In this document: piece by piece, positions 1 to 64,000 of the stretch | How the letters are laid out: each line of letters begins with the position of its first letter | Numbering within the stretch: position 1 is the first letter of the stretch | IMG/VR virus record: IMGVR_UViG_3300030085_002431 | Span: 38,448 to 102,447 of that record | DNA length: 64,000 bases | DNA from: a virus | Reading direction: 5' to 3' (one strand) | Notes under the pieces: model-generated | What the model was told of the DNA's origin: nothing | The model's input: the letters and a program-made list of their open reading frames with translations, nothing else | The model's database searches: none | Position numbers and translations under genes: made by a program

Positions 1-92
1 AAATTACAGATGCACCAGAACCAAATCCATTTGTATTTGCAACAGGTGAAGGTTTGAGTTTCAGCGGAAGCATCAGTATTCGTTTTGAGTAA
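1..92 (+). CDS. 3' end of a virion structural protein (partial)
   Basis: The open frame entering from the left edge ends at TAA (90-92). About 29 codons are visible, starting at base 3, and they end in ...SISIRFE. The peptide is rich in Ser, Gly, Pro and Phe, as in beta-structured fibre or baseplate proteins, and it lies just upstream of other fibre-like genes. Too little is visible to name a family; a tail-fibre or baseplate C-terminus is an inference from context only. Confidence 0.6.
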   Translation, partial: ITDAPEPNPFVFATGEGLSFSGSISIRFE

Positions 93-99
93 ATAAATA
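93..99 (+). promoter_or_regulatory. Late promoter motif ATAAATA
   Basis: ATAAATA lies directly after the preceding stop codon and 18 bases before the ATG at 117. This is the T4-type late -10 element (T4 TATAAATA) read by the gp55 sigma factor, whose gene is at 50943-51413. Confidence 0.6.
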
Positions 100-116
100 G
101 TTAAAAAGTATCTCTG

Positions 117-1466
117 ATGGCTAATAAAGGATTCGGTATAAGAGAACTAACACTTATTGAAGGTGCTGGAACTCCGAAATTATCAGTACCTCAAAATTTA
201 GATATTGATGCAGTAGTTGTAGGTATCAGCACTGGACTGGTTGTTGGTGGTGCTGTGACTATTGCTGGACCTCTTGGAGTAGCAACTATAACATCAACGG
301 GTCGAATCACTGCAACAGAAATTAATGCAGAGTATTATTTTACCGAGTCTGCTGATAATAATTCCGATTATAATATCCCATTCATGGGAGATGCTACTGG
401 TGGTAATAGTTATTCAGCTCTTCAGGTTGACAATAGTGTATTACAATTCAATCCTGGCACTAATATACTTAAAACCAATAACCTAGAGGCTTTTGGGTAT
501 ATTGATGCTGGTAATGGATACATAGGTGATGGTTCACAATTAACAGGAATTGTTACTTCTGTTGTTGCTGGTAGTGACGTTACAGTTTCACAAACAGGTG
601 GAACAGTAACTATTAATTCAACATCTGGTGTTGGATCGGATGCAAGTGTTAATACAACAGGAATTATTACTGCAGCATCTTTTGATTCAACTGGATTTGG
701 TGCTGCAACGATTCGTGTAGCAGTTGGAAATACACTAAACATTGAAGCTCCAATTGTTGCTGTTTCTACTGATATGACAGTAGGTGGTTTAGCAACTATA
801 CCTAATTTAAGTGTACCAACACTTGCTGATTTGCCAGTAATTGGACCTGGATTAGGACAAACAACAAGACTTAATGCAAATCAGGTAGCAATTTCAACTA
901 ACTGTAGTATTGGTAATGACCTTACCATTGGAGGAAATATAGGTCTAACTGGAAATATCAATTCAAATGGTGGAACACTGAATATAAATGCCAATGATTT
1001 CCGTGTATTTAATAGTGCAGGAACTGTCAAGAAATTTGATGTCACTAATAGTAGTGGAATTGTTGCAGACGCAGATTTTGATATCAATGGTCAACTAACA
1101 GCCAATTCATATAGAACAGCAACTACGGTAGGTGATGGTCAAGATTTGAGTTATGGAATAGTTTATAGCATTGCTGCAAATTCTGGTCAATATCGTATAT
1201 CTGGTCCAGGTGTTGTAAATACTGTTGATGACCCAACATTATACTTACATAGAGGATTTACATATGTCTTCGTAAACACAGCTGGTGGTAGTCACCCATT
1301 CCGCATCCAGTATACAGGAACAAGCACTGGATATGGCAGTACCTATCTAAGTGGCAACCAAAGTGGCACACAGGTCTTTACAGTGCCCTTTGATGCTCCA
1401 TCTACTCTTGAATATGAATGTGTATACCATAGCACCATGAAGGGTAGTCTAATTATTCCTACTTGA
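117..1466 (+). CDS. Tail-fibre-like virion protein with cupredoxin-like C-terminal domain
   Basis: The protein has 449 residues. The first ~340 are low-complexity beta-rich sequence (repeats such as TITSTGRITA and NLTVGGNI-like blocks) typical of trimeric phage fibres. The last ~75 residues look like a cupredoxin: an edge strand FTYVFVNTAGGSHPFRI, then LEYECVYHSTMKGSL. His393, Cys435, His438 and Met441 have the order and the C-x2-H-x2-M spacing of a type-1 copper site. No signal peptide or membrane segment is visible. The ATG at 117 follows a late promoter, but no clear Shine-Dalgarno sequence is seen. The role is presumably in the virion, at the adhesion apparatus. Copper binding is inferred from the ligand pattern; it could be a structural cupredoxin fold without metal. 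Confidence 0.75.
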   Translation: MANKGFGIRELTLIEGAGTPKLSVPQNLDIDAVVVGISTGLVVGGAVTIAGPLGVATITSTGRITATEINAEYYFTESADNNSDYNIPFMGDATGGNSYSALQVDNSVLQFNPGTNILKTNNLEAFGYIDAGNGYIGDGSQLTGIVTSVVAGSDVTVSQTGGTVTINSTSGVGSDASVNTTGIITAASFDSTGFGAATIRVAVGNTLNIEAPIVAVSTDMTVGGLATIPNLSVPTLADLPVIGPGLGQTTRLNANQVAISTNCSIGNDLTIGGNIGLTGNINSNGGTLNINANDFRVFNSAGTVKKFDVTNSSGIVADADFDINGQLTANSYRTATTVGDGQDLSYGIVYSIAANSGQYRISGPGVVNTVDDPTLYLHRGFTYVFVNTAGGSHPFRIQYTGTSTGYGSTYLSGNQSGTQVFTVPFDAPSTLEYECVYHSTMKGSLIIPT

Positions 1467-1492
1467 CAAGACTATTTGAATACGTTTATAAT
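1463..1492 (+). promoter_or_regulatory. Sigma-70-type promoter (TTGACA-N18-TATAAT)
   Basis: TTGACA at 1463-1468 and TATAAT at 1487-1492 are both perfect consensus hexamers, with an 18-base spacer. The -35 overlaps the stop codon of the cupredoxin-like gene. The predicted start near 1499 would give a leader of about 180 nt before the ATG at 1678. A host-type promoter inside a block of late virion genes is unexpected. Confidence 0.65.
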
Positions 1493-1504
1493 GAGTCTGT
1501 GGAC

Positions 1505-1672
1505 GGTCAAAGGTGACTTATATCCTTAAAGACCAGATTCTAACTAACCTAAATAGTCAAATATGGAAGGTTTCTAGTGACTTATAAGGAAATAAAAGTT
1601 GCTGAGATTGGACAGAGTGTTGCGAGTATGCTCTGTTTAGAAACCTTTGTACGCATTAGAGAGAGGATGCGT
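1505..1672 (+). promoter_or_regulatory. Structured 5' leader or small RNA with three hairpins
   Basis: Three inverted repeats lie in this gap. Hairpin A pairs GGTC (1505-1508) with GACC (1531-1534) and AAGG (1510-1513) with CCTT (1524-1527). Element B has a perfect 10-bp outer stem, AAGGTTTCTA (1567-1576) with TAGAAACCTT (1638-1647). It encloses a second stem, ACAGAG (1612-1617) with CTCTGT (1631-1636), and a CTTATAAG palindrome (1581-1588). Hairpin C pairs ACGCAT (1651-1656) with ATGCGT (1667-1672), with the purine-rich ribosome-binding site in its loop. GTGACTTATA occurs in both A (1514) and B (1577). I do not recognise a known riboswitch class. A cis-acting leader or an independent small RNA are both possible. 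Confidence 0.5.
1549..1555 (+). promoter_or_regulatory. Late promoter motif CTAAATA
   Basis: CTAAATA lies between hairpin A and element B of the leader, 122 bases before the ATG at 1678. A late transcript starting here would keep element B and hairpin C but lose hairpin A. Confidence 0.5.
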
Positions 1673-1677
1673 TAAGT

Positions 1678-4600
1678 ATGGCTCTCTTTCAATACAACCA
1701 AAACAGCATAGTTCCGTTTAGTAGTATTGATTATGGATTTATTAGTGAAACACATACAACATCGGAAGACGAAGGAGATTTAGCAGTAGTTGCTCAGACT
1801 ACTATTGCTCCAGATGATATTGTCTCCACATATAGTGGTAGTCTTAACATCGTAACTATTGCCAATACTGGCACTGGTGTTGGAGAGTATGGTGGATTTA
1901 ATGTAGGAAGACATATTAAATTTACTGGAACAGGTACAAGGTCATTTAGTTTTGCATTTGATACGAGTAATCGTGAAGAGATAACATTCTCAGTTATTCG
2001 TGGTAATGATTCAAATGGTGGTGAACTTACTGATAGTGGTGAAGACCTTTTATTTGAATATTCAACTAATGGTGGAAGCACTTGGACTGGAACTCAGACT
2101 TTAGTTGCATATAATGATACTACATTTGATACTTTAAATGATGTTACTGTAACACTACCTACAGCAGCAAGAGTATCTAATGCACAGTTTAGAATTAGAC
2201 AAGCAAGTAATAGTGGTTCTAATTATGACCAATGGGGTGTAACTGCGGTTACTATTGGTGGTGAGATACTTACTACTGAAGATTATGGATTCTTAACACC
2301 TAATAGTGGTCCTGCGAATCCATACGGTAGACTTAAGATTGTTACAGAGTTTGCAAACGAAAGACTTGCAAGAACAAGTGTCGGTGGATTTGGATTCCTC
2401 CTTCATGGAGATACAAGAATTTTCGTCTTGCCGATTCACGTCGGTTCTGGTTATCTCCGACCTGTTGGTCGTGTTGTGGACAGAAGGACAGCCAGACAAC
2501 TTGGATCTGGCTCCTTCTCAGCCTTCATTGGTTCTGCAGAGGTAAGAAGCAATGCAGAGGAAAGTAGAGGTCTATTCAGAATTAGTGGCTCTGCCACAGA
2601 TAAGCATTTAGAAAATTACGTTGGTGTTGGTAAGCTCAAATTCGCACCAACTAATCGTCAACAACCAGGATTCCCAGATTCTTCTGCTGAAGTTAAATTC
2701 TCACCAGCAACGAGACCTGCACAGGGACTATTCCCAATCAGGGGTGAGGCTAATGTTAATGTTCAGTATCATCAGACGGTTGAAGGTATATTACCTATCG
2801 TCAGTGGATCTGCACAAGCAGATAGAGTTGCATATGATTATAACGAATCTTCTGTAGTCAATGTAGAGACCATTGATTATGGTTTAGTTACTGATGTAAC
2901 TGCTGACCAGAAGATTAGTGATTATGCTAACGTACAAATTAGTACATTAGCAAATGAAGTAGTTGCCAACTTTGGTGAGCATCCAAATTCAGAGAATTAC
3001 GGCAGTATTTCTCTTGATCCAGAGCAGTCTATTAACACTGTTGGATATAATCATATTGATTATGGTTCTATTGCCGATGATGAAAATAGATTCCCATTCG
3101 GTAAGTTCCAGTTTGAAGATGAGGGTGACCCAAGATTTGAGTCTGCCAGAATTGGTATTAGAGTTAGACCTGTTACACCTGGTCCAACATTTAGACTTGC
3201 TGGTGAAGCAGGTGTCTTTACTCTACCAATTCACTTTGGTGAAGGATTTACCAGACTTGGTGGTACTGCAACCACAAGAATTAGAGCAGTCTACTATGGT
3301 TCTGGTACATTCTCCAAGTTTGGTGGATCTGCAGAATCTACAGGTGTTGCAGAAAGAAGAACTGTTCTCTTCAATGTTAAGGGTGATGCACACGCAGTTG
3401 TTCGTTTCGTATATATTGGTTCTGGTACACTATTCTCAATTGTCAGCAAGTCTGAGTCTACAGCAATTGTAGAAAAATCTTCTGCACTATTCAAGTTTAC
3501 TGGTGCTGGTGTCGAGAAGAATACCGAAGCATATTCAGGAAAAGGTTCTCTCTTTGGATTTGTATCCAGTTCCGAATCGAAAGTTGTTCAGAGCACTTCC
3601 TCTGGACTGTTCAAGTTTACTGGTTCTGGTGTCGAGAAGAATACAGAGAACTACGTTGGTCAAGGTTCACTATTCGCAGTTGTCAGCAAAACAGAATCCA
3701 CAGTTGTTCAGAGCACTGCACAGGCACTGTTCAGATTTACTGGTGCAATTACAAACGAGCATGTCAGATACCATCAGTTTGGTACTGGTTCACTCTTTGG
3801 TCTTTCAAGTACTTCTTATGCAGAGAAGGTTGCATACGATTACAACGAAGATTCGATTGTCAATGTAGAGCATGAAAATTATGGATTTATTACTGATGCG
3901 ACTGCTGACCAGAAGATTAGTGATTATGCTAATGAGCAGATTAGCACCTATGCAAATGAGGTAGTCTTTAACTTTGGTCAGCATCCAAATTCTGAAGACT
4001 TTGGTCACATCTCTATTGACCCAGAGCAATCTATTCATACTCATGGTTATAACCATGTTGATTATGGATTCATTAATACCACTAATAGATTCCCATTTGG
4101 TGGATTTACCTTCGACGATGGCAGTGTTACCTCTGCAACTTCCAAGTTCCAGGTCAGACTACCTGTTCAAGGTCCTGTATTCCAGGTTAAAGGTGCTGCT
4201 GATGTTTATGTACTTCCAGTACATATTGGTGGTGGAGTTACCAGACTTGGTGGAAATGCCAGAATCAGAATCAGAGCAGTCTACTATGGATCTGGTACTG
4301 CATTCTCCTTCGTCAGTGGTGCGGAAGTTACTTGTTCTGTTCCACCAACAGAGGCACCACTTCTCGACTTCAATGGTACTGCAAGAGAGAGATTTGGAAA
4401 GGGCAATTACGATGGCACTGGCACATTCTCTGCATTTACTGGTGCTGCAGAATCTACTGTTATCAACAGTGCAGCATCGGGTCTCTTCAAGTTTGTCGGT
4501 ACTGCTACAGAGAAGAATACCGAAAATTATGTTGGAAATGGTTCTCTCTTTGGATTTGTTACAAAGACAGAATCTACTGTTATCAACAGTGCAGCATCTG

Positions 4601-7575
4601 GACTCTTCAAATTCCTTGGTGGAGCAGTCGAGAAGAACACCGAAAATTATGTTGGTTCTGGTACTCTATTTGGATTCGACAGTTCTACAGAAGCAACAGA
4701 AGTCACCAGCAAAGCAGACGGTCTCTTCAAGATTTCTGGAGCAGCAACAGACATACAAGTTGTATTCAGTCATCGTGGTTCTGGTTCACTCTTCGGAATT
4801 GTTGGTCATGCCGAGGCAGTCACATTTGATTATAACTGTCATTCCTCAATTGTTAATATTGGGGCAGATAATTATGGATTCATCACTGAATCTATATCTG
4901 ACCAGACAATTTCCGATTATGCTAATGAGCAGATTAGCACCTATGCAAATGAGGTAGTTTCTGACTTTGGTATTGATCAAAGAACTGAGTCCTTTGGTCA
5001 TATCTCTATTGACCCTGAACAGTCTATCAATACTCATGGTTATAACCATGAAAATTATGGACTTATTACTGAACCAGAAGGTGGTAATAAGTTCCCATGT
5101 GTCCACATCCATATTGGTGGAGAAAGACTTACAGAATCCAGAGCACGAGGTTATGCTGGTTCTGGTACATTCTCTGCATTCATTGGTGCTGCAGAAGTTG
5201 TTGCTCAAACCGACGATACCTTTGGACTATTCAAAGTTCATGGTTCTGCTGGTGTTGTTGCTTCCCTATCCCATGTTGGTTCTGGTGAAATCAATATTGG
5301 TGACTCTGGAATTGATAAGTTTGTTAAGGTCCAGTTCTCCCCACCAACCACTGGTGTTCTATTCAAGTTCTCTGGTGGACTGGATGTCAGTGGTGTCAAG
5401 GAGAGACCATCCGACCTCAAGGCAACATTTGTGGAAGTTGGACATGCAAAACTCCGCATTGCTGGAGATGCATTTACTACCTTCCATCTTGGACATATTG
5501 GAAGTGGTCAATTCGATATCAATGGCAATGCTATCGAGAAGCATACCGAAGCATACCTTGGTTCTGGTTCTCTCTTCGCATTCACTGGTGGAGCAGAAAG
5601 TCTCACTGTCGATCTTCCAGAATTTGCAACTCTATTCAGATTTGCAGGCAACGGTATCGAGAAGAATACCGAAAATTATGTTGGTCGTGGTGCTCTGTTT
5701 GGATTCGTTTCCAAGACAGAATCTACAACTTCTGCGGAACAACCAAAAGTACTCTTCAATATCGAAGGTGCTTCTGTCAACAAAATCCTATTCCACTATC
5801 CTGGTTCTGGTACATTCTCCAAGTTTGGTGGTGCGGCAGAAGCAAGAGCAGTTGTCAAGAAAGCAGGTGGTCTGTTCACATTCAGTGGCAACGCACCAGA
5901 ATCTATCACTCCTGCACCAGAAATTGGTTCTGGTTCTCTATTCACATTTGTTGGAAAGACAGAAGCATTTGCTGCAAGCGACGACTTTGCACCACCACTA
6001 TTCAAGATTGGTGGAGATGCAATCATTGGATTCTCTCTTGGTATTATTGGTCGTGGTGGACTCGATGTTCTTCAGAAAGTCACCAAACTCGACGTTGAAG
6101 GCAAAAACAGATTTGTCGGTGCTCAAGAAAGAAGAGCAGTCAACAATCCTGCTTCTGTACTATTCAGCATCGACGGAAACGTCAAAATCTTCTTTGTCTT
6201 CCAAGAAGTTGGTGGTGGATTCACCAGAATTGGTGGAGAAGCATTCACCGAAGTTACACCTAGACATACTGGTCGTGGTAAGACTTCTCTACATGGTGAT
6301 GTCACCATGTCTGCTTCCCTATCTCATATTGGATCGGGAACAATCTTCGGATTTATTGGTGGAGCAGAATCTCGTGCAATAGACCTACCACCACAAAAGG
6401 GACTACTCAGATTTGCTGGTACTTCATCAGAAGCATTCCAACGTGGACCAGAAATTGGTACTGCTTCTCTACAAATCAAGTCTTCCGACGTATTTGTCAG
6501 ATTCAAACTCAGTCATATTTCAGATGGTTCCAGAATCCATGTCGATGGAGATGGAGCAGAAGCAAGAGTCAGACTCTACGAAGGTTCTGGTACACTCTTC
6601 GGATTCAGTGGTGCAACAGAATCTCGCACAATCGATCTTCCTCCACAGATTCCAACACTCTTCGAGTTCAGTGGAAACTCTGGAGAAAGAGAAACCAATG
6701 CACATCAAGGTACTGGTTCACTCTTCGGATTCGATTCTGCGACAGAAGTCAGAACTGTTTCACCAGAACTTTCTGGTCTCTTCAAGGTTCAGGGTACTGG
6801 TGCGGAAGCAAAAACCAAGGTATTTACTGGTTCTGGTACATTCGACCTCAACACCAAGACCGATGGTCTCGATGTTTCTGGCAAGCAAGTTTATATCAGT
6901 GCTCCAGAAAGAACAACTGTCAATCCACCAGAAGAGACTCAAGTATTCTCCTTCAATGGTGCCGCAGTTGCAAAAGAACTCAGGTCTCACGCAGGAAAGG
7001 GTTCACTCTTCGGATTTACAGGAGCAGCAGAATCCAGAGCAGTTGCACCAGATTCTACGGGACTCTTCAAAGTTCAGGGTTCTGGAGAAGAATCCAGAAG
7101 TAGAATTTACTCTGGAACAGGAAGAGTATTTGGATTTACTGGTGGAGCAGAAGCAACTGCTGTTACAGAAAACGTACCAGGTTCTCTCTTCAAATTTACT
7201 GGTACTGTTACTGTTATATTTGAAAGAGCACCATTTATTGGTTCTGGTACACTCTTTGGATTCAGTGGGGCAACAGAAACTACAGCAGTTGCACCACCAG
7301 TTGCAACACTCTTCGAGTTCAATGGAAGTGGTGCGGAATCCAGAACAAGAACATACCAAGGTTCTGGTACACTTGTCGCATTCAAGTCCGCAACTATTTC
7401 CAGACGTGTACCATACAATGCTACACAAGGACTTTTCAAACTTGCTGGAGCACTCAAAGAATCTTTTGTTCCTTCTGGATACGTTGGTACGACTGGGGTT
7501 CAGTTCATCGGAGCATCTGCAGATAGACGAATTGAATTTGAATCACCGAAACCAACTCAGATATACATCGTTTAA
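1678..7575 (+). CDS. Giant repeat-rich virion adhesin/tail-fibre protein
   Basis: The protein has 1965 residues. Residues ~1-170 form a beta domain with a reelin-like strand pattern (FEYSTNGGSTWTG). After that come some thirty copies of a ~35-residue unit of the form GSGTLFGFxGxxES...GLFKFxG...EKNTENYVG. A second, longer repeat (~77 residues, DYNExS...ISDYANxQIST...DPEQSI...GYNH) interrupts it three times. Gly, Ser, Phe and Thr dominate, and no enzymatic motif is visible. The start is ATG 1678, with the purine-rich site AGAGAGG in the loop of a hairpin at 1651-1672. The context is other fibre proteins. It is probably a long beta-repeat filament for host adsorption. The exact T4 counterpart is unknown. 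Confidence 0.75.
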   Translation: MALFQYNQNSIVPFSSIDYGFISETHTTSEDEGDLAVVAQTTIAPDDIVSTYSGSLNIVTIANTGTGVGEYGGFNVGRHIKFTGTGTRSFSFAFDTSNREEITFSVIRGNDSNGGELTDSGEDLLFEYSTNGGSTWTGTQTLVAYNDTTFDTLNDVTVTLPTAARVSNAQFRIRQASNSGSNYDQWGVTAVTIGGEILTTEDYGFLTPNSGPANPYGRLKIVTEFANERLARTSVGGFGFLLHGDTRIFVLPIHVGSGYLRPVGRVVDRRTARQLGSGSFSAFIGSAEVRSNAEESRGLFRISGSATDKHLENYVGVGKLKFAPTNRQQPGFPDSSAEVKFSPATRPAQGLFPIRGEANVNVQYHQTVEGILPIVSGSAQADRVAYDYNESSVVNVETIDYGLVTDVTADQKISDYANVQISTLANEVVANFGEHPNSENYGSISLDPEQSINTVGYNHIDYGSIADDENRFPFGKFQFEDEGDPRFESARIGIRVRPVTPGPTFRLAGEAGVFTLPIHFGEGFTRLGGTATTRIRAVYYGSGTFSKFGGSAESTGVAERRTVLFNVKGDAHAVVRFVYIGSGTLFSIVSKSESTAIVEKSSALFKFTGAGVEKNTEAYSGKGSLFGFVSSSESKVVQSTSSGLFKFTGSGVEKNTENYVGQGSLFAVVSKTESTVVQSTAQALFRFTGAITNEHVRYHQFGTGSLFGLSSTSYAEKVAYDYNEDSIVNVEHENYGFITDATADQKISDYANEQISTYANEVVFNFGQHPNSEDFGHISIDPEQSIHTHGYNHVDYGFINTTNRFPFGGFTFDDGSVTSATSKFQVRLPVQGPVFQVKGAADVYVLPVHIGGGVTRLGGNARIRIRAVYYGSGTAFSFVSGAEVTCSVPPTEAPLLDFNGTARERFGKGNYDGTGTFSAFTGAAESTVINSAASGLFKFVGTATEKNTENYVGNGSLFGFVTKTESTVINSAASGLFKFLGGAVEKNTENYVGSGTLFGFDSSTEATEVTSKADGLFKISGAATDIQVVFSHRGSGSLFGIVGHAEAVTFDYNCHSSIVNIGADNYGFITESISDQTISDYANEQISTYANEVVSDFGIDQRTESFGHISIDPEQSINTHGYNHENYGLITEPEGGNKFPCVHIHIGGERLTESRARGYAGSGTFSAFIGAAEVVAQTDDTFGLFKVHGSAGVVASLSHVGSGEINIGDSGIDKFVKVQFSPPTTGVLFKFSGGLDVSGVKERPSDLKATFVEVGHAKLRIAGDAFTTFHLGHIGSGQFDINGNAIEKHTEAYLGSGSLFAFTGGAESLTVDLPEFATLFRFAGNGIEKNTENYVGRGALFGFVSKTESTTSAEQPKVLFNIEGASVNKILFHYPGSGTFSKFGGAAEARAVVKKAGGLFTFSGNAPESITPAPEIGSGSLFTFVGKTEAFAASDDFAPPLFKIGGDAIIGFSLGIIGRGGLDVLQKVTKLDVEGKNRFVGAQERRAVNNPASVLFSIDGNVKIFFVFQEVGGGFTRIGGEAFTEVTPRHTGRGKTSLHGDVTMSASLSHIGSGTIFGFIGGAESRAIDLPPQKGLLRFAGTSSEAFQRGPEIGTASLQIKSSDVFVRFKLSHISDGSRIHVDGDGAEARVRLYEGSGTLFGFSGATESRTIDLPPQIPTLFEFSGNSGERETNAHQGTGSLFGFDSATEVRTVSPELSGLFKVQGTGAEAKTKVFTGSGTFDLNTKTDGLDVSGKQVYISAPERTTVNPPEETQVFSFNGAAVAKELRSHAGKGSLFGFTGAAESRAVAPDSTGLFKVQGSGEESRSRIYSGTGRVFGFTGGAEATAVTENVPGSLFKFTGTVTVIFERAPFIGSGTLFGFSGATETTAVAPPVATLFEFNGSGAESRTRTYQGSGTLVAFKSATISRRVPYNATQGLFKLAGALKESFVPSGYVGTTGVQFIGASADRRIEFESPKPTQIYIV
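2836..5058 (+). repeat. Three copies of a ~235-bp coding repeat
   Basis: Within the 1965-residue protein gene, copies lie at about 2836-3066, 3835-4071 and 4828-5058. Each encodes a segment of the form DYNExS-VN-E--YG-IT-...ISDYANxQISTxANEVV--FG...DPEQSI-T-GYNH. They are nearly 1 kb apart, so the larger unit (this segment plus a set of GSG-LFGF units) looks duplicated as a block. These are protein-coding repeats, not a CRISPR array. Confidence 0.75.
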
Positions 7576-7580
7576 GGCTG

Positions 7581-7587
7581 CTAAATA
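7581..7587 (+). promoter_or_regulatory. Late promoter motif CTAAATA
   Basis: It sits in the 34-base gap between the giant repeat gene and the ATG at 7610, with the motif ending 22 bases before the start. Confidence 0.6.
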
Positions 7588-7609
7588 GTTTTATAGAATT
7601 CCCATATTA

Positions 7610-8059
7610 ATGGCAAATACTAAACGTGTTCAGATCCGTAAGGGTTCTGAGCCCGAACATCAGGCTTTTACTGGTGCTCTGGCAGAAATCACTTACGATA
7701 CTACTAAAAAGTCCATCAGAATGCATGATGGAACAACTTTGGGTGGTTTTGACGTACAAAAATCTAGGTACGATTTTTTAAATGGAGCAACCACTCTCGT
7801 CACCAATGTTAAGTACTTTGCCGACACCGTAAACGGAGCATACTCCGTTACCTTGCCTACCTTTAAGGCAATTGGTGACACTATTATTATAGTTGATGCC
7901 GAGGCATATTGGGATATAAATAATCTCACGGTGCTAACTCAAAATAATGAAACATTTAAGGATTATACAGGACTAATTGAATCCCCTTTGGTGTGTGACG
8001 TTGCTGGTGCGGCAATAGAACTTATTTGGGAAGGCAGTTACTGGAGATTAATCGCATGA
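7610..8059 (+). CDS. Virion protein with Mtd-type N-terminal domain
   Basis: The protein has 149 residues. The opening MANTKRVQIRKGSEPEHQAF followed by GALAEITYDTTKKSIRMHDG matches the short N-terminal module of phage receptor-binding proteins of the Mtd (major tropism determinant) N-domain type, which usually reads RxxxRRGT..E...F.GA.GEvt.dT....+.vHDG. The rest (SVTLPTFKAIGDTIIIVDAEAYW...) is a beta-rich tail. It is likely a small fibre or baseplate-attached protein. Its stop overlaps the next start (ATGA at 8056), so the two genes are probably translationally coupled. The family match is by eye. Confidence 0.65.
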   Translation: MANTKRVQIRKGSEPEHQAFTGALAEITYDTTKKSIRMHDGTTLGGFDVQKSRYDFLNGATTLVTNVKYFADTVNGAYSVTLPTFKAIGDTIIIVDAEAYWDINNLTVLTQNNETFKDYTGLIESPLVCDVAGAAIELIWEGSYWRLIA

Positions 8060-8439
8060 CAATGTTTCTAAGCGGGAGTATGCTCTCTGGATCTGGTGGT
8101 GGAGGCGGTGGAGGAAAATTATTTTCACAGCAAAATGATTTTTACATCCATGCTCTACGCAGAGACTCAGATGGAATGCTTCGTTACACAAAAATAAAAA
8201 CCACCGATTCAGAAGTTGGTGATTTCCATAGATTAGATGGAACCCCTTATCCTGACTTCCTTGACGGAGCAGATTACGTAGAAGAGACGACTGAAGAGAA
8301 AACGTATACAAATCACCCACAGGATAAATACCAACAGTATAGGTTTGACTTTAGACGCATCACTTATTTTATTGATGACGATGGATATCTTGTTGCAAGA
8401 TTTGGAAGTTATGATTACAACACCGAAGGACCTAAGTAA
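8056..8439 (+). CDS. Small virion-region protein with poly-Gly linker
   Basis: The protein has 127 residues from ATG 8056, which overlaps the preceding TGA. An in-frame upstream ATG at 8026 would overlap that gene by 34 bases and is less likely. A glycine run (SGSGGGGGGG) near the N-terminus is followed by an acidic, Tyr-rich domain (DFHRLDGTPYPDFLDGADYV; YRFDFRRITYFIDDDGYLVARFG). I do not recognise the family. Poly-Gly linkers also occur in the 89-residue protein at 12369, suggesting a shared style of virion linker. It is most likely a structural or fibre-associated protein. Confidence 0.7.
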   Translation: MTMFLSGSMLSGSGGGGGGGKLFSQQNDFYIHALRRDSDGMLRYTKIKTTDSEVGDFHRLDGTPYPDFLDGADYVEETTEEKTYTNHPQDKYQQYRFDFRRITYFIDDDGYLVARFGSYDYNTEGPK

Positions 8440-8454
8440 GGAATTTAGCAAAAA

Positions 8455-11400
8455 ATGGCAGACTTTAGACTTGGAAGACTAAAATTCAACTGGAGAGGTG
8501 ACTGGGTAGCAGGAACCGCTTACGTCATCGATGACATCGTAAAGTTTGGTGCAAATACTTACGTCTGTACCACCAATCATACTTCCGTCACTGATGAAAC
8601 TACCTGGTATACCACTGACCTAACAAAGTGGTCACTCCACACTGAAGGTATAAGAGATCGTGGCACTTGGTCAAGTGGTGTTTTTTACAAAATCAATGAC
8701 CTTGTTACCTATGGAAATACTTCCTATCGTGTAACAACCGCATTTACCTCAACAGCACCATTCTCAACAACTTATCTTGTTGAGTATCTCAGAGGATTTG
8801 AGTATGAAGATTCTTGGAATAGTTCAACTGAGTATCAGCAAGGTGATGTTGTAAACTATGGTGGTTATTCATACATTGCTACCAGCATTAATACAAATAA
8901 ACCACCATCAGATTATCTCTCAGCAGATTGGGATGTAATTACAACAGGTTTTGACGTAGTTGGTGCTTATAGTACTACTACAAACTACAAACCAGGTGAT
9001 GTTGTTCAACGTGGTGGTTATGCTTACGTTGCAATCACAACTTCAATAAATGTAGAACCAACTCAAACTGGAAGTTGGGACCTTATTGTTAAGGGTATTG
9101 ATTGGAAAGGTGCTTTCAGCACATCTACCACTTATCAATTGGGTGACGCAGTAAGTAGAAATAGTAATTCTTATATTAGTGTTGCATCAACTAACACTGG
9201 TAATGACCCAGCAACTGATGCTACTGGTGAATACTGGAATCCTCTAACTCAGGGTTCTGAAACCAATGTCATGACCACTGGTGGTGACATCATTTATCAG
9301 TCTGGTGCTGGTCCTACAAGATTACCAGTTGGTGCTGGTGGTTCAGTTCTTACTGTTTCTAGTGCTGGATATCCACAATGGGAATCAAATAATGTAACTG
9401 ATCCTGTTTATTATGTTGCAGAAGAGGGTAGTGATACCAATACTGGTGAAAATATTTCAAATGCATTTGCATCACTAGGTAAAGCACTATCGGTTGCAAC
9501 TGGAAATGCAACAATTTATGTAAAAGCAGGTGATTACAACGAGACACTACCACTAGTAGTGCCTTCTTCTGTAACTGTTGTTGGTGATAACATCAGAACA
9601 ACAAAAATTAAAGCAGCTAGTGGAAGTGGAAACCACTGGGATATTGGATTAAATATCGCAATTACTGATATTACTTTTGGTTCAGTTATTACCTTCTCAA
9701 ATGGTGCTAGAGGAACATATATTGATTCCGATGCCCATGATAAAAATATTGAGATTATCCGTAATATCAATTATCCAGCACCTTCACCATCAACAACAAT
9801 AACCCACGTTGATAACGTACCATATAATACTAACGTTGTTACTGTAACAACAGCAGCAAATAGAACAAATGCACAATCCAAGATGTTCTTGGTTAGTGAT
9901 AAGACAATGCTTAAAGACCTCCAGATGGAAGGTCTAACTGGATATCAAGTAGCAGGTACTGCATATTCGGCATCTGGTTCTATTAGTGGAACTACTCTAA
10001 CTTCATCAAATCTAATTTCGGATTTGATTGGAACAACAGTTACTGGTTCTGGTGTTTCTGCAGCAACTAAAATTGTTAATGTTCTCAATTCAACCACTGC
10101 AGAAGTAAGTGTTTCCCAGACCGTTGGTTCTACTACACTTACATTTACTGCACCTCCTCAGGACATTAATAATGCAACAGTTAGGGGTATCTTTGTTTCA
10201 TTGAACCCTTCTACACCAATCACTAAGTCTCCTTACATCTCACAGTGTTCGGCATTCTCAACTGCTGGCATGGGTGCGAAAGTTGATGGAAGAGTCCATA
10301 GAGCATTCCCACCAGGTAGTTCAACTCCTTCTAATAAGTCAATTGTTTTTGACTCATTCACCAACATTCACGATGAGGGTGTTTCTTTCTGGGTTACTAA
10401 CAATGGTGCTGCAGAATTCGTTTCTTGCTTCAGTTACTATGCTCATATTTCTTATGCAGCAACTCGTGGTGGAAGAATCCGTTCACTCGCAGGTAACTCT
10501 TCTTGGGGAACTTATGGACTTGTAAGTTCTGGTTACAACGCAGATGAAGCTCCAGTAAATGGAGTTGTTGAAGGTCTTCAACTTAAGTTTGCTGCTTCTA
10601 CAGTTACTGGTACAGGATTTGTTGAAGGTGGTAGAATTATTGGTAGTACTTCAGGTGCTCAAGGACATATTAATTCCTCACAATCTGAAAAACTAATCTA
10701 TTCATTGATTTCTGCTGGACCTCTTGGTGTTGGTACTGGATTTGCAATGGGTGAAACCATTACTGCATCTAACGGAACAACAGCAACACTTCTTTCTAAT
10801 ACTGATGCTAACACTGGTATTAATGGATTTACATTCCCAATGTCTGGATTGCCATCTACTTTAGAAGAAGGTGGTAGTGTTGAATTCATTACTGGTTCTG
10901 GTAATGGTGGTATTAATAATCAAACAGTTACTGGTGCTGACCAATTCACTTATGTTGTTTCAAATGTAAGTTACAACGCACCAGATGGTAGAGGGGATTT
11001 AGCAGTTACTAGAGGAGCATTGGGTTCTGTTGCTGCTGGTCACACTGGTGGTACAACATTCATCACTTCATATCCAGAAACTGGTACTACAGAAACACTA
11101 TTGACTGCTGCTGCACCAAGTGATACAACAATTTTCGTTTCTAGTTCTTCTGGATTCGTACAAAATGGATTTGCAAAAGTTGGTGATGAACTAATGCAAG
11201 TCACTAATATTCTTTCTAGTACTTCACTTGAAGTTACTAGAGCTGCACAAGGTTCTGGTTCTGCTGGTTCTTATAATTCAGGTGCTCCTGTTGTTTCTAT
11301 TGGTCAATCTGTAGCAGTTTCTTCTGAGTTGTTTAAGGATACTGTAAGTGGTGATACAACTCTTCGTGTAAAACCAACTACTGGATTTACAACATCAATG

Positions 11401-11985
11401 TACATCAAGATTGATTCTGAGTTTATTGATGTTAACTCAGTAACTGCAGATAGTCTTGGTCAATCTATCGTTGTTCTTGCTGAAGAAAAAGCAGCAAAGG
11501 CATATGATGGACAAGCAGTTAAGATTAGATTCCTGTATTCACAGGGAAGATTCACAGGTCACGACTTCTTACAAGTTGGTACTGGTGGAACTTCAACAAC
11601 AAATTGGCCTGGTATTCCTACACAGGATCCAGTACAAACACAGGAAGTTGTTGAAGATTTCCCAGGTCGTGTTTTCTACGTATCTGCTGACTCTAACGGT
11701 AACTTCCGTGTTGGTAAGTACTTTAAGGTTAATCAGGCAACTGGTTCTGCAACCTTGAATGCTTCCGCATTCGACCTATCTGGTCTGACCTCCTTGAGAC
11801 TTGGTTCAATTGGTGCTCAGTTGGGTGCTCAAATTAATGAGTTCTCAACAGATACTACACTTTCTCAGAACAGTAATGAGAAGGTTCCTACTCAGGCAGC
11901 AGTTAAGGCATACATCGACAATGCTGACGCATCTACCAAGAAGACCGCACAGAGTGAGGGTTACTTCTTCGGTAATAGCCTCTGA
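8455..11985 (+). CDS. Long tail-fibre protein with carbohydrate-binding-like repeats and beta-helix
   Basis: The protein has 1176 residues. The first ~270 carry four to five repeats of the form W-x-Y-x-x-GD-x-V-x-x-x-G-x-x-Y (for example STEYQQGDVVNYGGYSYIA and TTNYKPGDVVQRGGYAYVA), resembling the small aromatic-rich carbohydrate-binding modules of the CBM5/12 type. From about residue 317, VYYVAEEGSDTNTGE...IYVKAGDYNETLPL...VVGDN is the start of a pectate-lyase-like right-handed beta-helix. The C-terminus, STDTTLSQNSNEKVPTQAAV, resembles the end segments of other phage fibres. It probably binds or cleaves a surface glycan; enzymatic activity is not demonstrated by the sequence. Confidence 0.75.
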   Translation: MADFRLGRLKFNWRGDWVAGTAYVIDDIVKFGANTYVCTTNHTSVTDETTWYTTDLTKWSLHTEGIRDRGTWSSGVFYKINDLVTYGNTSYRVTTAFTSTAPFSTTYLVEYLRGFEYEDSWNSSTEYQQGDVVNYGGYSYIATSINTNKPPSDYLSADWDVITTGFDVVGAYSTTTNYKPGDVVQRGGYAYVAITTSINVEPTQTGSWDLIVKGIDWKGAFSTSTTYQLGDAVSRNSNSYISVASTNTGNDPATDATGEYWNPLTQGSETNVMTTGGDIIYQSGAGPTRLPVGAGGSVLTVSSAGYPQWESNNVTDPVYYVAEEGSDTNTGENISNAFASLGKALSVATGNATIYVKAGDYNETLPLVVPSSVTVVGDNIRTTKIKAASGSGNHWDIGLNIAITDITFGSVITFSNGARGTYIDSDAHDKNIEIIRNINYPAPSPSTTITHVDNVPYNTNVVTVTTAANRTNAQSKMFLVSDKTMLKDLQMEGLTGYQVAGTAYSASGSISGTTLTSSNLISDLIGTTVTGSGVSAATKIVNVLNSTTAEVSVSQTVGSTTLTFTAPPQDINNATVRGIFVSLNPSTPITKSPYISQCSAFSTAGMGAKVDGRVHRAFPPGSSTPSNKSIVFDSFTNIHDEGVSFWVTNNGAAEFVSCFSYYAHISYAATRGGRIRSLAGNSSWGTYGLVSSGYNADEAPVNGVVEGLQLKFAASTVTGTGFVEGGRIIGSTSGAQGHINSSQSEKLIYSLISAGPLGVGTGFAMGETITASNGTTATLLSNTDANTGINGFTFPMSGLPSTLEEGGSVEFITGSGNGGINNQTVTGADQFTYVVSNVSYNAPDGRGDLAVTRGALGSVAAGHTGGTTFITSYPETGTTETLLTAAAPSDTTIFVSSSSGFVQNGFAKVGDELMQVTNILSSTSLEVTRAAQGSGSAGSYNSGAPVVSIGQSVAVSSELFKDTVSGDTTLRVKPTTGFTTSMYIKIDSEFIDVNSVTADSLGQSIVVLAEEKAAKAYDGQAVKIRFLYSQGRFTGHDFLQVGTGGTSTTNWPGIPTQDPVQTQEVVEDFPGRVFYVSADSNGNFRVGKYFKVNQATGSATLNASAFDLSGLTSLRLGSIGAQLGAQINEFSTDTTLSQNSNEKVPTQAAVKAYIDNADASTKKTAQSEGYFFGNSL

Positions 11986-11986
11986 A

Positions 11987-12010
11987 CTAAATAATATTAT
12001 CAAATAAATA
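11987..12010 (+). promoter_or_regulatory. Tandem late promoter motifs
   Basis: CTAAATA at 11987-11993 and ATAAATA at 12004-12010 both precede the ATG at 12036. The second is 25 bases from the start. Two motifs in one 50-base gap may raise late expression of the small proteins that follow. Confidence 0.6.
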
Positions 12011-12035
12011 CTAGTATAGGAAAGAGTATTGTAAA

Positions 12036-12356
12036 ATGGCTTCTGGAATTTTAGGACAATCCGCCCCTTCGGCAACTACTTTGACAACTGTTTATACAGT
12101 ACCAAGTAGCACTCATTCTGTTGCGAACATTAACGTTCTTAATCGTAGTGCATCAGCACCTGTAGATGTGAGAATTGCTTTATCTGCAACTGGAACACCT
12201 ACATCAGCAGAGTACATCGAATATGATGTTTCTATTCCTGCTAAGGGTGTTATGGAAAGAACTGCAATTTCATTGCAAGCAGGAAAGAACATTGTCGTTT
12301 ATTGCTCTACTGGAGACACTTCTATCAGTGTCTACGGATTAGAGCAATCTGCTTGA
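12036..12356 (+). CDS. Small beta-rich virion protein (EYIEYDV module)
   Basis: The protein has 106 residues. The core AEYIEYDVSIPAKGVMERTA followed by LQAGKNIVVYCS matches two tandem segments in the N-terminal half of the 441-residue protein at 24270 (VEYLEYDRYIN...NGQRIVV and EDYIEYDVEIG...ESQKIVV). It is therefore a single-domain version of a ~100-residue beta-sandwich-like module. No catalytic motif is visible. It follows two late promoter motifs and precedes the cysteine-rich fibre genes. The likely role is virion decoration or fibre attachment. Confidence 0.7.
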   Translation: MASGILGQSAPSATTLTTVYTVPSSTHSVANINVLNRSASAPVDVRIALSATGTPTSAEYIEYDVSIPAKGVMERTAISLQAGKNIVVYCSTGDTSISVYGLEQSA

Positions 12357-12368
12357 TAGGAGGGACCA

Positions 12369-12638
12369 ATGGGAAGATTCGTAGGTTTATCCATCAATAA
12401 AGGTGGAGGCGGTGGTGGTAGGCCACTTAATGAGGAGTTTACAAGAGCAACGGGTATCACTACCGACTCTAGTAACAATGTTACAGCAGTTACATTAGGT
12501 GATGTTTCCTATACTAATGTTGGTTATAGCACTGTTGGACTAATCACAGGATTCACTGAAAATGTCGGTGGTGTCACTAAGGTTTATCAACTGACTTATA
12601 ATAGTGATAACTATGTTACAAATATTACGGAGGTATAA
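12369..12638 (+). CDS. Small virion-region protein, unknown family
   Basis: The protein has 89 residues, with a strong ribosome-binding site (AGGAGGG) just before ATG 12369. The N-terminus FVGLSINKGGGGGGRPL has a poly-Gly linker, followed by a Thr/Val-rich beta region (NNVTAVTLGDVSYTNVGYST) and YQLTYNSDNYVTNITEV. I do not recognise it. It ends 3 bases before the GTG start of the cysteine-rich protein and is probably co-translated with it, so a partner or connector role is possible. Confidence 0.65.
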   Translation: MGRFVGLSINKGGGGGGRPLNEEFTRATGITTDSSNNVTAVTLGDVSYTNVGYSTVGLITGFTENVGGVTKVYQLTYNSDNYVTNITEV

Positions 12639-12641
12639 TTC

Positions 12642-13700
12642 GTGGCAGACGTATTACTCTATAACTCATTAAACGATTCAAATAATGAGTATGCTAAAAG
12701 GTTGGATGACATTGATACCAACATGGCAGCAGAACAAGCTCGTGTTACTGCGGCTCAAACAAAATTAGATGTTGCTAATGCACAACTTGCTTCTGGTGGT
12801 GTAACTGGTAACTTCAGTCTTTGGTGTCTAATTCCAGAAGAGCCAGCAGATGGTTCTACATGGACTAGTGGAACAAGTTGTGGTTCTCTTAAGGTTTGTG
12901 ATCAAACTGGATACTACCGTTGTGGTGCATCCTGTTCCTGGACAGTTCCAGCTGGTGCATCTTGTGCCAGATTCCAACTTTGGGGTGCTGGTGCTCCATC
13001 AGGAAGTAGTTGCTGTTGCGGTTTCTCTCCAATTGGTGGCAATGGTGCATATGCTTCTGTCATTATGTCAGTTACACCTGGAGACACATACACTCTATGT
13101 GCTGGTTGTGCATATTGTTGCTATGCAACAAGAAGTACATCAAATCAGGATGGATGTCCTTCATACGTTCAGGGAAATGGACTTACTAACTTCTGTGCAG
13201 AAGGTGGTGAAGGAAATATCCAATGTGAAATGAAGACAAGGATGCAGGAAGGTAACCTCAATTCAGATTACTGTATGTACTTAGGTGCATGTATCTGTAA
13301 TGGTGGTTCCGATACTTGCTATACGGGTGGACATACTTGCCAGATTGGTTGTAACGATAACCAATGGTCTAATAAGTATGGATTCTTCCGTTCATGCAAA
13401 ACATATTATGGAACATCAACTAGTGGAACTGTTTTTGGTATTAATGGTATGTTTAGTGCTATTTCTGCTGGTCACCGTGCATGTGTATATTATTGGTCAG
13501 CACCAGTTTATGGTTACCCAACTAACTCATGCTGCACAGGAGTATGGACTAGTGGTTGTGGTGGATGCGAACGTTCCGCACAGAGAGGATATCGTCAGAT
13601 TCCAGGAGCAGGTGGATGGGGTAGCATGACAGACGGTGGTTGTAATACCGTTTGTGGTGATGCTGGAAGAATGGGCATGGTCTGTGTCACTTGGAAGTGA
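12642..13700 (+). CDS. Cysteine-rich virion protein (about 31 Cys), copy 1
   Basis: The protein has 352 residues. It starts at GTG 12642 behind the strong site GGAGGT. The first ~50 residues (NNEYAKRLDDIDTNMAAEQA...) form a predicted coiled coil. The remainder contains about 31 cysteines, many in pairs or triplets (SSCCCG, AYCCY, NSCCTG, SGCGGC). A conserved SCSWTVPAGASCARFQLWGAG block looks like a glycine-rich beta-sandwich of the kind used at fibre tips. It ends GRMGMVCVTW. A paralogue lies at 14451. The cysteines could form disulfides after lysis, or bind metal; the sequence does not decide. The family name is unknown to me. Confidence 0.75.
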   Translation: MADVLLYNSLNDSNNEYAKRLDDIDTNMAAEQARVTAAQTKLDVANAQLASGGVTGNFSLWCLIPEEPADGSTWTSGTSCGSLKVCDQTGYYRCGASCSWTVPAGASCARFQLWGAGAPSGSSCCCGFSPIGGNGAYASVIMSVTPGDTYTLCAGCAYCCYATRSTSNQDGCPSYVQGNGLTNFCAEGGEGNIQCEMKTRMQEGNLNSDYCMYLGACICNGGSDTCYTGGHTCQIGCNDNQWSNKYGFFRSCKTYYGTSTSGTVFGINGMFSAISAGHRACVYYWSAPVYGYPTNSCCTGVWTSGCGGCERSAQRGYRQIPGAGGWGSMTDGGCNTVCGDAGRMGMVCVTWK

Positions 13701-13717
13701 TTTAATAGATATAGTTT

Positions 13718-13724
13718 ATAAATA
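13718..13724 (+). promoter_or_regulatory. Late promoter motif ATAAATA
   Basis: This motif, TATAAATA with its preceding T, is the full T4 late consensus. It lies 43 bases before ATG 13768. Confidence 0.65.
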
Positions 13725-13767
13725 ATCATACACAGAAGAATTTAGTTCAACACAGGGGAAACTAACA

Positions 13768-14451
13768 ATGATAACGGAAAGTTTAACATATGCTGTTCCA
13801 GATGTTGCTTTTGTAGCAGGCATTTCTGGCAGTGTTACTCAAGACTTCCCATATAATGGCCCAGAAAGCTTTTATGTGGAAATTGATGATGAGGGAGAAA
13901 TCGTAAATATCGATGTTCCCTCAACACATAAAAATGCAATAGAGGTTACCTGGGCAGATAACCCAGAAATCTGTGCATTAGTTGGTCATTATTTTGTTGA
14001 AGATTGGAATGTAACACCTACTTTCGTCTCTGCTGATCTTGATGATGGATTTACTCTTCCATCTGGTACTCCAACTACTTATCAAAAGAGAACTAATTAT
14101 GAACTTGGTGACCTCTTCGAGGCCAAATATGATAGAGCAGCAGGAACCTGGTCAATGGAACAGATTGTCAAGCTAAAGGGTAGTCCTCTAATTGAAGAAG
14201 CAAAGAGAAGAAAGAGATATGTCAAGCAATATACTGACATGTTTGACTTTGCTGGTGATACTGGAACAGCAATTACTGCATTCCAAACAGCAATAGATAA
14301 CTATCTTGCTGCTGCAGTATCAGTCCCTGTGTGGAACTATCTTCCTGAGCATTTTGCTCCTTACTTTGCTGATATCCCTAAAGTTCCTGCTCTTGCAGCA
14401 GCAGCATTTAAAGAACTTCCTGCAGATGAATCATTGGAGGCACTTAGCTGA
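13768..14451 (+). CDS. Conserved-looking protein between the cysteine-rich pair, unknown function
   Basis: The protein has 227 residues and a good site (AGGGGAAA) before the ATG. The N-terminal half is acidic and beta-rich (ESFYVEIDDEGEIVNIDVP; GHYFVEDWNVTPTFVSAD). The second half is helical and charged (LIEEAKRRKRYVKQYTDMFDF...AIDNYLAAAVSVPVWNYLP). The helical part, with its Lys/Arg-rich start, resembles tail-fibre assembly chaperones in general composition, but no motif proves this. It overlaps the next gene by one base (TGATG), so it may be made together with the 40-cysteine protein and act on it. Confidence 0.65.
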   Translation: MITESLTYAVPDVAFVAGISGSVTQDFPYNGPESFYVEIDDEGEIVNIDVPSTHKNAIEVTWADNPEICALVGHYFVEDWNVTPTFVSADLDDGFTLPSGTPTTYQKRTNYELGDLFEAKYDRAAGTWSMEQIVKLKGSPLIEEAKRRKRYVKQYTDMFDFAGDTGTAITAFQTAIDNYLAAAVSVPVWNYLPEHFAPYFADIPKVPALAAAAFKELPADESLEALS

Positions 14452-15494
14452 TGGACGTATTAGCATATAGCGCATTTAATAGAAGGGCAGAACTTGATGC
14501 CCAAGTAACAGCTAAAGAGGTTCAACTAGAAGCTCTTAGGCAGTGTGTCAGAGACATTGATGCCCAAGTAACATCTAGAGAGGCAGCAGCAAGCTGGTTA
14601 TCGAGTGGTGAGTATTCAATGCTCTGCTGTCCTCATAAATTTTCAGATTATGAAACTTTAATTGAAAATTACGAACTTTCTACTGAAAATAATGGATTTA
14701 AAGTTTGTAATACACAATCTCAATTTAACTGTGGTAATAGCTGTACTTGGACAGTTCCAGCTGGTGTAACTTGTGCCAGATTCCAACTTTGGGGTGCTGG
14801 TGGTGGTTCTGGATCTGGATGCTGCTGTGGTGGTTCACCATTTGGTTCATCTGCAGCATATGCAACAGTTTCTTTACCAGTCGTAGAAGGTTGTCAATAT
14901 ACAATTTGTTCTGGTTGTTCATATTGTTGCTTCCCCACTACTGGAACTTGTGGAAGACTTCCTGGTTGCCCATCCTACGTTCAGGGACACGGATTAACTA
15001 ATTTCTGTGCAGATGGTGGTCAAGGAAGAATTGGAACCATGTTTGCAATGTATGGTCACCGTTGCAGGTGCAGAATGCAGAACATTCAGTGTAATGATTC
15101 TGGTGGTTGTATCTGCAGTTTCGGTGCAGATTATTGCTTCGATAATTCCTGTGCATCTTGCGGTAAGATTGGATGCTTTATCCCTGGTGCTATGTACTTT
15201 GGTGCAGCACACTGTGGATCAGTTGTTAGGGGTGTCCGTGGCATGTGGCCTGAGATTTGCTACGATACAAACCACTACGGTTACGAAATGAGACCACCAA
15301 TGTACGGTCTTCACTGCTGCCTCTGGTGTTTCCCTTATAGTAGTGGTTATTGCTGTGGTTGCGAGTGCTCAGCATCCCGTGGATGCCACCGATATCCAGG
15401 AATGGGTGGTTGGGCATCTCACACAATGAGTGGTGCTACTGGTATCTGTGGTGATATGGGTAGAATGGGTATGGTTTGCATTACCTATTGCTGA
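14451..15494 (+). CDS. Cysteine-rich virion protein (about 40 Cys), copy 2
   Basis: The protein has 347 residues and is a paralogue of the protein at 12642. Shared blocks are SCTWTVPAGVTCARFQLWGAG, CPSYVQGHGLTNFCADGG and the C-terminal GDMGRMGMVCITY. The N-terminal ~45 residues are a charged helical or coiled-coil segment (RRAELDAQVTAKEVQLEALR). Cysteine content rises to about 40, including GCCCGG, HCCLWC and GYCCGCEC. The first ATG overlaps the upstream stop. It is probably an alternative or partner fibre-tip protein. The divergence is concentrated between the conserved blocks, as expected for a receptor-binding surface. Confidence 0.75.
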   Translation: MDVLAYSAFNRRAELDAQVTAKEVQLEALRQCVRDIDAQVTSREAAASWLSSGEYSMLCCPHKFSDYETLIENYELSTENNGFKVCNTQSQFNCGNSCTWTVPAGVTCARFQLWGAGGGSGSGCCCGGSPFGSSAAYATVSLPVVEGCQYTICSGCSYCCFPTTGTCGRLPGCPSYVQGHGLTNFCADGGQGRIGTMFAMYGHRCRCRMQNIQCNDSGGCICSFGADYCFDNSCASCGKIGCFIPGAMYFGAAHCGSVVRGVRGMWPEICYDTNHYGYEMRPPMYGLHCCLWCFPYSSGYCCGCECSASRGCHRYPGMGGWASHTMSGATGICGDMGRMGMVCITYC

Positions 15495-15508
15495 TAATCA
15501 CCTTTGAC

Positions 15509-15536
15509 TTTCTGGTATAAATAGGAGTATCAGAAA
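15509..15536 (+). promoter_or_regulatory. Hairpin with late promoter motif in its loop
   Basis: TTTCTGGTA (15509-15517) pairs with TATCAGAAA (15528-15536), a 9-bp stem with one G-U. The late motif ATAAATA (15517-15523) lies at the stem-loop junction. A short T-rich stretch follows. It could be a weak terminator for the fibre genes combined with a late start for the sugar cassette. Confidence 0.4.
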
Positions 15537-15565
15537 TTTATATTACTTGATTGGAGTATTTGTTC

Positions 15566-16660
15566 ATGGAGAAAGCATTTTTCATCAATGGTGGAGCAGG
15601 GAGAGTTCTCTGCTCCATTCCTGCGCTTGAGCATTATGCGGAAACACATGATGACTTTGTAATTGTTGCAGAGTCATGGGGAGAGTTTTATGCAATGAGT
15701 CCAAAGCTCAGAGAAAAAGCATTTCCAATTCATCATAAGGGACTATTTAAGGACCACCTTAGGGATAAAGAAATCATATCACCAGAACCATATCGTTTGA
15801 ATGCTTATTTCAATCAAAAAGCAAATTTGATTCAAGCATTTGATATTCTCATAAATGGTGAAACTGAAGTTCCACCTACAAAAAAATTATCATTAGATAT
15901 TAATAAAAAAGACCAAATTGTTGGTCATAATATGATTCAGGAAGTCAAAGAGACCTTAAAGAAAGATAAAGTAATTGTATTTCAACCTTTTGGAAGCACT
16001 GTAGAGGTGCAAGGTAATTTTATAATTGACAGTAGTGGAAGAAGTTTTGAACTTTCTAATGTAGTTGAAATAATTAAAGAACTACAAAAAGATTATGGTA
16101 TAATTATTATGTCTCAAGTTCCTATTCCAGGATGGGAACAAATGGGAGTTGCATACCCTAAAGATGTAAGTCTTCTTCAGTGGGCAGGAATTATTAATGC
16201 TGCTGATTATTTTCTTGGATGTGACAGTGTTGGTCAACACTTGGCACATGCTGTAGGGAAACCAGCAACAGTTGTTATTGGGTCAACATTTCCAGAAAAC
16301 ATAACATATCCTGATAATAAGGATTTCAATGTTATCGATTTGGGGTTAAACAAAAGGTTATATAGTCCAATTAGAATGGTCTTTGATGATACTTCAGACA
16401 GAGTAAATGAATCCCTAATGGTAATGAATGAATCTGTTCTTAAAAAAATTAAAAAAGCAATTAAGGATAAGATTGGAGTAAGTAAAAAAACGGTGATTCC
16501 GCAACTTTCTCCTAATACTGATAATACACCATTACCCGTCCTTCCTGGAAAAAAAGCATCAGTAAAATCATCAACGAACGGATTTTCCCTTCCAGGAAAG
16601 CAAATAAATAAAAAGAAACCAATTGATGAAATTCTGGAATTAAACGAAATTAAAAATTGA
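15566..16660 (+). CDS. GT9-like (heptosyltransferase-family) glycosyltransferase
   Basis: The protein has 364 residues from ATG 15566, which has TTGGAG 10 bases upstream; an in-frame TTG at 15551 is a poorer start. The N-terminus FFINGGAGRVLCSIPALEHY matches the phosphate-loop-like start of glycosyltransferase family 9. The C-terminal half has the family pattern: VIVFQPFGS, then SLLQWAGIINAADYFLGCD followed by SVGQHLAHAVGKPATVVIGS. GT9 enzymes transfer heptose from ADP-heptose to lipopolysaccharide core. The last ~60 residues are a Lys/Ser/Pro-rich tail not typical of GT9. Adjacent hldC, hldA and hldD homologues support ADP-heptose as the donor. The acceptor (virion protein or host surface) is unknown. 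Confidence 0.65.
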   Translation: MEKAFFINGGAGRVLCSIPALEHYAETHDDFVIVAESWGEFYAMSPKLREKAFPIHHKGLFKDHLRDKEIISPEPYRLNAYFNQKANLIQAFDILINGETEVPPTKKLSLDINKKDQIVGHNMIQEVKETLKKDKVIVFQPFGSTVEVQGNFIIDSSGRSFELSNVVEIIKELQKDYGIIIMSQVPIPGWEQMGVAYPKDVSLLQWAGIINAADYFLGCDSVGQHLAHAVGKPATVVIGSTFPENITYPDNKDFNVIDLGLNKRLYSPIRMVFDDTSDRVNESLMVMNESVLKKIKKAIKDKIGVSKKTVIPQLSPNTDNTPLPVLPGKKASVKSSTNGFSLPGKQINKKKPIDEILELNEIKN

Positions 16661-16671
16661 GGTGAATTTTA

Positions 16672-18375
16672 ATGAGTACTATTGTTGCGTGTAATCGTGG
16701 GCATAACTCCGCCACGACGTTAGTTATTGATGGGGAAGTAAAGTTTTATATCGAAGAAGAACGTCTAACCAGAAGGAAGTATGATGGTGCTCCTTTGGCA
16801 GGACTATTGAAGGTATTTGATTATGTTGATGAAGTAGACCATCTTATTGTTTGTCATACGCATAGAGACGGTCCAAAACTGGACTGGACTAGGGAAGATG
16901 TATATGTTGGATTCATCCGAAAGATGATGAAAAACAAACCTTTCCAAGTTCATTATGTTGATGAAATTCACCATGAGTTACATGCTGCTTGTGCATTTAT
17001 TAACTCTGGATTTGAAACTGCTGCATGTTTAAGTGTTGATGGTGCTGGTAGTTTCCTTAAGAGTGATGCTTTTTCAGAGACAGGATATGAATTTGAAACA
17101 ATTTTCAGAGCATCATATCCATTACAATTTGAGCAAGTTTATCAACATATCGGAACTCACTCTCGTGTTGGAATGTTACGTTTGGAGGATACTGAAAATA
17201 ATTCAACTACAGTAGTAACTGAATATCCAGGTATCACAAAAGCATACGAAGCAATCACTGATTACTGCGGTTTTACTTCTATTGAAGCAGGTAAAACCAT
17301 GGGTCTTTCCCCTTATGGAAGAGAGAATCCTGATATTCCACCTTTTATTACTCATGATGGGTGGGTAGATAGGTCAGTATTTACACCAACTTTCCCTAAT
17401 GGTTCAGTGGTCAATAAAGAAAGATTTGATGCTATTAGAGAGGATTCCAATATTCATGAAAAGGGTTCATATACTCAGTTCCAAAAAGATATGGCATATA
17501 AAATTCAGAGAGAATCTGAAAAGTATATGTTTAATTTAATCAGAAAAGCACATGAGTTGACTGGTGAAACAAACTTTTGTATTGCTGGTGGATTTGGTCT
17601 AAATTGTGTTGCAAACTATAAGTATTGGAAAGAATTTCCCGATTTTAACATTTATTGTGAACCAATTTCTCATGATGGGGGAACTCCTCTTGGTGCAGCA
17701 AAAATGTTGCATCTTAGAGAGATTGATTCATATGAACCACCTGCACCTACTACTTCTATATACTATGGTCCACAATACGATCCAGCAACTTATGAGAGTG
17801 ATTTAGTTGGTCTTGATGTTAAAGATACTTCATATGATGATGTTGCAAAATTAATTCGTGAAGGTAATATCGTAACCATTTTTCAAGGCAGGTCTGAGGG
17901 TGGTCCTAGAGCACTTGGGAATCGTTCTATCCTATTTGACCCAACTATTCCTGATGGAAAAGACATTGTTAATCGTGTGAAAAGGAGAGAATTCTTTAGA
18001 CCATTTGCTTGCTCTATTAAGAAAGAAGCAGCTTGTGATTGGTTTGACCTTGCTGGTCGTGAGGAAACACCACATATGATGTATGCTGTAGATGCCCTCC
18101 CTGGTGTTGCAGAGAAAGTTCCTTCCGTCATCCATGTGGATGGAACATGTAGAATTCAAACTGTTACTCCAGAACAGAATGAGCACTACTATAATCTCAT
18201 TGATGCTTTTGAAAAATTAAGTGAAGTTCCTATTCTCTTCAATACTTCTTTCAATCTTGGTGGTGACCCTCTAGTAGAAACAATTGAAGATGCAGTAAAC
18301 ACATTAAACAAGAGTGATATTGAGTATCTTTATCTCCCAGAAATTCAAAAACTTGTATACATTCCCAACATTTGA
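16672..18375 (+). CDS. NodU/CmcH-family carbamoyltransferase, copy 1
   Basis: The protein has 567 residues, the usual family length, with site GAGGTG before ATG 16672. The N-terminal Kae1-like domain has GHNSATTLVIDG, the metal/ATP-site histidines HHELHAA (His100/101/104) and VDGAGS (Asp123). The C-terminal YrdC-like domain has FQGRSEGGPRALGNRS, FFRPFACS and FNTSFNLGGDPLVETIEDA. All key motifs are intact, so it should be active. The family moves a carbamoyl group from carbamoyl phosphate to a hydroxyl of a sugar or natural product, via carbamoyl-AMP. Here the neighbours suggest a sugar acceptor, possibly a heptose. Confidence 0.88.
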   Translation: MSTIVACNRGHNSATTLVIDGEVKFYIEEERLTRRKYDGAPLAGLLKVFDYVDEVDHLIVCHTHRDGPKLDWTREDVYVGFIRKMMKNKPFQVHYVDEIHHELHAACAFINSGFETAACLSVDGAGSFLKSDAFSETGYEFETIFRASYPLQFEQVYQHIGTHSRVGMLRLEDTENNSTTVVTEYPGITKAYEAITDYCGFTSIEAGKTMGLSPYGRENPDIPPFITHDGWVDRSVFTPTFPNGSVVNKERFDAIREDSNIHEKGSYTQFQKDMAYKIQRESEKYMFNLIRKAHELTGETNFCIAGGFGLNCVANYKYWKEFPDFNIYCEPISHDGGTPLGAAKMLHLREIDSYEPPAPTTSIYYGPQYDPATYESDLVGLDVKDTSYDDVAKLIREGNIVTIFQGRSEGGPRALGNRSILFDPTIPDGKDIVNRVKRREFFRPFACSIKKEAACDWFDLAGREETPHMMYAVDALPGVAEKVPSVIHVDGTCRIQTVTPEQNEHYYNLIDAFEKLSEVPILFNTSFNLGGDPLVETIEDAVNTLNKSDIEYLYLPEIQKLVYIPNI

Positions 18376-18387
18376 TTTTAAAAAATT

Positions 18388-20052
18388 ATGGATAACGAAA
18401 AATTCTATCAATTGACATATAATACTAGTGGAACTGCTTCTGCAGTTTTAACTAAAAATGATACTGTAGACAAGGTTTATATTGAAGAGAGATTTACAAA
18501 CATGAAGGATAATATTCCTTTAATTTGTCTCAAAGATATTGCTCATGGAAAATGCATTTCTCATATGGGAATAACATCAAACGATGATTATTCTGGAAAC
18601 GAGTGGGCAGTACTAACTAAATTCTTCTCAATTTATAGTGGAAGTACTAGTAAAGAAAACAGCCAAATTGTAACTCATCAGGAATCTCATTATCTACAAT
18701 CTCTATCTGCATCACTAAATTCTGGTTTTACAGAACCCCATGTTTTTTGCTTTACTAAACCAGGAGCACAGTCTGAGTATGGTAAACCCCATGAAAGTAT
18801 CTTTTTGATGAATCCAAAAAGAGGAGTTTGTCAACTTGCATTTCGACAAGTTTTAGGTCCAAATGTTCGAGTTAAGAGAGAAGAAGGCGTTCCAGAAGCA
18901 TATTACAACAGAAAAACATTTTCTATTTGCAATGCATTTGAATCTATTAAAGAATTTACAAATTGTTCAACACTTAAGGAGATGTATGCTGTTGGGCAGT
19001 TAGGAACTGATGATAAGATGATTCCTAGCATTCTATCCAAGTGTGGTGCTCAGACTTCTCAATTTAAATTAGATGGGAAAAAGCAAATATTCAATGAATA
19101 TGAATATATTAAGGAAGTAAGTGATGGTAAAAAGAAAAGAGATATTTCTTTAAATCTAGTATATCGAATTCAAAAGGATTATGAACGTTATTTGATTGAT
19201 GCTGTTAATGAATATTTCAGCAGCCAGACTAGAGATGTAGCATCAACGTCAAGGGAATTAATCATTACTGGAACACTTAACGATAATGTAAGAGCAAATT
19301 ACTTATTGCTAAAATCTTTAGATGATGATTTTACTCTATATGTTGATCCGATTTCTAATGAAGTTAGTAATAGTATGGGACTCGCATATGAACTTATAGG
19401 TTCTTGTGAGATGGCACCTAAAGGAGTTGATAATTTTTATCTTGGTAGAGAACTAGATCCAACTGATTACAATCTACTTGAGCAAGAAGATGAAAAAACT
19501 GTAACACCAAAAGAAGTTGCTGAGTTAATTGCAGACGGAAATGTTGTTGCTATTGCTCAGGGACGTTCTGAAATAACAGACCATGCTCTTGGAAATCGTT
19601 CTATTGTTGCAGACCCAAGAACTATTGAATCTAAACAAATCTTAAGTAGGTCTAAGTATCAACCAGATCATATTCCATGTATTACATCCGTCCTGGAAGA
19701 AAGTGCTAGTGATTGGTTTGACATGGATAAATTGAAGAGTAGTCCAGAAGCAATGTATGCAGTTGATGCTCTGGATGTTACTAAAGAACAAGCACAGGGT
19801 GCAGTCTATACCGATGGATCAACTAGAGTACAAACTGTTAATGAAGGATATAATCAGAATTACTACAATTTAATTAAAGAATTTGGTGATTTGACTGGTG
19901 TTCCAATGCTTCTTAATACGTCTCTTAATATGCATACATATCCAATGTGTGATAATATGGAAAATATTATGTCATTTATGAGATGCTCTGGAGTAAACTA
20001 TTTGTATCTTCCAGAAACTGGAAAACTATTGTTTGTGCCTACTGATTCTTAA
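18388..20052 (+). CDS. Degenerate NodU-family carbamoyltransferase, copy 2
   Basis: The protein has 554 residues, is full length and has no internal stop, but key motifs have decayed. The N-terminal H-(D/N)-(A/S) motif is replaced by NTSGTASA. The two histidines survive (HQESHYLQS, His97/101), but the DGAGS aspartate is lost (CFTKPGAQS at 121-129). The glycine-rich phosphate loop reads GRSEITDHALGNRS instead of GRSEGGPRALGNRS, and RPFA becomes IPCI. The C-terminal LLNTSLNMHTYP keeps the family fold. It lies between two intact paralogues, 12 and 2 bases from them. It is probably a non-catalytic paralogue, perhaps a subunit that binds or regulates the active copies, or an enzyme under drift. 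Confidence 0.75.
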   Translation: MDNEKFYQLTYNTSGTASAVLTKNDTVDKVYIEERFTNMKDNIPLICLKDIAHGKCISHMGITSNDDYSGNEWAVLTKFFSIYSGSTSKENSQIVTHQESHYLQSLSASLNSGFTEPHVFCFTKPGAQSEYGKPHESIFLMNPKRGVCQLAFRQVLGPNVRVKREEGVPEAYYNRKTFSICNAFESIKEFTNCSTLKEMYAVGQLGTDDKMIPSILSKCGAQTSQFKLDGKKQIFNEYEYIKEVSDGKKKRDISLNLVYRIQKDYERYLIDAVNEYFSSQTRDVASTSRELIITGTLNDNVRANYLLLKSLDDDFTLYVDPISNEVSNSMGLAYELIGSCEMAPKGVDNFYLGRELDPTDYNLLEQEDEKTVTPKEVAELIADGNVVAIAQGRSEITDHALGNRSIVADPRTIESKQILSRSKYQPDHIPCITSVLEESASDWFDMDKLKSSPEAMYAVDALDVTKEQAQGAVYTDGSTRVQTVNEGYNQNYYNLIKEFGDLTGVPMLLNTSLNMHTYPMCDNMENIMSFMRCSGVNYLYLPETGKLLFVPTDS

Positions 20053-20054
20053 TA

Positions 20055-21677
20055 ATGTATATCTTATCCATACATGAATCTCATGATGCAAGTATGGCTC
20101 TTATTAAAGATGGGGAGGTTTTAATTAACCTCTCCCATGAAAGATTAAGTCATATAAAGCATGATAGGAGAATTAATTTATTTGCTTCAAAAATAAAACA
20201 GTATACAAATTATGTTGATAAGGTTGTTGTAAGTTGTCTTCATAATTCTATAAAAGAAGTTGATTTTCCACTTTATGCAAACTATTGTGGAATTGATTTT
20301 GGTGAGATAGTTGACTATTCTCCGTTTCATCACATATCACATTCATATTTGGCATTCAAACATTCAAATTTTGAGAATGCTATTAGTGTTGTTCTTGATG
20401 GTGCAGGTTCTGAAAAACCAGAAGTACAGTATCATGGTGTTGCACTCAAAGAATGCGAGTCCGCCTATCAAATAAATCCACATATGACTGCTTGCATTTA
20501 TAAATCATATGTTGGTCAAAGATCTGAAAATTTTGAATTTCCATATGAAGTTGGTGGAATTGACAGAAGAATTGGTATTGGAATGGCATATAGTGGAATC
20601 ACAGAGGCTCTTGGATATGGAGAAAATGAAGATGGTAAGACTATGGGATTATCTGCATATGCATCAGAAGAGCAAATAAATTCTATTCCAAAATTGGTAG
20701 AGTTAAGTCATGGTGCTGATGGAAATAAATTTAAGTTATTTCGTGGTGGTGTTTTAGGATATTGTTCAGCACTTATTGATATACCAAAAGAATTACATGT
20801 TGAATATGCTGGAAGAATTCAAAGGGACTTTGAGGAGTATGTTATTCAGTTAGTTCATGGTATTGTTCAAAAAACAGGGTGTAGGAATATTGTTTTATCT
20901 GGTGGTTGTTTCCTTAATTGTGTAGCAAATTTTAAACTAAGAAAATCACTACCCCCCGAATTTAATATATTTGTCGAACCAATGTCTGGTGATGATGGTA
21001 TTGCACTAGCTAATGCTTTCATGGTTGATGATATGATCAACCCAAAGAATAGAAAACTGAATACATTATATCTTGGTAGTCAGTTGGAATATGAGTATAC
21101 TTTAAGTGATGGAGAGTCTGAAGTAGTAACTACACCAAAAGAAGTAGCACAATTAATTTCTGAAGGAAATTGTATTGCTATTGCTCAGGGACGTTCTGAG
21201 AGTGGTCCTAGAGCATTGGGTAATCGATCTATATTGTTTGACCCAAGAGATAAAGATGGTAAGGATAAGGTAAATAAAATTAAAAAGAGAGAATACTTCA
21301 GACCCTTTGCTGCTACAGTTCTTCATGAGAATAGTCAACAGTGGTTTGACATGGATAGTCTTGATGAAAGTCCATACATGACTTATGCTGTAGATGTACT
21401 ACCAGACAAATCTAAGACAATACCTGCTGTAACACATGTCAATAATACATGTAGAATACAAACTCTTAAACAGGAACAAAATAAAAACTATTACGAATTA
21501 ATAAATGAGTTTTATAAGTTGACAGATGTTCCTATGGTATTAAACACTTCATTCAATCTTGCTGGTGATACTATGGTTGAAACAATAGAGGATGCTTTAA
21601 AAACACTAAGACTTAGTGAATTGGAGTATCTTTACTTACCAGAAACTAAAAAACTTATTCATGTCCCCAACAAATGA
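20055..21677 (+). CDS. NodU/CmcH-family carbamoyltransferase, copy 3
   Basis: The protein has 540 residues. Motifs are intact: IHESHDASMALI (residues 6-17), FHHISHSYLAF (His92/93/96), VLDGAGS (Asp115), LSGGCFLNCVANFK, AQGRSESGPRALGNRSIL, YFRPFAATV and LNTSFNLAGDTMVETIEDA. The start is ATG 20055, two bases after the previous stop. The stop overlaps the adenylyltransferase start (ATGAA at 21674). It is as well preserved as copy 1 but clearly different in sequence, so the two may carbamoylate different positions or substrates. Confidence 0.88.
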   Translation: MYILSIHESHDASMALIKDGEVLINLSHERLSHIKHDRRINLFASKIKQYTNYVDKVVVSCLHNSIKEVDFPLYANYCGIDFGEIVDYSPFHHISHSYLAFKHSNFENAISVVLDGAGSEKPEVQYHGVALKECESAYQINPHMTACIYKSYVGQRSENFEFPYEVGGIDRRIGIGMAYSGITEALGYGENEDGKTMGLSAYASEEQINSIPKLVELSHGADGNKFKLFRGGVLGYCSALIDIPKELHVEYAGRIQRDFEEYVIQLVHGIVQKTGCRNIVLSGGCFLNCVANFKLRKSLPPEFNIFVEPMSGDDGIALANAFMVDDMINPKNRKLNTLYLGSQLEYEYTLSDGESEVVTTPKEVAQLISEGNCIAIAQGRSESGPRALGNRSILFDPRDKDGKDKVNKIKKREYFRPFAATVLHENSQQWFDMDSLDESPYMTYAVDVLPDKSKTIPAVTHVNNTCRIQTLKQEQNKNYYELINEFYKLTDVPMVLNTSFNLAGDTMVETIEDALKTLRLSELEYLYLPETKKLIHVPNK

Positions 21678-22072
21678 AAATATCTTTTGTCAATGGTTGT
21701 TTTGATGTATTACATCCAGGACACGTTGAACTTTTAAATTATGCTAGTTCTTTTGGTGATTACTTAATTGTTGCTATTGACTCAGATAGAAAAGTGGCAG
21801 AGATGAAAGGTCCAGACAGACCGATATTCTCTCAATCTGATAGGGCATATATGCTAAAAGAAATAAGATGTGTTGATGTAGTACATATTTTTGATACTAG
21901 ACAAGAACTAGAGTCTTTGCTAGATTCATTGAGACCTGATACAATGGTCGTAGGTTCAGACTGGAAAGGAAAAGAAGTAGTAGGTTCACAGTATGCCAAA
22001 TCAGTCAAATTCTTCGACAGAATCGGAGACTACTCAACAACAAAAACAATTCAAGGTTCTTCTTATCGGTGA
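21674..22072 (+). CDS. hldC: D-glycero-beta-D-manno-heptose-1-phosphate adenylyltransferase
   Basis: The protein has 132 residues and is a stand-alone cytidylyltransferase-fold enzyme. FVNGCFDVLHPGHVELL carries the HxGH signature (His14, His17). DRKVAEMKGPDRPIF, AYMLKEIRCVDVVHIF and the terminal DYSTTKTIQ match the adenylyltransferase half of E. coli HldE and the separate HldC proteins. The reaction is heptose-1-phosphate plus ATP to ADP-D,D-heptose. It overlaps copy 3 of the carbamoyltransferase by 4 bases and the kinase gene by 80 bases. Substrate choice is inferred from the STTK ending and from the kinase and epimerase neighbours; a related nucleotidyltransferase is the alternative. Confidence 0.8.
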   Translation: MKISFVNGCFDVLHPGHVELLNYASSFGDYLIVAIDSDRKVAEMKGPDRPIFSQSDRAYMLKEIRCVDVVHIFDTRQELESLLDSLRPDTMVVGSDWKGKEVVGSQYAKSVKFFDRIGDYSTTKTIQGSSYR

Positions 22073-22790
22073 TAGTTGCGAAGACGAGTACATTTATGGT
22101 ACTTGTAAACGTATAAGTCCAGAAGCACCAGTTCCTATTATGGACTATTCCAGACTGGAAACAAAATCTGGAATGGCAGGTAACGTATGTTTGAACTTAC
22201 AGTCATTTGAAATGGACATAACGTTCTTAACTAACTCTGAGAAATTGGTTAAGACACGATTTATTGATGAAAAGTCAAATCAGCAAATTCTTAGAGTTGA
22301 TAATGAAGAGACTGTAAAACCGTTATTACTTCCAATTAGCACCGAAGGTTTTGATGCAGTTGTAATTTCAGATTATAACAAAGGATATCTAAGTTATTCT
22401 AAAATTGAAGAAATAGTTTCTGGTTCCACATGCCCAGTGTTTATTGACAGTAAAAAAAGATTTTTACCTAACAAAGAAAATTGTTTTGTAAAAATAAATG
22501 ACTTAGAGTATAGTCAATTGGATGAAAAGTGTCATATTGATAACTTAATTGTCACTAAGGGTGCTGAGGGATGTTATTATAGAAATACTTTGTATCCAGC
22601 ACAGAAAGTAAATGTTTATGATGTTGTCGGTGCAGGAGATACCTTTTTGGCAGCACTAGTTTTTAGTTATCTTGCTAGAGGTGATATGAGTGAATCAATT
22701 CGTTTTGCAAATAAAGCAGCAGCAGTTGTTGTTGGTCAACCAGGTACATATGTTTTACAGGAGGAAGATATAAATGAGATATGTAGTTGA
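21993..22790 (+). CDS. hldA: D-glycero-beta-D-manno-heptose-7-phosphate kinase (PfkB family)
   Basis: The protein has 265 residues. RISPEAPVPIMDYSRLETKSG (from 40) is the hallmark of the HldE/HldA kinase. VVISDYNKGYLS, FIDSKKRF, LIVTKGAEG and the GAGD motif with catalytic Asp216 (DVVGAGDTFLAAL) complete a PfkB kinase. It is shorter than the E. coli kinase domain (~318 residues); about 25 residues are missing after the first glycine-rich region. The only ATG that keeps the first beta strand (KVLLIGDS) is 21993, which puts the start 80 bases inside hldC. Its Gln/Ser/Thr-rich first 19 residues come from the same DNA read in another frame. The step is phosphorylation of heptose-7-phosphate at C1. 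Confidence 0.82.
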   Translation: MPNQSNSSTESETTQQQKQFKVLLIGDSCEDEYIYGTCKRISPEAPVPIMDYSRLETKSGMAGNVCLNLQSFEMDITFLTNSEKLVKTRFIDEKSNQQILRVDNEETVKPLLLPISTEGFDAVVISDYNKGYLSYSKIEEIVSGSTCPVFIDSKKRFLPNKENCFVKINDLEYSQLDEKCHIDNLIVTKGAEGCYYRNTLYPAQKVNVYDVVGAGDTFLAALVFSYLARGDMSESIRFANKAAAVVVGQPGTYVLQEEDINEICS

Positions 22791-23103
22791 TATTGATGCA
22801 ACCATTTGTACCCCAGGTACATGTGAAGCATGTAGATATGAAGGTTCCACACCAATTCAAGATAGGATTGATAAAATAAATAAGTTGTATGATGATGGGC
22901 ATATCATCAAATACTTTACTGCCCGAGGCATGGGAAGGTATAATGATGATGCGGAAAAGGCACGGGAAAAATTTTACGGACTAACCAAAATGCAATTAGA
23001 TATTTGGGGATGTAAGTATCATGAACTTATTCTCGGAAAACCATCAGCAGACTATTACATAGATGACAAAGCTGTAAATTCAGATGACTTCTTCAAGACC
23101 TAG
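22774..23103 (+). CDS. Small HAD-superfamily phosphatase-like protein
   Basis: The protein has 109 residues with site AGGAGGA before ATG 22774, overlapping hldA by 17 bases. VVDIDATIC holds the HAD nucleophile motif DxDxT (Asp6, Asp8, Thr10), and YYIDDKAVN holds the acidic motif IV. KYFTARGMGRY resembles motif II of capsule-type HAD phosphatases. It belongs to the short HAD proteins found in capsule and LPS clusters, roughly half the size of GmhB. In the ADP-heptose pathway a phosphatase must remove the C7 phosphate between HldA and HldC, and this is the only candidate here. That assignment is an inference. Confidence 0.7.
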   Translation: MRYVVDIDATICTPGTCEACRYEGSTPIQDRIDKINKLYDDGHIIKYFTARGMGRYNDDAEKAREKFYGLTKMQLDIWGCKYHELILGKPSADYYIDDKAVNSDDFFKT

Positions 23104-23464
23104 AGCAGGACAGGACATCAAATTCGTACCTAAGGGGTGGGGATTTGAAAAATGGATTGTAAACTGTGAGCAATACTGCGGAAAACTTTTGTATATTGCT
23201 AAGGGAAAAAAGTGTTCATGGCACTACCACAATAAAAAAGATGAAGTTTTTTATGTTCAAAGTGGTAAGATTAAAATTAAGTATGGTTGGTCAGACAATC
23301 AAGAATTAGGTTCCATAGCAATTTTGGAACGTGGTGATAAGTTTCACGTTCCAATTGGTATGAGACATCAGATGTATGGTATGGAAGACACCGAACTGTT
23401 TGAGTTCAGTACAGAGCACTTTGACTCTGATAGTATTCGTGTCATCCCAGGAGATACTCTTTGA
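23084..23464 (+). CDS. Cupin-fold protein, probable sugar enzyme
   Basis: The protein has 126 residues in a single cupin. CSWHYHNKKDEVFYVQSGKI (44-63) gives His47, His49 and Glu54, and VPIGMRHQM gives His95, together the usual metal site. Such small cupins occur with sugar-nucleotide genes as mannose-6-phosphate-isomerase-like or epimerase-like enzymes. The start ATG 23084 overlaps the HAD gene by 20 bases. The 3' end overlaps the convergent hldD by 23 bases. Function within a heptose pathway is not established; an isomerase or epimerase step is possible, as GmhA is not otherwise visible. Confidence 0.7.
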   Translation: MTSSRPRAGQDIKFVPKGWGFEKWIVNCEQYCGKLLYIAKGKKCSWHYHNKKDEVFYVQSGKIKIKYGWSDNQELGSIAILERGDKFHVPIGMRHQMYGMEDTELFEFSTEHFDSDSIRVIPGDTL

Positions 23465-24233
23465 CAGTTTTAAACTTACGGTTGCCCCATTCTTTTTGGG
23501 CACAAGTATAAATTTGATATTTACCTTTTAAATGGTCGGGGAATGGAATGTATTCTATATCTCCACCATATTTTTTTATGCAGCATTCCGCTACGTGCTG
23601 GAAACTTACTGGGGCACTAGTTCCAAGGTCATAGATTCCTGAACCTTTTTTATTATCCAGGACAACTTTAACAATGTCATCAACACAAATAAAGTCCCTT
23701 AGGAAGTCTTGAGAACCTTCAAATAATTTTAGTTTTCCAGTCTCTTCTATTTCTTTAGCAAATTTACTTACTGGACTTGCTTGGTTTCCTTTATCATTCT
23801 CACCATCACCATAGACATTGAAGTAACGGAATCCTTGAATTAATGGAAATCTATCCATATTATCTTGAACCCAATAATCTGTTGTTACTTTGGATAATGC
23901 GTAGTAATTGAGTGGGTTGATAATTCCTTGTTCATTACCATAAACAGAAGCAGATGAAGCATACTTAACTGGAATTTCATGTTTTGCTGCTTGCTCAAAC
24001 AACCACTCACTAAATTCAATATTGAATGTAAATATTTGCTTTAAGTTTGTATTTGTAGTAGAGGACATGGCACCTTGGTGGATAATGCATTCTACTTCTT
24101 TCCACCTATAGAAATTTTTTCTCCAATGCCAACTATTGTTCTTCTCTACTTCTATTACTTCTTTACCTTTTTTCTTTAGGGCGGCAAGAAATTTCTTTCC
24201 AATGAATCCCTTAGAACCAGTTAATATAATCAT
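23442..24233 (-). CDS. hldD: ADP-L-glycero-D-manno-heptose-6-epimerase
   Basis: The protein has 263 residues and is an extended short-chain dehydrogenase. It has GSKGFIG (Gly6, Gly9, Gly12) for NADP and IIHQGAMSSTTNTN, the HldD signature. It also has YASSASVYG, the catalytic Tyr111-x3-Lys115 (YALSK), RYFNVYGDGENDKGNQASP (E. coli RYFNVYGPREGHKGSMAS) and a late YQIYT. It converts ADP-D,D- to ADP-L,D-heptose. At 263 residues it is ~45 shorter than E. coli HldD. It is the only minus-strand gene in the window and converges on the cupin gene. Its start is 37 bases from the divergent fibre gene at 24270. Confidence 0.88.
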   Translation of the reverse strand: MIILTGSKGFIGKKFLAALKKKGKEVIEVEKNNSWHWRKNFYRWKEVECIIHQGAMSSTTNTNLKQIFTFNIEFSEWLFEQAAKHEIPVKYASSASVYGNEQGIINPLNYYALSKVTTDYWVQDNMDRFPLIQGFRYFNVYGDGENDKGNQASPVSKFAKEIEETGKLKLFEGSQDFLRDFICVDDIVKVVLDNKKGSGIYDLGTSAPVSFQHVAECCIKKYGGDIEYIPFPDHLKGKYQIYTCAQKEWGNRKFKTVKEYLLG

Positions 24234-24240
24234 ATAAATA
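24234..24240 (+). promoter_or_regulatory. Late promoter motif ATAAATA between divergent genes
   Basis: It directly abuts the start codon of the minus-strand hldD and points at the fibre gene at 24270 (29 bases away). I see no matching late motif reading toward hldD. Confidence 0.6.
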
Positions 24241-24269
24241 CTAAAAATAGCTGTATATTGGGGTATAAA

Positions 24270-25595
24270 ATGGCCTTTGGCTTACTACAATCAATTATAC
24301 CAGAAGTTGATAAGAACACAACCTTATATGGTGCTCCAAGTCAGACATTGGCGCAAGGAAAGATTTCAATTTCTAGTAAAAATTATAATCCAGTACGAGT
24401 ACGTGTTTGCTTATCAACCACATCTGCGTATGATGATGTTGAGTATTTAGAATATGATAGGTATATCAATTATGGTGAAACCTATGAGACTGGAATTATT
24501 AGTGTTGGAAACGGCCAACGAATTGTAGTACGAGCTGACCATACAAAAGTAAATTTTGTATTTACTGGAGAAGAATTTAATGAAGGTTCTGGAATACTCA
24601 ATGGAAATTATTCTGGATTATTGGGTAATGTAATATCTACTAATTCTGATGATAAGTTACTATACTCTGTTCCTACTGGATTAAAGGCCAATACAGCAAC
24701 ATTAAACATCGTTAATTTAAAATCATTCCCAGCAAAAGCAAGGATTGGTTTATTAAAATCCGTAGATGCAATTACAGATTTTAGTTCTGAGGATTATATT
24801 GAATATGATGTAGAAATTGGACCAAATGATACTTATGTAAGGTCTGACTTAAAATTAGATGAATCACAAAAAATTGTTGTATCATCATCTAATGATTCTA
24901 GGCTACAGTTTTTAGTTCATGGAAGACTTAGATCTACTCTTTCAGGAGGACAAGATGACTTTGATGTAGATGGAAGATTATATGTTGCTGGTCCTGCAGG
25001 TATTGGAACTGTCCCAAGAGCAAAACTGGATGTAATTGGTGGTGCTCTTATTTCTGGTCAGGCAAAAGTTGGTCTAGGAATGACCATCGGTAATGAACTA
25101 TTTGTTGGTCAAAACTTATCAGTTGGTGGGACAATTACTGGAACATTTGACCCAACAGATATAAGCAATGCAATTTTCACACAAGGTTCATTACCTGCTG
25201 TTGATGGTTCTGCACTGACTGGAGTTACCGCACAGGGTACTGGTGTTGTAATTCAAGATGACACAGTGCCTCAAGGTACTGCCACTACTTTAAACTTTAA
25301 TGGTGGTATTGCAGCAGTAACTAATGGTAGTACTGCTACTGTTAGTTTGGCAAATCAAGTTAATGTTCTTCAAACATTGACTGTTAATAGTAATAAATTT
25401 ATTGTGGAAGGTGCAACTGGAAATACTACAGTTGCTGGAAATGTCAATGTTCAATCAAATCTCACAGTTTCTGGTCATATTGATGTACTAAATAGTCATA
25501 TCGTGAATGTTGGGTATCCAACATCAGATCATCATGCGGTGTCAAGGTCATATGTTGACTCTAAAACAACTGCAATGTCAATAGCCCTCTCATAA
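24270..25595 (+). CDS. Virion/tail-fibre protein with duplicated EYDV module
   Basis: The protein has 441 residues from ATG 24270; a TTG 12 bases upstream is in frame but less likely. Residues ~1-105 and ~115-220 are two divergent copies of the beta module found alone in the 106-residue protein at 12036 (VEYLEYD...IVV and EDYIEYDVEIG...IVV). The middle carries GTVPRAKLDVIGGALISGQ and FVGQNLSVGGTITG, the collagen-free beta-repeat style of phage fibres. The C-terminus (HIVNVGYPTSDHHAVSRSYVD) resembles the 'A-x-x-K-x-Y-V-D' ends of tail-fibre proteins. It is probably a fibre with a virion-binding N-terminus. Confidence 0.72.
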   Translation: MAFGLLQSIIPEVDKNTTLYGAPSQTLAQGKISISSKNYNPVRVRVCLSTTSAYDDVEYLEYDRYINYGETYETGIISVGNGQRIVVRADHTKVNFVFTGEEFNEGSGILNGNYSGLLGNVISTNSDDKLLYSVPTGLKANTATLNIVNLKSFPAKARIGLLKSVDAITDFSSEDYIEYDVEIGPNDTYVRSDLKLDESQKIVVSSSNDSRLQFLVHGRLRSTLSGGQDDFDVDGRLYVAGPAGIGTVPRAKLDVIGGALISGQAKVGLGMTIGNELFVGQNLSVGGTITGTFDPTDISNAIFTQGSLPAVDGSALTGVTAQGTGVVIQDDTVPQGTATTLNFNGGIAAVTNGSTATVSLANQVNVLQTLTVNSNKFIVEGATGNTTVAGNVNVQSNLTVSGHIDVLNSHIVNVGYPTSDHHAVSRSYVDSKTTAMSIALS

Positions 25596-25627
25596 ACTTA
25601 TCATTCTTTGTATAGGAGAATCAATAC

Positions 25628-28600
25628 ATGGCAAAAAAGCAAATTAAGAACTATGTGTTCCTTCCTGGCGCCGCAGGAGTAGGTAAAATAAAAGTTCTAG
25701 ACAAGATTGACCAAGAGTCAATTTTGCTAATTACGAATACGACAGATAATACAACCCTTTATAACTTTGGTGATGGTTCCAAAAAAATCACCACAACATT
25801 CCAAAGAGTACAGGATAACGAGGATCCACATTTCCCATATGCTACCTCCACTTCGGAAGGTATTACGCATATTATATTCCAATTTGATACATCAACACAA
25901 AGTTCTACTGACAACCTACAAATTTTTGTAGAAGCAGAAGAAGCAGTTTTTAGACCATATAAGTTTGGTACTGATGCTATTGAGAGGATGCGTATTGCAG
26001 CACCTCAATCAATGATTGATGCTGACTTTGAATATGGTCTACAACCAACTAAGTGGCAGACTATTGATATTCAAAGAGGGTATCCATCAATCTTTGAAAT
26101 ACCTGGTTCTGAAACCACAATTGACACAATCACAACTGATGCATCATCAGCAACTAGTGGTATTGGTGACTCATTGATTACAGTAACCACTGTTGTTAAT
26201 CATGATATGGAAGTTGGTCAACCAATCAGAATTTCTGGTACAGATGATGATGTAACTGGAAGTTCCAGAGCAAACGGTTCCTTCATCATTAGTGATGTTC
26301 CTTATGCAAATCAATTTACCTATTATGCAAAGGGTAGGGTTGGTACTACCAATGGTGAAAGTATTAAATCATCATACACCAGCCTAAAGAAAGGTGGATT
26401 CTACACTGGTGCAGAAATTGGAACTCCAACCTTTACTGTAGAATCTCAAGGTTCTAGTGGAACAGTATATTCATTCTTCAATCTTCCTGCTGGTTCAAAT
26501 AGAGTTGCTTATGGTGGAACTGGTGGTGCAGTAGTTGGTTCACCTCTTTCAGGAACAGGAATTGCTAATGGTACTCAGGTAACAGGTTTAACAGGAGTAA
26601 CAACAACAAAAACCGTTAATACAGATGTATTTTCTGGTCAAAACTCTATTATTCTTGATGATACTGCGACTGTCGCAGTTGGTGCTGCATTAAGTACCAA
26701 TGTTTCTGGTGTAGCAACTGCACTATTTGTTACTAATATCGTAAACAATACTCTAAGTTTAAGTGGACCTCTGCAAGAGTCATATCTTGGTGGTTCTTCT
26801 GATCTAGGTCAAAAGGAAGTACAATCATTACATTCCAATGGAAGTGGTGCATTATTTGATGTAACTAGAAGAAATGGACATTATGCTGTTGCTTTAACTA
26901 ATATTTCAAAATCCATAACTGGTACTTCTGGCACTACAATTATTGGTGTTAATAATATAACAAATCTACTTGTTGGAATGACGGTATCTGGTTCCAGTAT
27001 TGGTGCTGGAACAACCATTGTTGGATTGGGAACAAATACTGTTGAGATATCCCAAGGAACTTCTGGTGCGGTTAGCACTGCAAACTTCAGTAATCCAGGT
27101 GTAGGATACACAACTAATGACAGAATTCGTCTCCGTGGTAATTTCTTAGGTGGTGGATTAAATAATGATTGTATCGTAAGAGTTGTTGAAACTGGTGCTG
27201 GTGGAAGTATATCATCGATTTCTTCTTCTAAGGTTGTTACTCCAGTTAGCACTGCAAAGATTAGTACAGCACAAGCAAAAACTGGTGGTTCATCACTGCT
27301 TCTGAATGGAACTTCTGATGGTATTACTATCACTGATGCAATTACTGATGTAAATTATTCTGAACTATACATTGGTGATAATGATTTCTCAATAGATTTT
27401 TGGATTTATAGAAATCGTATTAGTGTTGCAGAAGTTTTGGTTGATGCTCGTACCACTGCCTCCACTGATGTAAGACCACATATTATCATTAATGCTAACA
27501 ACAATGTAGTTTATGGTGTAGGTGGTAATACAAGAATTACTGGTACAACACAAATATTAGCATCCACATGGACACATATTGCTGTTTCTAGAAATTCGGG
27601 AACTACAAGACTATTTGTTAATGGTGTCGAAGATGGTACAGACACAAACAATGATACATTTGCTACAGCAGCATCATATGTGGTAACTGTTGGTAAACTT
27701 GGATATGGAGCTTCTGGATATGCTTCTGCATATATTGATAACTTTAGAATGACATATTCTTATGGAAGATTCGCATCAGCATTTGATGCATCTGCTTTAG
27801 CTATTTCTAATGATGTCTATAATTCAGTATTGTGTAACTTTAGAGGTCTTAATAATGCAACTACTTTCCAAGATGATTCAAAGGGACGAGCAATTTTAAG
27901 TAGTGCTATTTACACCAATGTTCAAGGTTTATCTTCACAAAATGGTAGTGGAGCAACATACACAATCACAAGAAGTGGTGGTGGTTCTTCTACCTATAGT
28001 GTAACTCAGACTTCTGGTGGTTCTGGATATGTTGCTACCGAAACAATTACTGTTGATGGTTCTGTTCTCGGTGGTGTAAGTACTGTAAACGACCTAACGA
28101 TAACTGTTAATACTGTTGATGCAAATGGAACAGTTCTAACTTCATCTGCTAATGGTACTGCATCTGATGGTTATTTGACTTCCATTTTAATGGGAGATTT
28201 TAATAATAAGGCATCTAATAGTGGTACTGGACTTGAAGTTAGTGTATCTAGAGGAAATGGTGTATATGGTGTAACTGTGGACACTGCTGGTAATGGATAT
28301 TATCCAGAGTACCAGGAGTTTATTCCTGGAAATCAACTTGGTGGTCAAACTCCTGCAAACGATCTAACACTTACAACTAATAATCTAAGTACTTCTGCAT
28401 TTGGTGCTGTAAATAGTGTATCTGTTTCTGGCACACCAATTGCTGCAGATTCCATTACATTCTATCCAAGTTTAACATTAAGTGAACCTACTACAGCAAC
28501 CCTTGCTGATGATACTGCAATAACTTTCTCATCTATTGCTTCTATTGGATGCACATTTGCATCTAATCATGGTCTAACACCTGGAAGTCCAGTTTTTGTT

Positions 28601-30898
28601 ACAGTTGGTTCTAGTGGTCAAAATCATGATTTGGTTGGTGGACCTAGAATTATTGAAAGTATTCCAGAACTCGATAAGATTGTATTTAAAGCAAGGTCTG
28701 CTGGACAAGTTGGTGCTGCAATTACTGGAGAGATTTATACAAGACCAGACTGCTTCTATATCCACAGACCATTTGATGGTGGTGTTCTCCTAGGAACTGG
28801 AAGTCCAACGCATGGTGTTACTGCTGTTCGTCAATCTAAGAAGTATCTTCGTTATCAGTCAGGTAAAGGTATCATGTTTACCACTGGTACTTTGATGGCA
28901 CCAAGTTATGACTTAAGGTCTGGAACTTCAAATGGAACTGCAGTTGGTAGTATTGTAACATTTATTACTGATGATGTTGAGCATGGTCTACAAGCAGGTG
29001 CAGAAATTATAATTAAAGGTTTCTCAACTTCTGGATATAATGGTCACTATGAAGTCCAAACAATTGTTGATGAGTATACATTTACAGTTCTTGCAAATGA
29101 AACACTTGGAGCAACCAATGCTCTACTAGCTGACCAACCTCAAGTATCATTGTATCAGTGGAAAGGTTCAACTGTTCGTGCTGGTGCATTTGATGACCAA
29201 AATGGAATTTACTGGCAATATGATGGAATCAATCTTTCCATTGGTCTAAGATCATCTACATATCAAATTGCAGGAACTATTGCAGTTAATACAGATTCAA
29301 ATACTGTTACTGGAACAAATACTCGTTTTAGAGAGCAGTTAATTGCTGGTAATAAAATTGTTATTCGTGGTATGACACATACTGTTACCCACATTGCTAG
29401 CAATACAGAATTGACAGTAACTCCAGACTTCAGAGGTGTAAATAACGTATCTGGTGTCAAAGCAGCACTAATCAAAGATATATTGATTCCACAGAGTCAG
29501 TGGAACTTGGATAGAGGTGATGGTACTGGTCCTTCTGGATATAAGATTGAAGTCAATAAGATGCAGATGTATGGTTTCCAGTATTCCTGGTATGGTGCTG
29601 GTTTCATCGACTGGATGCTTCGTGGACCAAATGGTGACTATCTATATGTACATAGACTCAAGAATAACAACAGAAACACGGAAGCATTTATGCGTTCTGG
29701 TAACCTACCTGTACGTTATGAGGTTATTAATGAAGGTGCTAAGACAAAACTAACTGCACCAGTTGGAACTGGTTCAACAACATTAAGTATTGATGACGTA
29801 AGACTGTTACCAACAGCAGGTTCATTGTATATTGATAACGAAATTATTAATTACACTGGTGTAACTACAGCAACTAATACTCTAACAGGTATTACAAGAG
29901 AAGGAACATACAGTAATTATTATTCTGGTTCTACCAGAACATATTCTGCAGGTATTGCAACCGATCACAGTAGTGGAACAGGTGCAATTCTTCTTTCCAA
30001 CACTGCAACTCCAATTATCAGTCACTGGGGTTCTGCTTACTTGACTGATGGTCTATTTGATACAGATAGAGGTTACATCTTCAACTATCAGGCAACTGGT
30101 TTTGATATCTCAACCGTTAAGCAGACTGCGTTCTTAATCCGTCTATCACCTAGTGTTTCTAATGCAATTCTTGGTGACCTTGGTGAGAGAGAACTAATTA
30201 ACCGAGCACAGTTACTACTTAAAGGTCTTGAGTTTACTGCAACTGGTGGTACGGCTACTCAAGGTGTTGTCATCGAGGGTGTTCTAAACCCACAAAACTA
30301 TCCAACAAATCCAGATGACGTTGAATGGTTCCCACTAAACAACGTTTCTGTTGGTGGACAACCATCATTCGCACAGATTGCGGATGGTACTCGGGTTACA
30401 TGGCCTGGTGCAACAACTACTTACCAATATACCAACTCACTTGATAGACCCTATAAGACTACGTGGGTTCCATTCCTTGCCTCAGAAGCAGCAAACTTAA
30501 GAGTTGGTATGCAAGTATCTGCTTCTGGACTAAAAGGTGGTACTACAATTAGAAAAATTGAAAGTTATACTTTCCAGAGTGGTGGTCAAACACATAGGTG
30601 GGTCGTACTCACTAACCGTGTCAATGCTGGTACTGCTGGTAGTACTCAATTTACCTTCACTACTGTTGATAATCGTGCAATCCCAGGTGAAACTATCTTC
30701 TCGTTCATCGGAAGTGGTGGTGGAGGAAATGCTACCTCTTTAGATTTGTCTGACCTTAAGGAATTAAACAATACCCCAATCGGTGGTAGAGGTGCATTCC
30801 CCAACGGACCTGATGTTCTTGCAATTAACGTTTATACTACGGATGGTAGTGACTTTACTGGTAACCTCGTTCTTAGATGGTCTGAGGCACAGGCATAA
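25628..30898 (+). CDS. Very large virion structural protein with LamG/concanavalin-like domain
   Basis: The protein has 1756 residues with site AGGAG before ATG 25628. The N-terminus (KKQIKNYVFLPGAAGVGKIK) and RPYKFGTDAIERMRIAAPQS with DADFEYGLQPTKWQTIDIQR (about residues 116-158) resemble baseplate or virion proteins encoded just before gene 13 in cyanophages. Residues ~555-715 form a LamG-type lectin fold (DFSIDFWIYRNR...WTHIAVSRNSGTTRLFVNGVE...AYIDNFRMTYSYGRF). Several GGSGYVATETITVDG-type glycine-rich repeats follow. The C-terminal DLSDLKELNNTPIGGRGAFP and VLRWSEAQA look conserved. It is probably a baseplate or whisker-associated adhesin. A T4 equivalent is not clear. Confidence 0.75.
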   Translation: MAKKQIKNYVFLPGAAGVGKIKVLDKIDQESILLITNTTDNTTLYNFGDGSKKITTTFQRVQDNEDPHFPYATSTSEGITHIIFQFDTSTQSSTDNLQIFVEAEEAVFRPYKFGTDAIERMRIAAPQSMIDADFEYGLQPTKWQTIDIQRGYPSIFEIPGSETTIDTITTDASSATSGIGDSLITVTTVVNHDMEVGQPIRISGTDDDVTGSSRANGSFIISDVPYANQFTYYAKGRVGTTNGESIKSSYTSLKKGGFYTGAEIGTPTFTVESQGSSGTVYSFFNLPAGSNRVAYGGTGGAVVGSPLSGTGIANGTQVTGLTGVTTTKTVNTDVFSGQNSIILDDTATVAVGAALSTNVSGVATALFVTNIVNNTLSLSGPLQESYLGGSSDLGQKEVQSLHSNGSGALFDVTRRNGHYAVALTNISKSITGTSGTTIIGVNNITNLLVGMTVSGSSIGAGTTIVGLGTNTVEISQGTSGAVSTANFSNPGVGYTTNDRIRLRGNFLGGGLNNDCIVRVVETGAGGSISSISSSKVVTPVSTAKISTAQAKTGGSSLLLNGTSDGITITDAITDVNYSELYIGDNDFSIDFWIYRNRISVAEVLVDARTTASTDVRPHIIINANNNVVYGVGGNTRITGTTQILASTWTHIAVSRNSGTTRLFVNGVEDGTDTNNDTFATAASYVVTVGKLGYGASGYASAYIDNFRMTYSYGRFASAFDASALAISNDVYNSVLCNFRGLNNATTFQDDSKGRAILSSAIYTNVQGLSSQNGSGATYTITRSGGGSSTYSVTQTSGGSGYVATETITVDGSVLGGVSTVNDLTITVNTVDANGTVLTSSANGTASDGYLTSILMGDFNNKASNSGTGLEVSVSRGNGVYGVTVDTAGNGYYPEYQEFIPGNQLGGQTPANDLTLTTNNLSTSAFGAVNSVSVSGTPIAADSITFYPSLTLSEPTTATLADDTAITFSSIASIGCTFASNHGLTPGSPVFVTVGSSGQNHDLVGGPRIIESIPELDKIVFKARSAGQVGAAITGEIYTRPDCFYIHRPFDGGVLLGTGSPTHGVTAVRQSKKYLRYQSGKGIMFTTGTLMAPSYDLRSGTSNGTAVGSIVTFITDDVEHGLQAGAEIIIKGFSTSGYNGHYEVQTIVDEYTFTVLANETLGATNALLADQPQVSLYQWKGSTVRAGAFDDQNGIYWQYDGINLSIGLRSSTYQIAGTIAVNTDSNTVTGTNTRFREQLIAGNKIVIRGMTHTVTHIASNTELTVTPDFRGVNNVSGVKAALIKDILIPQSQWNLDRGDGTGPSGYKIEVNKMQMYGFQYSWYGAGFIDWMLRGPNGDYLYVHRLKNNNRNTEAFMRSGNLPVRYEVINEGAKTKLTAPVGTGSTTLSIDDVRLLPTAGSLYIDNEIINYTGVTTATNTLTGITREGTYSNYYSGSTRTYSAGIATDHSSGTGAILLSNTATPIISHWGSAYLTDGLFDTDRGYIFNYQATGFDISTVKQTAFLIRLSPSVSNAILGDLGERELINRAQLLLKGLEFTATGGTATQGVVIEGVLNPQNYPTNPDDVEWFPLNNVSVGGQPSFAQIADGTRVTWPGATTTYQYTNSLDRPYKTTWVPFLASEAANLRVGMQVSASGLKGGTTIRKIESYTFQSGGQTHRWVVLTNRVNAGTAGSTQFTFTTVDNRAIPGETIFSFIGSGGGGNATSLDLSDLKELNNTPIGGRGAFPNGPDVLAINVYTTDGSDFTGNLVLRWSEAQA

Positions 30899-30901
30899 AT
30901 A
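30895..30901 (+). promoter_or_regulatory. Late promoter motif ATAAATA
   Basis: It overlaps the stop codon of the 1756-residue gene (30896-30898) and lies 24 bases before the gene 13 start. Confidence 0.6.
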
Positions 30902-30925
30902 TAATTACGGGTAAGTAGGTAGTAA

Positions 30926-31756
30926 ATGGCATCACCCAATTCTAGAGCAAGTTTAATCGAATATTGTCTCAGGAAACTGGGTAAACCAGTTCTTGAGATT
31001 AATGTCGATGATGACCAAATCGGTGATTTGGTAGATGATGCCTTACAATATTTTAATGAAAGGCATTATGATGGTGCTGTTCGTACTTACTTAAAGCATC
31101 AATTAACTGCAGATAATAAAGCAGCAATTCTTTCAAAATCAACTGAACAAAAAACAAATACTGCTACTGTTGGTATTGCAACTGTTTCTGGAACAACAGA
31201 TTTTGAAGAAGGAAATAATTTCTTGGAATTACCAGATAGTATTATTGGAGTCAACAATGTTTTCAAAGTTGACTCTAGTACAATATCATCTGGTCTTTTT
31301 AATATTAAATATCAGATATTTTTAAACGACTTATATTACTATGGTGCTCTAGACCTAATGAACTATGCGATGGTCAAGACTCACCTGGAAGATATTAGTA
31401 GATTACTAACACCTGATGTTCAGTTAAGATTCAACAAGAAACAACATAGACTATATCTTGATATTGACTGGAAACAAGTAGATGAAGACCAGTACATTGT
31501 TTTAGATTGTATTAGAATAGTCAATCCAAATGATTTTACAGCAGTTTATAATGACTGGTGGGTCAAGAGGTATACTACTGCACTAATTAAAAGACAGTGG
31601 GGGCAAAACCTTATTAAGTTTAATGGGGTGCAACTTCCTGGTGGCATCAGTCTTAATGGTAGAGAAATCTATGAAGATGCTATTCGAGAAATTGATAAGT
31701 TAGAGGAAGAACTCCATAATGATTATGAATTACCTCCAATGGATATGATTGGTTGA
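30926..31756 (+). CDS. g13: gp13 neck protein
   Basis: The protein has 276 residues (T4 gp13: 309). The N-terminal IEYCLRKLGKPVLEINVDDD with DALQYFNERHYDG aligns with T4 LRRLGAPIINVELTPDQI...YGEYHFDG. The C-terminal WWVKRYTTALIKRQWGQNL and QLPGGISLNGREIYEDA align with T4 NRWVKDYATALAKELNGQ and MLPGGVTIDG. gp13 with gp14 forms the neck that closes the filled head and accepts the tail. It is immediately followed by gene 14. Confidence 0.88.
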   Translation: MASPNSRASLIEYCLRKLGKPVLEINVDDDQIGDLVDDALQYFNERHYDGAVRTYLKHQLTADNKAAILSKSTEQKTNTATVGIATVSGTTDFEEGNNFLELPDSIIGVNNVFKVDSSTISSGLFNIKYQIFLNDLYYYGALDLMNYAMVKTHLEDISRLLTPDVQLRFNKKQHRLYLDIDWKQVDEDQYIVLDCIRIVNPNDFTAVYNDWWVKRYTTALIKRQWGQNLIKFNGVQLPGGISLNGREIYEDAIREIDKLEEELHNDYELPPMDMIG

Positions 31757-31757
31757 T

Positions 31758-34700
31758 ATGGCACCTTTAAACTCTTATTTCTTACAAGGTTCTCCTAGTG
31801 AGCAAAGACTTGTACAGGATTTAATTAACGAACAACTAAGCATTTATGGGCAAGATGTTGTATACATGCCCAGAAAAATCATCAATGAAGAGAAAGTAAT
31901 CAAGGAAATTACTGTCTCTAAATTTGATGATAGTTTTCGTATTGAGGCATATATCTCAACGTTTGATGGTTATGGTGGACAAGGTGATATCCTTAGTAAG
32001 TTTGGTGTAAGAAGCACAGATGAGATTACTTTCGTAATCTCGAAAGAACGTTATGCAGACTTCATTACCCCAAAGATTAGTTTATTTAAGGACCAAGTAA
32101 AAACTGCAGAAAGACCACAAGAAGGTGATTTAATCTATCTTCCATTAGACAATAGTCTCTTTGAGATTAAGTATGTTGAGATGAAGGCACCCTTCTATCA
32201 ACTCAATAATCTTTATGTCTATGAACTCCGTTGTGAGCTCTTTGAATATGAGGATGAAATTATTGATACTGATATTGCAGAAGTTGATGAGTCTGTACAA
32301 GACTTTGGTTACATACAGACTTTGGTTATGCATAACAGCACTACCTTTATTCAAGCTAGAGCAAGCTCAATTGACTTACATGCATCATTAGTAGGTACTC
32401 GTCCAGGTTTACCTAAGTATGGTGTTGTTTATATTGATATTATTAATGGTGGTTCTGGATATCTTACTCCACCAGAAGTTAGGTTTAAGAAACCTGGTGG
32501 TTTTGGAATATTACCAACGGTAGAGGCAATCCTCGATAGGGGGTCCATATCTAAGGTATTAATTAGTCACCCTGGCATGGGTTATACCTTTGCTCCAGAA
32601 ATTACATTCCACGGTGGTGGAGGAGTAGGTGCTGCTGCTACAGCAGTTATTGCTAAGGGAATTCCTTTAGTTGGACTTACAACAGGTGGTGTTGGATACT
32701 CTACTGCACCTAATGTATACATTAATAATCCAGTAAATCCAAATAGTCCTAATGGTTTCGACCCAATCTTCAATCCTAAGTATATTACTAGACTAAATTC
32801 TGTAGGTAATGTTGTCTCAATACTTGCAGAACAGGTTGGTGGCAAGTATGACGAGTTTGCATCTGGTGCGGGATTACCACCATCAGCTGCTATAGATCCA
32901 CAATCCCCAACTTTCATTAATCGTCAGGGAGCAACAGCAACTGCGACAGTTGGTGCTGGTGGGTCTGTCACGGCAATTAGCATAACAAACGGTGGTGCAG
33001 GATATAACTCTGCACCAGTGGTAAGTATTTCCACGGCACCAGATACAACTACAACCAGTATAGAAACAATATTACTTGAGGATGTTGGATTAGGTTATAC
33101 TGTCGGTACATATACATTAAGACCTTTCCCAGGACAGAACCCAACTCCTGTGGGAGCAAATGGTATTGTTAGTATAGATTCAGTTGGTGTTGGTGGAAGT
33201 ATCACAGGAATATCAGTTTCTGCTGGAGGAACTAATTTTGCTGTAGGGGAAAGATATATATTTGGTGGTAATGTGGGTGCATCAACAATTACCAGTTCTT
33301 TACTTGGAGCAGCATCACTTACCGCATCAACTGAACCAACAGAATACCAAGATAATGATGATGATTGGTGGGAACTCGATCTCCCATGGAATATCATATA
33401 TGCTGGCAGTGAATATGCGAAAGTTTTTGTTAGTACAAATAACTTCCTGACCTTTATTGAAGGAAGTGACGAGTATGATCACGAGTACCCCGATACTCCA
33501 GAACTTCCTAAGATTCGTATTCGAGCTGATGATAACTCAGTACAAAGAATATACTATGGTACAGAAGGAACTGCACCAAATAGAACATTCAGAATCCGTT
33601 CAGAGGGAACTAATGATACTGAGGGTATACTAGGTGATCCAAACATGGTATATGAAGCTATTTTCTATGAAGCAACTCCAAATCAGATTGATATTCAAAA
33701 TGGAGAATTGGCAAGAAACGACCAATCAGATTATCCTGGAGTAAGTGGTGCGTTTTCAGATGATGCTCTTCTTGTGACTGGAAATCTCGGAACCCCATTT
33801 AGTGGAACTCGGTTAACAAGTAGTGCTCTGCCTGGTAACGGAGCACGTATAAATGTTACTGGTCTAGCAACAGATATAGGAGTAACTGCAACAGCAACCG
33901 CAGTAGTTGGATCTGGTGGTACTATTGGTGCGATTACAATAACAAACCCAGGAGCTGGATATACTATTACACCAACAGTGGATATTGCTCTTCCAATCAT
34001 ACCTAATAGTGCTAATTTCAGAGAAGCAACAGCAACTTCAACAATAGGTACTTCTGGAACTGTCACATCACTAACTATAACAGATAATGGTTTGGGATAC
34101 GGTTCAGCACCAGTTGTAAGTATTTCCACAGCACCTTATAGAGATGATTCCATTCAGCACTTTAGATTGAATAGTTCTGGTATCCGAACAGGTGATGTAT
34201 ATACACAAGGACCAGGTGGAAACAGCAGTGGTGTTGGTGGATTCTCAGGAAGTCATGGTTCCAATTATGACGTTGGTGATATACTCAGAATGGATCCTCC
34301 TTCCCACCTGACTGGTTCGGGTGCAATAATCCGTGTTGATTCTGTTCAATCTGAAGGTAGTGTTACTGGATTTACCATGCTCTATGGTGGTTCTAACTAT
34401 CAAACAGTACAGAATTTCTCAATGGATTTATATGATGCAACATATGTTACTGCAGCAGGACTTGGAACTGGCACACAGCTTAGATTGGTAGTAGATACAG
34501 TTGAAACAGTTCAAGGAGTAAATGCAACAGCAACCGCAGTTTTAGGTGTTGGTGGTAGTGTCACTGGTTTAACAATAACAAATCCTGGTCTTGGATATAG
34601 CAATGCACCAACAGTTACTATGAGTCCAGCAACAGCTCCTGGTTCCAATACAATTGGAATAACAACAGGGCACTTCAAATTCAATGAGACTGTCACTGGT

Positions 34701-34949
34701 CAAACTAGTGGAGTTACTGGAGTTGTTAAATCTTGGGACCATGATACCAGAACACTAAAAGTTTCTATCGTCAGTGGTACTTTCCAGAAAGGAGAAAAAA
34801 TCGTTGGTAATGAGAGTTCTGCATCTCACAAGATTAATTCAATTTTCTCAGATGACATCTATGATGATTTCGCAGAGAATGATGTTATAGAGACTGAAGC
34901 AGACAAGATTCTTGACTTCACTGAAAAGAACCCATTTGGAGAGCTCTAA
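31758..34949 (+). CDS. g14: gp14 neck protein with large repeat insertion
   Basis: The protein has 1063 residues from ATG 31758 (a TTG at 31749 would overlap gene 13). T4 gp14 has 256 residues. The first ~200 match gp14: LNSYFLQGSPSEQRLVQDLI, DVVYMPRKIINEEK, EGDLIYLPLDNSLFEIKYVE and YVYELRCELFEYEDE. The last ~80 (TGVVKSWDHDTRTLKVSI; ETEADKILDFTEKNPFGEL) match its C-terminus. Between them lie ~750 residues with at least six units of the form ATATxxxGxGGxVxxxxITNxGxGYxxAPxVxIS, plus a domain around DDDWWELDLPWNIIYAGSEY. The insert probably projects from the neck like a collar or whisker module. Confidence 0.85.
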   Translation: MAPLNSYFLQGSPSEQRLVQDLINEQLSIYGQDVVYMPRKIINEEKVIKEITVSKFDDSFRIEAYISTFDGYGGQGDILSKFGVRSTDEITFVISKERYADFITPKISLFKDQVKTAERPQEGDLIYLPLDNSLFEIKYVEMKAPFYQLNNLYVYELRCELFEYEDEIIDTDIAEVDESVQDFGYIQTLVMHNSTTFIQARASSIDLHASLVGTRPGLPKYGVVYIDIINGGSGYLTPPEVRFKKPGGFGILPTVEAILDRGSISKVLISHPGMGYTFAPEITFHGGGGVGAAATAVIAKGIPLVGLTTGGVGYSTAPNVYINNPVNPNSPNGFDPIFNPKYITRLNSVGNVVSILAEQVGGKYDEFASGAGLPPSAAIDPQSPTFINRQGATATATVGAGGSVTAISITNGGAGYNSAPVVSISTAPDTTTTSIETILLEDVGLGYTVGTYTLRPFPGQNPTPVGANGIVSIDSVGVGGSITGISVSAGGTNFAVGERYIFGGNVGASTITSSLLGAASLTASTEPTEYQDNDDDWWELDLPWNIIYAGSEYAKVFVSTNNFLTFIEGSDEYDHEYPDTPELPKIRIRADDNSVQRIYYGTEGTAPNRTFRIRSEGTNDTEGILGDPNMVYEAIFYEATPNQIDIQNGELARNDQSDYPGVSGAFSDDALLVTGNLGTPFSGTRLTSSALPGNGARINVTGLATDIGVTATATAVVGSGGTIGAITITNPGAGYTITPTVDIALPIIPNSANFREATATSTIGTSGTVTSLTITDNGLGYGSAPVVSISTAPYRDDSIQHFRLNSSGIRTGDVYTQGPGGNSSGVGGFSGSHGSNYDVGDILRMDPPSHLTGSGAIIRVDSVQSEGSVTGFTMLYGGSNYQTVQNFSMDLYDATYVTAAGLGTGTQLRLVVDTVETVQGVNATATAVLGVGGSVTGLTITNPGLGYSNAPTVTMSPATAPGSNTIGITTGHFKFNETVTGQTSGVTGVVKSWDHDTRTLKVSIVSGTFQKGEKIVGNESSASHKINSIFSDDIYDDFAENDVIETEADKILDFTEKNPFGEL

Positions 34950-34952
34950 ATA
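34946..34952 (+). promoter_or_regulatory. Late promoter motif CTAAATA
   Basis: It overlaps the gene 14 stop and lies 21 bases before ATG 34974 of gene 15. Confidence 0.6.
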
Positions 34953-34973
34953 CTTTTATCATAATATATTGAC

Positions 34974-36020
34974 ATGTTTGGTTCCTATCACTATCACGAA
35001 ATTATAAAGAGGACAATCGTTGCTTTTGGCACATTGTTCAACAATCTTTATATCAAACACCAGGATGGCACTGGTGCTGATAATAGTGTCATAAAGGTTC
35101 CTATTTCATATGGTCCTGTTCAGAAGTTTCTTGCCAGATTAGATGAGAAACCAGATCTGAGAAGAAGAGTTGCAATTACTCTTCCTCGGATGTCATTTGA
35201 GATGACAGATATTGTTTATGATGCTTCCAGAAAAGTATCTTCCGTTCAGAAGTTTCAAGCAAATAGAGAAGGAGTTGGACCAATTCAGGTTTATATGCCT
35301 GCACCATACAATCTTAGTATTGAACTGAGTATTATAACTAAGTATCAAGATGACATGCTCCAAATTTTGGAGCAGATTTTACCATACTTCCAACCACAGT
35401 TTAATCTAACAGTTGACTTGGTAAATTCTATTGGTGAAAAGAGAGATATTCCAATCACCCTAGAAGGAATTAGTATGCAAGATGACTATGAGGGTGACTA
35501 TACAACTAGAAGAAGTTTAGTATATACTCTTAGATTTACTGCTAAGACATCAATCTTTGGTAAGATTGACGATAAGGAAGGACCAATCATCAAGAAAGTT
35601 ACCGTTGATTATTATGGTGATACTGACAGACAAGAAGCTTCCAGACAGTTGAGATATCAGGTAACACCAAGAGCAATTAAAGATTATAACAATGATAATA
35701 CTACGACTCTTGAAGCAGACATCAGTGAAACACAAAGAACATTTGATGTATCTAATGCATCTCAGTTTGTAGTAGATTCATATATTATGATTAATGAAGA
35801 GTCAATGCTGATTACCAAGATTGCAGGTAATACATTGACGGTTACAAGAGGTATGGATAAGACAATCAATGCCAAGCATCAAGTTGGTGATCAAATCAAT
35901 ATGATTAATGCTGCTGACGATGCACTCATTAACTATGATGATGAGTTTGGTTTCAATGAAGACCTCTTCGACTTTGGAGATGGACGACTGTATAGTCCCA
36001 GAAAGGATACTGACGTATGA
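34974..36020 (+). CDS. g15: gp15 tail sheath terminator / proximal tail stabiliser
   Basis: The protein has 348 residues (T4 gp15: 272). MFGSYHYHEIIKRTIVAFGT with LFNNLYIKHQDGTG, VPISYGPVQKFLARL and ITLPRMSFEMTDIVYDASRK match T4 MFGYFYNSSFRRYATLMGDLFSNIQIKR, VPITYASKEHFM and LPRINLHLVDFSYNAPFK. The extra ~75 residues are mostly at the C-terminus (VTRGMDKTINAKHQVGDQIN). gp15 caps the sheath and tube and joins the tail to the neck. The stop overlaps gene 16 (ATGA). Confidence 0.88.
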   Translation: MFGSYHYHEIIKRTIVAFGTLFNNLYIKHQDGTGADNSVIKVPISYGPVQKFLARLDEKPDLRRRVAITLPRMSFEMTDIVYDASRKVSSVQKFQANREGVGPIQVYMPAPYNLSIELSIITKYQDDMLQILEQILPYFQPQFNLTVDLVNSIGEKRDIPITLEGISMQDDYEGDYTTRRSLVYTLRFTAKTSIFGKIDDKEGPIIKKVTVDYYGDTDRQEASRQLRYQVTPRAIKDYNNDNTTTLEADISETQRTFDVSNASQFVVDSYIMINEESMLITKIAGNTLTVTRGMDKTINAKHQVGDQINMINAADDALINYDDEFGFNEDLFDFGDGRLYSPRKDTDV

Positions 36021-36442
36021 AGAATGATTTTGATGCGATAAACGATTCACTGGATATAGAAGCAACTCCTACTGAGATTGTTTCTACTCCCGATACTTCT
36101 CTTAGAAAAACTCCTAAAAAGGGAGAAAAAGAAGAGACTGACTATGATTATGATTATACTAGAGGGCAACTCTATAGTCTAATAGAAAAAGGACAAGAAG
36201 CAGTTGATGGAATCTTAGATATTGCTCAGCAGTCTGACTCTCCAAGAGCATATGAAGTTGCTGGTCAACTTATTAAAAACGTTGCTGATACAACAGATAA
36301 GTTACTAGACCTTCAAGCAAAACTTAAAAAGTTAAAAGAAGAAGAAGCAGGTCCAAAGAATGTTACCAACAACAATACTATGTTTGTTGGTTCAACAGCA
36401 GAACTACAAAAACTGCTGAAGAAAGGTTTACCAAAAGAATAA
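36017..36442 (+). CDS. g16: gp16 terminase small subunit
   Basis: The protein has 141 residues (T4 gp16: 164). YTRGQLYSLIEKGQEAVDGI with LDIAQQSDSPRAYEVAGQLI and KNVADTTDKLLDLQAKLKKL form the conserved central coiled coil of T4-like small terminases. The acidic N-terminus (KGEKEETDYDYDY) and the C-terminal KNVTNNNTMFVGSTAELQKL are the usual flanking segments. It acts as a ring on concatemeric DNA and stimulates gp17 packaging. The start overlaps the gene 15 stop. Confidence 0.9.
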   Translation: MKNDFDAINDSLDIEATPTEIVSTPDTSLRKTPKKGEKEETDYDYDYTRGQLYSLIEKGQEAVDGILDIAQQSDSPRAYEVAGQLIKNVADTTDKLLDLQAKLKKLKEEEAGPKNVTNNNTMFVGSTAELQKLLKKGLPKE

Positions 36443-36445
36443 ATA
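36439..36445 (+). promoter_or_regulatory. Late promoter motif ATAAATA
   Basis: It overlaps the gene 16 stop and lies 20 bases before ATG 36466. Confidence 0.6.
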
Positions 36446-36465
36446 GTTAAAAATTGTATCTTCCA

Positions 36466-37173
36466 ATGAAATCTTTTGCGGAATTTATTGATGAATCGAA
36501 GAGTGGTGATAGTTCTCTGCGTGACTGGTTTAGCAAGAGTTCTTCTGATGATGGCACCCCTGGTTGGGTTCAGTTGGGTGGCAAATATGCAGGGAAACCC
36601 TGTGCAAGACAACCAGGACAAAAGACCAAACCAAAGTGTGGGTCTTCAAAAATGAAGAGAAACCTCTCAAAGGAAGAGGAAGAAAAGGCATTTAGACGCA
36701 AGAACCGTGAAGACGGTAATCCAGATCGCAGAGGTAAAGCAAAGAACGTTGCTACTGAAGAAACTGTTCTGGAGAAAGCAGGTGAAAAGGATGCGTGCTA
36801 TAAAAAGGTCAAGTCTCGTTATAGAGTTTGGCCAAGTGCATACGCATCTGGAGCACTTGTAAAATGTCGCAAAGTTGGTGCTGCGAACTGGGGTAATAAA
36901 ACTAAGAAGGAAGACTTCTCCCCAAAAGCAACAGCACTAGTGGAGAGATATACTAAATTACAGGAGAGAGGCAAAACTTATCACGTCCGTTTTCAGTGGA
37001 GAGGGAAGTACGAAGGTATCCAAATATTCTTCCCAAGTCTGACAACACCCACTAAAATGGAAGTGTCTGCCCAGATTGAAAAAATCTATCCTGGTGCAAC
37101 AGTAATCTCTTTTGGTCCACACTTTAGAGACCCAACCCAACCATTACTACATGTAGGAGAAGACAACCCATGA
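36466..37173 (+). CDS. DUF5872-like protein, unknown function
   Basis: The protein has 235 residues from ATG 36466. The first part (SLRDWFSKSSSDDGTPGWVQ followed by LGGKYAGKPCARQPGQKTKP, CGSSKMKRNLSKEEEEKAF) and the part from ~residue 104 (EKAGEKDACYKKVKSRYRVW...ASGALVKCRKVGAANW) carry the Cys/Lys-rich segments of the DUF5872 family found in phages and large viruses. The C-terminal ~80 residues (GKTYHVRFQWRGKYEGIQIF; VISFGPHFRDPTQPLLHVGE) are a separate alpha-beta domain seen between genes 16 and 17 of cyanophages. The strongly basic character suggests nucleic-acid contact, perhaps in packaging. The stop overlaps the next start. Confidence 0.7.
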   Translation: MKSFAEFIDESKSGDSSLRDWFSKSSSDDGTPGWVQLGGKYAGKPCARQPGQKTKPKCGSSKMKRNLSKEEEEKAFRRKNREDGNPDRRGKAKNVATEETVLEKAGEKDACYKKVKSRYRVWPSAYASGALVKCRKVGAANWGNKTKKEDFSPKATALVERYTKLQERGKTYHVRFQWRGKYEGIQIFFPSLTTPTKMEVSAQIEKIYPGATVISFGPHFRDPTQPLLHVGEDNP

Positions 37174-37346
37174 ATCCTGATGAAATAACACTTGATTCTC
37201 TTTCCAAGACGTTTGAATACGAGAAACAAGTACGAGAAATCGAGGACTGTGATGATATTAAAACAATCAAAAATATTTGTAAAGCATATATTAAGTTATA
37301 TCTAAAACAGCAAGAAACAGTTGCTGCAATTGGTTTAATGAGTTAA
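37170..37346 (+). CDS. 58-residue protein between terminase genes
   Basis: An ATG at 37170 overlapping the upstream TGA opens 58 codons, ending at TAA 37344-37346, nine bases before gene 17. The sequence starts MNPDEITLDSLSKTFEYEKQ and contains IKNICKAYIKLYLKQQETVA; it is predicted all-helical. The tight ATGA coupling and the exact fit into the gap make it a real gene. It resembles in size and position the short helical ORF found between genes 16 and 17 in cyanophages. The function is unknown; a packaging accessory is a guess from location. Confidence 0.7.
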   Translation: MNPDEITLDSLSKTFEYEKQVREIEDCDDIKTIKNICKAYIKLYLKQQETVAAIGLMS

Positions 37347-37355
37347 AAATTTTTC

Positions 37356-39005
37356 ATGGCTGACAAACATTATAAGGGCAATCCAAATCTCAAAGCAGAG
37401 AATGTCCAGGTTGAATTTACTGAAGAGCAAATTTCTGAGTATCTAAAATGCAAAGCAGATCCAGTTTATTTTGCACTTAAGTATATTCGTATCGTTTCTC
37501 TGGATGAGGGTTTGATTCCCTTTGACATGTATGACTTCCAGAAAGATTTAATTAAAAACTTTCACGAACAACGTTTTAATATTGCGAAACTACCTCGTCA
37601 GACTGGAAAGTCTACGACTGTGGTTTCGTATCTACTTCATTATGCACTGTTCAACGATAATATTAGGATTGCAATCCTAGCAAACAAAGCAGAGACTGCA
37701 AGAGAACTGCTTCAGAGGTTGCAACTTTCTTATGAGAATTTACCAAAGTGGTTACAGCAAGGTGTTGGTTCTTGGAACAAGGGTTCTCTAGAACTTGAGA
37801 ATGGTTCTAAGATTATTGCTGCATCCACCTCCAGTTCTGCTGTCCGAGGAAATTCATTTAACATCATTTTCTTGGACGAATTTGCGTTCATCCCAAACCA
37901 TATTGCAGAGCAGTTCTTTAGTTCTGTATATCCAACGATTTCATCTGGTAAAACAACCAAGGTTATTATCATTTCTACCCCTAACGGGATGAATATGTTC
38001 TATAAACTTTGGCACGATGCTGAACGTGGAAAGAATGATTACAAACCATTAGAAGTTCATTGGAGTGCAGTTCCTGGTAGGGATGCAAAATGGAAAGAAG
38101 AAACCATACGTAATACATCAGAGAGACAGTTTACTCAGGAGTTTGAGTGTGAGTTCCTGGGGTCTGTTGATACTCTTATTGCGCCTTCTAAACTTAGAAA
38201 TATGGTCTATAGTGATCCTATACAAAGAAATAAGGGTCTAGATGTATATGAAGAACCAAAACCAGACCACCAATACTTAATGACAGTTGACGTTGCCAGA
38301 GGAACTGGAAAAGACTACTCTGCGTTTGTCATGTTTGATATTACAAGTTTCCCGTACAAGATTGTTGCAAAGTATAGGAATAATGAAATTAAACCAATGC
38401 TATTCCCAAATATTATTGATAGGGTAGGAAAGGCATATAATAAATCTTTCATTCTAGTTGAGGTCAATGATATTGGTGAACAGGTTTCCAGTATGCTTCA
38501 ATTTGATTTGGAGTATGACAACCTTCTGATGTGTGCCATGAGAGGTAGAGCAGGTCAAATGGTTGGTCAGGGATTTTCTGGTAAGAAATCTCAGTTAGGA
38601 ATTAAAATGTCCAAAACTGTAAAACAAGTTGGGTGCTCCAACTTAAAAACAGTTATTGAAGATGATAAGTTGCTTATAAATGATTATGATATCATCAGTG
38701 AATTAACAACATTTATTCAAAAGAATCAAACATTTGTAGCAGAAGATGGTTGCCATGACGACCTTGCTATGTGTCTTGTTATTTTCTCTTGGTTGATTGT
38801 TCAACCATACTTTAAAGAAATGACGGATAATGATATCCGAAAAAGAATTTATGAGGACCAAAGAGACCAGATTGAACAAGACATGGCACCATTCGGATTT
38901 GTAAGTGATGGTTTATCTGACGACAGTTCATTTGTAGATGCTGCTGGTGATAGATGGCATACAGATGAGTATGGTGACCGTTCATATATGTGGGAGTATT
39001 ATTGA
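37356..39005 (+). CDS. g17: gp17 terminase large subunit
   Basis: The protein has 549 residues (T4 gp17: 610). The N-terminal ATPase has the Walker A motif PRQTGKST (80-87), Walker B FLDEFAF (about 172) and the coupling motif IISTPNGMN. The C-terminal RNase-H-like nuclease begins near MTVDVARGTGKDYSAFV (about 308), with further acidic residues in VEVNDIGEQV and DGCHDDLAMCLVIF. It is the packaging motor and headful nuclease. The stop overlaps the zinc-ribbon gene by one base (TGATG). Confidence 0.95.
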   Translation: MADKHYKGNPNLKAENVQVEFTEEQISEYLKCKADPVYFALKYIRIVSLDEGLIPFDMYDFQKDLIKNFHEQRFNIAKLPRQTGKSTTVVSYLLHYALFNDNIRIAILANKAETARELLQRLQLSYENLPKWLQQGVGSWNKGSLELENGSKIIAASTSSSAVRGNSFNIIFLDEFAFIPNHIAEQFFSSVYPTISSGKTTKVIIISTPNGMNMFYKLWHDAERGKNDYKPLEVHWSAVPGRDAKWKEETIRNTSERQFTQEFECEFLGSVDTLIAPSKLRNMVYSDPIQRNKGLDVYEEPKPDHQYLMTVDVARGTGKDYSAFVMFDITSFPYKIVAKYRNNEIKPMLFPNIIDRVGKAYNKSFILVEVNDIGEQVSSMLQFDLEYDNLLMCAMRGRAGQMVGQGFSGKKSQLGIKMSKTVKQVGCSNLKTVIEDDKLLINDYDIISELTTFIQKNQTFVAEDGCHDDLAMCLVIFSWLIVQPYFKEMTDNDIRKRIYEDQRDQIEQDMAPFGFVSDGLSDDSSFVDAAGDRWHTDEYGDRSYMWEYY

Positions 39006-39229
39006 TGGACCTCGGTGATGATTTTTCTTTTTCATTTCCTAAAGATAGAAAATGTAGAGTTTGTGGAAAGGTGAAAGACTTAGAGACTGGATTCTACAAA
39101 ACTAGAAAAGAAAAAGGAAGTTCGTCAGGTGCGTATTCATATGAGTGTAAGGATTGCACAATTAGGAGAGTTTCCAGAAAAAAGAATAAAATAAAGAAGT
39201 TTATAGAGAGTGACTATCCAGACTGGTAA
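39005..39229 (+). CDS. Small zinc-ribbon-like protein
   Basis: The protein has 74 residues from ATG 39005, which shares its A with the gene 17 stop. CRVCGKVKDLETGFYK and ECKDCTIRRV give two CxxC pairs, spaced as in a treble-clef or zinc-ribbon, followed by a basic tail (SRKKNKIKKF). The CxxC-x(n)-GFY-x(n)-Y-x-C-x-x-C layout resembles the N-terminal zinc knuckle of some phage HNH endonucleases, but no HNH motif is present. It probably binds nucleic acid. Coupling to gene 17 suggests a packaging-related or late-regulatory role, which is an inference. Confidence 0.7.
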   Translation: MDLGDDFSFSFPKDRKCRVCGKVKDLETGFYKTRKEKGSSSGAYSYECKDCTIRRVSRKKNKIKKFIESDYPDW

Positions 39230-39267
39230 ATGTTTCCCCAGTTTCCCCACTAAAAAGAGTCTGATTT

Positions 39268-39274
39268 CTAAATA
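39268..39274 (+). promoter_or_regulatory. Late promoter motif CTAAATA
   Basis: It lies in the 83-base gap before gene 18, 38 bases upstream of the ATG. The gap also holds the gene 18 ribosome-binding site AAGAGGGG. Confidence 0.65.
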
Positions 39275-39312
39275 TTAGTAGACTAATATGAACTTCTTTA
39301 AGAGGGGACAAA

Positions 39313-41697
39313 ATGGCGTTAAATTTAGTATCACCAGGAGTACAGATAAGAGAGGTTGACTTAACTGTTGGAGCAATTACTGCTGCTAACGATCAAGTCG
39401 GTGCCTTTGCTGCTCCATTTTCAAAAGGTCCTGTCAATGAGCCTGTTCTCATTACAACCGAAGCAGAGCTTCTCGATACTTTTGGAAAACCATCTGAAAC
39501 TGATGGTCAAAATGAGTACTGGTTGTCAGCATCTAACTACCTCTCTTACGGTGGTGTAATGAGAGTTGTAAGAGTAAATGGAACTTCTCTTAACAATGCA
39601 AACTCAGATTCTCTTGTAGATCTATCGATTTTAAACGAAGAGGATTACGACACAAATCATACATCAGATACAACTTGGGAATATGCTGCAAGAACTCCTG
39701 GTTCTTGGGCAAATGACCTGAAGGTTTGTACCATTGATGGAATGGCAGACCAAACCATTTCTGGAATTGGAACCACTGCTACATCTGTAACTACAACAAC
39801 CACAGTAGCAACTAAAACTGGTGATGTTGGTATTACCACCAACTTAATCACAGGAATCACTACTTCTTCACTAACTGTTGGTGACGAAGTTGTCAACGCA
39901 AACTTCCCAGCAGATACTCAAATTCTATCAATTGGTGTATCTCAGATTATAGTAGATGATGATTCAACCAATACTGGTGCATTAACAGCAGAAACTTTCA
40001 CATTTACACAAGATACAACATCAACTGTTGCTACTGATGTTGTTGTTGGTTATGCTGTAACCCAGGCACTTTCTTCTAGTTATGCAGAAGATGGTGAAGT
40101 TAAAACCTTCAATGGACAAATTAGAGGAATTATTACTGGAATTGGCCAAGAAGAAATCTACGTTAAGGTTGTAGATAGAATTCCATCAAGTACTGGAATT
40201 CCTGAACCAATTGAGTATAAGAATCCTGGACAGGGAACTAATGCATACTCATTCCAGAATGATGCTACTACTGATGTTCACATCGTAACTCAAGCAGGAA
40301 TTACTACAAATAGTTTTTCCAGCACAGAGGCAAATGACTGGTATGAAACTCAGAAGTTAGGTTTATCTAACCAAACCATCTTCTGGAAGTCTATTGCACC
40401 AAAACCTGGAACCTCACAGTATGCTGAAGATAGAAGTGGTAAGAATGACCAAATTCATATTGTAGTTGTTGATGACACTGGTAAAGTAAGTGGTACTGCT
40501 GGTTCTATTTTAGAGAAGTATACATTCCTTTCTAAGGCATACGACGCAAAAATTAGTCCAACACAGGGAATTTACTACAAGGATTATCTAGCAACAAACT
40601 CGCAAAATATTTTTGCTGGTGTTGCAAGAGCACTTGTTGGTTCAAGCATACTTCCTGGTTCTGGAGGTGCATTTACTGTACCACTAGGTTCATGGGGTTC
40701 TGAGGCACAGGGAACATCATTTAATGTTTCTGGTAGTCAGTCTTATAAGTTCAGCAATGGTGTTGATTACTCTTCAACAAATGGAATGGCACCTACCCTA
40801 GGGGATGTGAATACAGCTTATGAAATCTTTAGAAATCCAGCAGAATATGATATTGATTATCTAATCATGGGTCCATCTGGTGGAGCCAGCATATTTGAGT
40901 CACAAGCAAAGGCAACAACTCTGATGTCTATTGCAGATGAAAGAAAGGATTGCATAGCAGTTATTTCTCCACACAGAGGTGATATTGTTGCACAGGCAAA
41001 TACCACCACTCAAACTGATAAAGTTATTGAGTTCTTTGAACCACTTCCTTCATCTTCTTATGCAGTATTTGACAGTGGTTATAAGTATACATTCGATAGA
41101 TTTAATAACAAGTTTATCTATCTAGCACTTAATAGTGATATTGCAGGATTGATGGCAAGAACAACTGCCGAAGATTTTGCTTGGTTCTCACCTGCAGGTG
41201 CTAATAGAGGTGCAATTAATAATGCTATCAAACTTGCATATAATCCATCTAAGGCACAGAGAGATCTACTTTACACTAAGAGAATCAATCCAGTGATTGC
41301 TTCTTCTGGACAAGGTATTATTCTCTTTGGTGATAAAACTGCTCTTGGTTATGCTTCTGCGTTCGACAGAATTAACGTTCGTAAACTCTTCCTCGCACTT
41401 GAAGATTCAATCGAGGGAGCAGCAAGAGCACAACTCTTTGAGTTCAATGATACCACCACAAGAACAAACTTTATCAATATTGTTGAACCTTTCCTGAGAG
41501 ATGTTAAGGGTAAGAGAGGTATCACAGAATTCATTATCGTTTGTGACGAAACTAACAACACACCTGATGTTGTTGATTCAAATCAGTTTAAAGCTGATAT
41601 CTTCGTGAAACCAGCAAGATCAATTAACTTCATTGGTCTCACCTTCGTTGCTACCCGTACTGGTGTTAGCTTCTCCGAAGTAGTTGGAACTGTTTGA
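39313..41697 (+). CDS. g18: gp18 tail sheath protein
   Basis: The protein has 794 residues (T4 gp18: 659). The N-terminus LVSPGVQIREVDLT is the universal myovirus sheath start, and the C-terminus has the conserved sheath core (FVKPARSINFIGLTFVATRT; LFLALEDSIEGAARAQLFEF; NPVIASSGQGIILFGDKTAL). A Thr-rich extra domain around residues 150-250 (ATSVTTTTTVATKT; TGALTAETFTFTQD) explains the extra length and is probably on the outer surface. It contracts during injection. The site AAGAGGGG precedes the ATG. Confidence 0.95.
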   Translation: MALNLVSPGVQIREVDLTVGAITAANDQVGAFAAPFSKGPVNEPVLITTEAELLDTFGKPSETDGQNEYWLSASNYLSYGGVMRVVRVNGTSLNNANSDSLVDLSILNEEDYDTNHTSDTTWEYAARTPGSWANDLKVCTIDGMADQTISGIGTTATSVTTTTTVATKTGDVGITTNLITGITTSSLTVGDEVVNANFPADTQILSIGVSQIIVDDDSTNTGALTAETFTFTQDTTSTVATDVVVGYAVTQALSSSYAEDGEVKTFNGQIRGIITGIGQEEIYVKVVDRIPSSTGIPEPIEYKNPGQGTNAYSFQNDATTDVHIVTQAGITTNSFSSTEANDWYETQKLGLSNQTIFWKSIAPKPGTSQYAEDRSGKNDQIHIVVVDDTGKVSGTAGSILEKYTFLSKAYDAKISPTQGIYYKDYLATNSQNIFAGVARALVGSSILPGSGGAFTVPLGSWGSEAQGTSFNVSGSQSYKFSNGVDYSSTNGMAPTLGDVNTAYEIFRNPAEYDIDYLIMGPSGGASIFESQAKATTLMSIADERKDCIAVISPHRGDIVAQANTTTQTDKVIEFFEPLPSSSYAVFDSGYKYTFDRFNNKFIYLALNSDIAGLMARTTAEDFAWFSPAGANRGAINNAIKLAYNPSKAQRDLLYTKRINPVIASSGQGIILFGDKTALGYASAFDRINVRKLFLALEDSIEGAARAQLFEFNDTTTRTNFINIVEPFLRDVKGKRGITEFIIVCDETNNTPDVVDSNQFKADIFVKPARSINFIGLTFVATRTGVSFSEVVGTV

Positions 41698-41733
41698 TTT
41701 ATTATTGATTAAAACATTAAGAGGAACCTATCG

Positions 41734-42384
41734 ATGTCAAACGCAACTAACAACACCCCACTTTACAATACCAGAACACTCAGTGATTTTAAATCAAGAC
41801 TAGTTGGTGGTGGTGCAAGACCCAATCTCTTTGAGTGTGTTCTTGCATTCCCCTCTGGTCTTAGCACCGAAGTTAAAGTTGATGAAGACTTCACCTTCAT
41901 GGTGAAGGCTGCTCAACTTCCAGCATCCAATGTCAACGTAATTGACATTCCTTTCAGAGGCAGAAACCTCAAAGTTGCTGGTGATAGAACATTCGATCCA
42001 TGGACAATCACTGTCATTAACGACACCAACTTCAAACTCAGAAATGCGTTTGAAAGATGGATGAACTTCATCAACAGACATGATGATAATGCAGGTGTTA
42101 TCACTCCTGCTGCTTATCAGACTGAGATGCTAGTTCACCAACTTGGTAGAGGAAATGAAGTAAATGGAACTAATGGAAAACTTCCATCAAATAATGCAAA
42201 AATCCCAGTTCTCAAAACTTACAAGTTCTATGGAACTTTCCCAACAAACGTAAGTCCAATTGAACTTTCTTATGATGCAGCAGATTCCGTTGAGGAATTC
42301 ACAGTTGACCTACAGGTTCAGTGGTGGGATGCTCTTGATCCAGAATCTGGCAATTCAATTCTTGGTACTTCAGAAACCACCTAA
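41734..42384 (+). CDS. g19: gp19 tail tube protein
   Basis: The protein has 216 residues (T4 gp19: 163). GGGARPNLFECVLAFPSG, FMVKAAQLPASNVNVIDIPF and RGRNLKVAGDRTFDPWTITV match T4 ARPNLFQVEI, CKATALPAG and NRKINVAGDRTFDDWTVTVM. It stacks as hexameric rings inside the sheath. The start ATG 41734 follows AAGAGGAA. Confidence 0.94.
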   Translation: MSNATNNTPLYNTRTLSDFKSRLVGGGARPNLFECVLAFPSGLSTEVKVDEDFTFMVKAAQLPASNVNVIDIPFRGRNLKVAGDRTFDPWTITVINDTNFKLRNAFERWMNFINRHDDNAGVITPAAYQTEMLVHQLGRGNEVNGTNGKLPSNNAKIPVLKTYKFYGTFPTNVSPIELSYDAADSVEEFTVDLQVQWWDALDPESGNSILGTSETT

Positions 42385-42387
42385 ATA
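42381..42387 (+). promoter_or_regulatory. Late promoter motif CTAAATA
   Basis: It overlaps the gene 19 stop, 31 bases before ATG 42419 of gene 20. Confidence 0.6.
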
Positions 42388-42418
42388 CTAGGACAAGACA
42401 GTCCAGTATTTCGTAGAG

Positions 42419-44065
42419 ATGCCTAAATTATTTGGTTACAAGTTTGAGGAATCGGATAATAAGAAGAACGATTCGGTTCTTTCTCCGATTCCTCAAAATG
42501 ATGAGGATAAGTCTGATTTTTACTTATCTAGTGGTTTTTATGGTCAATATGTAGATATTGAAGGTGTCTATAAAAACGAACAAGATTTAATTCGTAGATA
42601 TAGAGAAATGGCACTACACCCTGAGTGTGATAGTGCCATTGAAGATATTGTTGATGAAGCAATCGTCTCAGACCTGAACGATTCACCAGTGGAAATCGAA
42701 CTTTCTAATGTTCCTGGTTCGGATAAACTAAAGGAAAGCATTAGAGAAGAGTTCAAATACATTAAGGAAATCATGGACTTCGATAAGAAGGCTCATGAGA
42801 TTTTTCGTAACTGGTATATTGATGGAAGAGTCTATTACCATAAGGTAATTGATGTCAAAAAACCAGAAGAGGGTTTGAAAGAAGTCCGTTATGTTGACCC
42901 TCTTAAAATTCGTTACGTAAGAAAGTTAAAGAAGAACAAAGAGGATAATCTTTCTGGAATTACTAGAGCAATTGCAGCACAAGATAATTCTTTCACAAAC
43001 CCAGAAATAGAAGAGTATTATCTCTACAATCCTAATGGTGCTCTTAAGGGTGGTGGTGCAACTTATTCTGCTTCAAATTCAGATAACAAAGCAGTAAAAA
43101 TTGCACCCGATTCAATTTCATTTGTTACTTCTGGTCTAGTTGATAGAAATAAGCAAACAATTCTTTCATATCTTCATAAAGCAATCAAATCTCTCAATCA
43201 ACTTCGTATGATTGAGGACTCTCTTGTCATCTACAGATTATCAAGAGCACCAGAACGTAGAATTTTCTACATTGATGTTGGCAATCTTCCTAAGATTAAA
43301 GCAGAACAGTATCTGCGTGATGTCATGAATCGTTATCGTAACAAGTTGGTTTACGATGCAAACACTGGTGAGATTCGTGATGATAGAAAATACATGGCAA
43401 TGCTTGAGGATTTCTGGCTCCCTCGTCGTGAAGGTGGCAGAGGAACAGAAATCTCTACACTTCCTGGTGGTCAGAACTTAGGTGAACTTGCTGATATTGA
43501 GTATTTCCAGAAAAAACTATTCCGTTCACTGAATGTTCCAGAGACAAGAACTAATGGAAGTAGTGGTTTTAGTCTTGGTCGTTCTTCTGAAATTCTAAGA
43601 GATGAAGTTCGTTTTACTAAATTTGTAGGAAGACTTCGCAAGAGATTTACAAGCCTCTTCAACGATATGTTGAAGACTCAACTTGTTCTAAAAAATATTG
43701 TTGCTCTAGAAGATTGGGATAGACTTTCCGACCATATTCAGTATGACTTCCTGTATGACAATCATTTCTCTGAACTAAAAGAAACCGAACTTCTCAATGA
43801 TAAGTTGGCAGCATGTGCAGCAATCGAACCTTATCTTGGTAAGTACTTCTCTGCTGAGTATGTAAGAACCAAAATCCTTAAGCAAACTGATGGTGAGATT
43901 AAGGAAATGGATAAGCAGATGAAGAAAGAAATTGATGATGGAATCATTATGGATCCTAAACTAATGAACATGCCTGAAGACCCTGCTGCAGCACCACCAA
44001 TAGCAGGTGGACAAGCACCAGCAATGGGAGATGCTATCAGTGAACCAGGAGCTGGTGAAATCTGA
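42419..44065 (+). CDS. g20: gp20 portal protein
   Basis: The protein has 548 residues (T4 gp20: 524). Diagnostic blocks are IRRYREMALHPECDSAIEDI, VDEAIVSDLNDSPVEI, YRLSRAPERRIFYIDVGNLP, LEDFWLPRREGGRGTEISTL and NVPETRTNG. It forms the dodecameric portal, the nucleation point for head assembly and the dock for gp17. The Pro/Ala-rich C-terminus (MPEDPAAAPPIAGGQAPAMG) is an extension past the T4-like core. Confidence 0.95.
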   Translation: MPKLFGYKFEESDNKKNDSVLSPIPQNDEDKSDFYLSSGFYGQYVDIEGVYKNEQDLIRRYREMALHPECDSAIEDIVDEAIVSDLNDSPVEIELSNVPGSDKLKESIREEFKYIKEIMDFDKKAHEIFRNWYIDGRVYYHKVIDVKKPEEGLKEVRYVDPLKIRYVRKLKKNKEDNLSGITRAIAAQDNSFTNPEIEEYYLYNPNGALKGGGATYSASNSDNKAVKIAPDSISFVTSGLVDRNKQTILSYLHKAIKSLNQLRMIEDSLVIYRLSRAPERRIFYIDVGNLPKIKAEQYLRDVMNRYRNKLVYDANTGEIRDDRKYMAMLEDFWLPRREGGRGTEISTLPGGQNLGELADIEYFQKKLFRSLNVPETRTNGSSGFSLGRSSEILRDEVRFTKFVGRLRKRFTSLFNDMLKTQLVLKNIVALEDWDRLSDHIQYDFLYDNHFSELKETELLNDKLAACAAIEPYLGKYFSAEYVRTKILKQTDGEIKEMDKQMKKEIDDGIIMDPKLMNMPEDPAAAPPIAGGQAPAMGDAISEPGAGEI

Positions 44066-44071
44066 TAAATA
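44065..44071 (+). promoter_or_regulatory. Late promoter motif ATAAATA
   Basis: It overlaps the last base of the gene 20 stop, 24 bases before ATG 44096. Confidence 0.6.
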
Positions 44072-44095
44072 GTAAAAGTTAATTATTTTTAAACT

Positions 44096-44290
44096 ATGGA
44101 AGACGAAACTATGGAAGTGGAACAAGAATATGAGGCACCACGTCTTGTAGACATTTTGGACAGTGATGATTCGTCCCGCATTAGTGATGCAATCAAAGAT
44201 GTTTTGATGCAAAAGTCAGTCGAAAGAGTCGAATCTCAGAGACAAGCAGTTGTTTCTCAGATGTTCGATTTGGAAGATAATGCCGAGTGA
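44096..44290 (+). CDS. Small acidic head-core protein (gp67-like position)
   Basis: The protein has 64 residues and is acidic (MEDETMEVEQEYEAPRLVDI), with a helical segment ISDAIKDVLMQKSVERVESQ. It occupies the position of T4 genes 67/68 (between 20 and 21), which encode small prohead core proteins cleaved by gp21. Sequence similarity to T4 gp67 is not evident to me, so the assignment rests on order, size and acidity. It has its own late motif. Confidence 0.6.
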   Translation: MEDETMEVEQEYEAPRLVDILDSDDSSRISDAIKDVLMQKSVERVESQRQAVVSQMFDLEDNAE

Positions 44291-44292
44291 GT

Positions 44293-44299
44293 CTAAATA
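44293..44299 (+). promoter_or_regulatory. Late promoter motif CTAAATA
   Basis: It begins two bases after the preceding stop and lies 24 bases before ATG 44324. Confidence 0.6.
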
Positions 44300-44323
44300 G
44301 AATATATCAGTACACATAGATAG

Positions 44324-44566
44324 ATGATTATCAAACCACTGGACACTGAAAGGTCGCCTAATGCGATTGAGATTACAACGTCTAAGCTCGTTAGACTGGT
44401 AAATAAGCACGCTACTGATTCCTCTCTAATTGCAATTGCAAATGCAACTGCTGCTGAGTTTACCCTTTTACCATTATCTAGTGAGATTGTTGAGAAAGAA
44501 ATCGGTGCAGTAATTACTGCTTCTGGTGGTACTGTTTTAGCAACTCCAGTAGCATTTACGAATTAA
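44324..44566 (+). CDS. 80-residue head-region protein, unknown
   Basis: The protein has 80 residues: a beta-rich N-terminus (IIKPLDTERSPNAIEITTSK), an Ala-rich centre (IAIANATAAEFTLLPLS) and a C-terminus ITASGGTVLATPVAFTN. The ITTSKLVRLVN and GGTVLATP elements look like a small beta-sandwich virion protein. Position between 20 and 21 again recalls T4 gene 68, but the composition is not that of an acidic core protein. It is possibly a capsid decoration or minor head protein. It ends four bases before gene 21. Confidence 0.6.
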   Translation: MIIKPLDTERSPNAIEITTSKLVRLVNKHATDSSLIAIANATAAEFTLLPLSSEIVEKEIGAVITASGGTVLATPVAFTN

Positions 44567-44570
44567 TCCA

Positions 44571-45221
44571 ATGAAATTAATTACCGAAGAAATCGAAAAG
44601 GTTGAACTTATTGTCGAAGAAAAGAACGGCAAGAAGAACCTGTTTATTGAGGGTATTTTCCTTCAGGCAAATAAGCCTAACAGAAACAAAAGACTCTATG
44701 AGATGAACATCCTAGAGAAAGAAGTTAAGCGTTACAACGAAAACTTCGTTCAAAAGGGTCGTGCTCTTGGAGAACTTGGTCACCCCGATGGACCTACTGT
44801 CAATCTAGACAGAGTATCTCACAAGATTACCATGCTTGAGAGAAAGGGTGATAATTTTGTTGGAAAAGCAAAAATCCTAGAAACCCCAATGGGTAAGATT
44901 GCATCTAATCTTTTAAGTGAAGGTGTATCTTTAGGTGTGTCTTCCCGTGGTGTTGGTTCACTAAAACCAACATCTGAAGGTTATTCCTTAGTTGGTGAAG
45001 ACTTCATGCTAGCAACTGCTGCTGACATCGTTGCTGATCCTTCTGCACCTGATGCATTTGTTCAGGGTGTTATGGAAGGAAAAGAATGGGTGTGGGACGG
45101 GGGAATCCTCCGTGAGCAACTAGCAGAGAAAACTTATAAGAGAATAAATACTCTAGTTGACCAGAAGGTACTAGACGAGCATAAGCTCAATTTATTCCAA
45201 GAGTTCCTTTCAAATCTATAA
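44571..45221 (+). CDS. g21: gp21 prohead core protein and protease
   Basis: The protein has 216 residues (T4 gp21: 212). It is a herpesvirus-assemblin-like serine protease: GELGHPDGPTVNLDRVSHKI gives catalytic His71, and GVSLGVSSRGVGSL gives the nucleophile Ser124 or Ser125. IEGIFLQANKPNRNKRLYEM is the conserved N-terminal block. It cleaves scaffold (gp22) and capsid (gp23) proteins during maturation. Confidence 0.94.
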   Translation: MKLITEEIEKVELIVEEKNGKKNLFIEGIFLQANKPNRNKRLYEMNILEKEVKRYNENFVQKGRALGELGHPDGPTVNLDRVSHKITMLERKGDNFVGKAKILETPMGKIASNLLSEGVSLGVSSRGVGSLKPTSEGYSLVGEDFMLATAADIVADPSAPDAFVQGVMEGKEWVWDGGILREQLAEKTYKRINTLVDQKVLDEHKLNLFQEFLSNL

Positions 45222-45224
45222 CTA

Positions 45225-45235
45225 ATAAATAAATA
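45225..45235 (+). promoter_or_regulatory. Overlapping late promoter motifs
   Basis: ATAAATA occurs twice, overlapping, at 45225-45231 and 45229-45235, about 42 bases before gene 22. The doubled motif may reflect the need for abundant scaffold. Confidence 0.6.
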
Positions 45236-45276
45236 TAGATTAAGTATAATATAGTCTAAAATTTCGGAGAGTTCAA

Positions 45277-46443
45277 ATGTCCCGTGGTAACGATTTACAG
45301 GAAATGGAAGTAGGCACAGCACAATCCAAATCTGCCGTTAATGCAGGTGCTAAGCCAGCAGAAGGTATGCCAGCAGCAGGTTCTAATGCTTCTGGTGTAT
45401 CTACTCCTGGTCAAAGCCCTTCCTACGAAGATCTAGGTGGTCCATCACCAGATAACTATAAGCCTGATGACGATTCAGCAAAGCTGAAGACTCCAGGTGC
45501 TTCCTTGTCCCAGGTAAAAGACGTAGTTAATGCAAAGGCAAAGCCTGCAGATGCTATGAAGTCTATGGCAAGAGAAGAAGTAGAAGCAGAAGAGGAAGCA
45601 ATCTCTGAAGAGGAAGTAACTACTGATGAAGTAGTTGCTGAATCTGAAGAGGCAACCGAAGAGACCATTTCTGAGGAAGAAGTAGAGTCCGAAGCAGTTG
45701 CATCTATCGAAGAAGCAATTGAAGAAGATGTAAACGCACTTCTTTCTGGTGAAGAACTCTCCGAAGAGTTCCGTGACAAGGCAAAGACAATCTTTGAGGC
45801 AGCAATCAATGCTCGCACTCAACAGATTGAAGAAGCAGTTGCGGCACATTATGAAGCACAGTTCAACGAGCAAGTCGAAGAACTGAATGAATCACTGACT
45901 GCACGTCTTGATTCATATCTTGAGTATGTTGCTGAAGAGTGGTTCCAAGAGAACGCACTCGCAGTTGAAAAAGGAATCCAAGCTCAGGCAACTGAGTCAT
46001 TCCTATCTGGCCTGAAGGGCCTTTTTGAAGAACATTATGTATCAATCCCTGAAGAGAAATATGATGTGCTTGAGAGCATGGTAGAAAAACTTGATGAAAT
46101 GGAGTCAAAACTCAACGAGCAAATCGATAAGAACGTTGCTCTAAACAAGAGATTGGCAGAATCAGTAACCGACGTAATCTTTGCAGAGGTTTCTGAAGGA
46201 CTAGCTCTTTCCCAAAAGGAAAAGCTTGCTACTCTCGCAGAAAATGTTGAGTTTGGTAGTGAACAGGACTATCGTGAGAAACTAGTAACTTTGAAGGAAT
46301 CATACTTCTCTTCAAATACAGTTACTCAGAGAGATTCTCAAGATTATATTGCTGAAGAAACTACCACTTTAAACGAGCAAGTCGATGTAACTGGCTCAAT
46401 GGGTATGTATCTAGAAGCACTACAGAGAGTTTCTAAAAAGTGA
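45277..46443 (+). CDS. g22: gp22 prohead scaffold protein
   Basis: The protein has 388 residues (T4 gp22: 269). A Pro/Gly/Ala-rich N-terminal region is followed by a very Glu-rich stretch (EEVEAEEEAISEEEV, ~108-150). A long helical region follows (FRDKAKTIFEAAINARTQQI; EEHYVSIPEEKYDVLESMVE; YREKLVTLKESYF), matching the scaffold core. It fills the prohead and is degraded by gp21. It lies between 21 and 23 as in T4, with site TCGGAGAG before the ATG. Confidence 0.9.
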   Translation: MSRGNDLQEMEVGTAQSKSAVNAGAKPAEGMPAAGSNASGVSTPGQSPSYEDLGGPSPDNYKPDDDSAKLKTPGASLSQVKDVVNAKAKPADAMKSMAREEVEAEEEAISEEEVTTDEVVAESEEATEETISEEEVESEAVASIEEAIEEDVNALLSGEELSEEFRDKAKTIFEAAINARTQQIEEAVAAHYEAQFNEQVEELNESLTARLDSYLEYVAEEWFQENALAVEKGIQAQATESFLSGLKGLFEEHYVSIPEEKYDVLESMVEKLDEMESKLNEQIDKNVALNKRLAESVTDVIFAEVSEGLALSQKEKLATLAENVEFGSEQDYREKLVTLKESYFSSNTVTQRDSQDYIAEETTTLNEQVDVTGSMGMYLEALQRVSKK

Positions 46444-46487
46444 TTTTTAGATAATAATCAAACTTAAATTTTCCGAGGACAACTAAA

Positions 46488-47885
46488 ATGCAAATGTTCA
46501 ATGCTGAACAACTGCAGGAAAAGTGGGCACCTCTCCTAGACTACAACGGTCTAGGTGAAATCAAGGATTCCCACAGAAGAGCAGTTACTGCTATCCTGCT
46601 AGAGAACCAAGAGAAGGCACTCCGTGAAGAGCGTGAGTTCCTCTACGAGACTCCAACCGTAAATACTGACCCAGGTGCATCAGGTAATGCTGGCTTCTCT
46701 GGTGCAGCAGCTCCAGGTGGTCCAGTTGCAGGTTTCGACCCTGTTCTGATCTCCCTAATCCGTCGTTCAATGCCTAACTTGGTCGCATATGACCTAGCAG
46801 GCGTCCAACCAATGAACGCACCAACAGGACTCATCTTTGCGATGCGTTCTAAGTATGTCGATCAAAACGGTGCAGAAGCACTATTCGACGAAGCAGATAC
46901 CGCATTCGCAGGACAGAATGCTGGTAAGGGCCTCTCCGCAGGTATGACCAACTCTGCAGTTGGTTTCGGTACTACCTCCCAGGACGGCACCAACCCAGGT
47001 CTGCTTAACCCAACCGCTACCTCAACCGACACCTATAACGTTGGTCAGGGTATGTCAACTGCTGAAGCAGAAGGACTTGATGGTTCTGGCTCAGCAGCGT
47101 TCAACGAGATGGCATTCTCAATCGAGAAAGTCACCGTAACCGCAAAGTCAAGAGCACTCAAAGCTGAGTACTCACTAGAACTCGCACAAGACCTCAAGGC
47201 AATCCATGGTCTGAATGCTGAGGCTGAACTCGCAAACATTCTCTCCACAGAGATTCTTGCTGAGATCAACCGTGAAGTCATCAGAACCATCTACAAGATT
47301 GCTGAGCAGGGTGCAACCCTCAACACAGCAAATGCAGGTGTATTCGACCTCGACGTTGACTCCAACGGCAGATGGTCAGTTGAGAAGTTCAAGGGACTTA
47401 TCTTCCAAATCGAGAGAGATGCGAACCAAATCGCACAAAGAACTCGTAGAGGAAAGGGTAACATGATCCTCTGCTCCGCAGACGTTGCATCAGCACTTAC
47501 CCACGCAGGTCTTCTTGACTACACCCCTGCACTCAACGCAAACCTCAACGTTGACGATGCTGGTAACACCTTCGCAGGTGTTCTCAACGGTCGTTACAGA
47601 GTATACATTGACCCATATGCTGCTAATAACAGCCAGGATCAATACTACGTTGTTGGTTATAAGGGTTCTTCACCTTACGACGCAGGTCTGTTCTATTGCC
47701 CATACGTACCTCTCCAGATGGTCCGTGCAGTTGGTGAGAACAGCTTCCAGCCCAAGATTGGCTTCAAGACTCGTTACGGCATTGTTGCAAACCCCTTCGC
47801 AGAAGGAACCAATGCTGGTCTTGGCCGTCTCGAGCGCAACTCCAACCGTTACTACAGAAGAGTCAAGGTCGCAAACCTCATGTGA
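46488..47885 (+). CDS. g23: gp23 major capsid protein
   Basis: The protein has 465 residues (T4 gp23: 521). It is an HK97-fold protein with cyanophage-type sequence: KWAPLLDYNGLGEIKDSHRR, PNLVAYDLAGVQPMNAPTGL, ARALKAEYSLELAQDL-like KSRALKAEYSLELAQDLKAI and FQPKIGFKTRYGIVANPF. The N-terminal ~50 residues should be removed by gp21. Codon use is visibly more C-ending and uniform than in neighbouring genes, as expected for the most highly expressed phage protein. Site CGAGGA precedes ATG 46488, and a strong terminator follows. Confidence 0.97.
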   Translation: MQMFNAEQLQEKWAPLLDYNGLGEIKDSHRRAVTAILLENQEKALREEREFLYETPTVNTDPGASGNAGFSGAAAPGGPVAGFDPVLISLIRRSMPNLVAYDLAGVQPMNAPTGLIFAMRSKYVDQNGAEALFDEADTAFAGQNAGKGLSAGMTNSAVGFGTTSQDGTNPGLLNPTATSTDTYNVGQGMSTAEAEGLDGSGSAAFNEMAFSIEKVTVTAKSRALKAEYSLELAQDLKAIHGLNAEAELANILSTEILAEINREVIRTIYKIAEQGATLNTANAGVFDLDVDSNGRWSVEKFKGLIFQIERDANQIAQRTRRGKGNMILCSADVASALTHAGLLDYTPALNANLNVDDAGNTFAGVLNGRYRVYIDPYAANNSQDQYYVVGYKGSSPYDAGLFYCPYVPLQMVRAVGENSFQPKIGFKTRYGIVANPFAEGTNAGLGRLERNSNRYYRRVKVANLM

Positions 47886-47905
47886 TTCTTTTTCACGGTT
47901 TTCTC

Positions 47906-47931
47906 AGAGGTCCTTCGGGACCTCTTTTTTT
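47906..47931 (+). terminator. Intrinsic terminator after gene 23
   Basis: AGAGGTCC (47906-47913), loop TTCG and GGACCTCT (47918-47925) form a perfect 8-bp stem, immediately followed by a run of six T residues. It lies 20 bases after the capsid gene stop and closes the head operon. Confidence 0.9.
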
Positions 47932-47935
47932 ATGT

Positions 47936-47942
47936 CTAAATA
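47936..47942 (+). promoter_or_regulatory. Late promoter motif CTAAATA
   Basis: It begins five bases after the terminator T-run and 43 bases before the ATG at 47985, so gene 3 is likely a separately initiated late transcript. Confidence 0.6.
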
Positions 47943-47984
47943 GTGTCAGGAACTTGCATATTATTCAAGGTGGCAGAAACAATA

Positions 47985-48521
47985 ATGCCTTTAGATAGGC
48001 AATTAGCAAATAGAAATTTCCTACAACCAACAGGGTTTAAGTTTACTCTGGGCAAGTATCCTAAGGTAGATTTCTTTTCTAATACTGCTCAAATTCCTTC
48101 AATAAACCTTGGAGTTGCATTCCAACCAACTTACCTAAAAGATATTCCCATCCCAGGTGATAAGTTAACTTACGACGACTTAACACTTAGCTTCTTAGTT
48201 GATGAGGACTTGGTTAACTACAGAATAGTTCATCAGTGGTTAGAGAGATTTGGTTATCCAGAATCTGTAGAACAGTATCAAGACCTTTTAGACTTAGAAG
48301 AAGGATTTACTAAAGGTAGGCAATTTGCAGAAGCAGGACAGAGTGATGGAACACTCATAATCTATAACAGTAATTTTAATCCAGTTGCTTCTGTTGTTTT
48401 TACAGGATTGTTTCCTGTATCTCTATCAACAATTGAATTTGATGCTAAGGCAACTGACGTTGAATATGTCACAGCATCAGTAACCTTTAAGTACACTCAC
48501 TATACTATTACAAAATACTGA
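47985..48521 (+). CDS. g3: gp3-like tail completion protein
   Basis: The protein has 178 residues from ATG 47985 (site AAGGTGG); an in-frame GTG at 47943 overlaps the late promoter and is unlikely. T4 gp3 has 176 residues. SNTAQIPSINLGVAFQPTYL with IPIPGDKLTYDDLTLSFLVD and EDLVNYRIVHQWLERFGYPE have the tail-tube-like beta fold of tail terminator proteins. Position after gene 23 and before uvsY matches gene 3 in cyanophages. It would cap the tail tube. The assignment rests on length, fold and synteny. Confidence 0.7.
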   Translation: MPLDRQLANRNFLQPTGFKFTLGKYPKVDFFSNTAQIPSINLGVAFQPTYLKDIPIPGDKLTYDDLTLSFLVDEDLVNYRIVHQWLERFGYPESVEQYQDLLDLEEGFTKGRQFAEAGQSDGTLIIYNSNFNPVASVVFTGLFPVSLSTIEFDAKATDVEYVTASVTFKYTHYTITKY

Positions 48522-48526
48522 TTGGT

Positions 48527-48955
48527 ATGAACCTTGATGAAATACAGGCGTCTTGGGCAGAGGATTCAAAACTCGACCCAGACAACTTACATAATGAGTC
48601 CATTAAAATTCCATCTTTACATTCAAAATACTACAATATCTACAACAATATAGTTCTCTTAAAGAAGATGGAGGAGAACAAGTATAAAATTTTAAAAAAG
48701 AAAAAGTGGTTGTATTACACAGGAAAAGCAGAACCTGACGTGTACAAAGAAAACCCCTTTGACCATAAGGTCTTAAAACCAGATATTGATAAGTACATGG
48801 ATGCAGACGAAGACATAATGCGTCTTGTATCCAAAATTGAATACTACCAAACGATGTTGAGTTTTATCGATAGTATTCTCAAAACTATCTTAAATAGAAC
48901 TTACCAGATTAAAAATGCGATTGAATTCATGAGATTCACTGCTGGTTATGACTAA
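48527..48955 (+). CDS. uvsY: UvsY recombination mediator
   Basis: The protein has 142 residues (T4 UvsY: 137). KYYNIYNNIVLLKKMEENKY, LKKKKWLYYTGKAEPD, DKYMDADEDIMRLVSKIEYY and IKNAIEFMRFTAGYD match T4 (KVALKARLDYYSGRGDGD; SADKDVLKVDTSLQYW; AIKHIQDMRAFEAGK). It loads UvsX recombinase onto gp32-covered single-stranded DNA. It overlaps uvsW by 8 bases, as expected for a recombination pair. Confidence 0.88.
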   Translation: MNLDEIQASWAEDSKLDPDNLHNESIKIPSLHSKYYNIYNNIVLLKKMEENKYKILKKKKWLYYTGKAEPDVYKENPFDHKVLKPDIDKYMDADEDIMRLVSKIEYYQTMLSFIDSILKTILNRTYQIKNAIEFMRFTAGYD

Positions 48956-50411
48956 CTTAAAGATTAGAAAAAAGAACGAAGTCTATTTGACTATTGAAGC
49001 AGAACCTTTTGTCAAACAGGAACTGTGTGATTATTTCACTTTTGAAGTTCCTGGGGCAAAGTTTATGCCGCAGTATCGTAGTAAATATTGGGATGGAAAG
49101 ATTAGATTATTCTCACCACACAATGGTGAAATTTATATTGGTTTATTAGATAAAGTTTGCTCTTGGGCAAAGAAATCTGGATTCACTGTAGAGTTTATTG
49201 ATAACAAATTCTATGGAACACCCTTTGAGGTAAATGACCATATCTCTTATGAGGGTACGAAAGACTTTATGTCTAGACTTACCAGTTATCAACCTAGAGA
49301 TTATCAAGTTGATGCAGTATATGATGCACTTAAGTACAATCGAAAACTAATTGTATCACCTACTGGTTCAGGTAAGTCATTGATGATTTACTCTGTAGTG
49401 AGATACTTTGCAGAAACGGATAGAAAGATTCTTCTAATTGTTCCTACTACTTCTCTTGTTGAACAAATGTTCAAAGACTTTGAGGACTATGGTTGGGATG
49501 CAGAATCTAACTGTCATAAAATTTATTCTGGTAGAGATAAAACATCTGGAAAGAGTGTAGTAATTACAACTTGGCAATCAATCTATAAACTTCCTAGGTC
49601 TTGGTTTGAACCATTTGATGTGGTTATTGGTGATGAAGCACACTTGTTTAAATCAAAATCTTTAGTCAGTATCATGACTAAGATGGATAATGCAAAATAT
49701 AGATTTGGTTTCACGGGAACACTTGATGGATCTCAAACTCACAAGTGGGTTCTAGAGGGGTTGTTTGGTCCTTCTTATAAAGTAACACAGACAAAGGACC
49801 TTATTGAGAAAGGTCATCTATCAAAACTTCAAATCAAAGTTCTTCTTCTTAAGCATGATGAACATCAGTTTGGTGAGTATGAAGATGAAATCCAATATAT
49901 TATTGGTCATGAAAAAAGAAATAAGTTCATCAAAAATCTTACTGTTGATTTAAAGGGTAATAGTCTTGTTCTCTTCAATCGAGTTGAAACTCATGGGGAA
50001 CCAATTTACAATTTGATAAATAACTCTGTAGAAGAGGGACGACAAGTATTCTTTGTCTATGGAGGAGTCCCTGCCCAGGAAAGAGAAAGAGTAAGAGAGA
50101 TTACTGAGAAAGAAAATAATGCAATTATTGTTGCATCGTATGGAACTTTTTCTACGGGGATTAACATCAAGAATCTACATAATGTAATTTTTGCATCACC
50201 ATCTAAGTCTAGAGTCCGAAACCTACAGTCTATTGGTAGGGTACTTAGAAAGGGAGACAATAAGTCTCAAGCAGTTCTATATGATATTGCTGACGATATT
50301 ACGTTTAAGTCAAGAAAAAACTACACACTCAATCACTTAATTGAGAGAATCAAAATTTATAACGAAGAAAATTTCAATTATGAGGTATTGCAGATTAATT
50401 TCAGAGGGTAA
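48948..50411 (+). CDS. uvsW: UvsW helicase
   Basis: The protein has 487 residues (T4 UvsW: 503). It is an SF2 helicase: SPTGSGKS (137-144), GDEAH (DEAH at 229-232), GFTGTLDG (motif III), LVLFNRVE, SYGTFSTGINI and SIGRVLRKG (motif VI). The N-terminal double-psi-like domain (FEVPGAKFMPQYRSKYWDGK) is typical of UvsW. It unwinds R-loops and branched DNA and shifts T4-type phages from origin- to recombination-dependent replication. Confidence 0.93.
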   Translation: MTNLKIRKKNEVYLTIEAEPFVKQELCDYFTFEVPGAKFMPQYRSKYWDGKIRLFSPHNGEIYIGLLDKVCSWAKKSGFTVEFIDNKFYGTPFEVNDHISYEGTKDFMSRLTSYQPRDYQVDAVYDALKYNRKLIVSPTGSGKSLMIYSVVRYFAETDRKILLIVPTTSLVEQMFKDFEDYGWDAESNCHKIYSGRDKTSGKSVVITTWQSIYKLPRSWFEPFDVVIGDEAHLFKSKSLVSIMTKMDNAKYRFGFTGTLDGSQTHKWVLEGLFGPSYKVTQTKDLIEKGHLSKLQIKVLLLKHDEHQFGEYEDEIQYIIGHEKRNKFIKNLTVDLKGNSLVLFNRVETHGEPIYNLINNSVEEGRQVFFVYGGVPAQERERVREITEKENNAIIVASYGTFSTGINIKNLHNVIFASPSKSRVRNLQSIGRVLRKGDNKSQAVLYDIADDITFKSRKNYTLNHLIERIKIYNEENFNYEVLQINFRG

Positions 50412-50414
50412 AAA

Positions 50415-50831
50415 ATGGAAGAAGAATTTTACGCAGTTATTAAATTAATTTCAGGGGAAGAGATATTCTCAAAGGTTTGTCCCTGTGAAGAGGAAGATAG
50501 GACAATCTTGCTTTTAGATAATCCAGTTACTATTGAGACATTTAATATGAGACAGATGGGAGTCTCTGGACTAAAGATTAACCCATGGATTAAATATACT
50601 GATGACTCAATGTTTGTTATGGACATGGATAGAGTTATTACTATGTCTGAAGTAACAGACGAAGAGATGCTCTTCATGTATGCTAAGTATATTAAAAAGA
50701 AAAATAAAAAACCCAGTGTCTCTAACAAACCATCAGAGAGTATGGGTTACTTAAAATCTATAACTGAAGCAAGAGTCTCCTTAGAAAAAATATTTAAAGA
50801 GTCTGGTGAAAAAGATCCTAAAGATACTTAA
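50415..50831 (+). CDS. Sm-like protein, paralogue 1
   Basis: The protein has 138 residues. The first ~85 have the phage LSm pattern: VIKLISGEEIFSKVCPCEEE (Sm1-like strands), then ILLLDNPVTIETFN, then INPWIKYTDDSMFVMDMDRV. A crystal structure of a putative cyanophage Sm-like protein of this kind has been reported, with a ring assembly. The C-terminal ~50 residues are a Lys-rich extension (KKKNKKPSVSNKPSES) not found in the other three paralogues here. A ring that binds RNA, as Hfq does, is the likely role. It starts 3 bases after uvsW. Confidence 0.7.
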   Translation: MEEEFYAVIKLISGEEIFSKVCPCEEEDRTILLLDNPVTIETFNMRQMGVSGLKINPWIKYTDDSMFVMDMDRVITMSEVTDEEMLFMYAKYIKKKNKKPSVSNKPSESMGYLKSITEARVSLEKIFKESGEKDPKDT

Positions 50832-50890
50832 TTAAATATATTATTAACCTTGAACGTCTACAGACTCATTATACACATTATCATCAACCC

Positions 50891-50919
50891 TTGTCAACTA
50901 ACTCTAAAAGATGTATACT
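50891..50919 (+). promoter_or_regulatory. Sigma-70-type promoter for gene 55
   Basis: TTGTCA (50891-50896) and TATACT (50914-50919) are separated by 17 bases in the only sizeable gap (111 bases) of this gene cluster. The predicted start near 50926 is about 17 bases before ATG 50943. A host-type promoter suits a gene that must be made before late transcription can begin. Confidence 0.65.
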
Positions 50920-50942
50920 CTTTACAGAAATCAAAATAATTA

Positions 50943-51413
50943 ATGGTTAGAGAACGTAAAAATCCTCACTATGTGAATAATAAAGATTTCCATCTTGCTC
51001 TCATTGAGTATAAGAAGAAAGTCGAACATGCAAAAGAGAATGGACTAGAACCACCTAGAATTACAAACTATTTGGGTGATTGTTTTCTAAAGATTGCTAC
51101 TCACCTGTCTTATCGTCCTAATTTTGTGAACTATATGTTCCGTGAAGACATGATTAGTGATGGTGTAGAGAACTGTGTTCATTATATTAATAATTTCAAC
51201 ACAGAAAGAACTAATCCGTTTGCTTACTTCACTCAGATTGTTTACTATGCATTTCTGAGAAGAATCCATAAAGAGAAGAAGCAGATGGAGATTAAAGAAA
51301 AGATTATTGAGAAGTCGGGTTACGACGAAGTATTCTCTGTGGATGGTGACAATTACAACTCCTCGGATTATAATACTATTAAGGACAATATCCAGATTAA
51401 ACTTTATCAATGA
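50943..51413 (+). CDS. g55: gp55 late-transcription sigma factor
   Basis: The protein has 156 residues (T4 gp55: 185). LGDCFLKIATHLSYRPNFVN and DMISDGVENCVHYINNFNTE followed by NPFAYFTQIVYYAFLRRIHK match sigma region 2 of gp55 (T4: DGIENCVLYAHNFDPEKS...NAFAYFTQIIYYAFLRRI). It directs host RNA polymerase to the (A/C)TAAATA motifs upstream of the structural genes. It overlaps gene 47 by 4 bases. Confidence 0.94.
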   Translation: MVRERKNPHYVNNKDFHLALIEYKKKVEHAKENGLEPPRITNYLGDCFLKIATHLSYRPNFVNYMFREDMISDGVENCVHYINNFNTERTNPFAYFTQIVYYAFLRRIHKEKKQMEIKEKIIEKSGYDEVFSVDGDNYNSSDYNTIKDNIQIKLYQ

Positions 51414-52447
51414 AGATTGCCTTAATTACTGATACTCACTATAACTTCAAAAAAGCAAATAAAAATTTTCATGATTACTTTGAGAAGTTCTATGAAGATA
51501 TCTTTTTTCCTTATCTAAAAGAACACGATATCAAACATTGTATTCACTTGGGGGATGCTTTTGATAATCGGAAAGGAGTAGACTACTGGGCACTTGATTG
51601 GGCAAAGAAGAATGTATATGATAAGTTTTTAGAATTAGGAGTTAATGTTTTTAGTATCTGTGGGAATCATGATACTTATTATAAGAATACTAATTCTGTA
51701 AATTCTATTGACATTCTTCTGAACGAATATTTTAATGTCGTAAAAATTTCTTCTCCCAAAGAAGTCAAGGTTGGTGACCTGGATTTTGTCATGCTTCCTT
51801 GGATTAATGCTGATAATCAAGAGGAAACTTTTGAGTTATTGGAGACTAGTAGAAACAAGTTTGTTTGTGGTCATCTTGAACTGAGTGGATTCCCAGTTTT
51901 TCCTGGGCAAGACCAAATCCGTGGTATGGATAAGGAAGTATTCTCTAAGTTTACTAGAGTATTTTCTGGTCACTATCACACTCGCAGTAATGATGGCAAG
52001 ATTTTCTATCTTGGTAATCCATATCAAATGTTCTGGAATGATTGGAATGATGTGAGGGGTTTTAATATTTTTGATACAGAAACCCTACAGTTAGAGCATA
52101 TTCCCAATCCATACACTATCTTTGAAAAGATATACTATGATGATTACACTGAGATTGGTGACCTTGACATTGAAAACAAGTTCGTTAAACTTATCGTAAA
52201 GAGTAAAAAAAATCAAAAAAACTACGACAAGTTTTTAGATGAACTGTTGTCTAGAAAACCACTAGACGTAAAGATATCTGAAATCCTCGATGTTGATGAT
52301 ACTAATTTCCAATATCAGGAGTCTGATGTTGAAGATACTCTTACAACACTAAACTCATACATAGAAGAGTCTGAATTTGATTTGGATAAAAAAATCGCAA
52401 AACAAATTATAAAAGATGTTTATCTTGAAGCAATGGAGATTGAGTAG
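51410..52447 (+). CDS. g47: gp47 recombination nuclease subunit (Mre11/SbcD-like)
   Basis: The protein has 345 residues (T4 gp47: 339). It has the calcineurin-type phosphoesterase motifs LITDTHYN, HLGDAFDNR, CGNHDTYY, CGHLELSG and SGHYHTRS in order. With gp46 it resects double-strand ends and drives host DNA breakdown and recombination-dependent replication. Two genes (a 2OG oxygenase and a DUF3110 protein) separate it from gene 46. Confidence 0.95.
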   Translation: MKIALITDTHYNFKKANKNFHDYFEKFYEDIFFPYLKEHDIKHCIHLGDAFDNRKGVDYWALDWAKKNVYDKFLELGVNVFSICGNHDTYYKNTNSVNSIDILLNEYFNVVKISSPKEVKVGDLDFVMLPWINADNQEETFELLETSRNKFVCGHLELSGFPVFPGQDQIRGMDKEVFSKFTRVFSGHYHTRSNDGKIFYLGNPYQMFWNDWNDVRGFNIFDTETLQLEHIPNPYTIFEKIYYDDYTEIGDLDIENKFVKLIVKSKKNQKNYDKFLDELLSRKPLDVKISEILDVDDTNFQYQESDVEDTLTTLNSYIEESEFDLDKKIAKQIIKDVYLEAMEIE

Positions 52448-52944
52448 TGAAAGTAATTGATAATTATCTTCCAGAACAATACATGGATGAACTGATTAGT
52501 ATCATTTGTTCGGATGAGTTTCAGGCATGGTCTTTTTGTCCTAGAGTTGCTTCTGGGGATGAAAAAATCAGTAATAACAATTATTACTTCATACATAAAA
52601 TCTATCAAGATTATTCTCCAATGTCATTCTTATGGGGAAAACTTGAACCCTTTGTAAAAGAACTTGCACCAGATGCTGTCATACGAGCAAGAGTGTTGAT
52701 GTACAGTAATGTTGGAGAATTTATTGAGCATGAACCACACATAGACTTTCCTTATTCCCATACTGCCGCATTACTGTATTTGAATACAAATAATGGATAT
52801 ACTGGGTTCGTTGATGGAACTAAAGTAGAATCTAAAAGAAATAGACTATTGCTATTTGATGGTTCTGTACCACATCACAGTACTACTTGTACTGATGAAC
52901 AATCAAGATATGTTTTGTCTATGAACTACTTAAGACAAGAATAA
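52447..52944 (+). CDS. 2OG-Fe(II) oxygenase, copy 1
   Basis: The protein has 165 residues, with a GTG start at 52447 sharing a base with the gene 47 stop. HEPHIDF gives the iron ligands His98 and Asp100. VPHHSTTCTDEQSRYVLSMN gives the distal His (143 or 144) and the 2-oxoglutarate Arg154. TAALLYLNTNNGYTG and RLLLFDGS are the usual strand motifs of prolyl-4-hydroxylase-type enzymes. It hydroxylates an unknown target. Such genes are common in cyanophages, and a tie to nitrogen or carbon status through 2-oxoglutarate has been suggested. Confidence 0.82.
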   Translation: MKVIDNYLPEQYMDELISIICSDEFQAWSFCPRVASGDEKISNNNYYFIHKIYQDYSPMSFLWGKLEPFVKELAPDAVIRARVLMYSNVGEFIEHEPHIDFPYSHTAALLYLNTNNGYTGFVDGTKVESKRNRLLLFDGSVPHHSTTCTDEQSRYVLSMNYLRQE

Positions 52945-52947
52945 ATA
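52941..52947 (+). promoter_or_regulatory. Late promoter motif ATAAATA
   Basis: It overlaps the stop codon of the oxygenase gene, 23 bases before ATG 52971. Because genes 46 and 47 are needed before and during late phase, this would allow a second, late supply of gp46. Confidence 0.45.
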
Positions 52948-52970
52948 AAGACAAGATTGCTTGTAGAAAT

Positions 52971-53255
52971 ATGTTTATACTAGCACTCAAAGATGATTCC
53001 GATGAAGGAGCATATGCTGTCCAGAATGATGATGGAGAGCAGGTTGTTTACTTTTTTGAGGATGAAGATGATGCCATTCGTTATAATGGGTTACTAGAAG
53101 CAGAGGATTATCCAGAGATGGGTATCGTCGAGGTTGACCCAGAGGTTGCTGTGAAAACATGTGACATGTATGACTACAAGTATGCTATAATAACAACTAA
53201 TGACTTTGTGATACCACCAAGAGATGATTATATTCCAGAAGATTCGGTTTCGTAA
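52971..53255 (+). CDS. DUF3110-like protein
   Basis: The protein has 94 residues. VVYFFEDEDDAIRYNGLLEA with EDYPEMGIVEVDPEVAVKTC and ITTNDFVIPPRDD follow the cyanobacterial DUF3110 pattern (V-L-x-F-E-x-x-D-D-A-x-R-Y-x-x-L-L-E-A-Q-D-F-P...PP), a small ferredoxin-like alpha-beta fold protein of unknown role. The family is largely confined to cyanobacteria and their phages, which suggests acquisition from a host. It overlaps gene 46 by 32 bases. Family assignment is by eye. Confidence 0.65.
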   Translation: MFILALKDDSDEGAYAVQNDDGEQVVYFFEDEDDAIRYNGLLEAEDYPEMGIVEVDPEVAVKTCDMYDYKYAIITTNDFVIPPRDDYIPEDSVS

Positions 53256-54939
53256 CTTCCTTTCAACAGGCAATAATTTCACGGAACTAAATTTTCTAGA
53301 CAATAAAACAACACTTATAATGGGAGCAAACGGGAGTGGAAAATCTACCCTCCTAGATGCTCTCTGTTTTGTTTTATTTAATAAAGCATTCCGTAAGATT
53401 ACTAAGGGACAATTAGTAAACTCAACTAATGAAAAAGATTCTGTTGTAGAGATTGAATTTGAGACAGCAGGATATCAATGGAAAATACGAAGAGGTATAA
53501 AACCAGCAATATTTGAAATTTATAAGAATGATGTAGTGATGGACCAACTTGCATCTGCTGCAGACCAGCAGAATTGGTTGGAGAAAAATGTTCTTAAGTT
53601 GAATTATAAGTCGTTTACTCAGATTGTTATCTTGGGTAGTGCATCTTTTGTGCCATTTATGCAACTGTCTACATCACACCGTAGAGAGATTGTAGAGGAC
53701 CTCCTAGACATCAAAGTTTTCTCTTCTATGAACACTCTCTTAAAGGAGAAAATTAAACTCCTCAGAGACAAGCAGAAGGATATTGAGATGAAGAGGGAAT
53801 CAACGTTTGAAAAGATAGAAATGCAGGAGAGTTTTATTAAGACTCTTGAGACTAATACTGCATTAGAAGTTGAGGAGAAGACTAAACAAATTGAAAAAAT
53901 AGATGAATCGATTCACGAAACAAGAGTATTAGTTGGACAGATTAATAAAACCTTGATGAATGAACTTCAACCAAAGCTTGATGAGTTCTCTAATGCTAGT
54001 GCTAAGATTCGTAAGTTAGAAAATCTTAAAATAAAAATTGAAGAGAAGGTATATTCCGAAACACAATTACTAGACTTTTTTGAAAATAATACGGTATGCC
54101 CTACATGCACTCAAAGTATTGAAGATGGGTTGAGGTTAAATAAAGTTAGGGACCATCACGATACTATTTCTGAACTGAGAGACGGTCTCATGGACATGCA
54201 CAAAACTCTTCTAAAGGAAGAGGAAAGGCAGTCTGAGTTTGTCCAATTAAGTAAGGAGATTACTAAACTCAACAATGACGTTTCTAACCACAATCTTGAA
54301 GTTAGCCAAAACCAGAAACGAAAGGGAGAACTGGAACTTGAAGTTCAAAGACTTACCAGAAAAAATGAAGACAAAAGTGTTGAGCAAAGTGTCCTAGCAA
54401 AGTTAAAAAAACAACTGAATAAACTCGACCATGATAGGTCCAAATATAGAGAACTCCATTCCTATTATGCCTTCACTCAGAACCTCCTGAAAGATGGAGG
54501 GGTGAAGGCTAAAATCATTCAGAAATACTTACCATTGATGAATCAGCAGATTAATAAGTATCTGCAGATGATGGACTTTTACATTAACTTCACTCTTGAT
54601 GAAGAGTTCAATGAAGATATAAAGTCTGCTGTTCATGAAGATTTTTCATATGCCTCTTTTAGTGAGGGTGAAAAAATGAGAATCAACCTTGCTCTTCTGT
54701 TTACATGGAGAGAGATTGCAAGGATGAAGAACTCAGTAAGAACAAATCTACTCATTCTTGATGAGGTATTTGATAGTTCCCTCGATGGTGCGGGAATTGA
54801 TTACTTCAGTAAGATTATTAGATATACGATTGATGATGCAAATATTGTTGTCATTTCACACAAAACAGATGAACTTATTGACCTGTTTGAAAACGTGATA
54901 AAGGTAGAGAAGGTCAAGGGTTTCAGCAAAATGACTTGA
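53224..54939 (+). CDS. g46: gp46 recombination nuclease subunit (Rad50/SbcC-like)
   Basis: The protein has 571 residues (T4 gp46: 560). Walker A GANGSGKS lies at 34-41 and a zinc hook CPTC at 292-295 in the middle of a long coiled coil. The signature FSEGEKMRINLALLF and Walker B LLILDEVFDSSLDG are near the C-terminus. VILGSASFVPFMQLSTSHRR with EIVEDLLDIKVFS matches T4 VLGTAGYTPFMGLSTPARRKLVEDLLEV. It is the ATPase partner of gp47. The ATG at 53224 lies inside the DUF3110 gene. Confidence 0.95.
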   Translation: MIIFQKIRFRNFLSTGNNFTELNFLDNKTTLIMGANGSGKSTLLDALCFVLFNKAFRKITKGQLVNSTNEKDSVVEIEFETAGYQWKIRRGIKPAIFEIYKNDVVMDQLASAADQQNWLEKNVLKLNYKSFTQIVILGSASFVPFMQLSTSHRREIVEDLLDIKVFSSMNTLLKEKIKLLRDKQKDIEMKRESTFEKIEMQESFIKTLETNTALEVEEKTKQIEKIDESIHETRVLVGQINKTLMNELQPKLDEFSNASAKIRKLENLKIKIEEKVYSETQLLDFFENNTVCPTCTQSIEDGLRLNKVRDHHDTISELRDGLMDMHKTLLKEEERQSEFVQLSKEITKLNNDVSNHNLEVSQNQKRKGELELEVQRLTRKNEDKSVEQSVLAKLKKQLNKLDHDRSKYRELHSYYAFTQNLLKDGGVKAKIIQKYLPLMNQQINKYLQMMDFYINFTLDEEFNEDIKSAVHEDFSYASFSEGEKMRINLALLFTWREIARMKNSVRTNLLILDEVFDSSLDGAGIDYFSKIIRYTIDDANIVVISHKTDELIDLFENVIKVEKVKGFSKMT

Positions 54940-54949
54940 CTAAAACGTG

Positions 54950-54988
54950 GGTAGTCGATATACTGATATTGGCTACCTATTTCTTTTT
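54950..54988 (+). terminator. Intrinsic terminator after gene 46
   Basis: GGTAGTCGATAT (54950-54961), loop ACTG and ATATTGGCTACC (54966-54977) form a 12-bp stem with two G-U pairs, followed by TATTTCTTTTT. The T-run ends three bases before the next start codon, so the element may also control translation of that gene. Confidence 0.75.
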
Positions 54989-54991
54989 ATT

Positions 54992-55501
54992 ATGACAATT
55001 GGAACCTCCTTTGGTGGAGATACCGTAATCTTTGGGGGAGAAGGTTCAGATACCATCAGTTCTTGGGCTGCTGCGGAAGATTATCCTGTGTATGCAGCAG
55101 GACCTGTTGACTTCCCTTACTGGGCTGAAGATGGAATCAGCATCACAGGCAATCCCTATGCTGCACCTGACACTATTTCTTTTGACACGAACATGACTAC
55201 TAGTAATAATCCTAATCGATTTAAGTATAGTGAAGAACGTATTCTTAAAGAACTGACTGACTATATTTCCTCAACGTACAATCAGCACTATTCTGCTGGT
55301 GATGATGCCGTTCAAACACTTGATTTGATTGAAGCATGTGGTGATGGTGAGTCTTTCTGCCGCAGCAACATCCTCAAGTATGCATCCCGTTATGATAAGA
55401 AGGGCACTGCACGACGTGACATTATGAAGATTTTGCACTATGCTGTGCTACTGATGCATTTCAACGACAAGAATGCACAACGTGAAACCTACAACCAATG
55501 A
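54992..55501 (+). CDS. DUF3310-type protein
   Basis: The protein has 169 residues from ATG 54992; a GTG at 54947 is in frame but would put the terminator stem inside the gene. The C-terminal ~75 residues (SSTYNQHYSAGDDAVQTLDL; FCRSNILKYASRYDKKGTAR; DIMKILHYAVLL) match DUF3310, a small all-helical phage domain. The N-terminal ~90 residues are Gly/Ser/Asp-rich (GGDTVIFGGEGSDTISSW) and unlike DUF3310 proteins. No Shine-Dalgarno is visible; the start sits in TTTTTATTATG, as at gene 44. The role is unknown but it is coupled to the clamp gene by ATGA. Confidence 0.7.
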   Translation: MTIGTSFGGDTVIFGGEGSDTISSWAAAEDYPVYAAGPVDFPYWAEDGISITGNPYAAPDTISFDTNMTTSNNPNRFKYSEERILKELTDYISSTYNQHYSAGDDAVQTLDLIEACGDGESFCRSNILKYASRYDKKGTARRDIMKILHYAVLLMHFNDKNAQRETYNQ

Positions 55502-56169
55502 GCATGAAACTATCACCTGAAACTATTACTATTCTCAAAAACTTTGCTTCGATTAACCAATCAATTCTTGTTAAAGGTGGTAACCAACTTCGCACTATCA
55601 GTGTGATGAAGAACATCCTTGCAGAAGCAGAGGTAAAAGAACAATTTCCTAAAGACTTTGCTATCTATGACCTTAATCAGTTTCTGAATGGTCTCAGTCT
55701 TCACCAAGACCCTGACTTGGATTTTTCTAACGATGCACACTTGATTATTCGTGAAGGCAAACGTCGAGTTAAGTATTTCTTTGCAGACCCAGAAGTCATT
55801 GTTGTTCCTCCTGATAAAGAACTTTCTCTTCCTACTGAAGATGTATGTTTCCAACTGGAGCACTCCCAACTTGACCGATTGATTAAAGCATCTGCAGTGT
55901 ATCAACTGCCCGACCTGTCTGCTGTTGGTGAAGCAGGAGTTGTACGTCTCGTCGTTCGTGATAAGAAGAACGATACTTCTAACACCTTTTCTATTGATGT
56001 TGGTGAGACCTCAGCAGAATTCTGCTTCAATTTCAAAGTAGAGAATATCAAAATTATTCCTGGAACTTATGATGTTGTTGTTTCTCAGAAACTCCTGTCT
56101 AAGTTTACTAATTCACGTCACAACCTGAACTACTATATTGCTCTGGAACCTGACTCCACCTTTGGTTGA
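55498..56169 (+). CDS. g45: gp45 sliding clamp
   Basis: The protein has 223 residues (T4 gp45: 228). KLSPETITILKNFASINQSI followed by LVKGGNQLRTISV and FAIYDLNQFLNGLSL match T4 KLSKDTTALLKNFATINSGI and VAIYDLNGFLGILSL. It forms the trimeric clamp for gp43 and also, in T4, activates late transcription with gp33 and gp55. ATG 55498 overlaps the previous stop; a second ATG (55504) would match the T4 N-terminus exactly. Confidence 0.95.
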   Translation: MSMKLSPETITILKNFASINQSILVKGGNQLRTISVMKNILAEAEVKEQFPKDFAIYDLNQFLNGLSLHQDPDLDFSNDAHLIIREGKRRVKYFFADPEVIVVPPDKELSLPTEDVCFQLEHSQLDRLIKASAVYQLPDLSAVGEAGVVRLVVRDKKNDTSNTFSIDVGETSAEFCFNFKVENIKIIPGTYDVVVSQKLLSKFTNSRHNLNYYIALEPDSTFG

Positions 56170-56185
56170 TTAAACCTTTTTTATT

Positions 56186-57130
56186 ATGCGTGATGAATTT
56201 CTTTGGGTTGAAAAGTATCGACCCAAAACTATTGAAGATTGCATTCTCCCTGCTTCTACTAAGAAAACTTTCAAAGATTTTGTTGAACGGGGAGAAGTTC
56301 CTAACTTGTTACTTGCTGGACCTGCTGGTTGTGGCAAGACAACTGTTGCAAAAGCACTATGCCATGAACTGGGGGTAGATTATTATGTCATCAACGGATC
56401 CGATGAAGGACGTTTCCTCGATACCGTCCGAAACAATGCGAAGAATTTTGCTTCGACCGTCTCGCTTACGGCAACTGCTAAACACAAAGTCATCATCATT
56501 GATGAGGCAGATAACACAACCAATGACGTACAACTCCTCCTACGGGCATTTACTGAGGAGTTTAGTGGCAACTGCAGATTCATCTTTACCTGCAACTACA
56601 AAAATAAAATCATCGAACCCCTCCATTCCCGTTGTGCCGTTGTGGAGTTTTCCATCACAGGAAAGCAAAAACCAGGAATTGCTGCAAAGTTTTTCTCAAG
56701 ACTTCAGTCTATCCTCACCGACGAAGGAATCAAGTTCGACAACAAAGTCCTCGTTGAACTCATCAACAAACACTTCCCAGACTGGAGAAGAGTCCTCAAT
56801 GAGTGCCAAAGGTACTCGGTGGGTGGGGAGATTGATACAGGCATCCTTGCGTCCTTTGCAGAAGTAAAAACTGATGAACTTATTAAGAACCTTAAGGAAA
56901 AAAACTTTCCTGAAGTACGTAAATGGGTCGTCAGTAACCTGGACAATGATTCTGGTGTACTTCTTCGTCGTGTTTACGATGCTTGTTACGAAACCCTCGA
57001 CGGTCCTAGTATTGCTGCTGCTGTTCTTATTGTTGCTAAGTATCAGTATCAAGCAGCTTTCGTAGCAGACCAAGAAATTAATCTTCTTGCAGCATTAACG
57101 GAAATTATGGTGGAGTGTAATTTTAAGTGA
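56186..57130 (+). CDS. g44: gp44 clamp loader large subunit
   Basis: The protein has 314 residues (T4 gp44: 319). It is AAA+: FLWVEKYRPKTIEDCILP, GPAGCGKT (45-52), IIIDEADN (103-110), FIFTCNYKNKIIEPLHSRC (sensor 1 and SRC arginine finger) and PDWRRVLNECQRY (sensor 2). It loads gp45 with gp62. The ATG 56186 lies in TTTTTTATTATG with no clear ribosome-binding site, a possible RegA target. Confidence 0.96.
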   Translation: MRDEFLWVEKYRPKTIEDCILPASTKKTFKDFVERGEVPNLLLAGPAGCGKTTVAKALCHELGVDYYVINGSDEGRFLDTVRNNAKNFASTVSLTATAKHKVIIIDEADNTTNDVQLLLRAFTEEFSGNCRFIFTCNYKNKIIEPLHSRCAVVEFSITGKQKPGIAAKFFSRLQSILTDEGIKFDNKVLVELINKHFPDWRRVLNECQRYSVGGEIDTGILASFAEVKTDELIKNLKEKNFPEVRKWVVSNLDNDSGVLLRRVYDACYETLDGPSIAAAVLIVAKYQYQAAFVADQEINLLAALTEIMVECNFK

Positions 57131-57336
57131 CAAACGAACTGTATACTACAAATAGAAACGAACTAATGCACCAACGTCTACAGGCATGGTTACGTGAAAA
57201 TAAAAGTGATGACGTTGAATACCTTGGATATTATGATGATGTTCTTGGTCAACCGAACTATTGGTATCGCATTGGTAAATATGATGTGACTGTAGACTGT
57301 ATTGAAGACATTACCCTAGCAGAAGAAAATGATTGA
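57127..57336 (+). CDS. 69-residue protein between clamp loader genes
   Basis: The frame starts at GTG 57127, overlapping the gene 44 stop, with GGTGGAG about 12 bases upstream. It ends at 57336, overlapping the next gene by 8 bases. MHQRLQAWLRENKSDDVEYL with GYYDDVLGQPNYWYRIGKYD is an acidic, aromatic-rich alpha-beta sequence. I do not recognise it. It is not gp62, which is further on at 57970. Tight overlaps on both sides support a real gene within the replication operon. Confidence 0.62.
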   Translation: MTNELYTTNRNELMHQRLQAWLRENKSDDVEYLGYYDDVLGQPNYWYRIGKYDVTVDCIEDITLAEEND

Positions 57337-57622
57337 CATTAAACTTATTCGATTGATTACTGGTGAAGAAGTAGTTGCAGAAGTTCTTGAGGATACGGGA
57401 ACTACTGTTAAAGTCCAGAATGCCCTCGTAGTTATTCCTCAGAGTACTGGTGTTGGTTTTGCACCTTGGGCAACAGTTATCTCTAAGGACAATCCTGAGA
57501 TTGTGTTGAAGCAAGAACATATTGTCTACATTGTAGAAGTTCAAGAAGAAGTTGCTGGTAAATACAATGAGATGTTTGGCAGTAAACTTGTTACTCCAGC
57601 AGCTAAAAAACTCGTTTTGTGA
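57329..57622 (+). CDS. Sm-like protein, paralogue 2
   Basis: The protein has 97 residues and is close to the minimal phage Sm-like domain: DIKLIRLITGEEVVAEVLED, VKVQNALVVIPQS, FAPWATVISKDNPEIVLKQE and HIVYIVEVQEEVAGKYNEMF. The ITGEEVVAEV strand matches ISGEEIFSKV of paralogue 1, and the PWATV turn is shared. A ring-forming RNA-binding role is inferred. It lies in the clamp-loader cluster, upstream of regA. Confidence 0.75.
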   Translation: MIDIKLIRLITGEEVVAEVLEDTGTTVKVQNALVVIPQSTGVGFAPWATVISKDNPEIVLKQEHIVYIVEVQEEVAGKYNEMFGSKLVTPAAKKLVL

Positions 57623-57625
57623 ATT

Positions 57626-57826
57626 ATGAAAATCCCTAGACAAAAGAAATCCAGAACGTATTACTACTTCTGGTCATTTATGGCACTTACCGTGTTCTTT
57701 GGACAACTATATGTTGGATATGGATACCGTCTGATGCATGGAAGTATTCTCGATCTACTGGATAAAGTTGATGGAGTTCTTCTACATAAAAATGAAGTTG
57801 AAGATAACCATCGCAAGTATCTATGA
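57626..57826 (+). CDS. 66-residue single-pass membrane protein
   Basis: The protein has 66 residues. A basic N-terminus (MKIPRQKKSRTYY) precedes a hydrophobic helix (YFWSFMALTVFFGQLYVGYG), and a short charged C-terminus (LDKVDGVLLHKNEVEDNHRK) follows. By the positive-inside rule the C-terminus would face the periplasm or lumen. The start is in AATTATG without a strong ribosome-binding site. The stop overlaps the next ATG. The function is unknown. Confidence 0.65.
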   Translation: MKIPRQKKSRTYYYFWSFMALTVFFGQLYVGYGYRLMHGSILDLLDKVDGVLLHKNEVEDNHRKYL

Positions 57827-57966
57827 ACTGCGAAGTAACTTTATTCAAAGCAGGTCAGGTATTTAAAGAAAAGGTTGTTGCAAGGGATTACGAGGATGCA
57901 CGTAAAGTTGCTCTTGCTCGTAATCCTGGAGCAACTGTAGTAGGTGTGAACGCAGTATTTAAGTAG
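57823..57966 (+). CDS. 47-residue protein, unknown
   Basis: ATG 57823 overlaps the preceding TGA and opens 47 codons to TAG 57964-57966, three bases before gene 62. The sequence starts MNCEVTLFKAGQVFKEKVVA and continues RDYEDARKVALARNPGATVV, a compact beta-alpha-beta pattern (strand, helix with DARKVALARNPG, strand). This resembles small host-like domains that modify photosystem or signalling proteins only in size; no family is assigned. Coupling to its neighbours and good codon use support it as real. Confidence 0.65.
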   Translation: MNCEVTLFKAGQVFKEKVVARDYEDARKVALARNPGATVVGVNAVFK

Positions 57967-57969
57967 ATT

Positions 57970-58356
57970 ATGGGAATTGAATTGAAGGACTGGTTGAATT
58001 CCATCAACCAGACTAAAAAGAATATTATTGATGAAGACCCTTCGACAGAGAAACAATATCCTCCATACATTGTTAATAAATGCTTGAGTGGAAGCATTGA
58101 TTGTCTCATGCTAGTTAATGAGATGAATATGCATCATCAATTAGAAAAGAGACTCCAATACGATTTCCTTATAAATACTATACGATCCAAGAAAAGATTC
58201 AATCCTTGGATAAAGAAAGAGAAAATTAAAGACCTTGAATGTGTAAAATCTTACTATGGGTATAGTAACGAAAAAGCAGAGCAAGCTCTGAGAATTTTGT
58301 CTGATGAGCAACTTAAATTTATTAAATCTAAACTTGATATTGGAGGAACAAGATGA
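57970..58356 (+). CDS. g62: gp62 clamp loader small subunit
   Basis: The protein has 128 residues, shorter than T4 gp62 (187) but the usual cyanophage size. LKDWLNSINQTKKNIIDEDP with YPPYIVNKCLSGSIDCLMLV and KKRFNPWIKKEKIKDLECVK followed by YYGYSNEKAEQALRILSDEQ are the recognised cyanophage gp62 blocks. It bridges the gp44 tetramer in clamp loading. It overlaps regA by 4 bases. Confidence 0.88.
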   Translation: MGIELKDWLNSINQTKKNIIDEDPSTEKQYPPYIVNKCLSGSIDCLMLVNEMNMHHQLEKRLQYDFLINTIRSKKRFNPWIKKEKIKDLECVKSYYGYSNEKAEQALRILSDEQLKFIKSKLDIGGTR

Positions 58357-58793
58357 GCGTCGTTCAGGAACCTGAGGTAAGATGGTCACCAGACAAAATG
58401 GTGGAAGTTATTCTCAACGAACCTGATGACTTTTTGAAAGTGAGAGAAACACTAACTAGAATTGGTGTAGCATCCCGCAAAGAAAAAAAGATTTATCAGT
58501 CATGCCATATCCTGCATAAGCAGGGTAAATATTATCTAGTACACTTCAAGGAACTGTTTGCTCTTGATGGCAAACCAGCAAACTTAACTGTCAATGATGT
58601 TCAACGTCGTAATAGAATTACCCAACTCTTAGCAGATTGGGGTTTGATTAACGTTGTTGATGCAGAAAAAATTCAAGATATTGCACCATTGAATCAAATT
58701 AAGGTTCTCCCTTATAGGGATAAGCAAGATTGGATTCTAGAAACCAAGTATAATATTGGCACAAAGAAAAAGAAGGTTGAGGAAACCGAATGA
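58353..58793 (+). CDS. regA: RegA translational repressor
   Basis: The protein has 146 residues (T4 RegA: 122). VEVILNEPDDFLKVRETLTR with IGVASRKEKKIYQSCHILHK and QGKYYLVHFKELFALDG match T4 ITLKKPEDFLKVKETLTRMG, YQSCHILQKQGRYYIVHFKE closely. It binds AU-rich start regions of early mRNAs and represses their translation. The first ~15 residues (SVVQEPEVRWSPDKM) and the Lys/Glu-rich end are extensions over T4. It is the last gene of the replication operon, followed by a terminator. Confidence 0.93.
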   Translation: MSVVQEPEVRWSPDKMVEVILNEPDDFLKVRETLTRIGVASRKEKKIYQSCHILHKQGKYYLVHFKELFALDGKPANLTVNDVQRRNRITQLLADWGLINVVDAEKIQDIAPLNQIKVLPYRDKQDWILETKYNIGTKKKKVEETE

Positions 58794-58800
58794 TAAGGTA

Positions 58801-58823
58801 GGGGGTTCCGAACCCCCTTTTTT
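58801..58823 (+). terminator. Intrinsic terminator after regA
   Basis: GGGGGTT, loop CCG and AACCCCC (58801-58817) are followed by TTTTTT. It ends the uvsY-regA block 8 bases after the regA stop. Confidence 0.9.
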
Positions 58824-58834
58824 AATGTCACCAT

Positions 58835-58841
58835 ATAAATA
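58835..58841 (+). promoter_or_regulatory. Late promoter motif ATAAATA
   Basis: It reads TATAAATA including the preceding T, lies 12 bases after the regA terminator and 61 bases before the hsp20 start. Confidence 0.6.
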
Positions 58842-58901
58842 GACATGGATGCCTTCGGGGTCCACACAAAAACAAACTCGCTTAATAAAGGAGCTAGAAT
58901 A

Positions 58902-59336
58902 ATGGGTAACCTCCAACGATGGAGTGCAGCAGACCTGCCTGCGCTCATGGAAAGAATCAACCGAAATAGTATCGGGATGGATGAGTACTTTGACCGTCTT
59001 TTTCACCTACATGAAAGTACCTCAAACTATCCGCCATATAACCTAGTGCAAGTTAATAATGTAGAGTCTAGACTTGAATTAGCACTAGCTGGATTCAAAA
59101 AAGAAGAAGTCAATGTCTACACGGAATACGGTAAACTCTTTATTGAAGGCAAGAAAGAGGATAAAGAAACACAGTCTTCATACGTCCACAAAGGTTTGGC
59201 TCAACGGTCGTTTACACGAACCTGGACTCTCAGTGACGACACGGAAATTGGATCAGTTAATTTTGAAAATGGGCTTTTAGAGATTGTCCTTAAAAAAGTA
59301 GTACCAGATCATCATGCTCGTAAAGATTGGTTTTGA
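58902..59336 (+). CDS. hsp20: Hsp20 small heat-shock protein
   Basis: The protein has 144 residues from ATG 58902 (site GGAGCTAG); an ATG at 58845 is in frame but has no site. The alpha-crystallin domain is visible as NYPPYNLVQVNNVESRLELA with LAGFKKEEVNVYTEYGKLFI, then FTRTWTLSDDTEIGSVNFEN and GLLEIVLKKVVP (the G-L-x-I-x-L motif). It is a cyanophage core gene, possibly a scaffold-stabilising or protein-protecting chaperone in late infection. T4 itself lacks it. Confidence 0.92.
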   Translation: MGNLQRWSAADLPALMERINRNSIGMDEYFDRLFHLHESTSNYPPYNLVQVNNVESRLELALAGFKKEEVNVYTEYGKLFIEGKKEDKETQSSYVHKGLAQRSFTRTWTLSDDTEIGSVNFENGLLEIVLKKVVPDHHARKDWF

Positions 59337-59376
59337 TTTCATAACAGTCTCTTTATAATTTAGTCACCGATGCTAC

Positions 59377-59404
59377 AAAAGTGTATCAACGTGATACACT
59401 TTTT
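59377..59404 (+). terminator. Intrinsic terminator after hsp20
   Basis: AAAAGTGTATC (59377-59387) and GATACACTTTT (59393-59403) form an 11-bp stem around AACGT, ending in a T-run. The A-run on the other side means it could work in both directions. Confidence 0.85.
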
Positions 59405-59408
59405 GCTA

Positions 59409-59414
59409 TATAAT
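59409..59414 (+). promoter_or_regulatory. Possible -10 element before micro-ORF 1
   Basis: TATAAT directly follows the hsp20 terminator and precedes the 27-codon ORF by 22 bases. No good -35 is seen at the right distance, so this is a weak call. Confidence 0.35.
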
Positions 59415-59435
59415 ATGTACTTTGGAGGACGACTT

Positions 59436-59519
59436 ATGAATCTCACAGCCGCCACTCTTACAATTGGGACCGCAATGACTCTTTTTTTCAACGGGTTCCT
59501 TGGGGGCGCATTCCCCTAA
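59436..59519 (+). CDS. 27-residue hydrophobic micro-protein
   Basis: ATG 59436 follows the strong site TTGGAGGA by 7 bases and encodes MNLTAATLTIGTAMTLFFNG followed by FLGGAFP. Almost the whole peptide could be one membrane helix. The quality of the ribosome-binding site is the main evidence for translation. Its size is like that of the small photosystem and cytochrome subunits of cyanobacteria, but I cannot match it to one. Its neighbours are ndhD and another membrane micro-ORF. Confidence 0.5.
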   Translation: MNLTAATLTIGTAMTLFFNGFLGGAFP

Positions 59520-59561
59520 TAGTCCACCCAGTATAGAGTCCTTTTACTTTACAACTCCATA

Positions 59562-59672
59562 ATGGCAATTTTCGCAACTATCGCATTTATTGGTTCAGCA
59601 ATTTTCGGAGCATATCAACTAACACCCAAAACAGCAAAAGTAACTGTTGATGACGAGTTACTTCCTTATTGA
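59562..59672 (+). CDS. 36-residue membrane micro-protein
   Basis: ATG 59562 opens MAIFATIAFIGSAIFGAYQL and then TPKTAKVTVDDELLPY before TGA. A single hydrophobic helix is followed by a short polar tail. No clear ribosome-binding site is seen upstream (CAACTCCATA). It is located between two terminators with the 27-residue ORF, so both may be translated from one short transcript. A function in thylakoid or cytoplasmic membranes is a guess. Confidence 0.45.
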   Translation: MAIFATIAFIGSAIFGAYQLTPKTAKVTVDDELLPY

Positions 59673-59699
59673 ATAAATAAAACTGAATATCGTCGCCGC

Positions 59700-59742
59700 A
59701 GGGGACCGACTGGCAAAATCCAGTTGAATCCCCTCTTTTTTT
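59700..59742 (+). terminator. Intrinsic terminator upstream of ndhD
   Basis: AGGGGA (59700-59705) pairs with TCCCCT (59729-59734), enclosing ACTGG (59709-59713) with CCAGT (59720-59724), followed by CTTTTTTT. It ends 25 bases before the ndhD start and isolates that gene from upstream transcription. Confidence 0.8.
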
Positions 59743-59752
59743 GTATTATAAT
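59724..59752 (+). promoter_or_regulatory. Sigma-70-type promoter for ndhD
   Basis: TTGAAT (59724-59729) and TATAAT (59747-59752) have a 17-base spacer. The -35 lies within the terminator stem. Transcription would begin near 59759, leaving a leader of under 10 bases before ATG 59768, which has no ribosome-binding site. Leaderless or near-leaderless expression is implied. Confidence 0.6.
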
Positions 59753-59767
59753 AGTTAGTGAAACTTT

Positions 59768-61327
59768 ATGAACCATACTATGCCTTGGTTGAGTTTATCT
59801 ATTCTAGTTCCTATCGTTGCTGCTTTATTCATCCCCTTCATTCCAGATAAAGGTGATGGAAAGGTTGTCAGATGGTATGGACTATCGACTACATTAGTTA
59901 CATTTTTAATTACTGTAGCAGCATATCTAACTGGATACGACCCAAGTGTAAGTGGTCTCCAGATGGTAGAGAAGGTTTCTTGGATTCCCTCACTGGGTCT
60001 GCAGTGGTCTGTGGGGGCAGATGGACTGTCTATGCCACTAATCCTTCTAACTAGTTTTATCACTAGTCTTGCTGCCCTTGCCGCATGGCCTCTACGATTC
60101 AAACCTAAACTATTTTACTTCCTTCTTTTGTTGATGGATGGTGGGCAGATTATGGTTTTTGCGGTACAGGATTTGATTCTTTTCTTCCTGTCATGGGAAC
60201 TAGAACTTGTTCCTGTTTACATGATGCTCTCTATTTGGGGAGGAAAGAAACGTCAATATGCTGCTACAAAGTTTATTATTTACACAGCAGGTAGTTCTTT
60301 GTTTATTCTTCTGGCAGGACTTGCCATGGGATTCTGGGCATCTAATGGTGCTCCAAACTTTGACTACACATATCTAATGCAGCAGGGATTCCCAAAGAGT
60401 TTTCAACTTTGGTGTTATGCTGGATTCTTAATTGCCTTTGGTGTAAAACTCCCTATTGTTCCATTACATACATGGTTACCTGATGCACACGGGGAAGCAA
60501 CTGCGCCAGTCCATATGCTTCTGGCAGGTATCCTTCTGAAGATGGGTGGATATGCACTGCTGCGATTTAACTGTCAACTTCTTCCAGAAGCACATACAGT
60601 ATTTGCACCTATCTTGATTGTCCTTGGTGCTGTGAATATCATTTATGCAGCATTGACATCATTTGCACAACGCAACCTCAAACGCAAGATTGCATATAGT
60701 TCTATCAGTCACATGGGATTTGTACTTATCGGTATTGGGAGTTATAGTGCTCTTGGAACCAGTGGTGCTATGCTCCAGATGGTAAGTCACGGTTTGATTG
60801 GTGCATCTCTGTTCTTCCTGGTGGGTGCAACCTATGACAGGACCCATACTCTTGAACTTGCTGAGATGGGTGGTGTGGGCAAGAGTATGAAGATTATGTT
60901 TGCAATGTGGGTTGTCTGTACAATGGCATCTTTGGCACTTCCAGGAATGAGTGGATTTGCAAGTGAACTGATGGTCTTCACTGGATTTGCAACTGACACA
61001 ATGTATAGTGTGCCGTTCCGTGTATTCATTTGTATTCTTTCTGCCATTGGTGTTATTCTTACACCCATTTATTTGCTATCGATGCTTCGTGAGATATTCT
61101 TTGGCAAAGAGAATAAGGAACTTGTCAATCATACAAACCTAGTTGATGCAGAACCAAGGGAAATATATATTATTAGTTGTCTTCTTGTTCCTATCATCGG
61201 ACTTGGAGTGTTCCCAAGAATTATGACTGATACATATCAGAGTTCTATCGAAGCACTAGTTGAAAGAGATAAGGCACCATTGGTAAGACCCCATCTAGTT
61301 AGAATGTATACACCCCCAACAGTATGA
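59768..61327 (+). CDS. ndhD: NAD(P)H dehydrogenase (NDH-1) subunit 4, host-derived
   Basis: The protein has 519 residues, full length for cyanobacterial NdhD. It is a proton-pumping antiporter-like subunit of the photosynthetic NDH-1 complex, with about 14 membrane helices. Key charged residues are present: Glu144 ([12 protein letters not shown]), Lys227 and His234 ([20 protein letters not shown]), Lys258 ([11 protein letters not shown]) and Glu400 ([12 protein letters not shown]). The C-terminal [20 protein letters not shown] is also typical. No frameshift or decay is seen. Its own promoter and terminators mark it as an inserted expression unit. It would act in cyclic electron flow or respiration in the thylakoid during infection. 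Confidence 0.92.
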
Positions 61328-61869
61328 ACCTAGATATTTGTGATAAGATAGCAGAAAAACTTATATTAGAAACTAATACTAGTAAACGCACATCTTTCTT
61401 TAAAGGTGACCACAATGTATATTCTATGAGTATTGCATTTACAAAAGATGGAATTGAAGAATTGCTAGAAAATTATGGTTACTTAAAACCTTTTATTGAT
61501 GAAGCTGTTGATACTGATACTTACAATGTTTTTTGGTTAAATTCATTGATAATTGGAAACGGGGAAGAGATACAACGACATAGAGATGCTACAATAAGTA
61601 GATATACTAAAGTTCCCATCTTGGCAGATAGAGTAACTGTACTTTATGTAAAAGTTCCTAGTGATATGATTGGTGGAGAACTTAAAATATATCATTATCG
61701 TCGTATAGAAACAGTAACACCAGAGAAGGGGAAAATGGTAATTTTTAAAAATCAAACTCATTCTATTGATGAAGTTACTACAGATAGTGAGAGAATTAGT
61801 TTAGTTCTTGAGAGTTACTATCTTGATGAAATAGACTTTCCTAAAATACCCAAGTATGATAAAGAATAA
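61324..61869 (+). CDS. 2OG-Fe(II) oxygenase, copy 2
   Basis: The protein has 181 residues, overlapping the ndhD stop by 4 bases (ATGA). The iron site is QRHRDATI (His86, Asp88) with distal His146 ([10 protein letters not shown]) and 2-oxoglutarate Arg157 ([12 protein letters not shown]). [13 protein letters not shown] and KGKMVIFKN are the usual strand motifs. It differs from copy 1 at 52447 (longer spacing, different N-terminus), so it is not a recent duplicate. Its target is unknown. Sharing a transcript with ndhD links it to host metabolism control. Confidence 0.8.
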
Positions 61870-61876
61870 ATCTAAG

Positions 61877-61901
61877 GGGAGGTTTGACACCTCCCTTTTT
61901 T
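61877..61901 (+). terminator. Intrinsic terminator after the ndhD-oxygenase unit
   Basis: GGGAGGT (61877-61883), loop TTGAC and ACCTCCC (61889-61895) precede TTTTTT. It starts 7 bases after the oxygenase stop. Confidence 0.9.
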
Positions 61902-61934
61902 ATTGCTAAAATTCTAAGAGGAAACGAGTGGTTT

Positions 61935-62264
61935 ATGGCTGTTAAACTTGCTGTATTGAAGTCTGGTGAAGACGTAGTTGCCGACATTAAAGAACTCTGT
62001 GACGAGCAGGATAATGTTGTAGCACTAGTGTTTAGTAACCCTGTTGTTGTGAAGTTGATTACTAATCAGACTTTACTTGAAAGTGAAAATGCTGATGAAT
62101 ATAAAGTAGCATTTTATCCTTGGCAACCACTCTCGGCGGAAAGAGATATTCCTGTTCGGTCTGACTGGATTGTTAGTATTTCTGAACCTATTGAACTTGT
62201 AAAAACATCTTATCAGGAGAAAATGAATGGAAGAAACAGCACTGATGGTAGCAGTCCTGAATAG
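61935..62264 (+). CDS. Sm-like protein, paralogue 3
   Basis: The protein has 109 residues from ATG 61935 (an in-frame start at 61884 would lie within the terminator). VKLAVLKSGEDVVADIKELC, VALVFSNPVVVKLI, VAFYPWQPLSAERDIPVRSD and WIVSISEPIELVKTSYQEKM repeat the phage Sm-like plan: (S/T)GE(E/D)VVA, a P-V-V strand, a PW turn and an I-V-S-I strand. The Lys/Asn-rich end overlaps the next gene by 38 bases. It lies just upstream of DNA polymerase. Confidence 0.75.
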   Translation: MAVKLAVLKSGEDVVADIKELCDEQDNVVALVFSNPVVVKLITNQTLLESENADEYKVAFYPWQPLSAERDIPVRSDWIVSISEPIELVKTSYQEKMNGRNSTDGSSPE

Positions 62265-62487
62265 TGGAATTGCTCTGATTACTGAGATTGAAGAAGTTGC
62301 TGCTTCAATTCCTGGTGAACCAGATTGTAAATTTATAAATCCCTTTGAAATAAAGGGTGACACCCTGGTTCCTTGGTTGTATGATTACACTGACGAACGC
62401 ACCGTCATGATTAGTTCTGACAGGATTCTTACTCTTGTAGAACCAAAGAAAACATTCCTTGAAAAGTACAAAGACCTTACGAAATGA
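62227..62487 (+). CDS. Sm-like protein, paralogue 4
   Basis: The protein has 86 residues with site AGGAGAAA before ATG 62227. MVAVLNSGIALITEIEEVAA, CKFINPFEIKGDTLVPWLYD and VMISSDRILTLVEPKKTFLE align with the other three but the GEE of the first loop is GIA. It directly follows paralogue 3 with a 38-base overlap, so the pair may form mixed rings. The stop overlaps the DNA polymerase start (ATGA). Confidence 0.72.
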   Translation: MEETALMVAVLNSGIALITEIEEVAASIPGEPDCKFINPFEIKGDTLVPWLYDYTDERTVMISSDRILTLVEPKKTFLEKYKDLTK

Positions 62488-64000
62488 GATTCTATACCAA
62501 CGTCTACGAAAAGTTCAATAAGATTCTAGTTCGTGGTTATGACAACGGTAGATACTTTCAGACAGAGGAGGATTTTAATCCTACATTCTTCGTCACTTCA
62601 AAGAAAAAGACACAGTATAAAACTTTAGATGGAACTGTGGTTGAACCGATTCAACCTGGTTCCATTTCTGATTGTAGGGAATTTATCAAGAAGTATTCAG
62701 AGGTTGAGGGATTTGCTGTATTTGGCAATGATAACTTCAAGGCACAGTATATCTCTGAGAAATATCCAGAGGACGAAATTAAGTTTGATATTAACAAAAT
62801 CAGACTGTTTACGATTGACATTGAGGTCTCTGCAGAAAACGGATTCCCTAATGTATTTGAATGTGCAGAAGAACTTCTGACTATCACACTTCAAAACTAT
62901 GCTACTAAGCAGATTATCTGTTTTGCAAATAACCGTGACTACGAGAATACTCGTAAGGATGTCATGTATGTGAAATGTGATAGTGAACAGGACATGGCAC
63001 TGAAGTTCTTGGCATTCTGGGAGCAGAATACTCCTGATGCAATCACTGGATGGAACTGTGAACTGTATGATATTCCATACATTGCTGGAAGGTTTGAACG
63101 TATTCTTGGAACAAAAGACACCCGTCGTCTTTCTCCATGGAAGAATGTTCGACGTAAAGAATTTGTGATTCAGGGACGTGAACAAATCTCTTATGAGATT
63201 GCTGGTGTTTCTGTTATTGATTATCTTGACCTCTATAAGAAGTTTACTTACAAGGCACAAGAATCATATCGATTGGACCACATCGCATTTGTGGAACTTG
63301 GACAGAAGAAGTTGGACCACTCTGAGTTTGATACCTTTAAGGACTTCTATACAAAGGACTGGCAGAAGTTTGTTGACTACAACATCAAAGACGTTGAACT
63401 TGTTGACCGTCTGGAAGACAAGATGAAACTCATTGAACTCTGTATGACTATGGCATACGATGCGAAGATTAACTATAATGATGTTTTCTTCCAGGTACGT
63501 ACATGGGATGCAATTATCTACAATTATCTGAAGAAAAGGAATATCGTAATTCCTCCAAAAGATAGGAGTGAGAAGAATGAGAAGTATGCAGGTGCGTATG
63601 TTAAGGAACCGATTCCTGGGGTATATGATTGGGTTGTCAGTTTTGACCTCAATAGCCTGTACCCTCACCTTATTATGCAGTACAATATCTCACCAGAGAC
63701 ACTCCAGGATTCGAGGCATCCCTCAGCAACAGTTGATAAGATACTTAATCAACAGGTGACATTTGAGATGTATAAGGACAGTGCGGTTTGTGCTAATGGA
63801 GCAATGTATCGCAAGGATGTCCGTGGATTCCTACCTGAACTGATGGAGAAGATGTATGGGGACAGAGTTGTATTCAAGAAACGAATGCTTGAAGCAAAGC
63901 AGCAGTACGAGAAGACTCCTACTAAAGCACTTGAGAAAGAAATCGCACGTTGTAACAACATTCAAATGGCGAAGAAGATTTCTCTTAACTCTGCTTATGG
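62484..64000 (+). CDS. g43: gp43 DNA polymerase (N-terminal 505 codons; runs off the window)
   Basis: The frame from ATG 62484 stays open to the right edge. It is a family B polymerase: RFYTNVYEKFNKILVRGYDN at the start, exonuclease motif I FTIDIEV with Asp112 and Glu114 (same numbers as T4), exonuclease II GWNCELYDIPY, exonuclease III YNIKDVELV, palm motif A SFDLNSLYPHLI (Asp388) and, at the very end, motif B KKISLNSAYG. Motif C lies beyond the window. It replicates the phage genome with gp45, gp44 and gp62. The start overlaps the Sm-like gene. Confidence 0.96.
   Translation, partial: MRFYTNVYEKFNKILVRGYDNGRYFQTEEDFNPTFFVTSKKKTQYKTLDGTVVEPIQPGSISDCREFIKKYSEVEGFAVFGNDNFKAQYISEKYPEDEIKFDINKIRLFTIDIEVSAENGFPNVFECAEELLTITLQNYATKQIICFANNRDYENTRKDVMYVKCDSEQDMALKFLAFWEQNTPDAITGWNCELYDIPYIAGRFERILGTKDTRRLSPWKNVRRKEFVIQGREQISYEIAGVSVIDYLDLYKKFTYKAQESYRLDHIAFVELGQKKLDHSEFDTFKDFYTKDWQKFVDYNIKDVELVDRLEDKMKLIELCMTMAYDAKINYNDVFFQVRTWDAIIYNYLKKRNIVIPPKDRSEKNEKYAGAYVKEPIPGVYDWVVSFDLNSLYPHLIMQYNISPETLQDSRHPSATVDKILNQQVTFEMYKDSAVCANGAMYRKDVRGFLPELMEKMYGDRVVFKKRMLEAKQQYEKTPTKALEKEIARCNNIQMAKKISLNSAY

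Follow-up and report, generated by a model that had tools for sequence, protein, structure and literature searches.

An Operator-Controlled Microprotein Operon and a Structured, Late-Promoter-Bearing RNA Element Proposed for T4-like Marine Cyanophages

Main Finding

The pocket between hsp20 and ndhD in the genome of a T4-like cyanophage probably holds an operator-controlled operon of two membrane microproteins, which would end in a structured RNA element bearing a late-promoter-like sequence; we put the probability of this reading at roughly 0.68. The pocket lies in a 64-kb window (the whole stretch of 64,000 nucleotides that was analysed), which is part of a 250,613-bp virus record. The gene content of the record is that of a T4-like cyanophage: the window contributes replication genes, hsp20 and ndhD, and psbA and psbD lie outside it. 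The RNA element is a more general finding than the micro-ORFs. The first-pass annotation of this DNA had described two ORFs, of 27 and 36 codons, between hsp20 and ndhD, enclosed by two strong terminators. Both ORFs are present (59436-59519 and 59562-59672, here ORF1 and ORF2), and one of the two terminators has to be given up. Its interpretation divides in a similar manner, as the overlooked small hydrophobic proteins stand and their tie to photosynthetic complexes does not.

The Locus and Its Neighbourhood

58902-59336: hsp20, the 5' flank of the micro-ORF pocket
59768-61327: ndhD, the 3' flank of the micro-ORF pocket

The usual gene order among the relatives of this locus is gp62, regA, hsp20, operator, ORF1, (ORF2), RNA element, two Sm-like/DUF6561 genes, and gp43. 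Upstream of the ORF1 cassette, hsp20 is found in 90 of 103 loci, and Sm-like/gp43 genes follow downstream in 77 of 80. Of the 80 loci with at least 2 kb of downstream sequence, 11 have ndhD within that distance, and ndhD is inserted in 15 of the 111 ORF1 loci, before the RNA element in some and after it in others. A partnership with ndhD as a general rule was rejected because the gene is rare and variably placed; the constant neighbour is hsp20. The cassette also occurs in a second setting, between hli/ferredoxin/thioredoxin genes and psbA, where ORF2 precedes ORF1 (S-RIM8, S-RS29 and two contigs, L153 and L186), and the RNA element is found without micro-ORFs in, for example, S-SM2, S-CAM1, Syn9, S-PM2, and P-SSM7. 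Since the element occurs without micro-ORFs and the gene contexts differ, the three parts are separable modules, and the adjacency of ndhD is incidental.

Several observations concern the surrounding genes. Four small proteins of the window (50415-50831, 57329-57622, 61932-62264, and 62227-62487) show a mutual relationship that is only just detectable; the second matches the solved protein 3by7 (E = 3.5e-7) as well as TIP60 entries, and the last two are members of the gene pair found after the RNA element in almost every locus of the hsp20 context. The genes adjoining the element in this context are related to 3by7-type proteins. Directly 5' of phage hsp20, two loci carry matches resembling the ROSE_3 thermoregulator (L004, 2498-2561; L006, 2513-2574), with sub-threshold scores of 27.9 and 24.9 bits against a cut-off of 43. 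In S-8S53 and S-8S56 (L130, L131), ndhD is preceded by a strong terminator and another unannotated hydrophobic ORF of 31 codons (MYALQVAGIVSLSCVAAMSLLYGEILLLHKI), which by eye is unrelated to ORF1 and ORF2.

The Structured RNA Element

59672-59679, plus strand: late-promoter-like sequence AATAAATA, overlapping the ORF2 stop codon
59685-59741, plus strand: structured RNA element, consisting of leader, outer stem, inner hairpin and T-tract
59685-59699, plus strand: 5' leader of the element, GAATATCGTCGCCGC
59700-59705 with 59729-59734, plus strand: outer stem
59707-59713 with 59720-59726, plus strand: inner hairpin, loop CAAAAT
59747-59752, plus strand: -10 box TATAAT that closely follows the T-tract and belongs to the next transcription unit (here ndhD)

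The element is best read as a late small RNA of about 57 nt that would also terminate the operon. Its parts follow each other in a fixed order, namely TAAATA, the leader GAATATCGTCGYCGC, a spacer, a covarying outer stem, the core hairpin CTGGC-AMAAT-CCAG, and a T-tract. The leader (GAAUAUCGUCGYCGC in RNA letters) is invariant across elements, and its first 11 bases are all predicted to be unpaired in 85 of 154. The T4 late promoter is TATAAATA. Among the 196 elements of the fetched loci, found by sequence pattern, the distance from the start of TAAATA to ATCGTCG is 15 nt in 147, with about a quarter differing, and a -10-like hexamer stands 4-5 nt past the T run in 156. A late-promoter-like sequence at a fixed distance from the leader is the arrangement expected if a late promoter of its own drives a phage small RNA (a search method for late promoters is given in PMC3037559).

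The structure is conserved along with the sequence. Against a covariance model, the window copy scores 74.5 bits (E = 2.4e-19). The search covered 100 sources, made up of the window plus 99 loci of which nearly all had been chosen only by their operator, and gave 77 matches, the majority scoring over 65 bits. In an alignment fitted to the model, which leans towards structure, 8 of 10 pairs are changed on both sides, and none of 500 shuffles attains the covariation observed. The share of cells that pair is 97.8%, compared with 88.6% for shuffles and no more than 72% for slid controls. RNAalifold, applied to the first MAFFT alignment, gave compensatory changes in 6 of the 10 pairs. A DNA search of the isolate collection places the element in 292-309 records, many of them near-identical strains, with 233 covering at least 80% of the query. 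It is present at one copy per genome, including the genomes of the long-studied isolates Syn9, S-PM2, S-SM1, and S-RIM8.

The hairpin (-19.0 kcal/mol) with its T7 tract is that of an intrinsic terminator (59700-59741), so the terminator claimed for this site holds, with the addition that the site doubles as a conserved RNA element preceded by a late-promoter-like sequence. A terminator scan called neither this site nor the one before ORF1; the omission here is probably owing to the interrupted stem. It is possible, if rather doubtful in our judgement, that the element is an intrinsic terminator and nothing further, its leader being conserved for promoter clearance by the late polymerase and not as part of a small RNA. 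The hairpin and T-tract, the -10 box that so often follows them, and the position between transcription units would all fit such a terminator. However, a terminator needs neither the invariant 15-nt leader nor the nearly invariant core hairpin. Additionally, the leader occurs at one late-promoter-like site of the window and genome and is absent from the others, and it is retained where the hairpin differs (S-PRM1, S-CAM9, L153, L177, L186). These points speak against a terminator alone.

Other identities of the element were considered. In Rfam, no family matched at gathering score in the window or over the element at E <= 10, and the open-access papers on cyanophage RNAs describe CfrI, PhotoRC-II, wcaG, manA, and the glutamine riboswitch, not this element (PMC9964418, PMC2864571). 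PhotoRC-II was rejected, being separate and downstream of the element in P-SSM7, S-RIM2, and S-RS29. A coding sequence was dropped: read in the frame EYRRR, the variable position of the element would change synonymously, but the spacer length is not divisible by three and there is no fitting start codon. On the mRNA strand, with at most one mismatch allowed, the leader has no complement elsewhere in the phage genome. One near match lies in psbA, about 159 kb into the record and in sense orientation, and is within chance (a control pattern gave 6). Linkage gives no support to the Sm-like proteins as partners of the RNA, the next genes in the psbA context being unrelated.

Two further occurrences may be recorded. 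S-PRM1, after psbD, and S-CAM9 (L251, L252) retain nothing of the element but promoter and leader (TAAATA..TGAATATCGTCGYCGC); their hairpins are unrelated. A 5.16-Mb chromosome labelled as a 'Thermoplasmata archaeon' MAG (L240, CP070751.1) contains the cyanophage RNA element and a copy of ORF1 with its operator, probably a phage stretch that was binned or assembled into the MAG.

The Operator and the ORF1 Promoter

59372-59398, plus strand: operator array, with half-site GCTACA at 59372-59377, then palindrome TGTATCA-ACG-TGATACA at 59382-59398
59409-59414, plus strand: -10 box TATAAT of the ORF1 promoter, 10 nt past the palindrome, with the operator centre near -31 and conserved spacing

The site between hsp20 and ORF1 is a candidate operator and promoter. 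The palindrome TGTATC-N5-GATACA stands 5' of 110 of the 111 ORF1 homologues, including homologues that were found without using the palindrome, and a further half-site usually precedes it, which is GATACA in many relatives and GCTACA or similar in others. After the palindrome come 8-10 nt, then (TA)TATAAT or a variant of it, ATGTA, a Shine-Dalgarno motif, and the start codon. The exact palindrome is single copy in the 250-kb genome. In three loci without ORF1 (L197, L239, L140), the same operator and promoter directly precede ORF2 or an ORF2-like peptide. The palindrome overlies the -35 region and may hold a repressor-like position, while the upstream half-site pair is centred near -41.5 and may hold an activator-like one.

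The first-pass annotation had called this site a strong terminator as well. The stretch 59372-59405 does fold as an A/T-rich hairpin, at -12.4 kcal/mol. As a conserved function, an intrinsic terminator (59382-59405) was nevertheless rejected, because a T-rich tail follows the palindrome in only 31 of the 111 ORF1 loci, and the palindrome and -10 box are what is conserved instead.

The Two Micro-ORFs

59424-59429, plus strand: Shine-Dalgarno GGAGGA of ORF1, 6 nt before the start
59436-59519, plus strand: ORF1, 27 aa, MNLTAATLTIGTAMTLFFNGFLGGAFP
59562-59672, plus strand: ORF2, 36 aa, MAIFATIAFIGSAIFGAYQLTPKTAKVTVDDELLPY, with one hydrophobic segment

Homologues were sought with profiles in the fetched phage contigs and isolate regions, with ORFs of 16-70 aa permitted. 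For ORF1, cyanophage contigs and isolates yielded 111 homologous loci with 69 distinct proteins, every one exactly 27 aa in length. The first 25 of these loci came from the collections by the RNA element or by DNA similarity of the region, and most others through the operator pattern; gathered by such different criteria, the family is therefore not the product of a single search strategy. The homologues of ORF2 number 63 and are 19-39 aa long, mostly 24; 57 of the first 62 share a locus with ORF1. Among pairs differing by at most 10%, pN/pS in frame is 0.30 for ORF1, versus 0.75 and 2.44 in the shifted forward frames, and 0.18 for ORF2, versus 0.92 and 1.63; one reverse frame mirrors the codon phase, as expected. 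The alternative forward frames are interrupted by stops in 97% and 47% of ORF1 sequences, and in 100% and 12% of ORF2 sequences. Because of the number of homologues, the fixed length of ORF1, and the frame-specific pN/pS, the two ORFs are more than chance. This conservation across phages argues that ORF1 and ORF2 are real genes under frame-specific purifying selection, and their predicted products are overlooked conserved small hydrophobic proteins.

The excellent ribosome-binding site claimed for ORF1 is borne out, with a Shine-Dalgarno-like motif in 106 of the 111 homologues. In the 69 distinct sequences, M1, T4, G11, and F17 are invariant, positions 7, 11, and 15 read T/A/S-xxx-G-xxx-T/S (small-xxx-G-xxx-small), and charged residues are absent from 63. 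This pattern suits a packed membrane helix, although the hydrophobicity is borderline, with a Kyte-Doolittle window mean of 1.6 reached by 43% of distinct members and a value of 1.34 in the window copy. ORF2 is clearly hydrophobic (96% of distinct members reach the same mean), and is laid out as a single hydrophobic segment, LTPK, and a polar tail. The description of both as single-helix membrane peptides thus fits ORF2 well and is borderline for ORF1. A Shine-Dalgarno motif is found in none of the 63 ORF2 copies, which suggests coupling or a different initiation route, one of which its translation would need.

ORF1 is single copy in its own genome. That the pair falls below annotation cut-offs agrees with the isolates checked, as S-SCSM2R, RN05-S, S-RS29, and S-RIM8 have ORF1 with no CDS annotated there; S-B43, S-B05, RB11-B, S-8S29, and S-IOM18 also match by DNA. 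Neither family matches Pfam or NCBIfam, nor do the window sequences alone match PHROGs. A tblastn search with ORF2 against phages at E <= 10 was blank despite the existing relatives, because the query is too short for tblastn. In S-RIM4, S-RIM50, S-WAM2, S-H9-1, and S-RSM4, a DNA match is confined to the ORF2 part of S-RIM8 (L254), which suggests an ORF2-type microprotein without ORF1, in several cases without an annotated feature there.

The peptides had been taken for possible small subunits or regulators of photosynthetic complexes. As accessory subunits of thylakoid complexes (NDH-1, PSII, cytochrome b6f), they would stabilise electron transport during infection, an explanation that we consider unlikely. 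Both are small and hydrophobic and adjoin ndhD here, phages are reported to carry ndhP and ndhD (PMC10452541), and the cassette among hli, ferredoxin, thioredoxin, and psbA keeps the idea open. Against it stand the low frequency of ndhD among the loci and the absence of any match to PsbX, PetN, NdhP, NdhQ, and similar subunits in Pfam, NCBIfam, and the PDB. At E <= 10, neither profile matched NdhP or NdhQ in the PDB set, which contains NDH-1L entries, so that both were within reach of the search. For any member of either family, no small-subunit family of PSII or cytochrome b6f was found in Pfam or NCBIfam at E <= 10, with HMMER filters dropping most matches above about 0.1. The best PDB match of ORF1 is a weak PsbT-like stretch of 15 residues, which at E = 0.06 is not significant, and the ORF2 profile gave no match of note. 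A photosynthetic role is possible but unsupported.

ORF1 could also be a host-takeover or membrane-disturbing peptide, of a size like that of small hydrophobic toxins or inhibitors, under tight operator control. Its 27 mostly uncharged residues with their packing pattern, the strong Shine-Dalgarno, the palindromic operator over the -35 region, and the early and replication genes as neighbours are consistent with this. However, Pfam and NCBIfam relate ORF1 to no known family, neither an antitoxin nor an antisense RNA was identified, and the RNA element mostly occurs without ORF1, and we hold this explanation to be improbable. Lastly, ORF1 is short, of exact length, and followed by a hairpin, like a leader peptide that controls a downstream gene by attenuation, but the next gene varies (ORF2, ndhD, Sm-like, gp214), a terminator usually lies between, and the conservation is spread over the hydrophobic pattern and not the C-terminus, which leaves very little room for such a role.

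Proposed Mechanism

In the operator-controlled operon that we favour, a promoter of the early or middle type would express ORF1 and ORF2. Once translated, both peptides would most likely insert in the host membrane, and may act by packing against each other or against the helices of host membrane proteins. Early in infection, the RNA element would terminate the upstream unit, which is ORF1-ORF2, or hsp20 where the micro-ORFs are absent. Late in infection, a phage-modified RNA polymerase would start at the element and yield an independent small RNA of about 57 nt starting at GAAUAUCG. The 5' end of this RNA would be fixed, and its invariant leader would often be single-stranded.

A bolder form of this proposal is put forward tentatively. 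The element may be a trans-acting late small RNA of most marine T4-like cyanophages, with a leader that base-pairs to a host RNA or is bound by a protein; the microprotein operon may form a second host-takeover module, an optional one, by which host membranes are remodelled.

Significance

Marine cyanophages are among the best-sequenced ocean viruses; two conserved microprotein families in them lack annotation, and a structured RNA lies in about 300 of their deposited records without an Rfam family. If the late small RNA is true, the element would be a core regulatory RNA of marine cyanophages. If the peptides act on host membranes, they would represent a new type of small takeover or photosynthesis-related gene. 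The presence of the RNA in long-studied isolates makes it testable at once with existing or new infection RNA data.

Comparison with Known Systems

ORF1 and ORF2 share with NdhP and NdhQ, the single-helix subunits of NDH-1L, the size class, a single hydrophobic helix, and, here, the vicinity of ndhD. They differ in that no solved NDH-1L chain is matched by either profile and the linkage to ndhD is not conserved. PsbT resembles ORF1 in length and in a 15-residue LLIGT-M--F stretch, whereas the E value, the lack of a Pfam match, and the lack of a conserved C-terminal part set the two apart. PhotoRC-II, wcaG, and manA (RF01717, RF01761, RF01745) are, like our element, structured RNAs of cyanophages, some of them upstream of psbA or chaperone genes (PMC2864571), but their sequence and structure are different from those of the element, which matches no Rfam family. 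NtcA boxes of the form GTA-N8-TAC occur in cyanophage promoters (PMC3037559), and, like our operator, present a palindrome with GTA/TAC half-sites before a -10 box. An NtcA box was rejected on its spacing, since the window and its relatives have GTA-N9-TAC, in a palindrome centred near -31.
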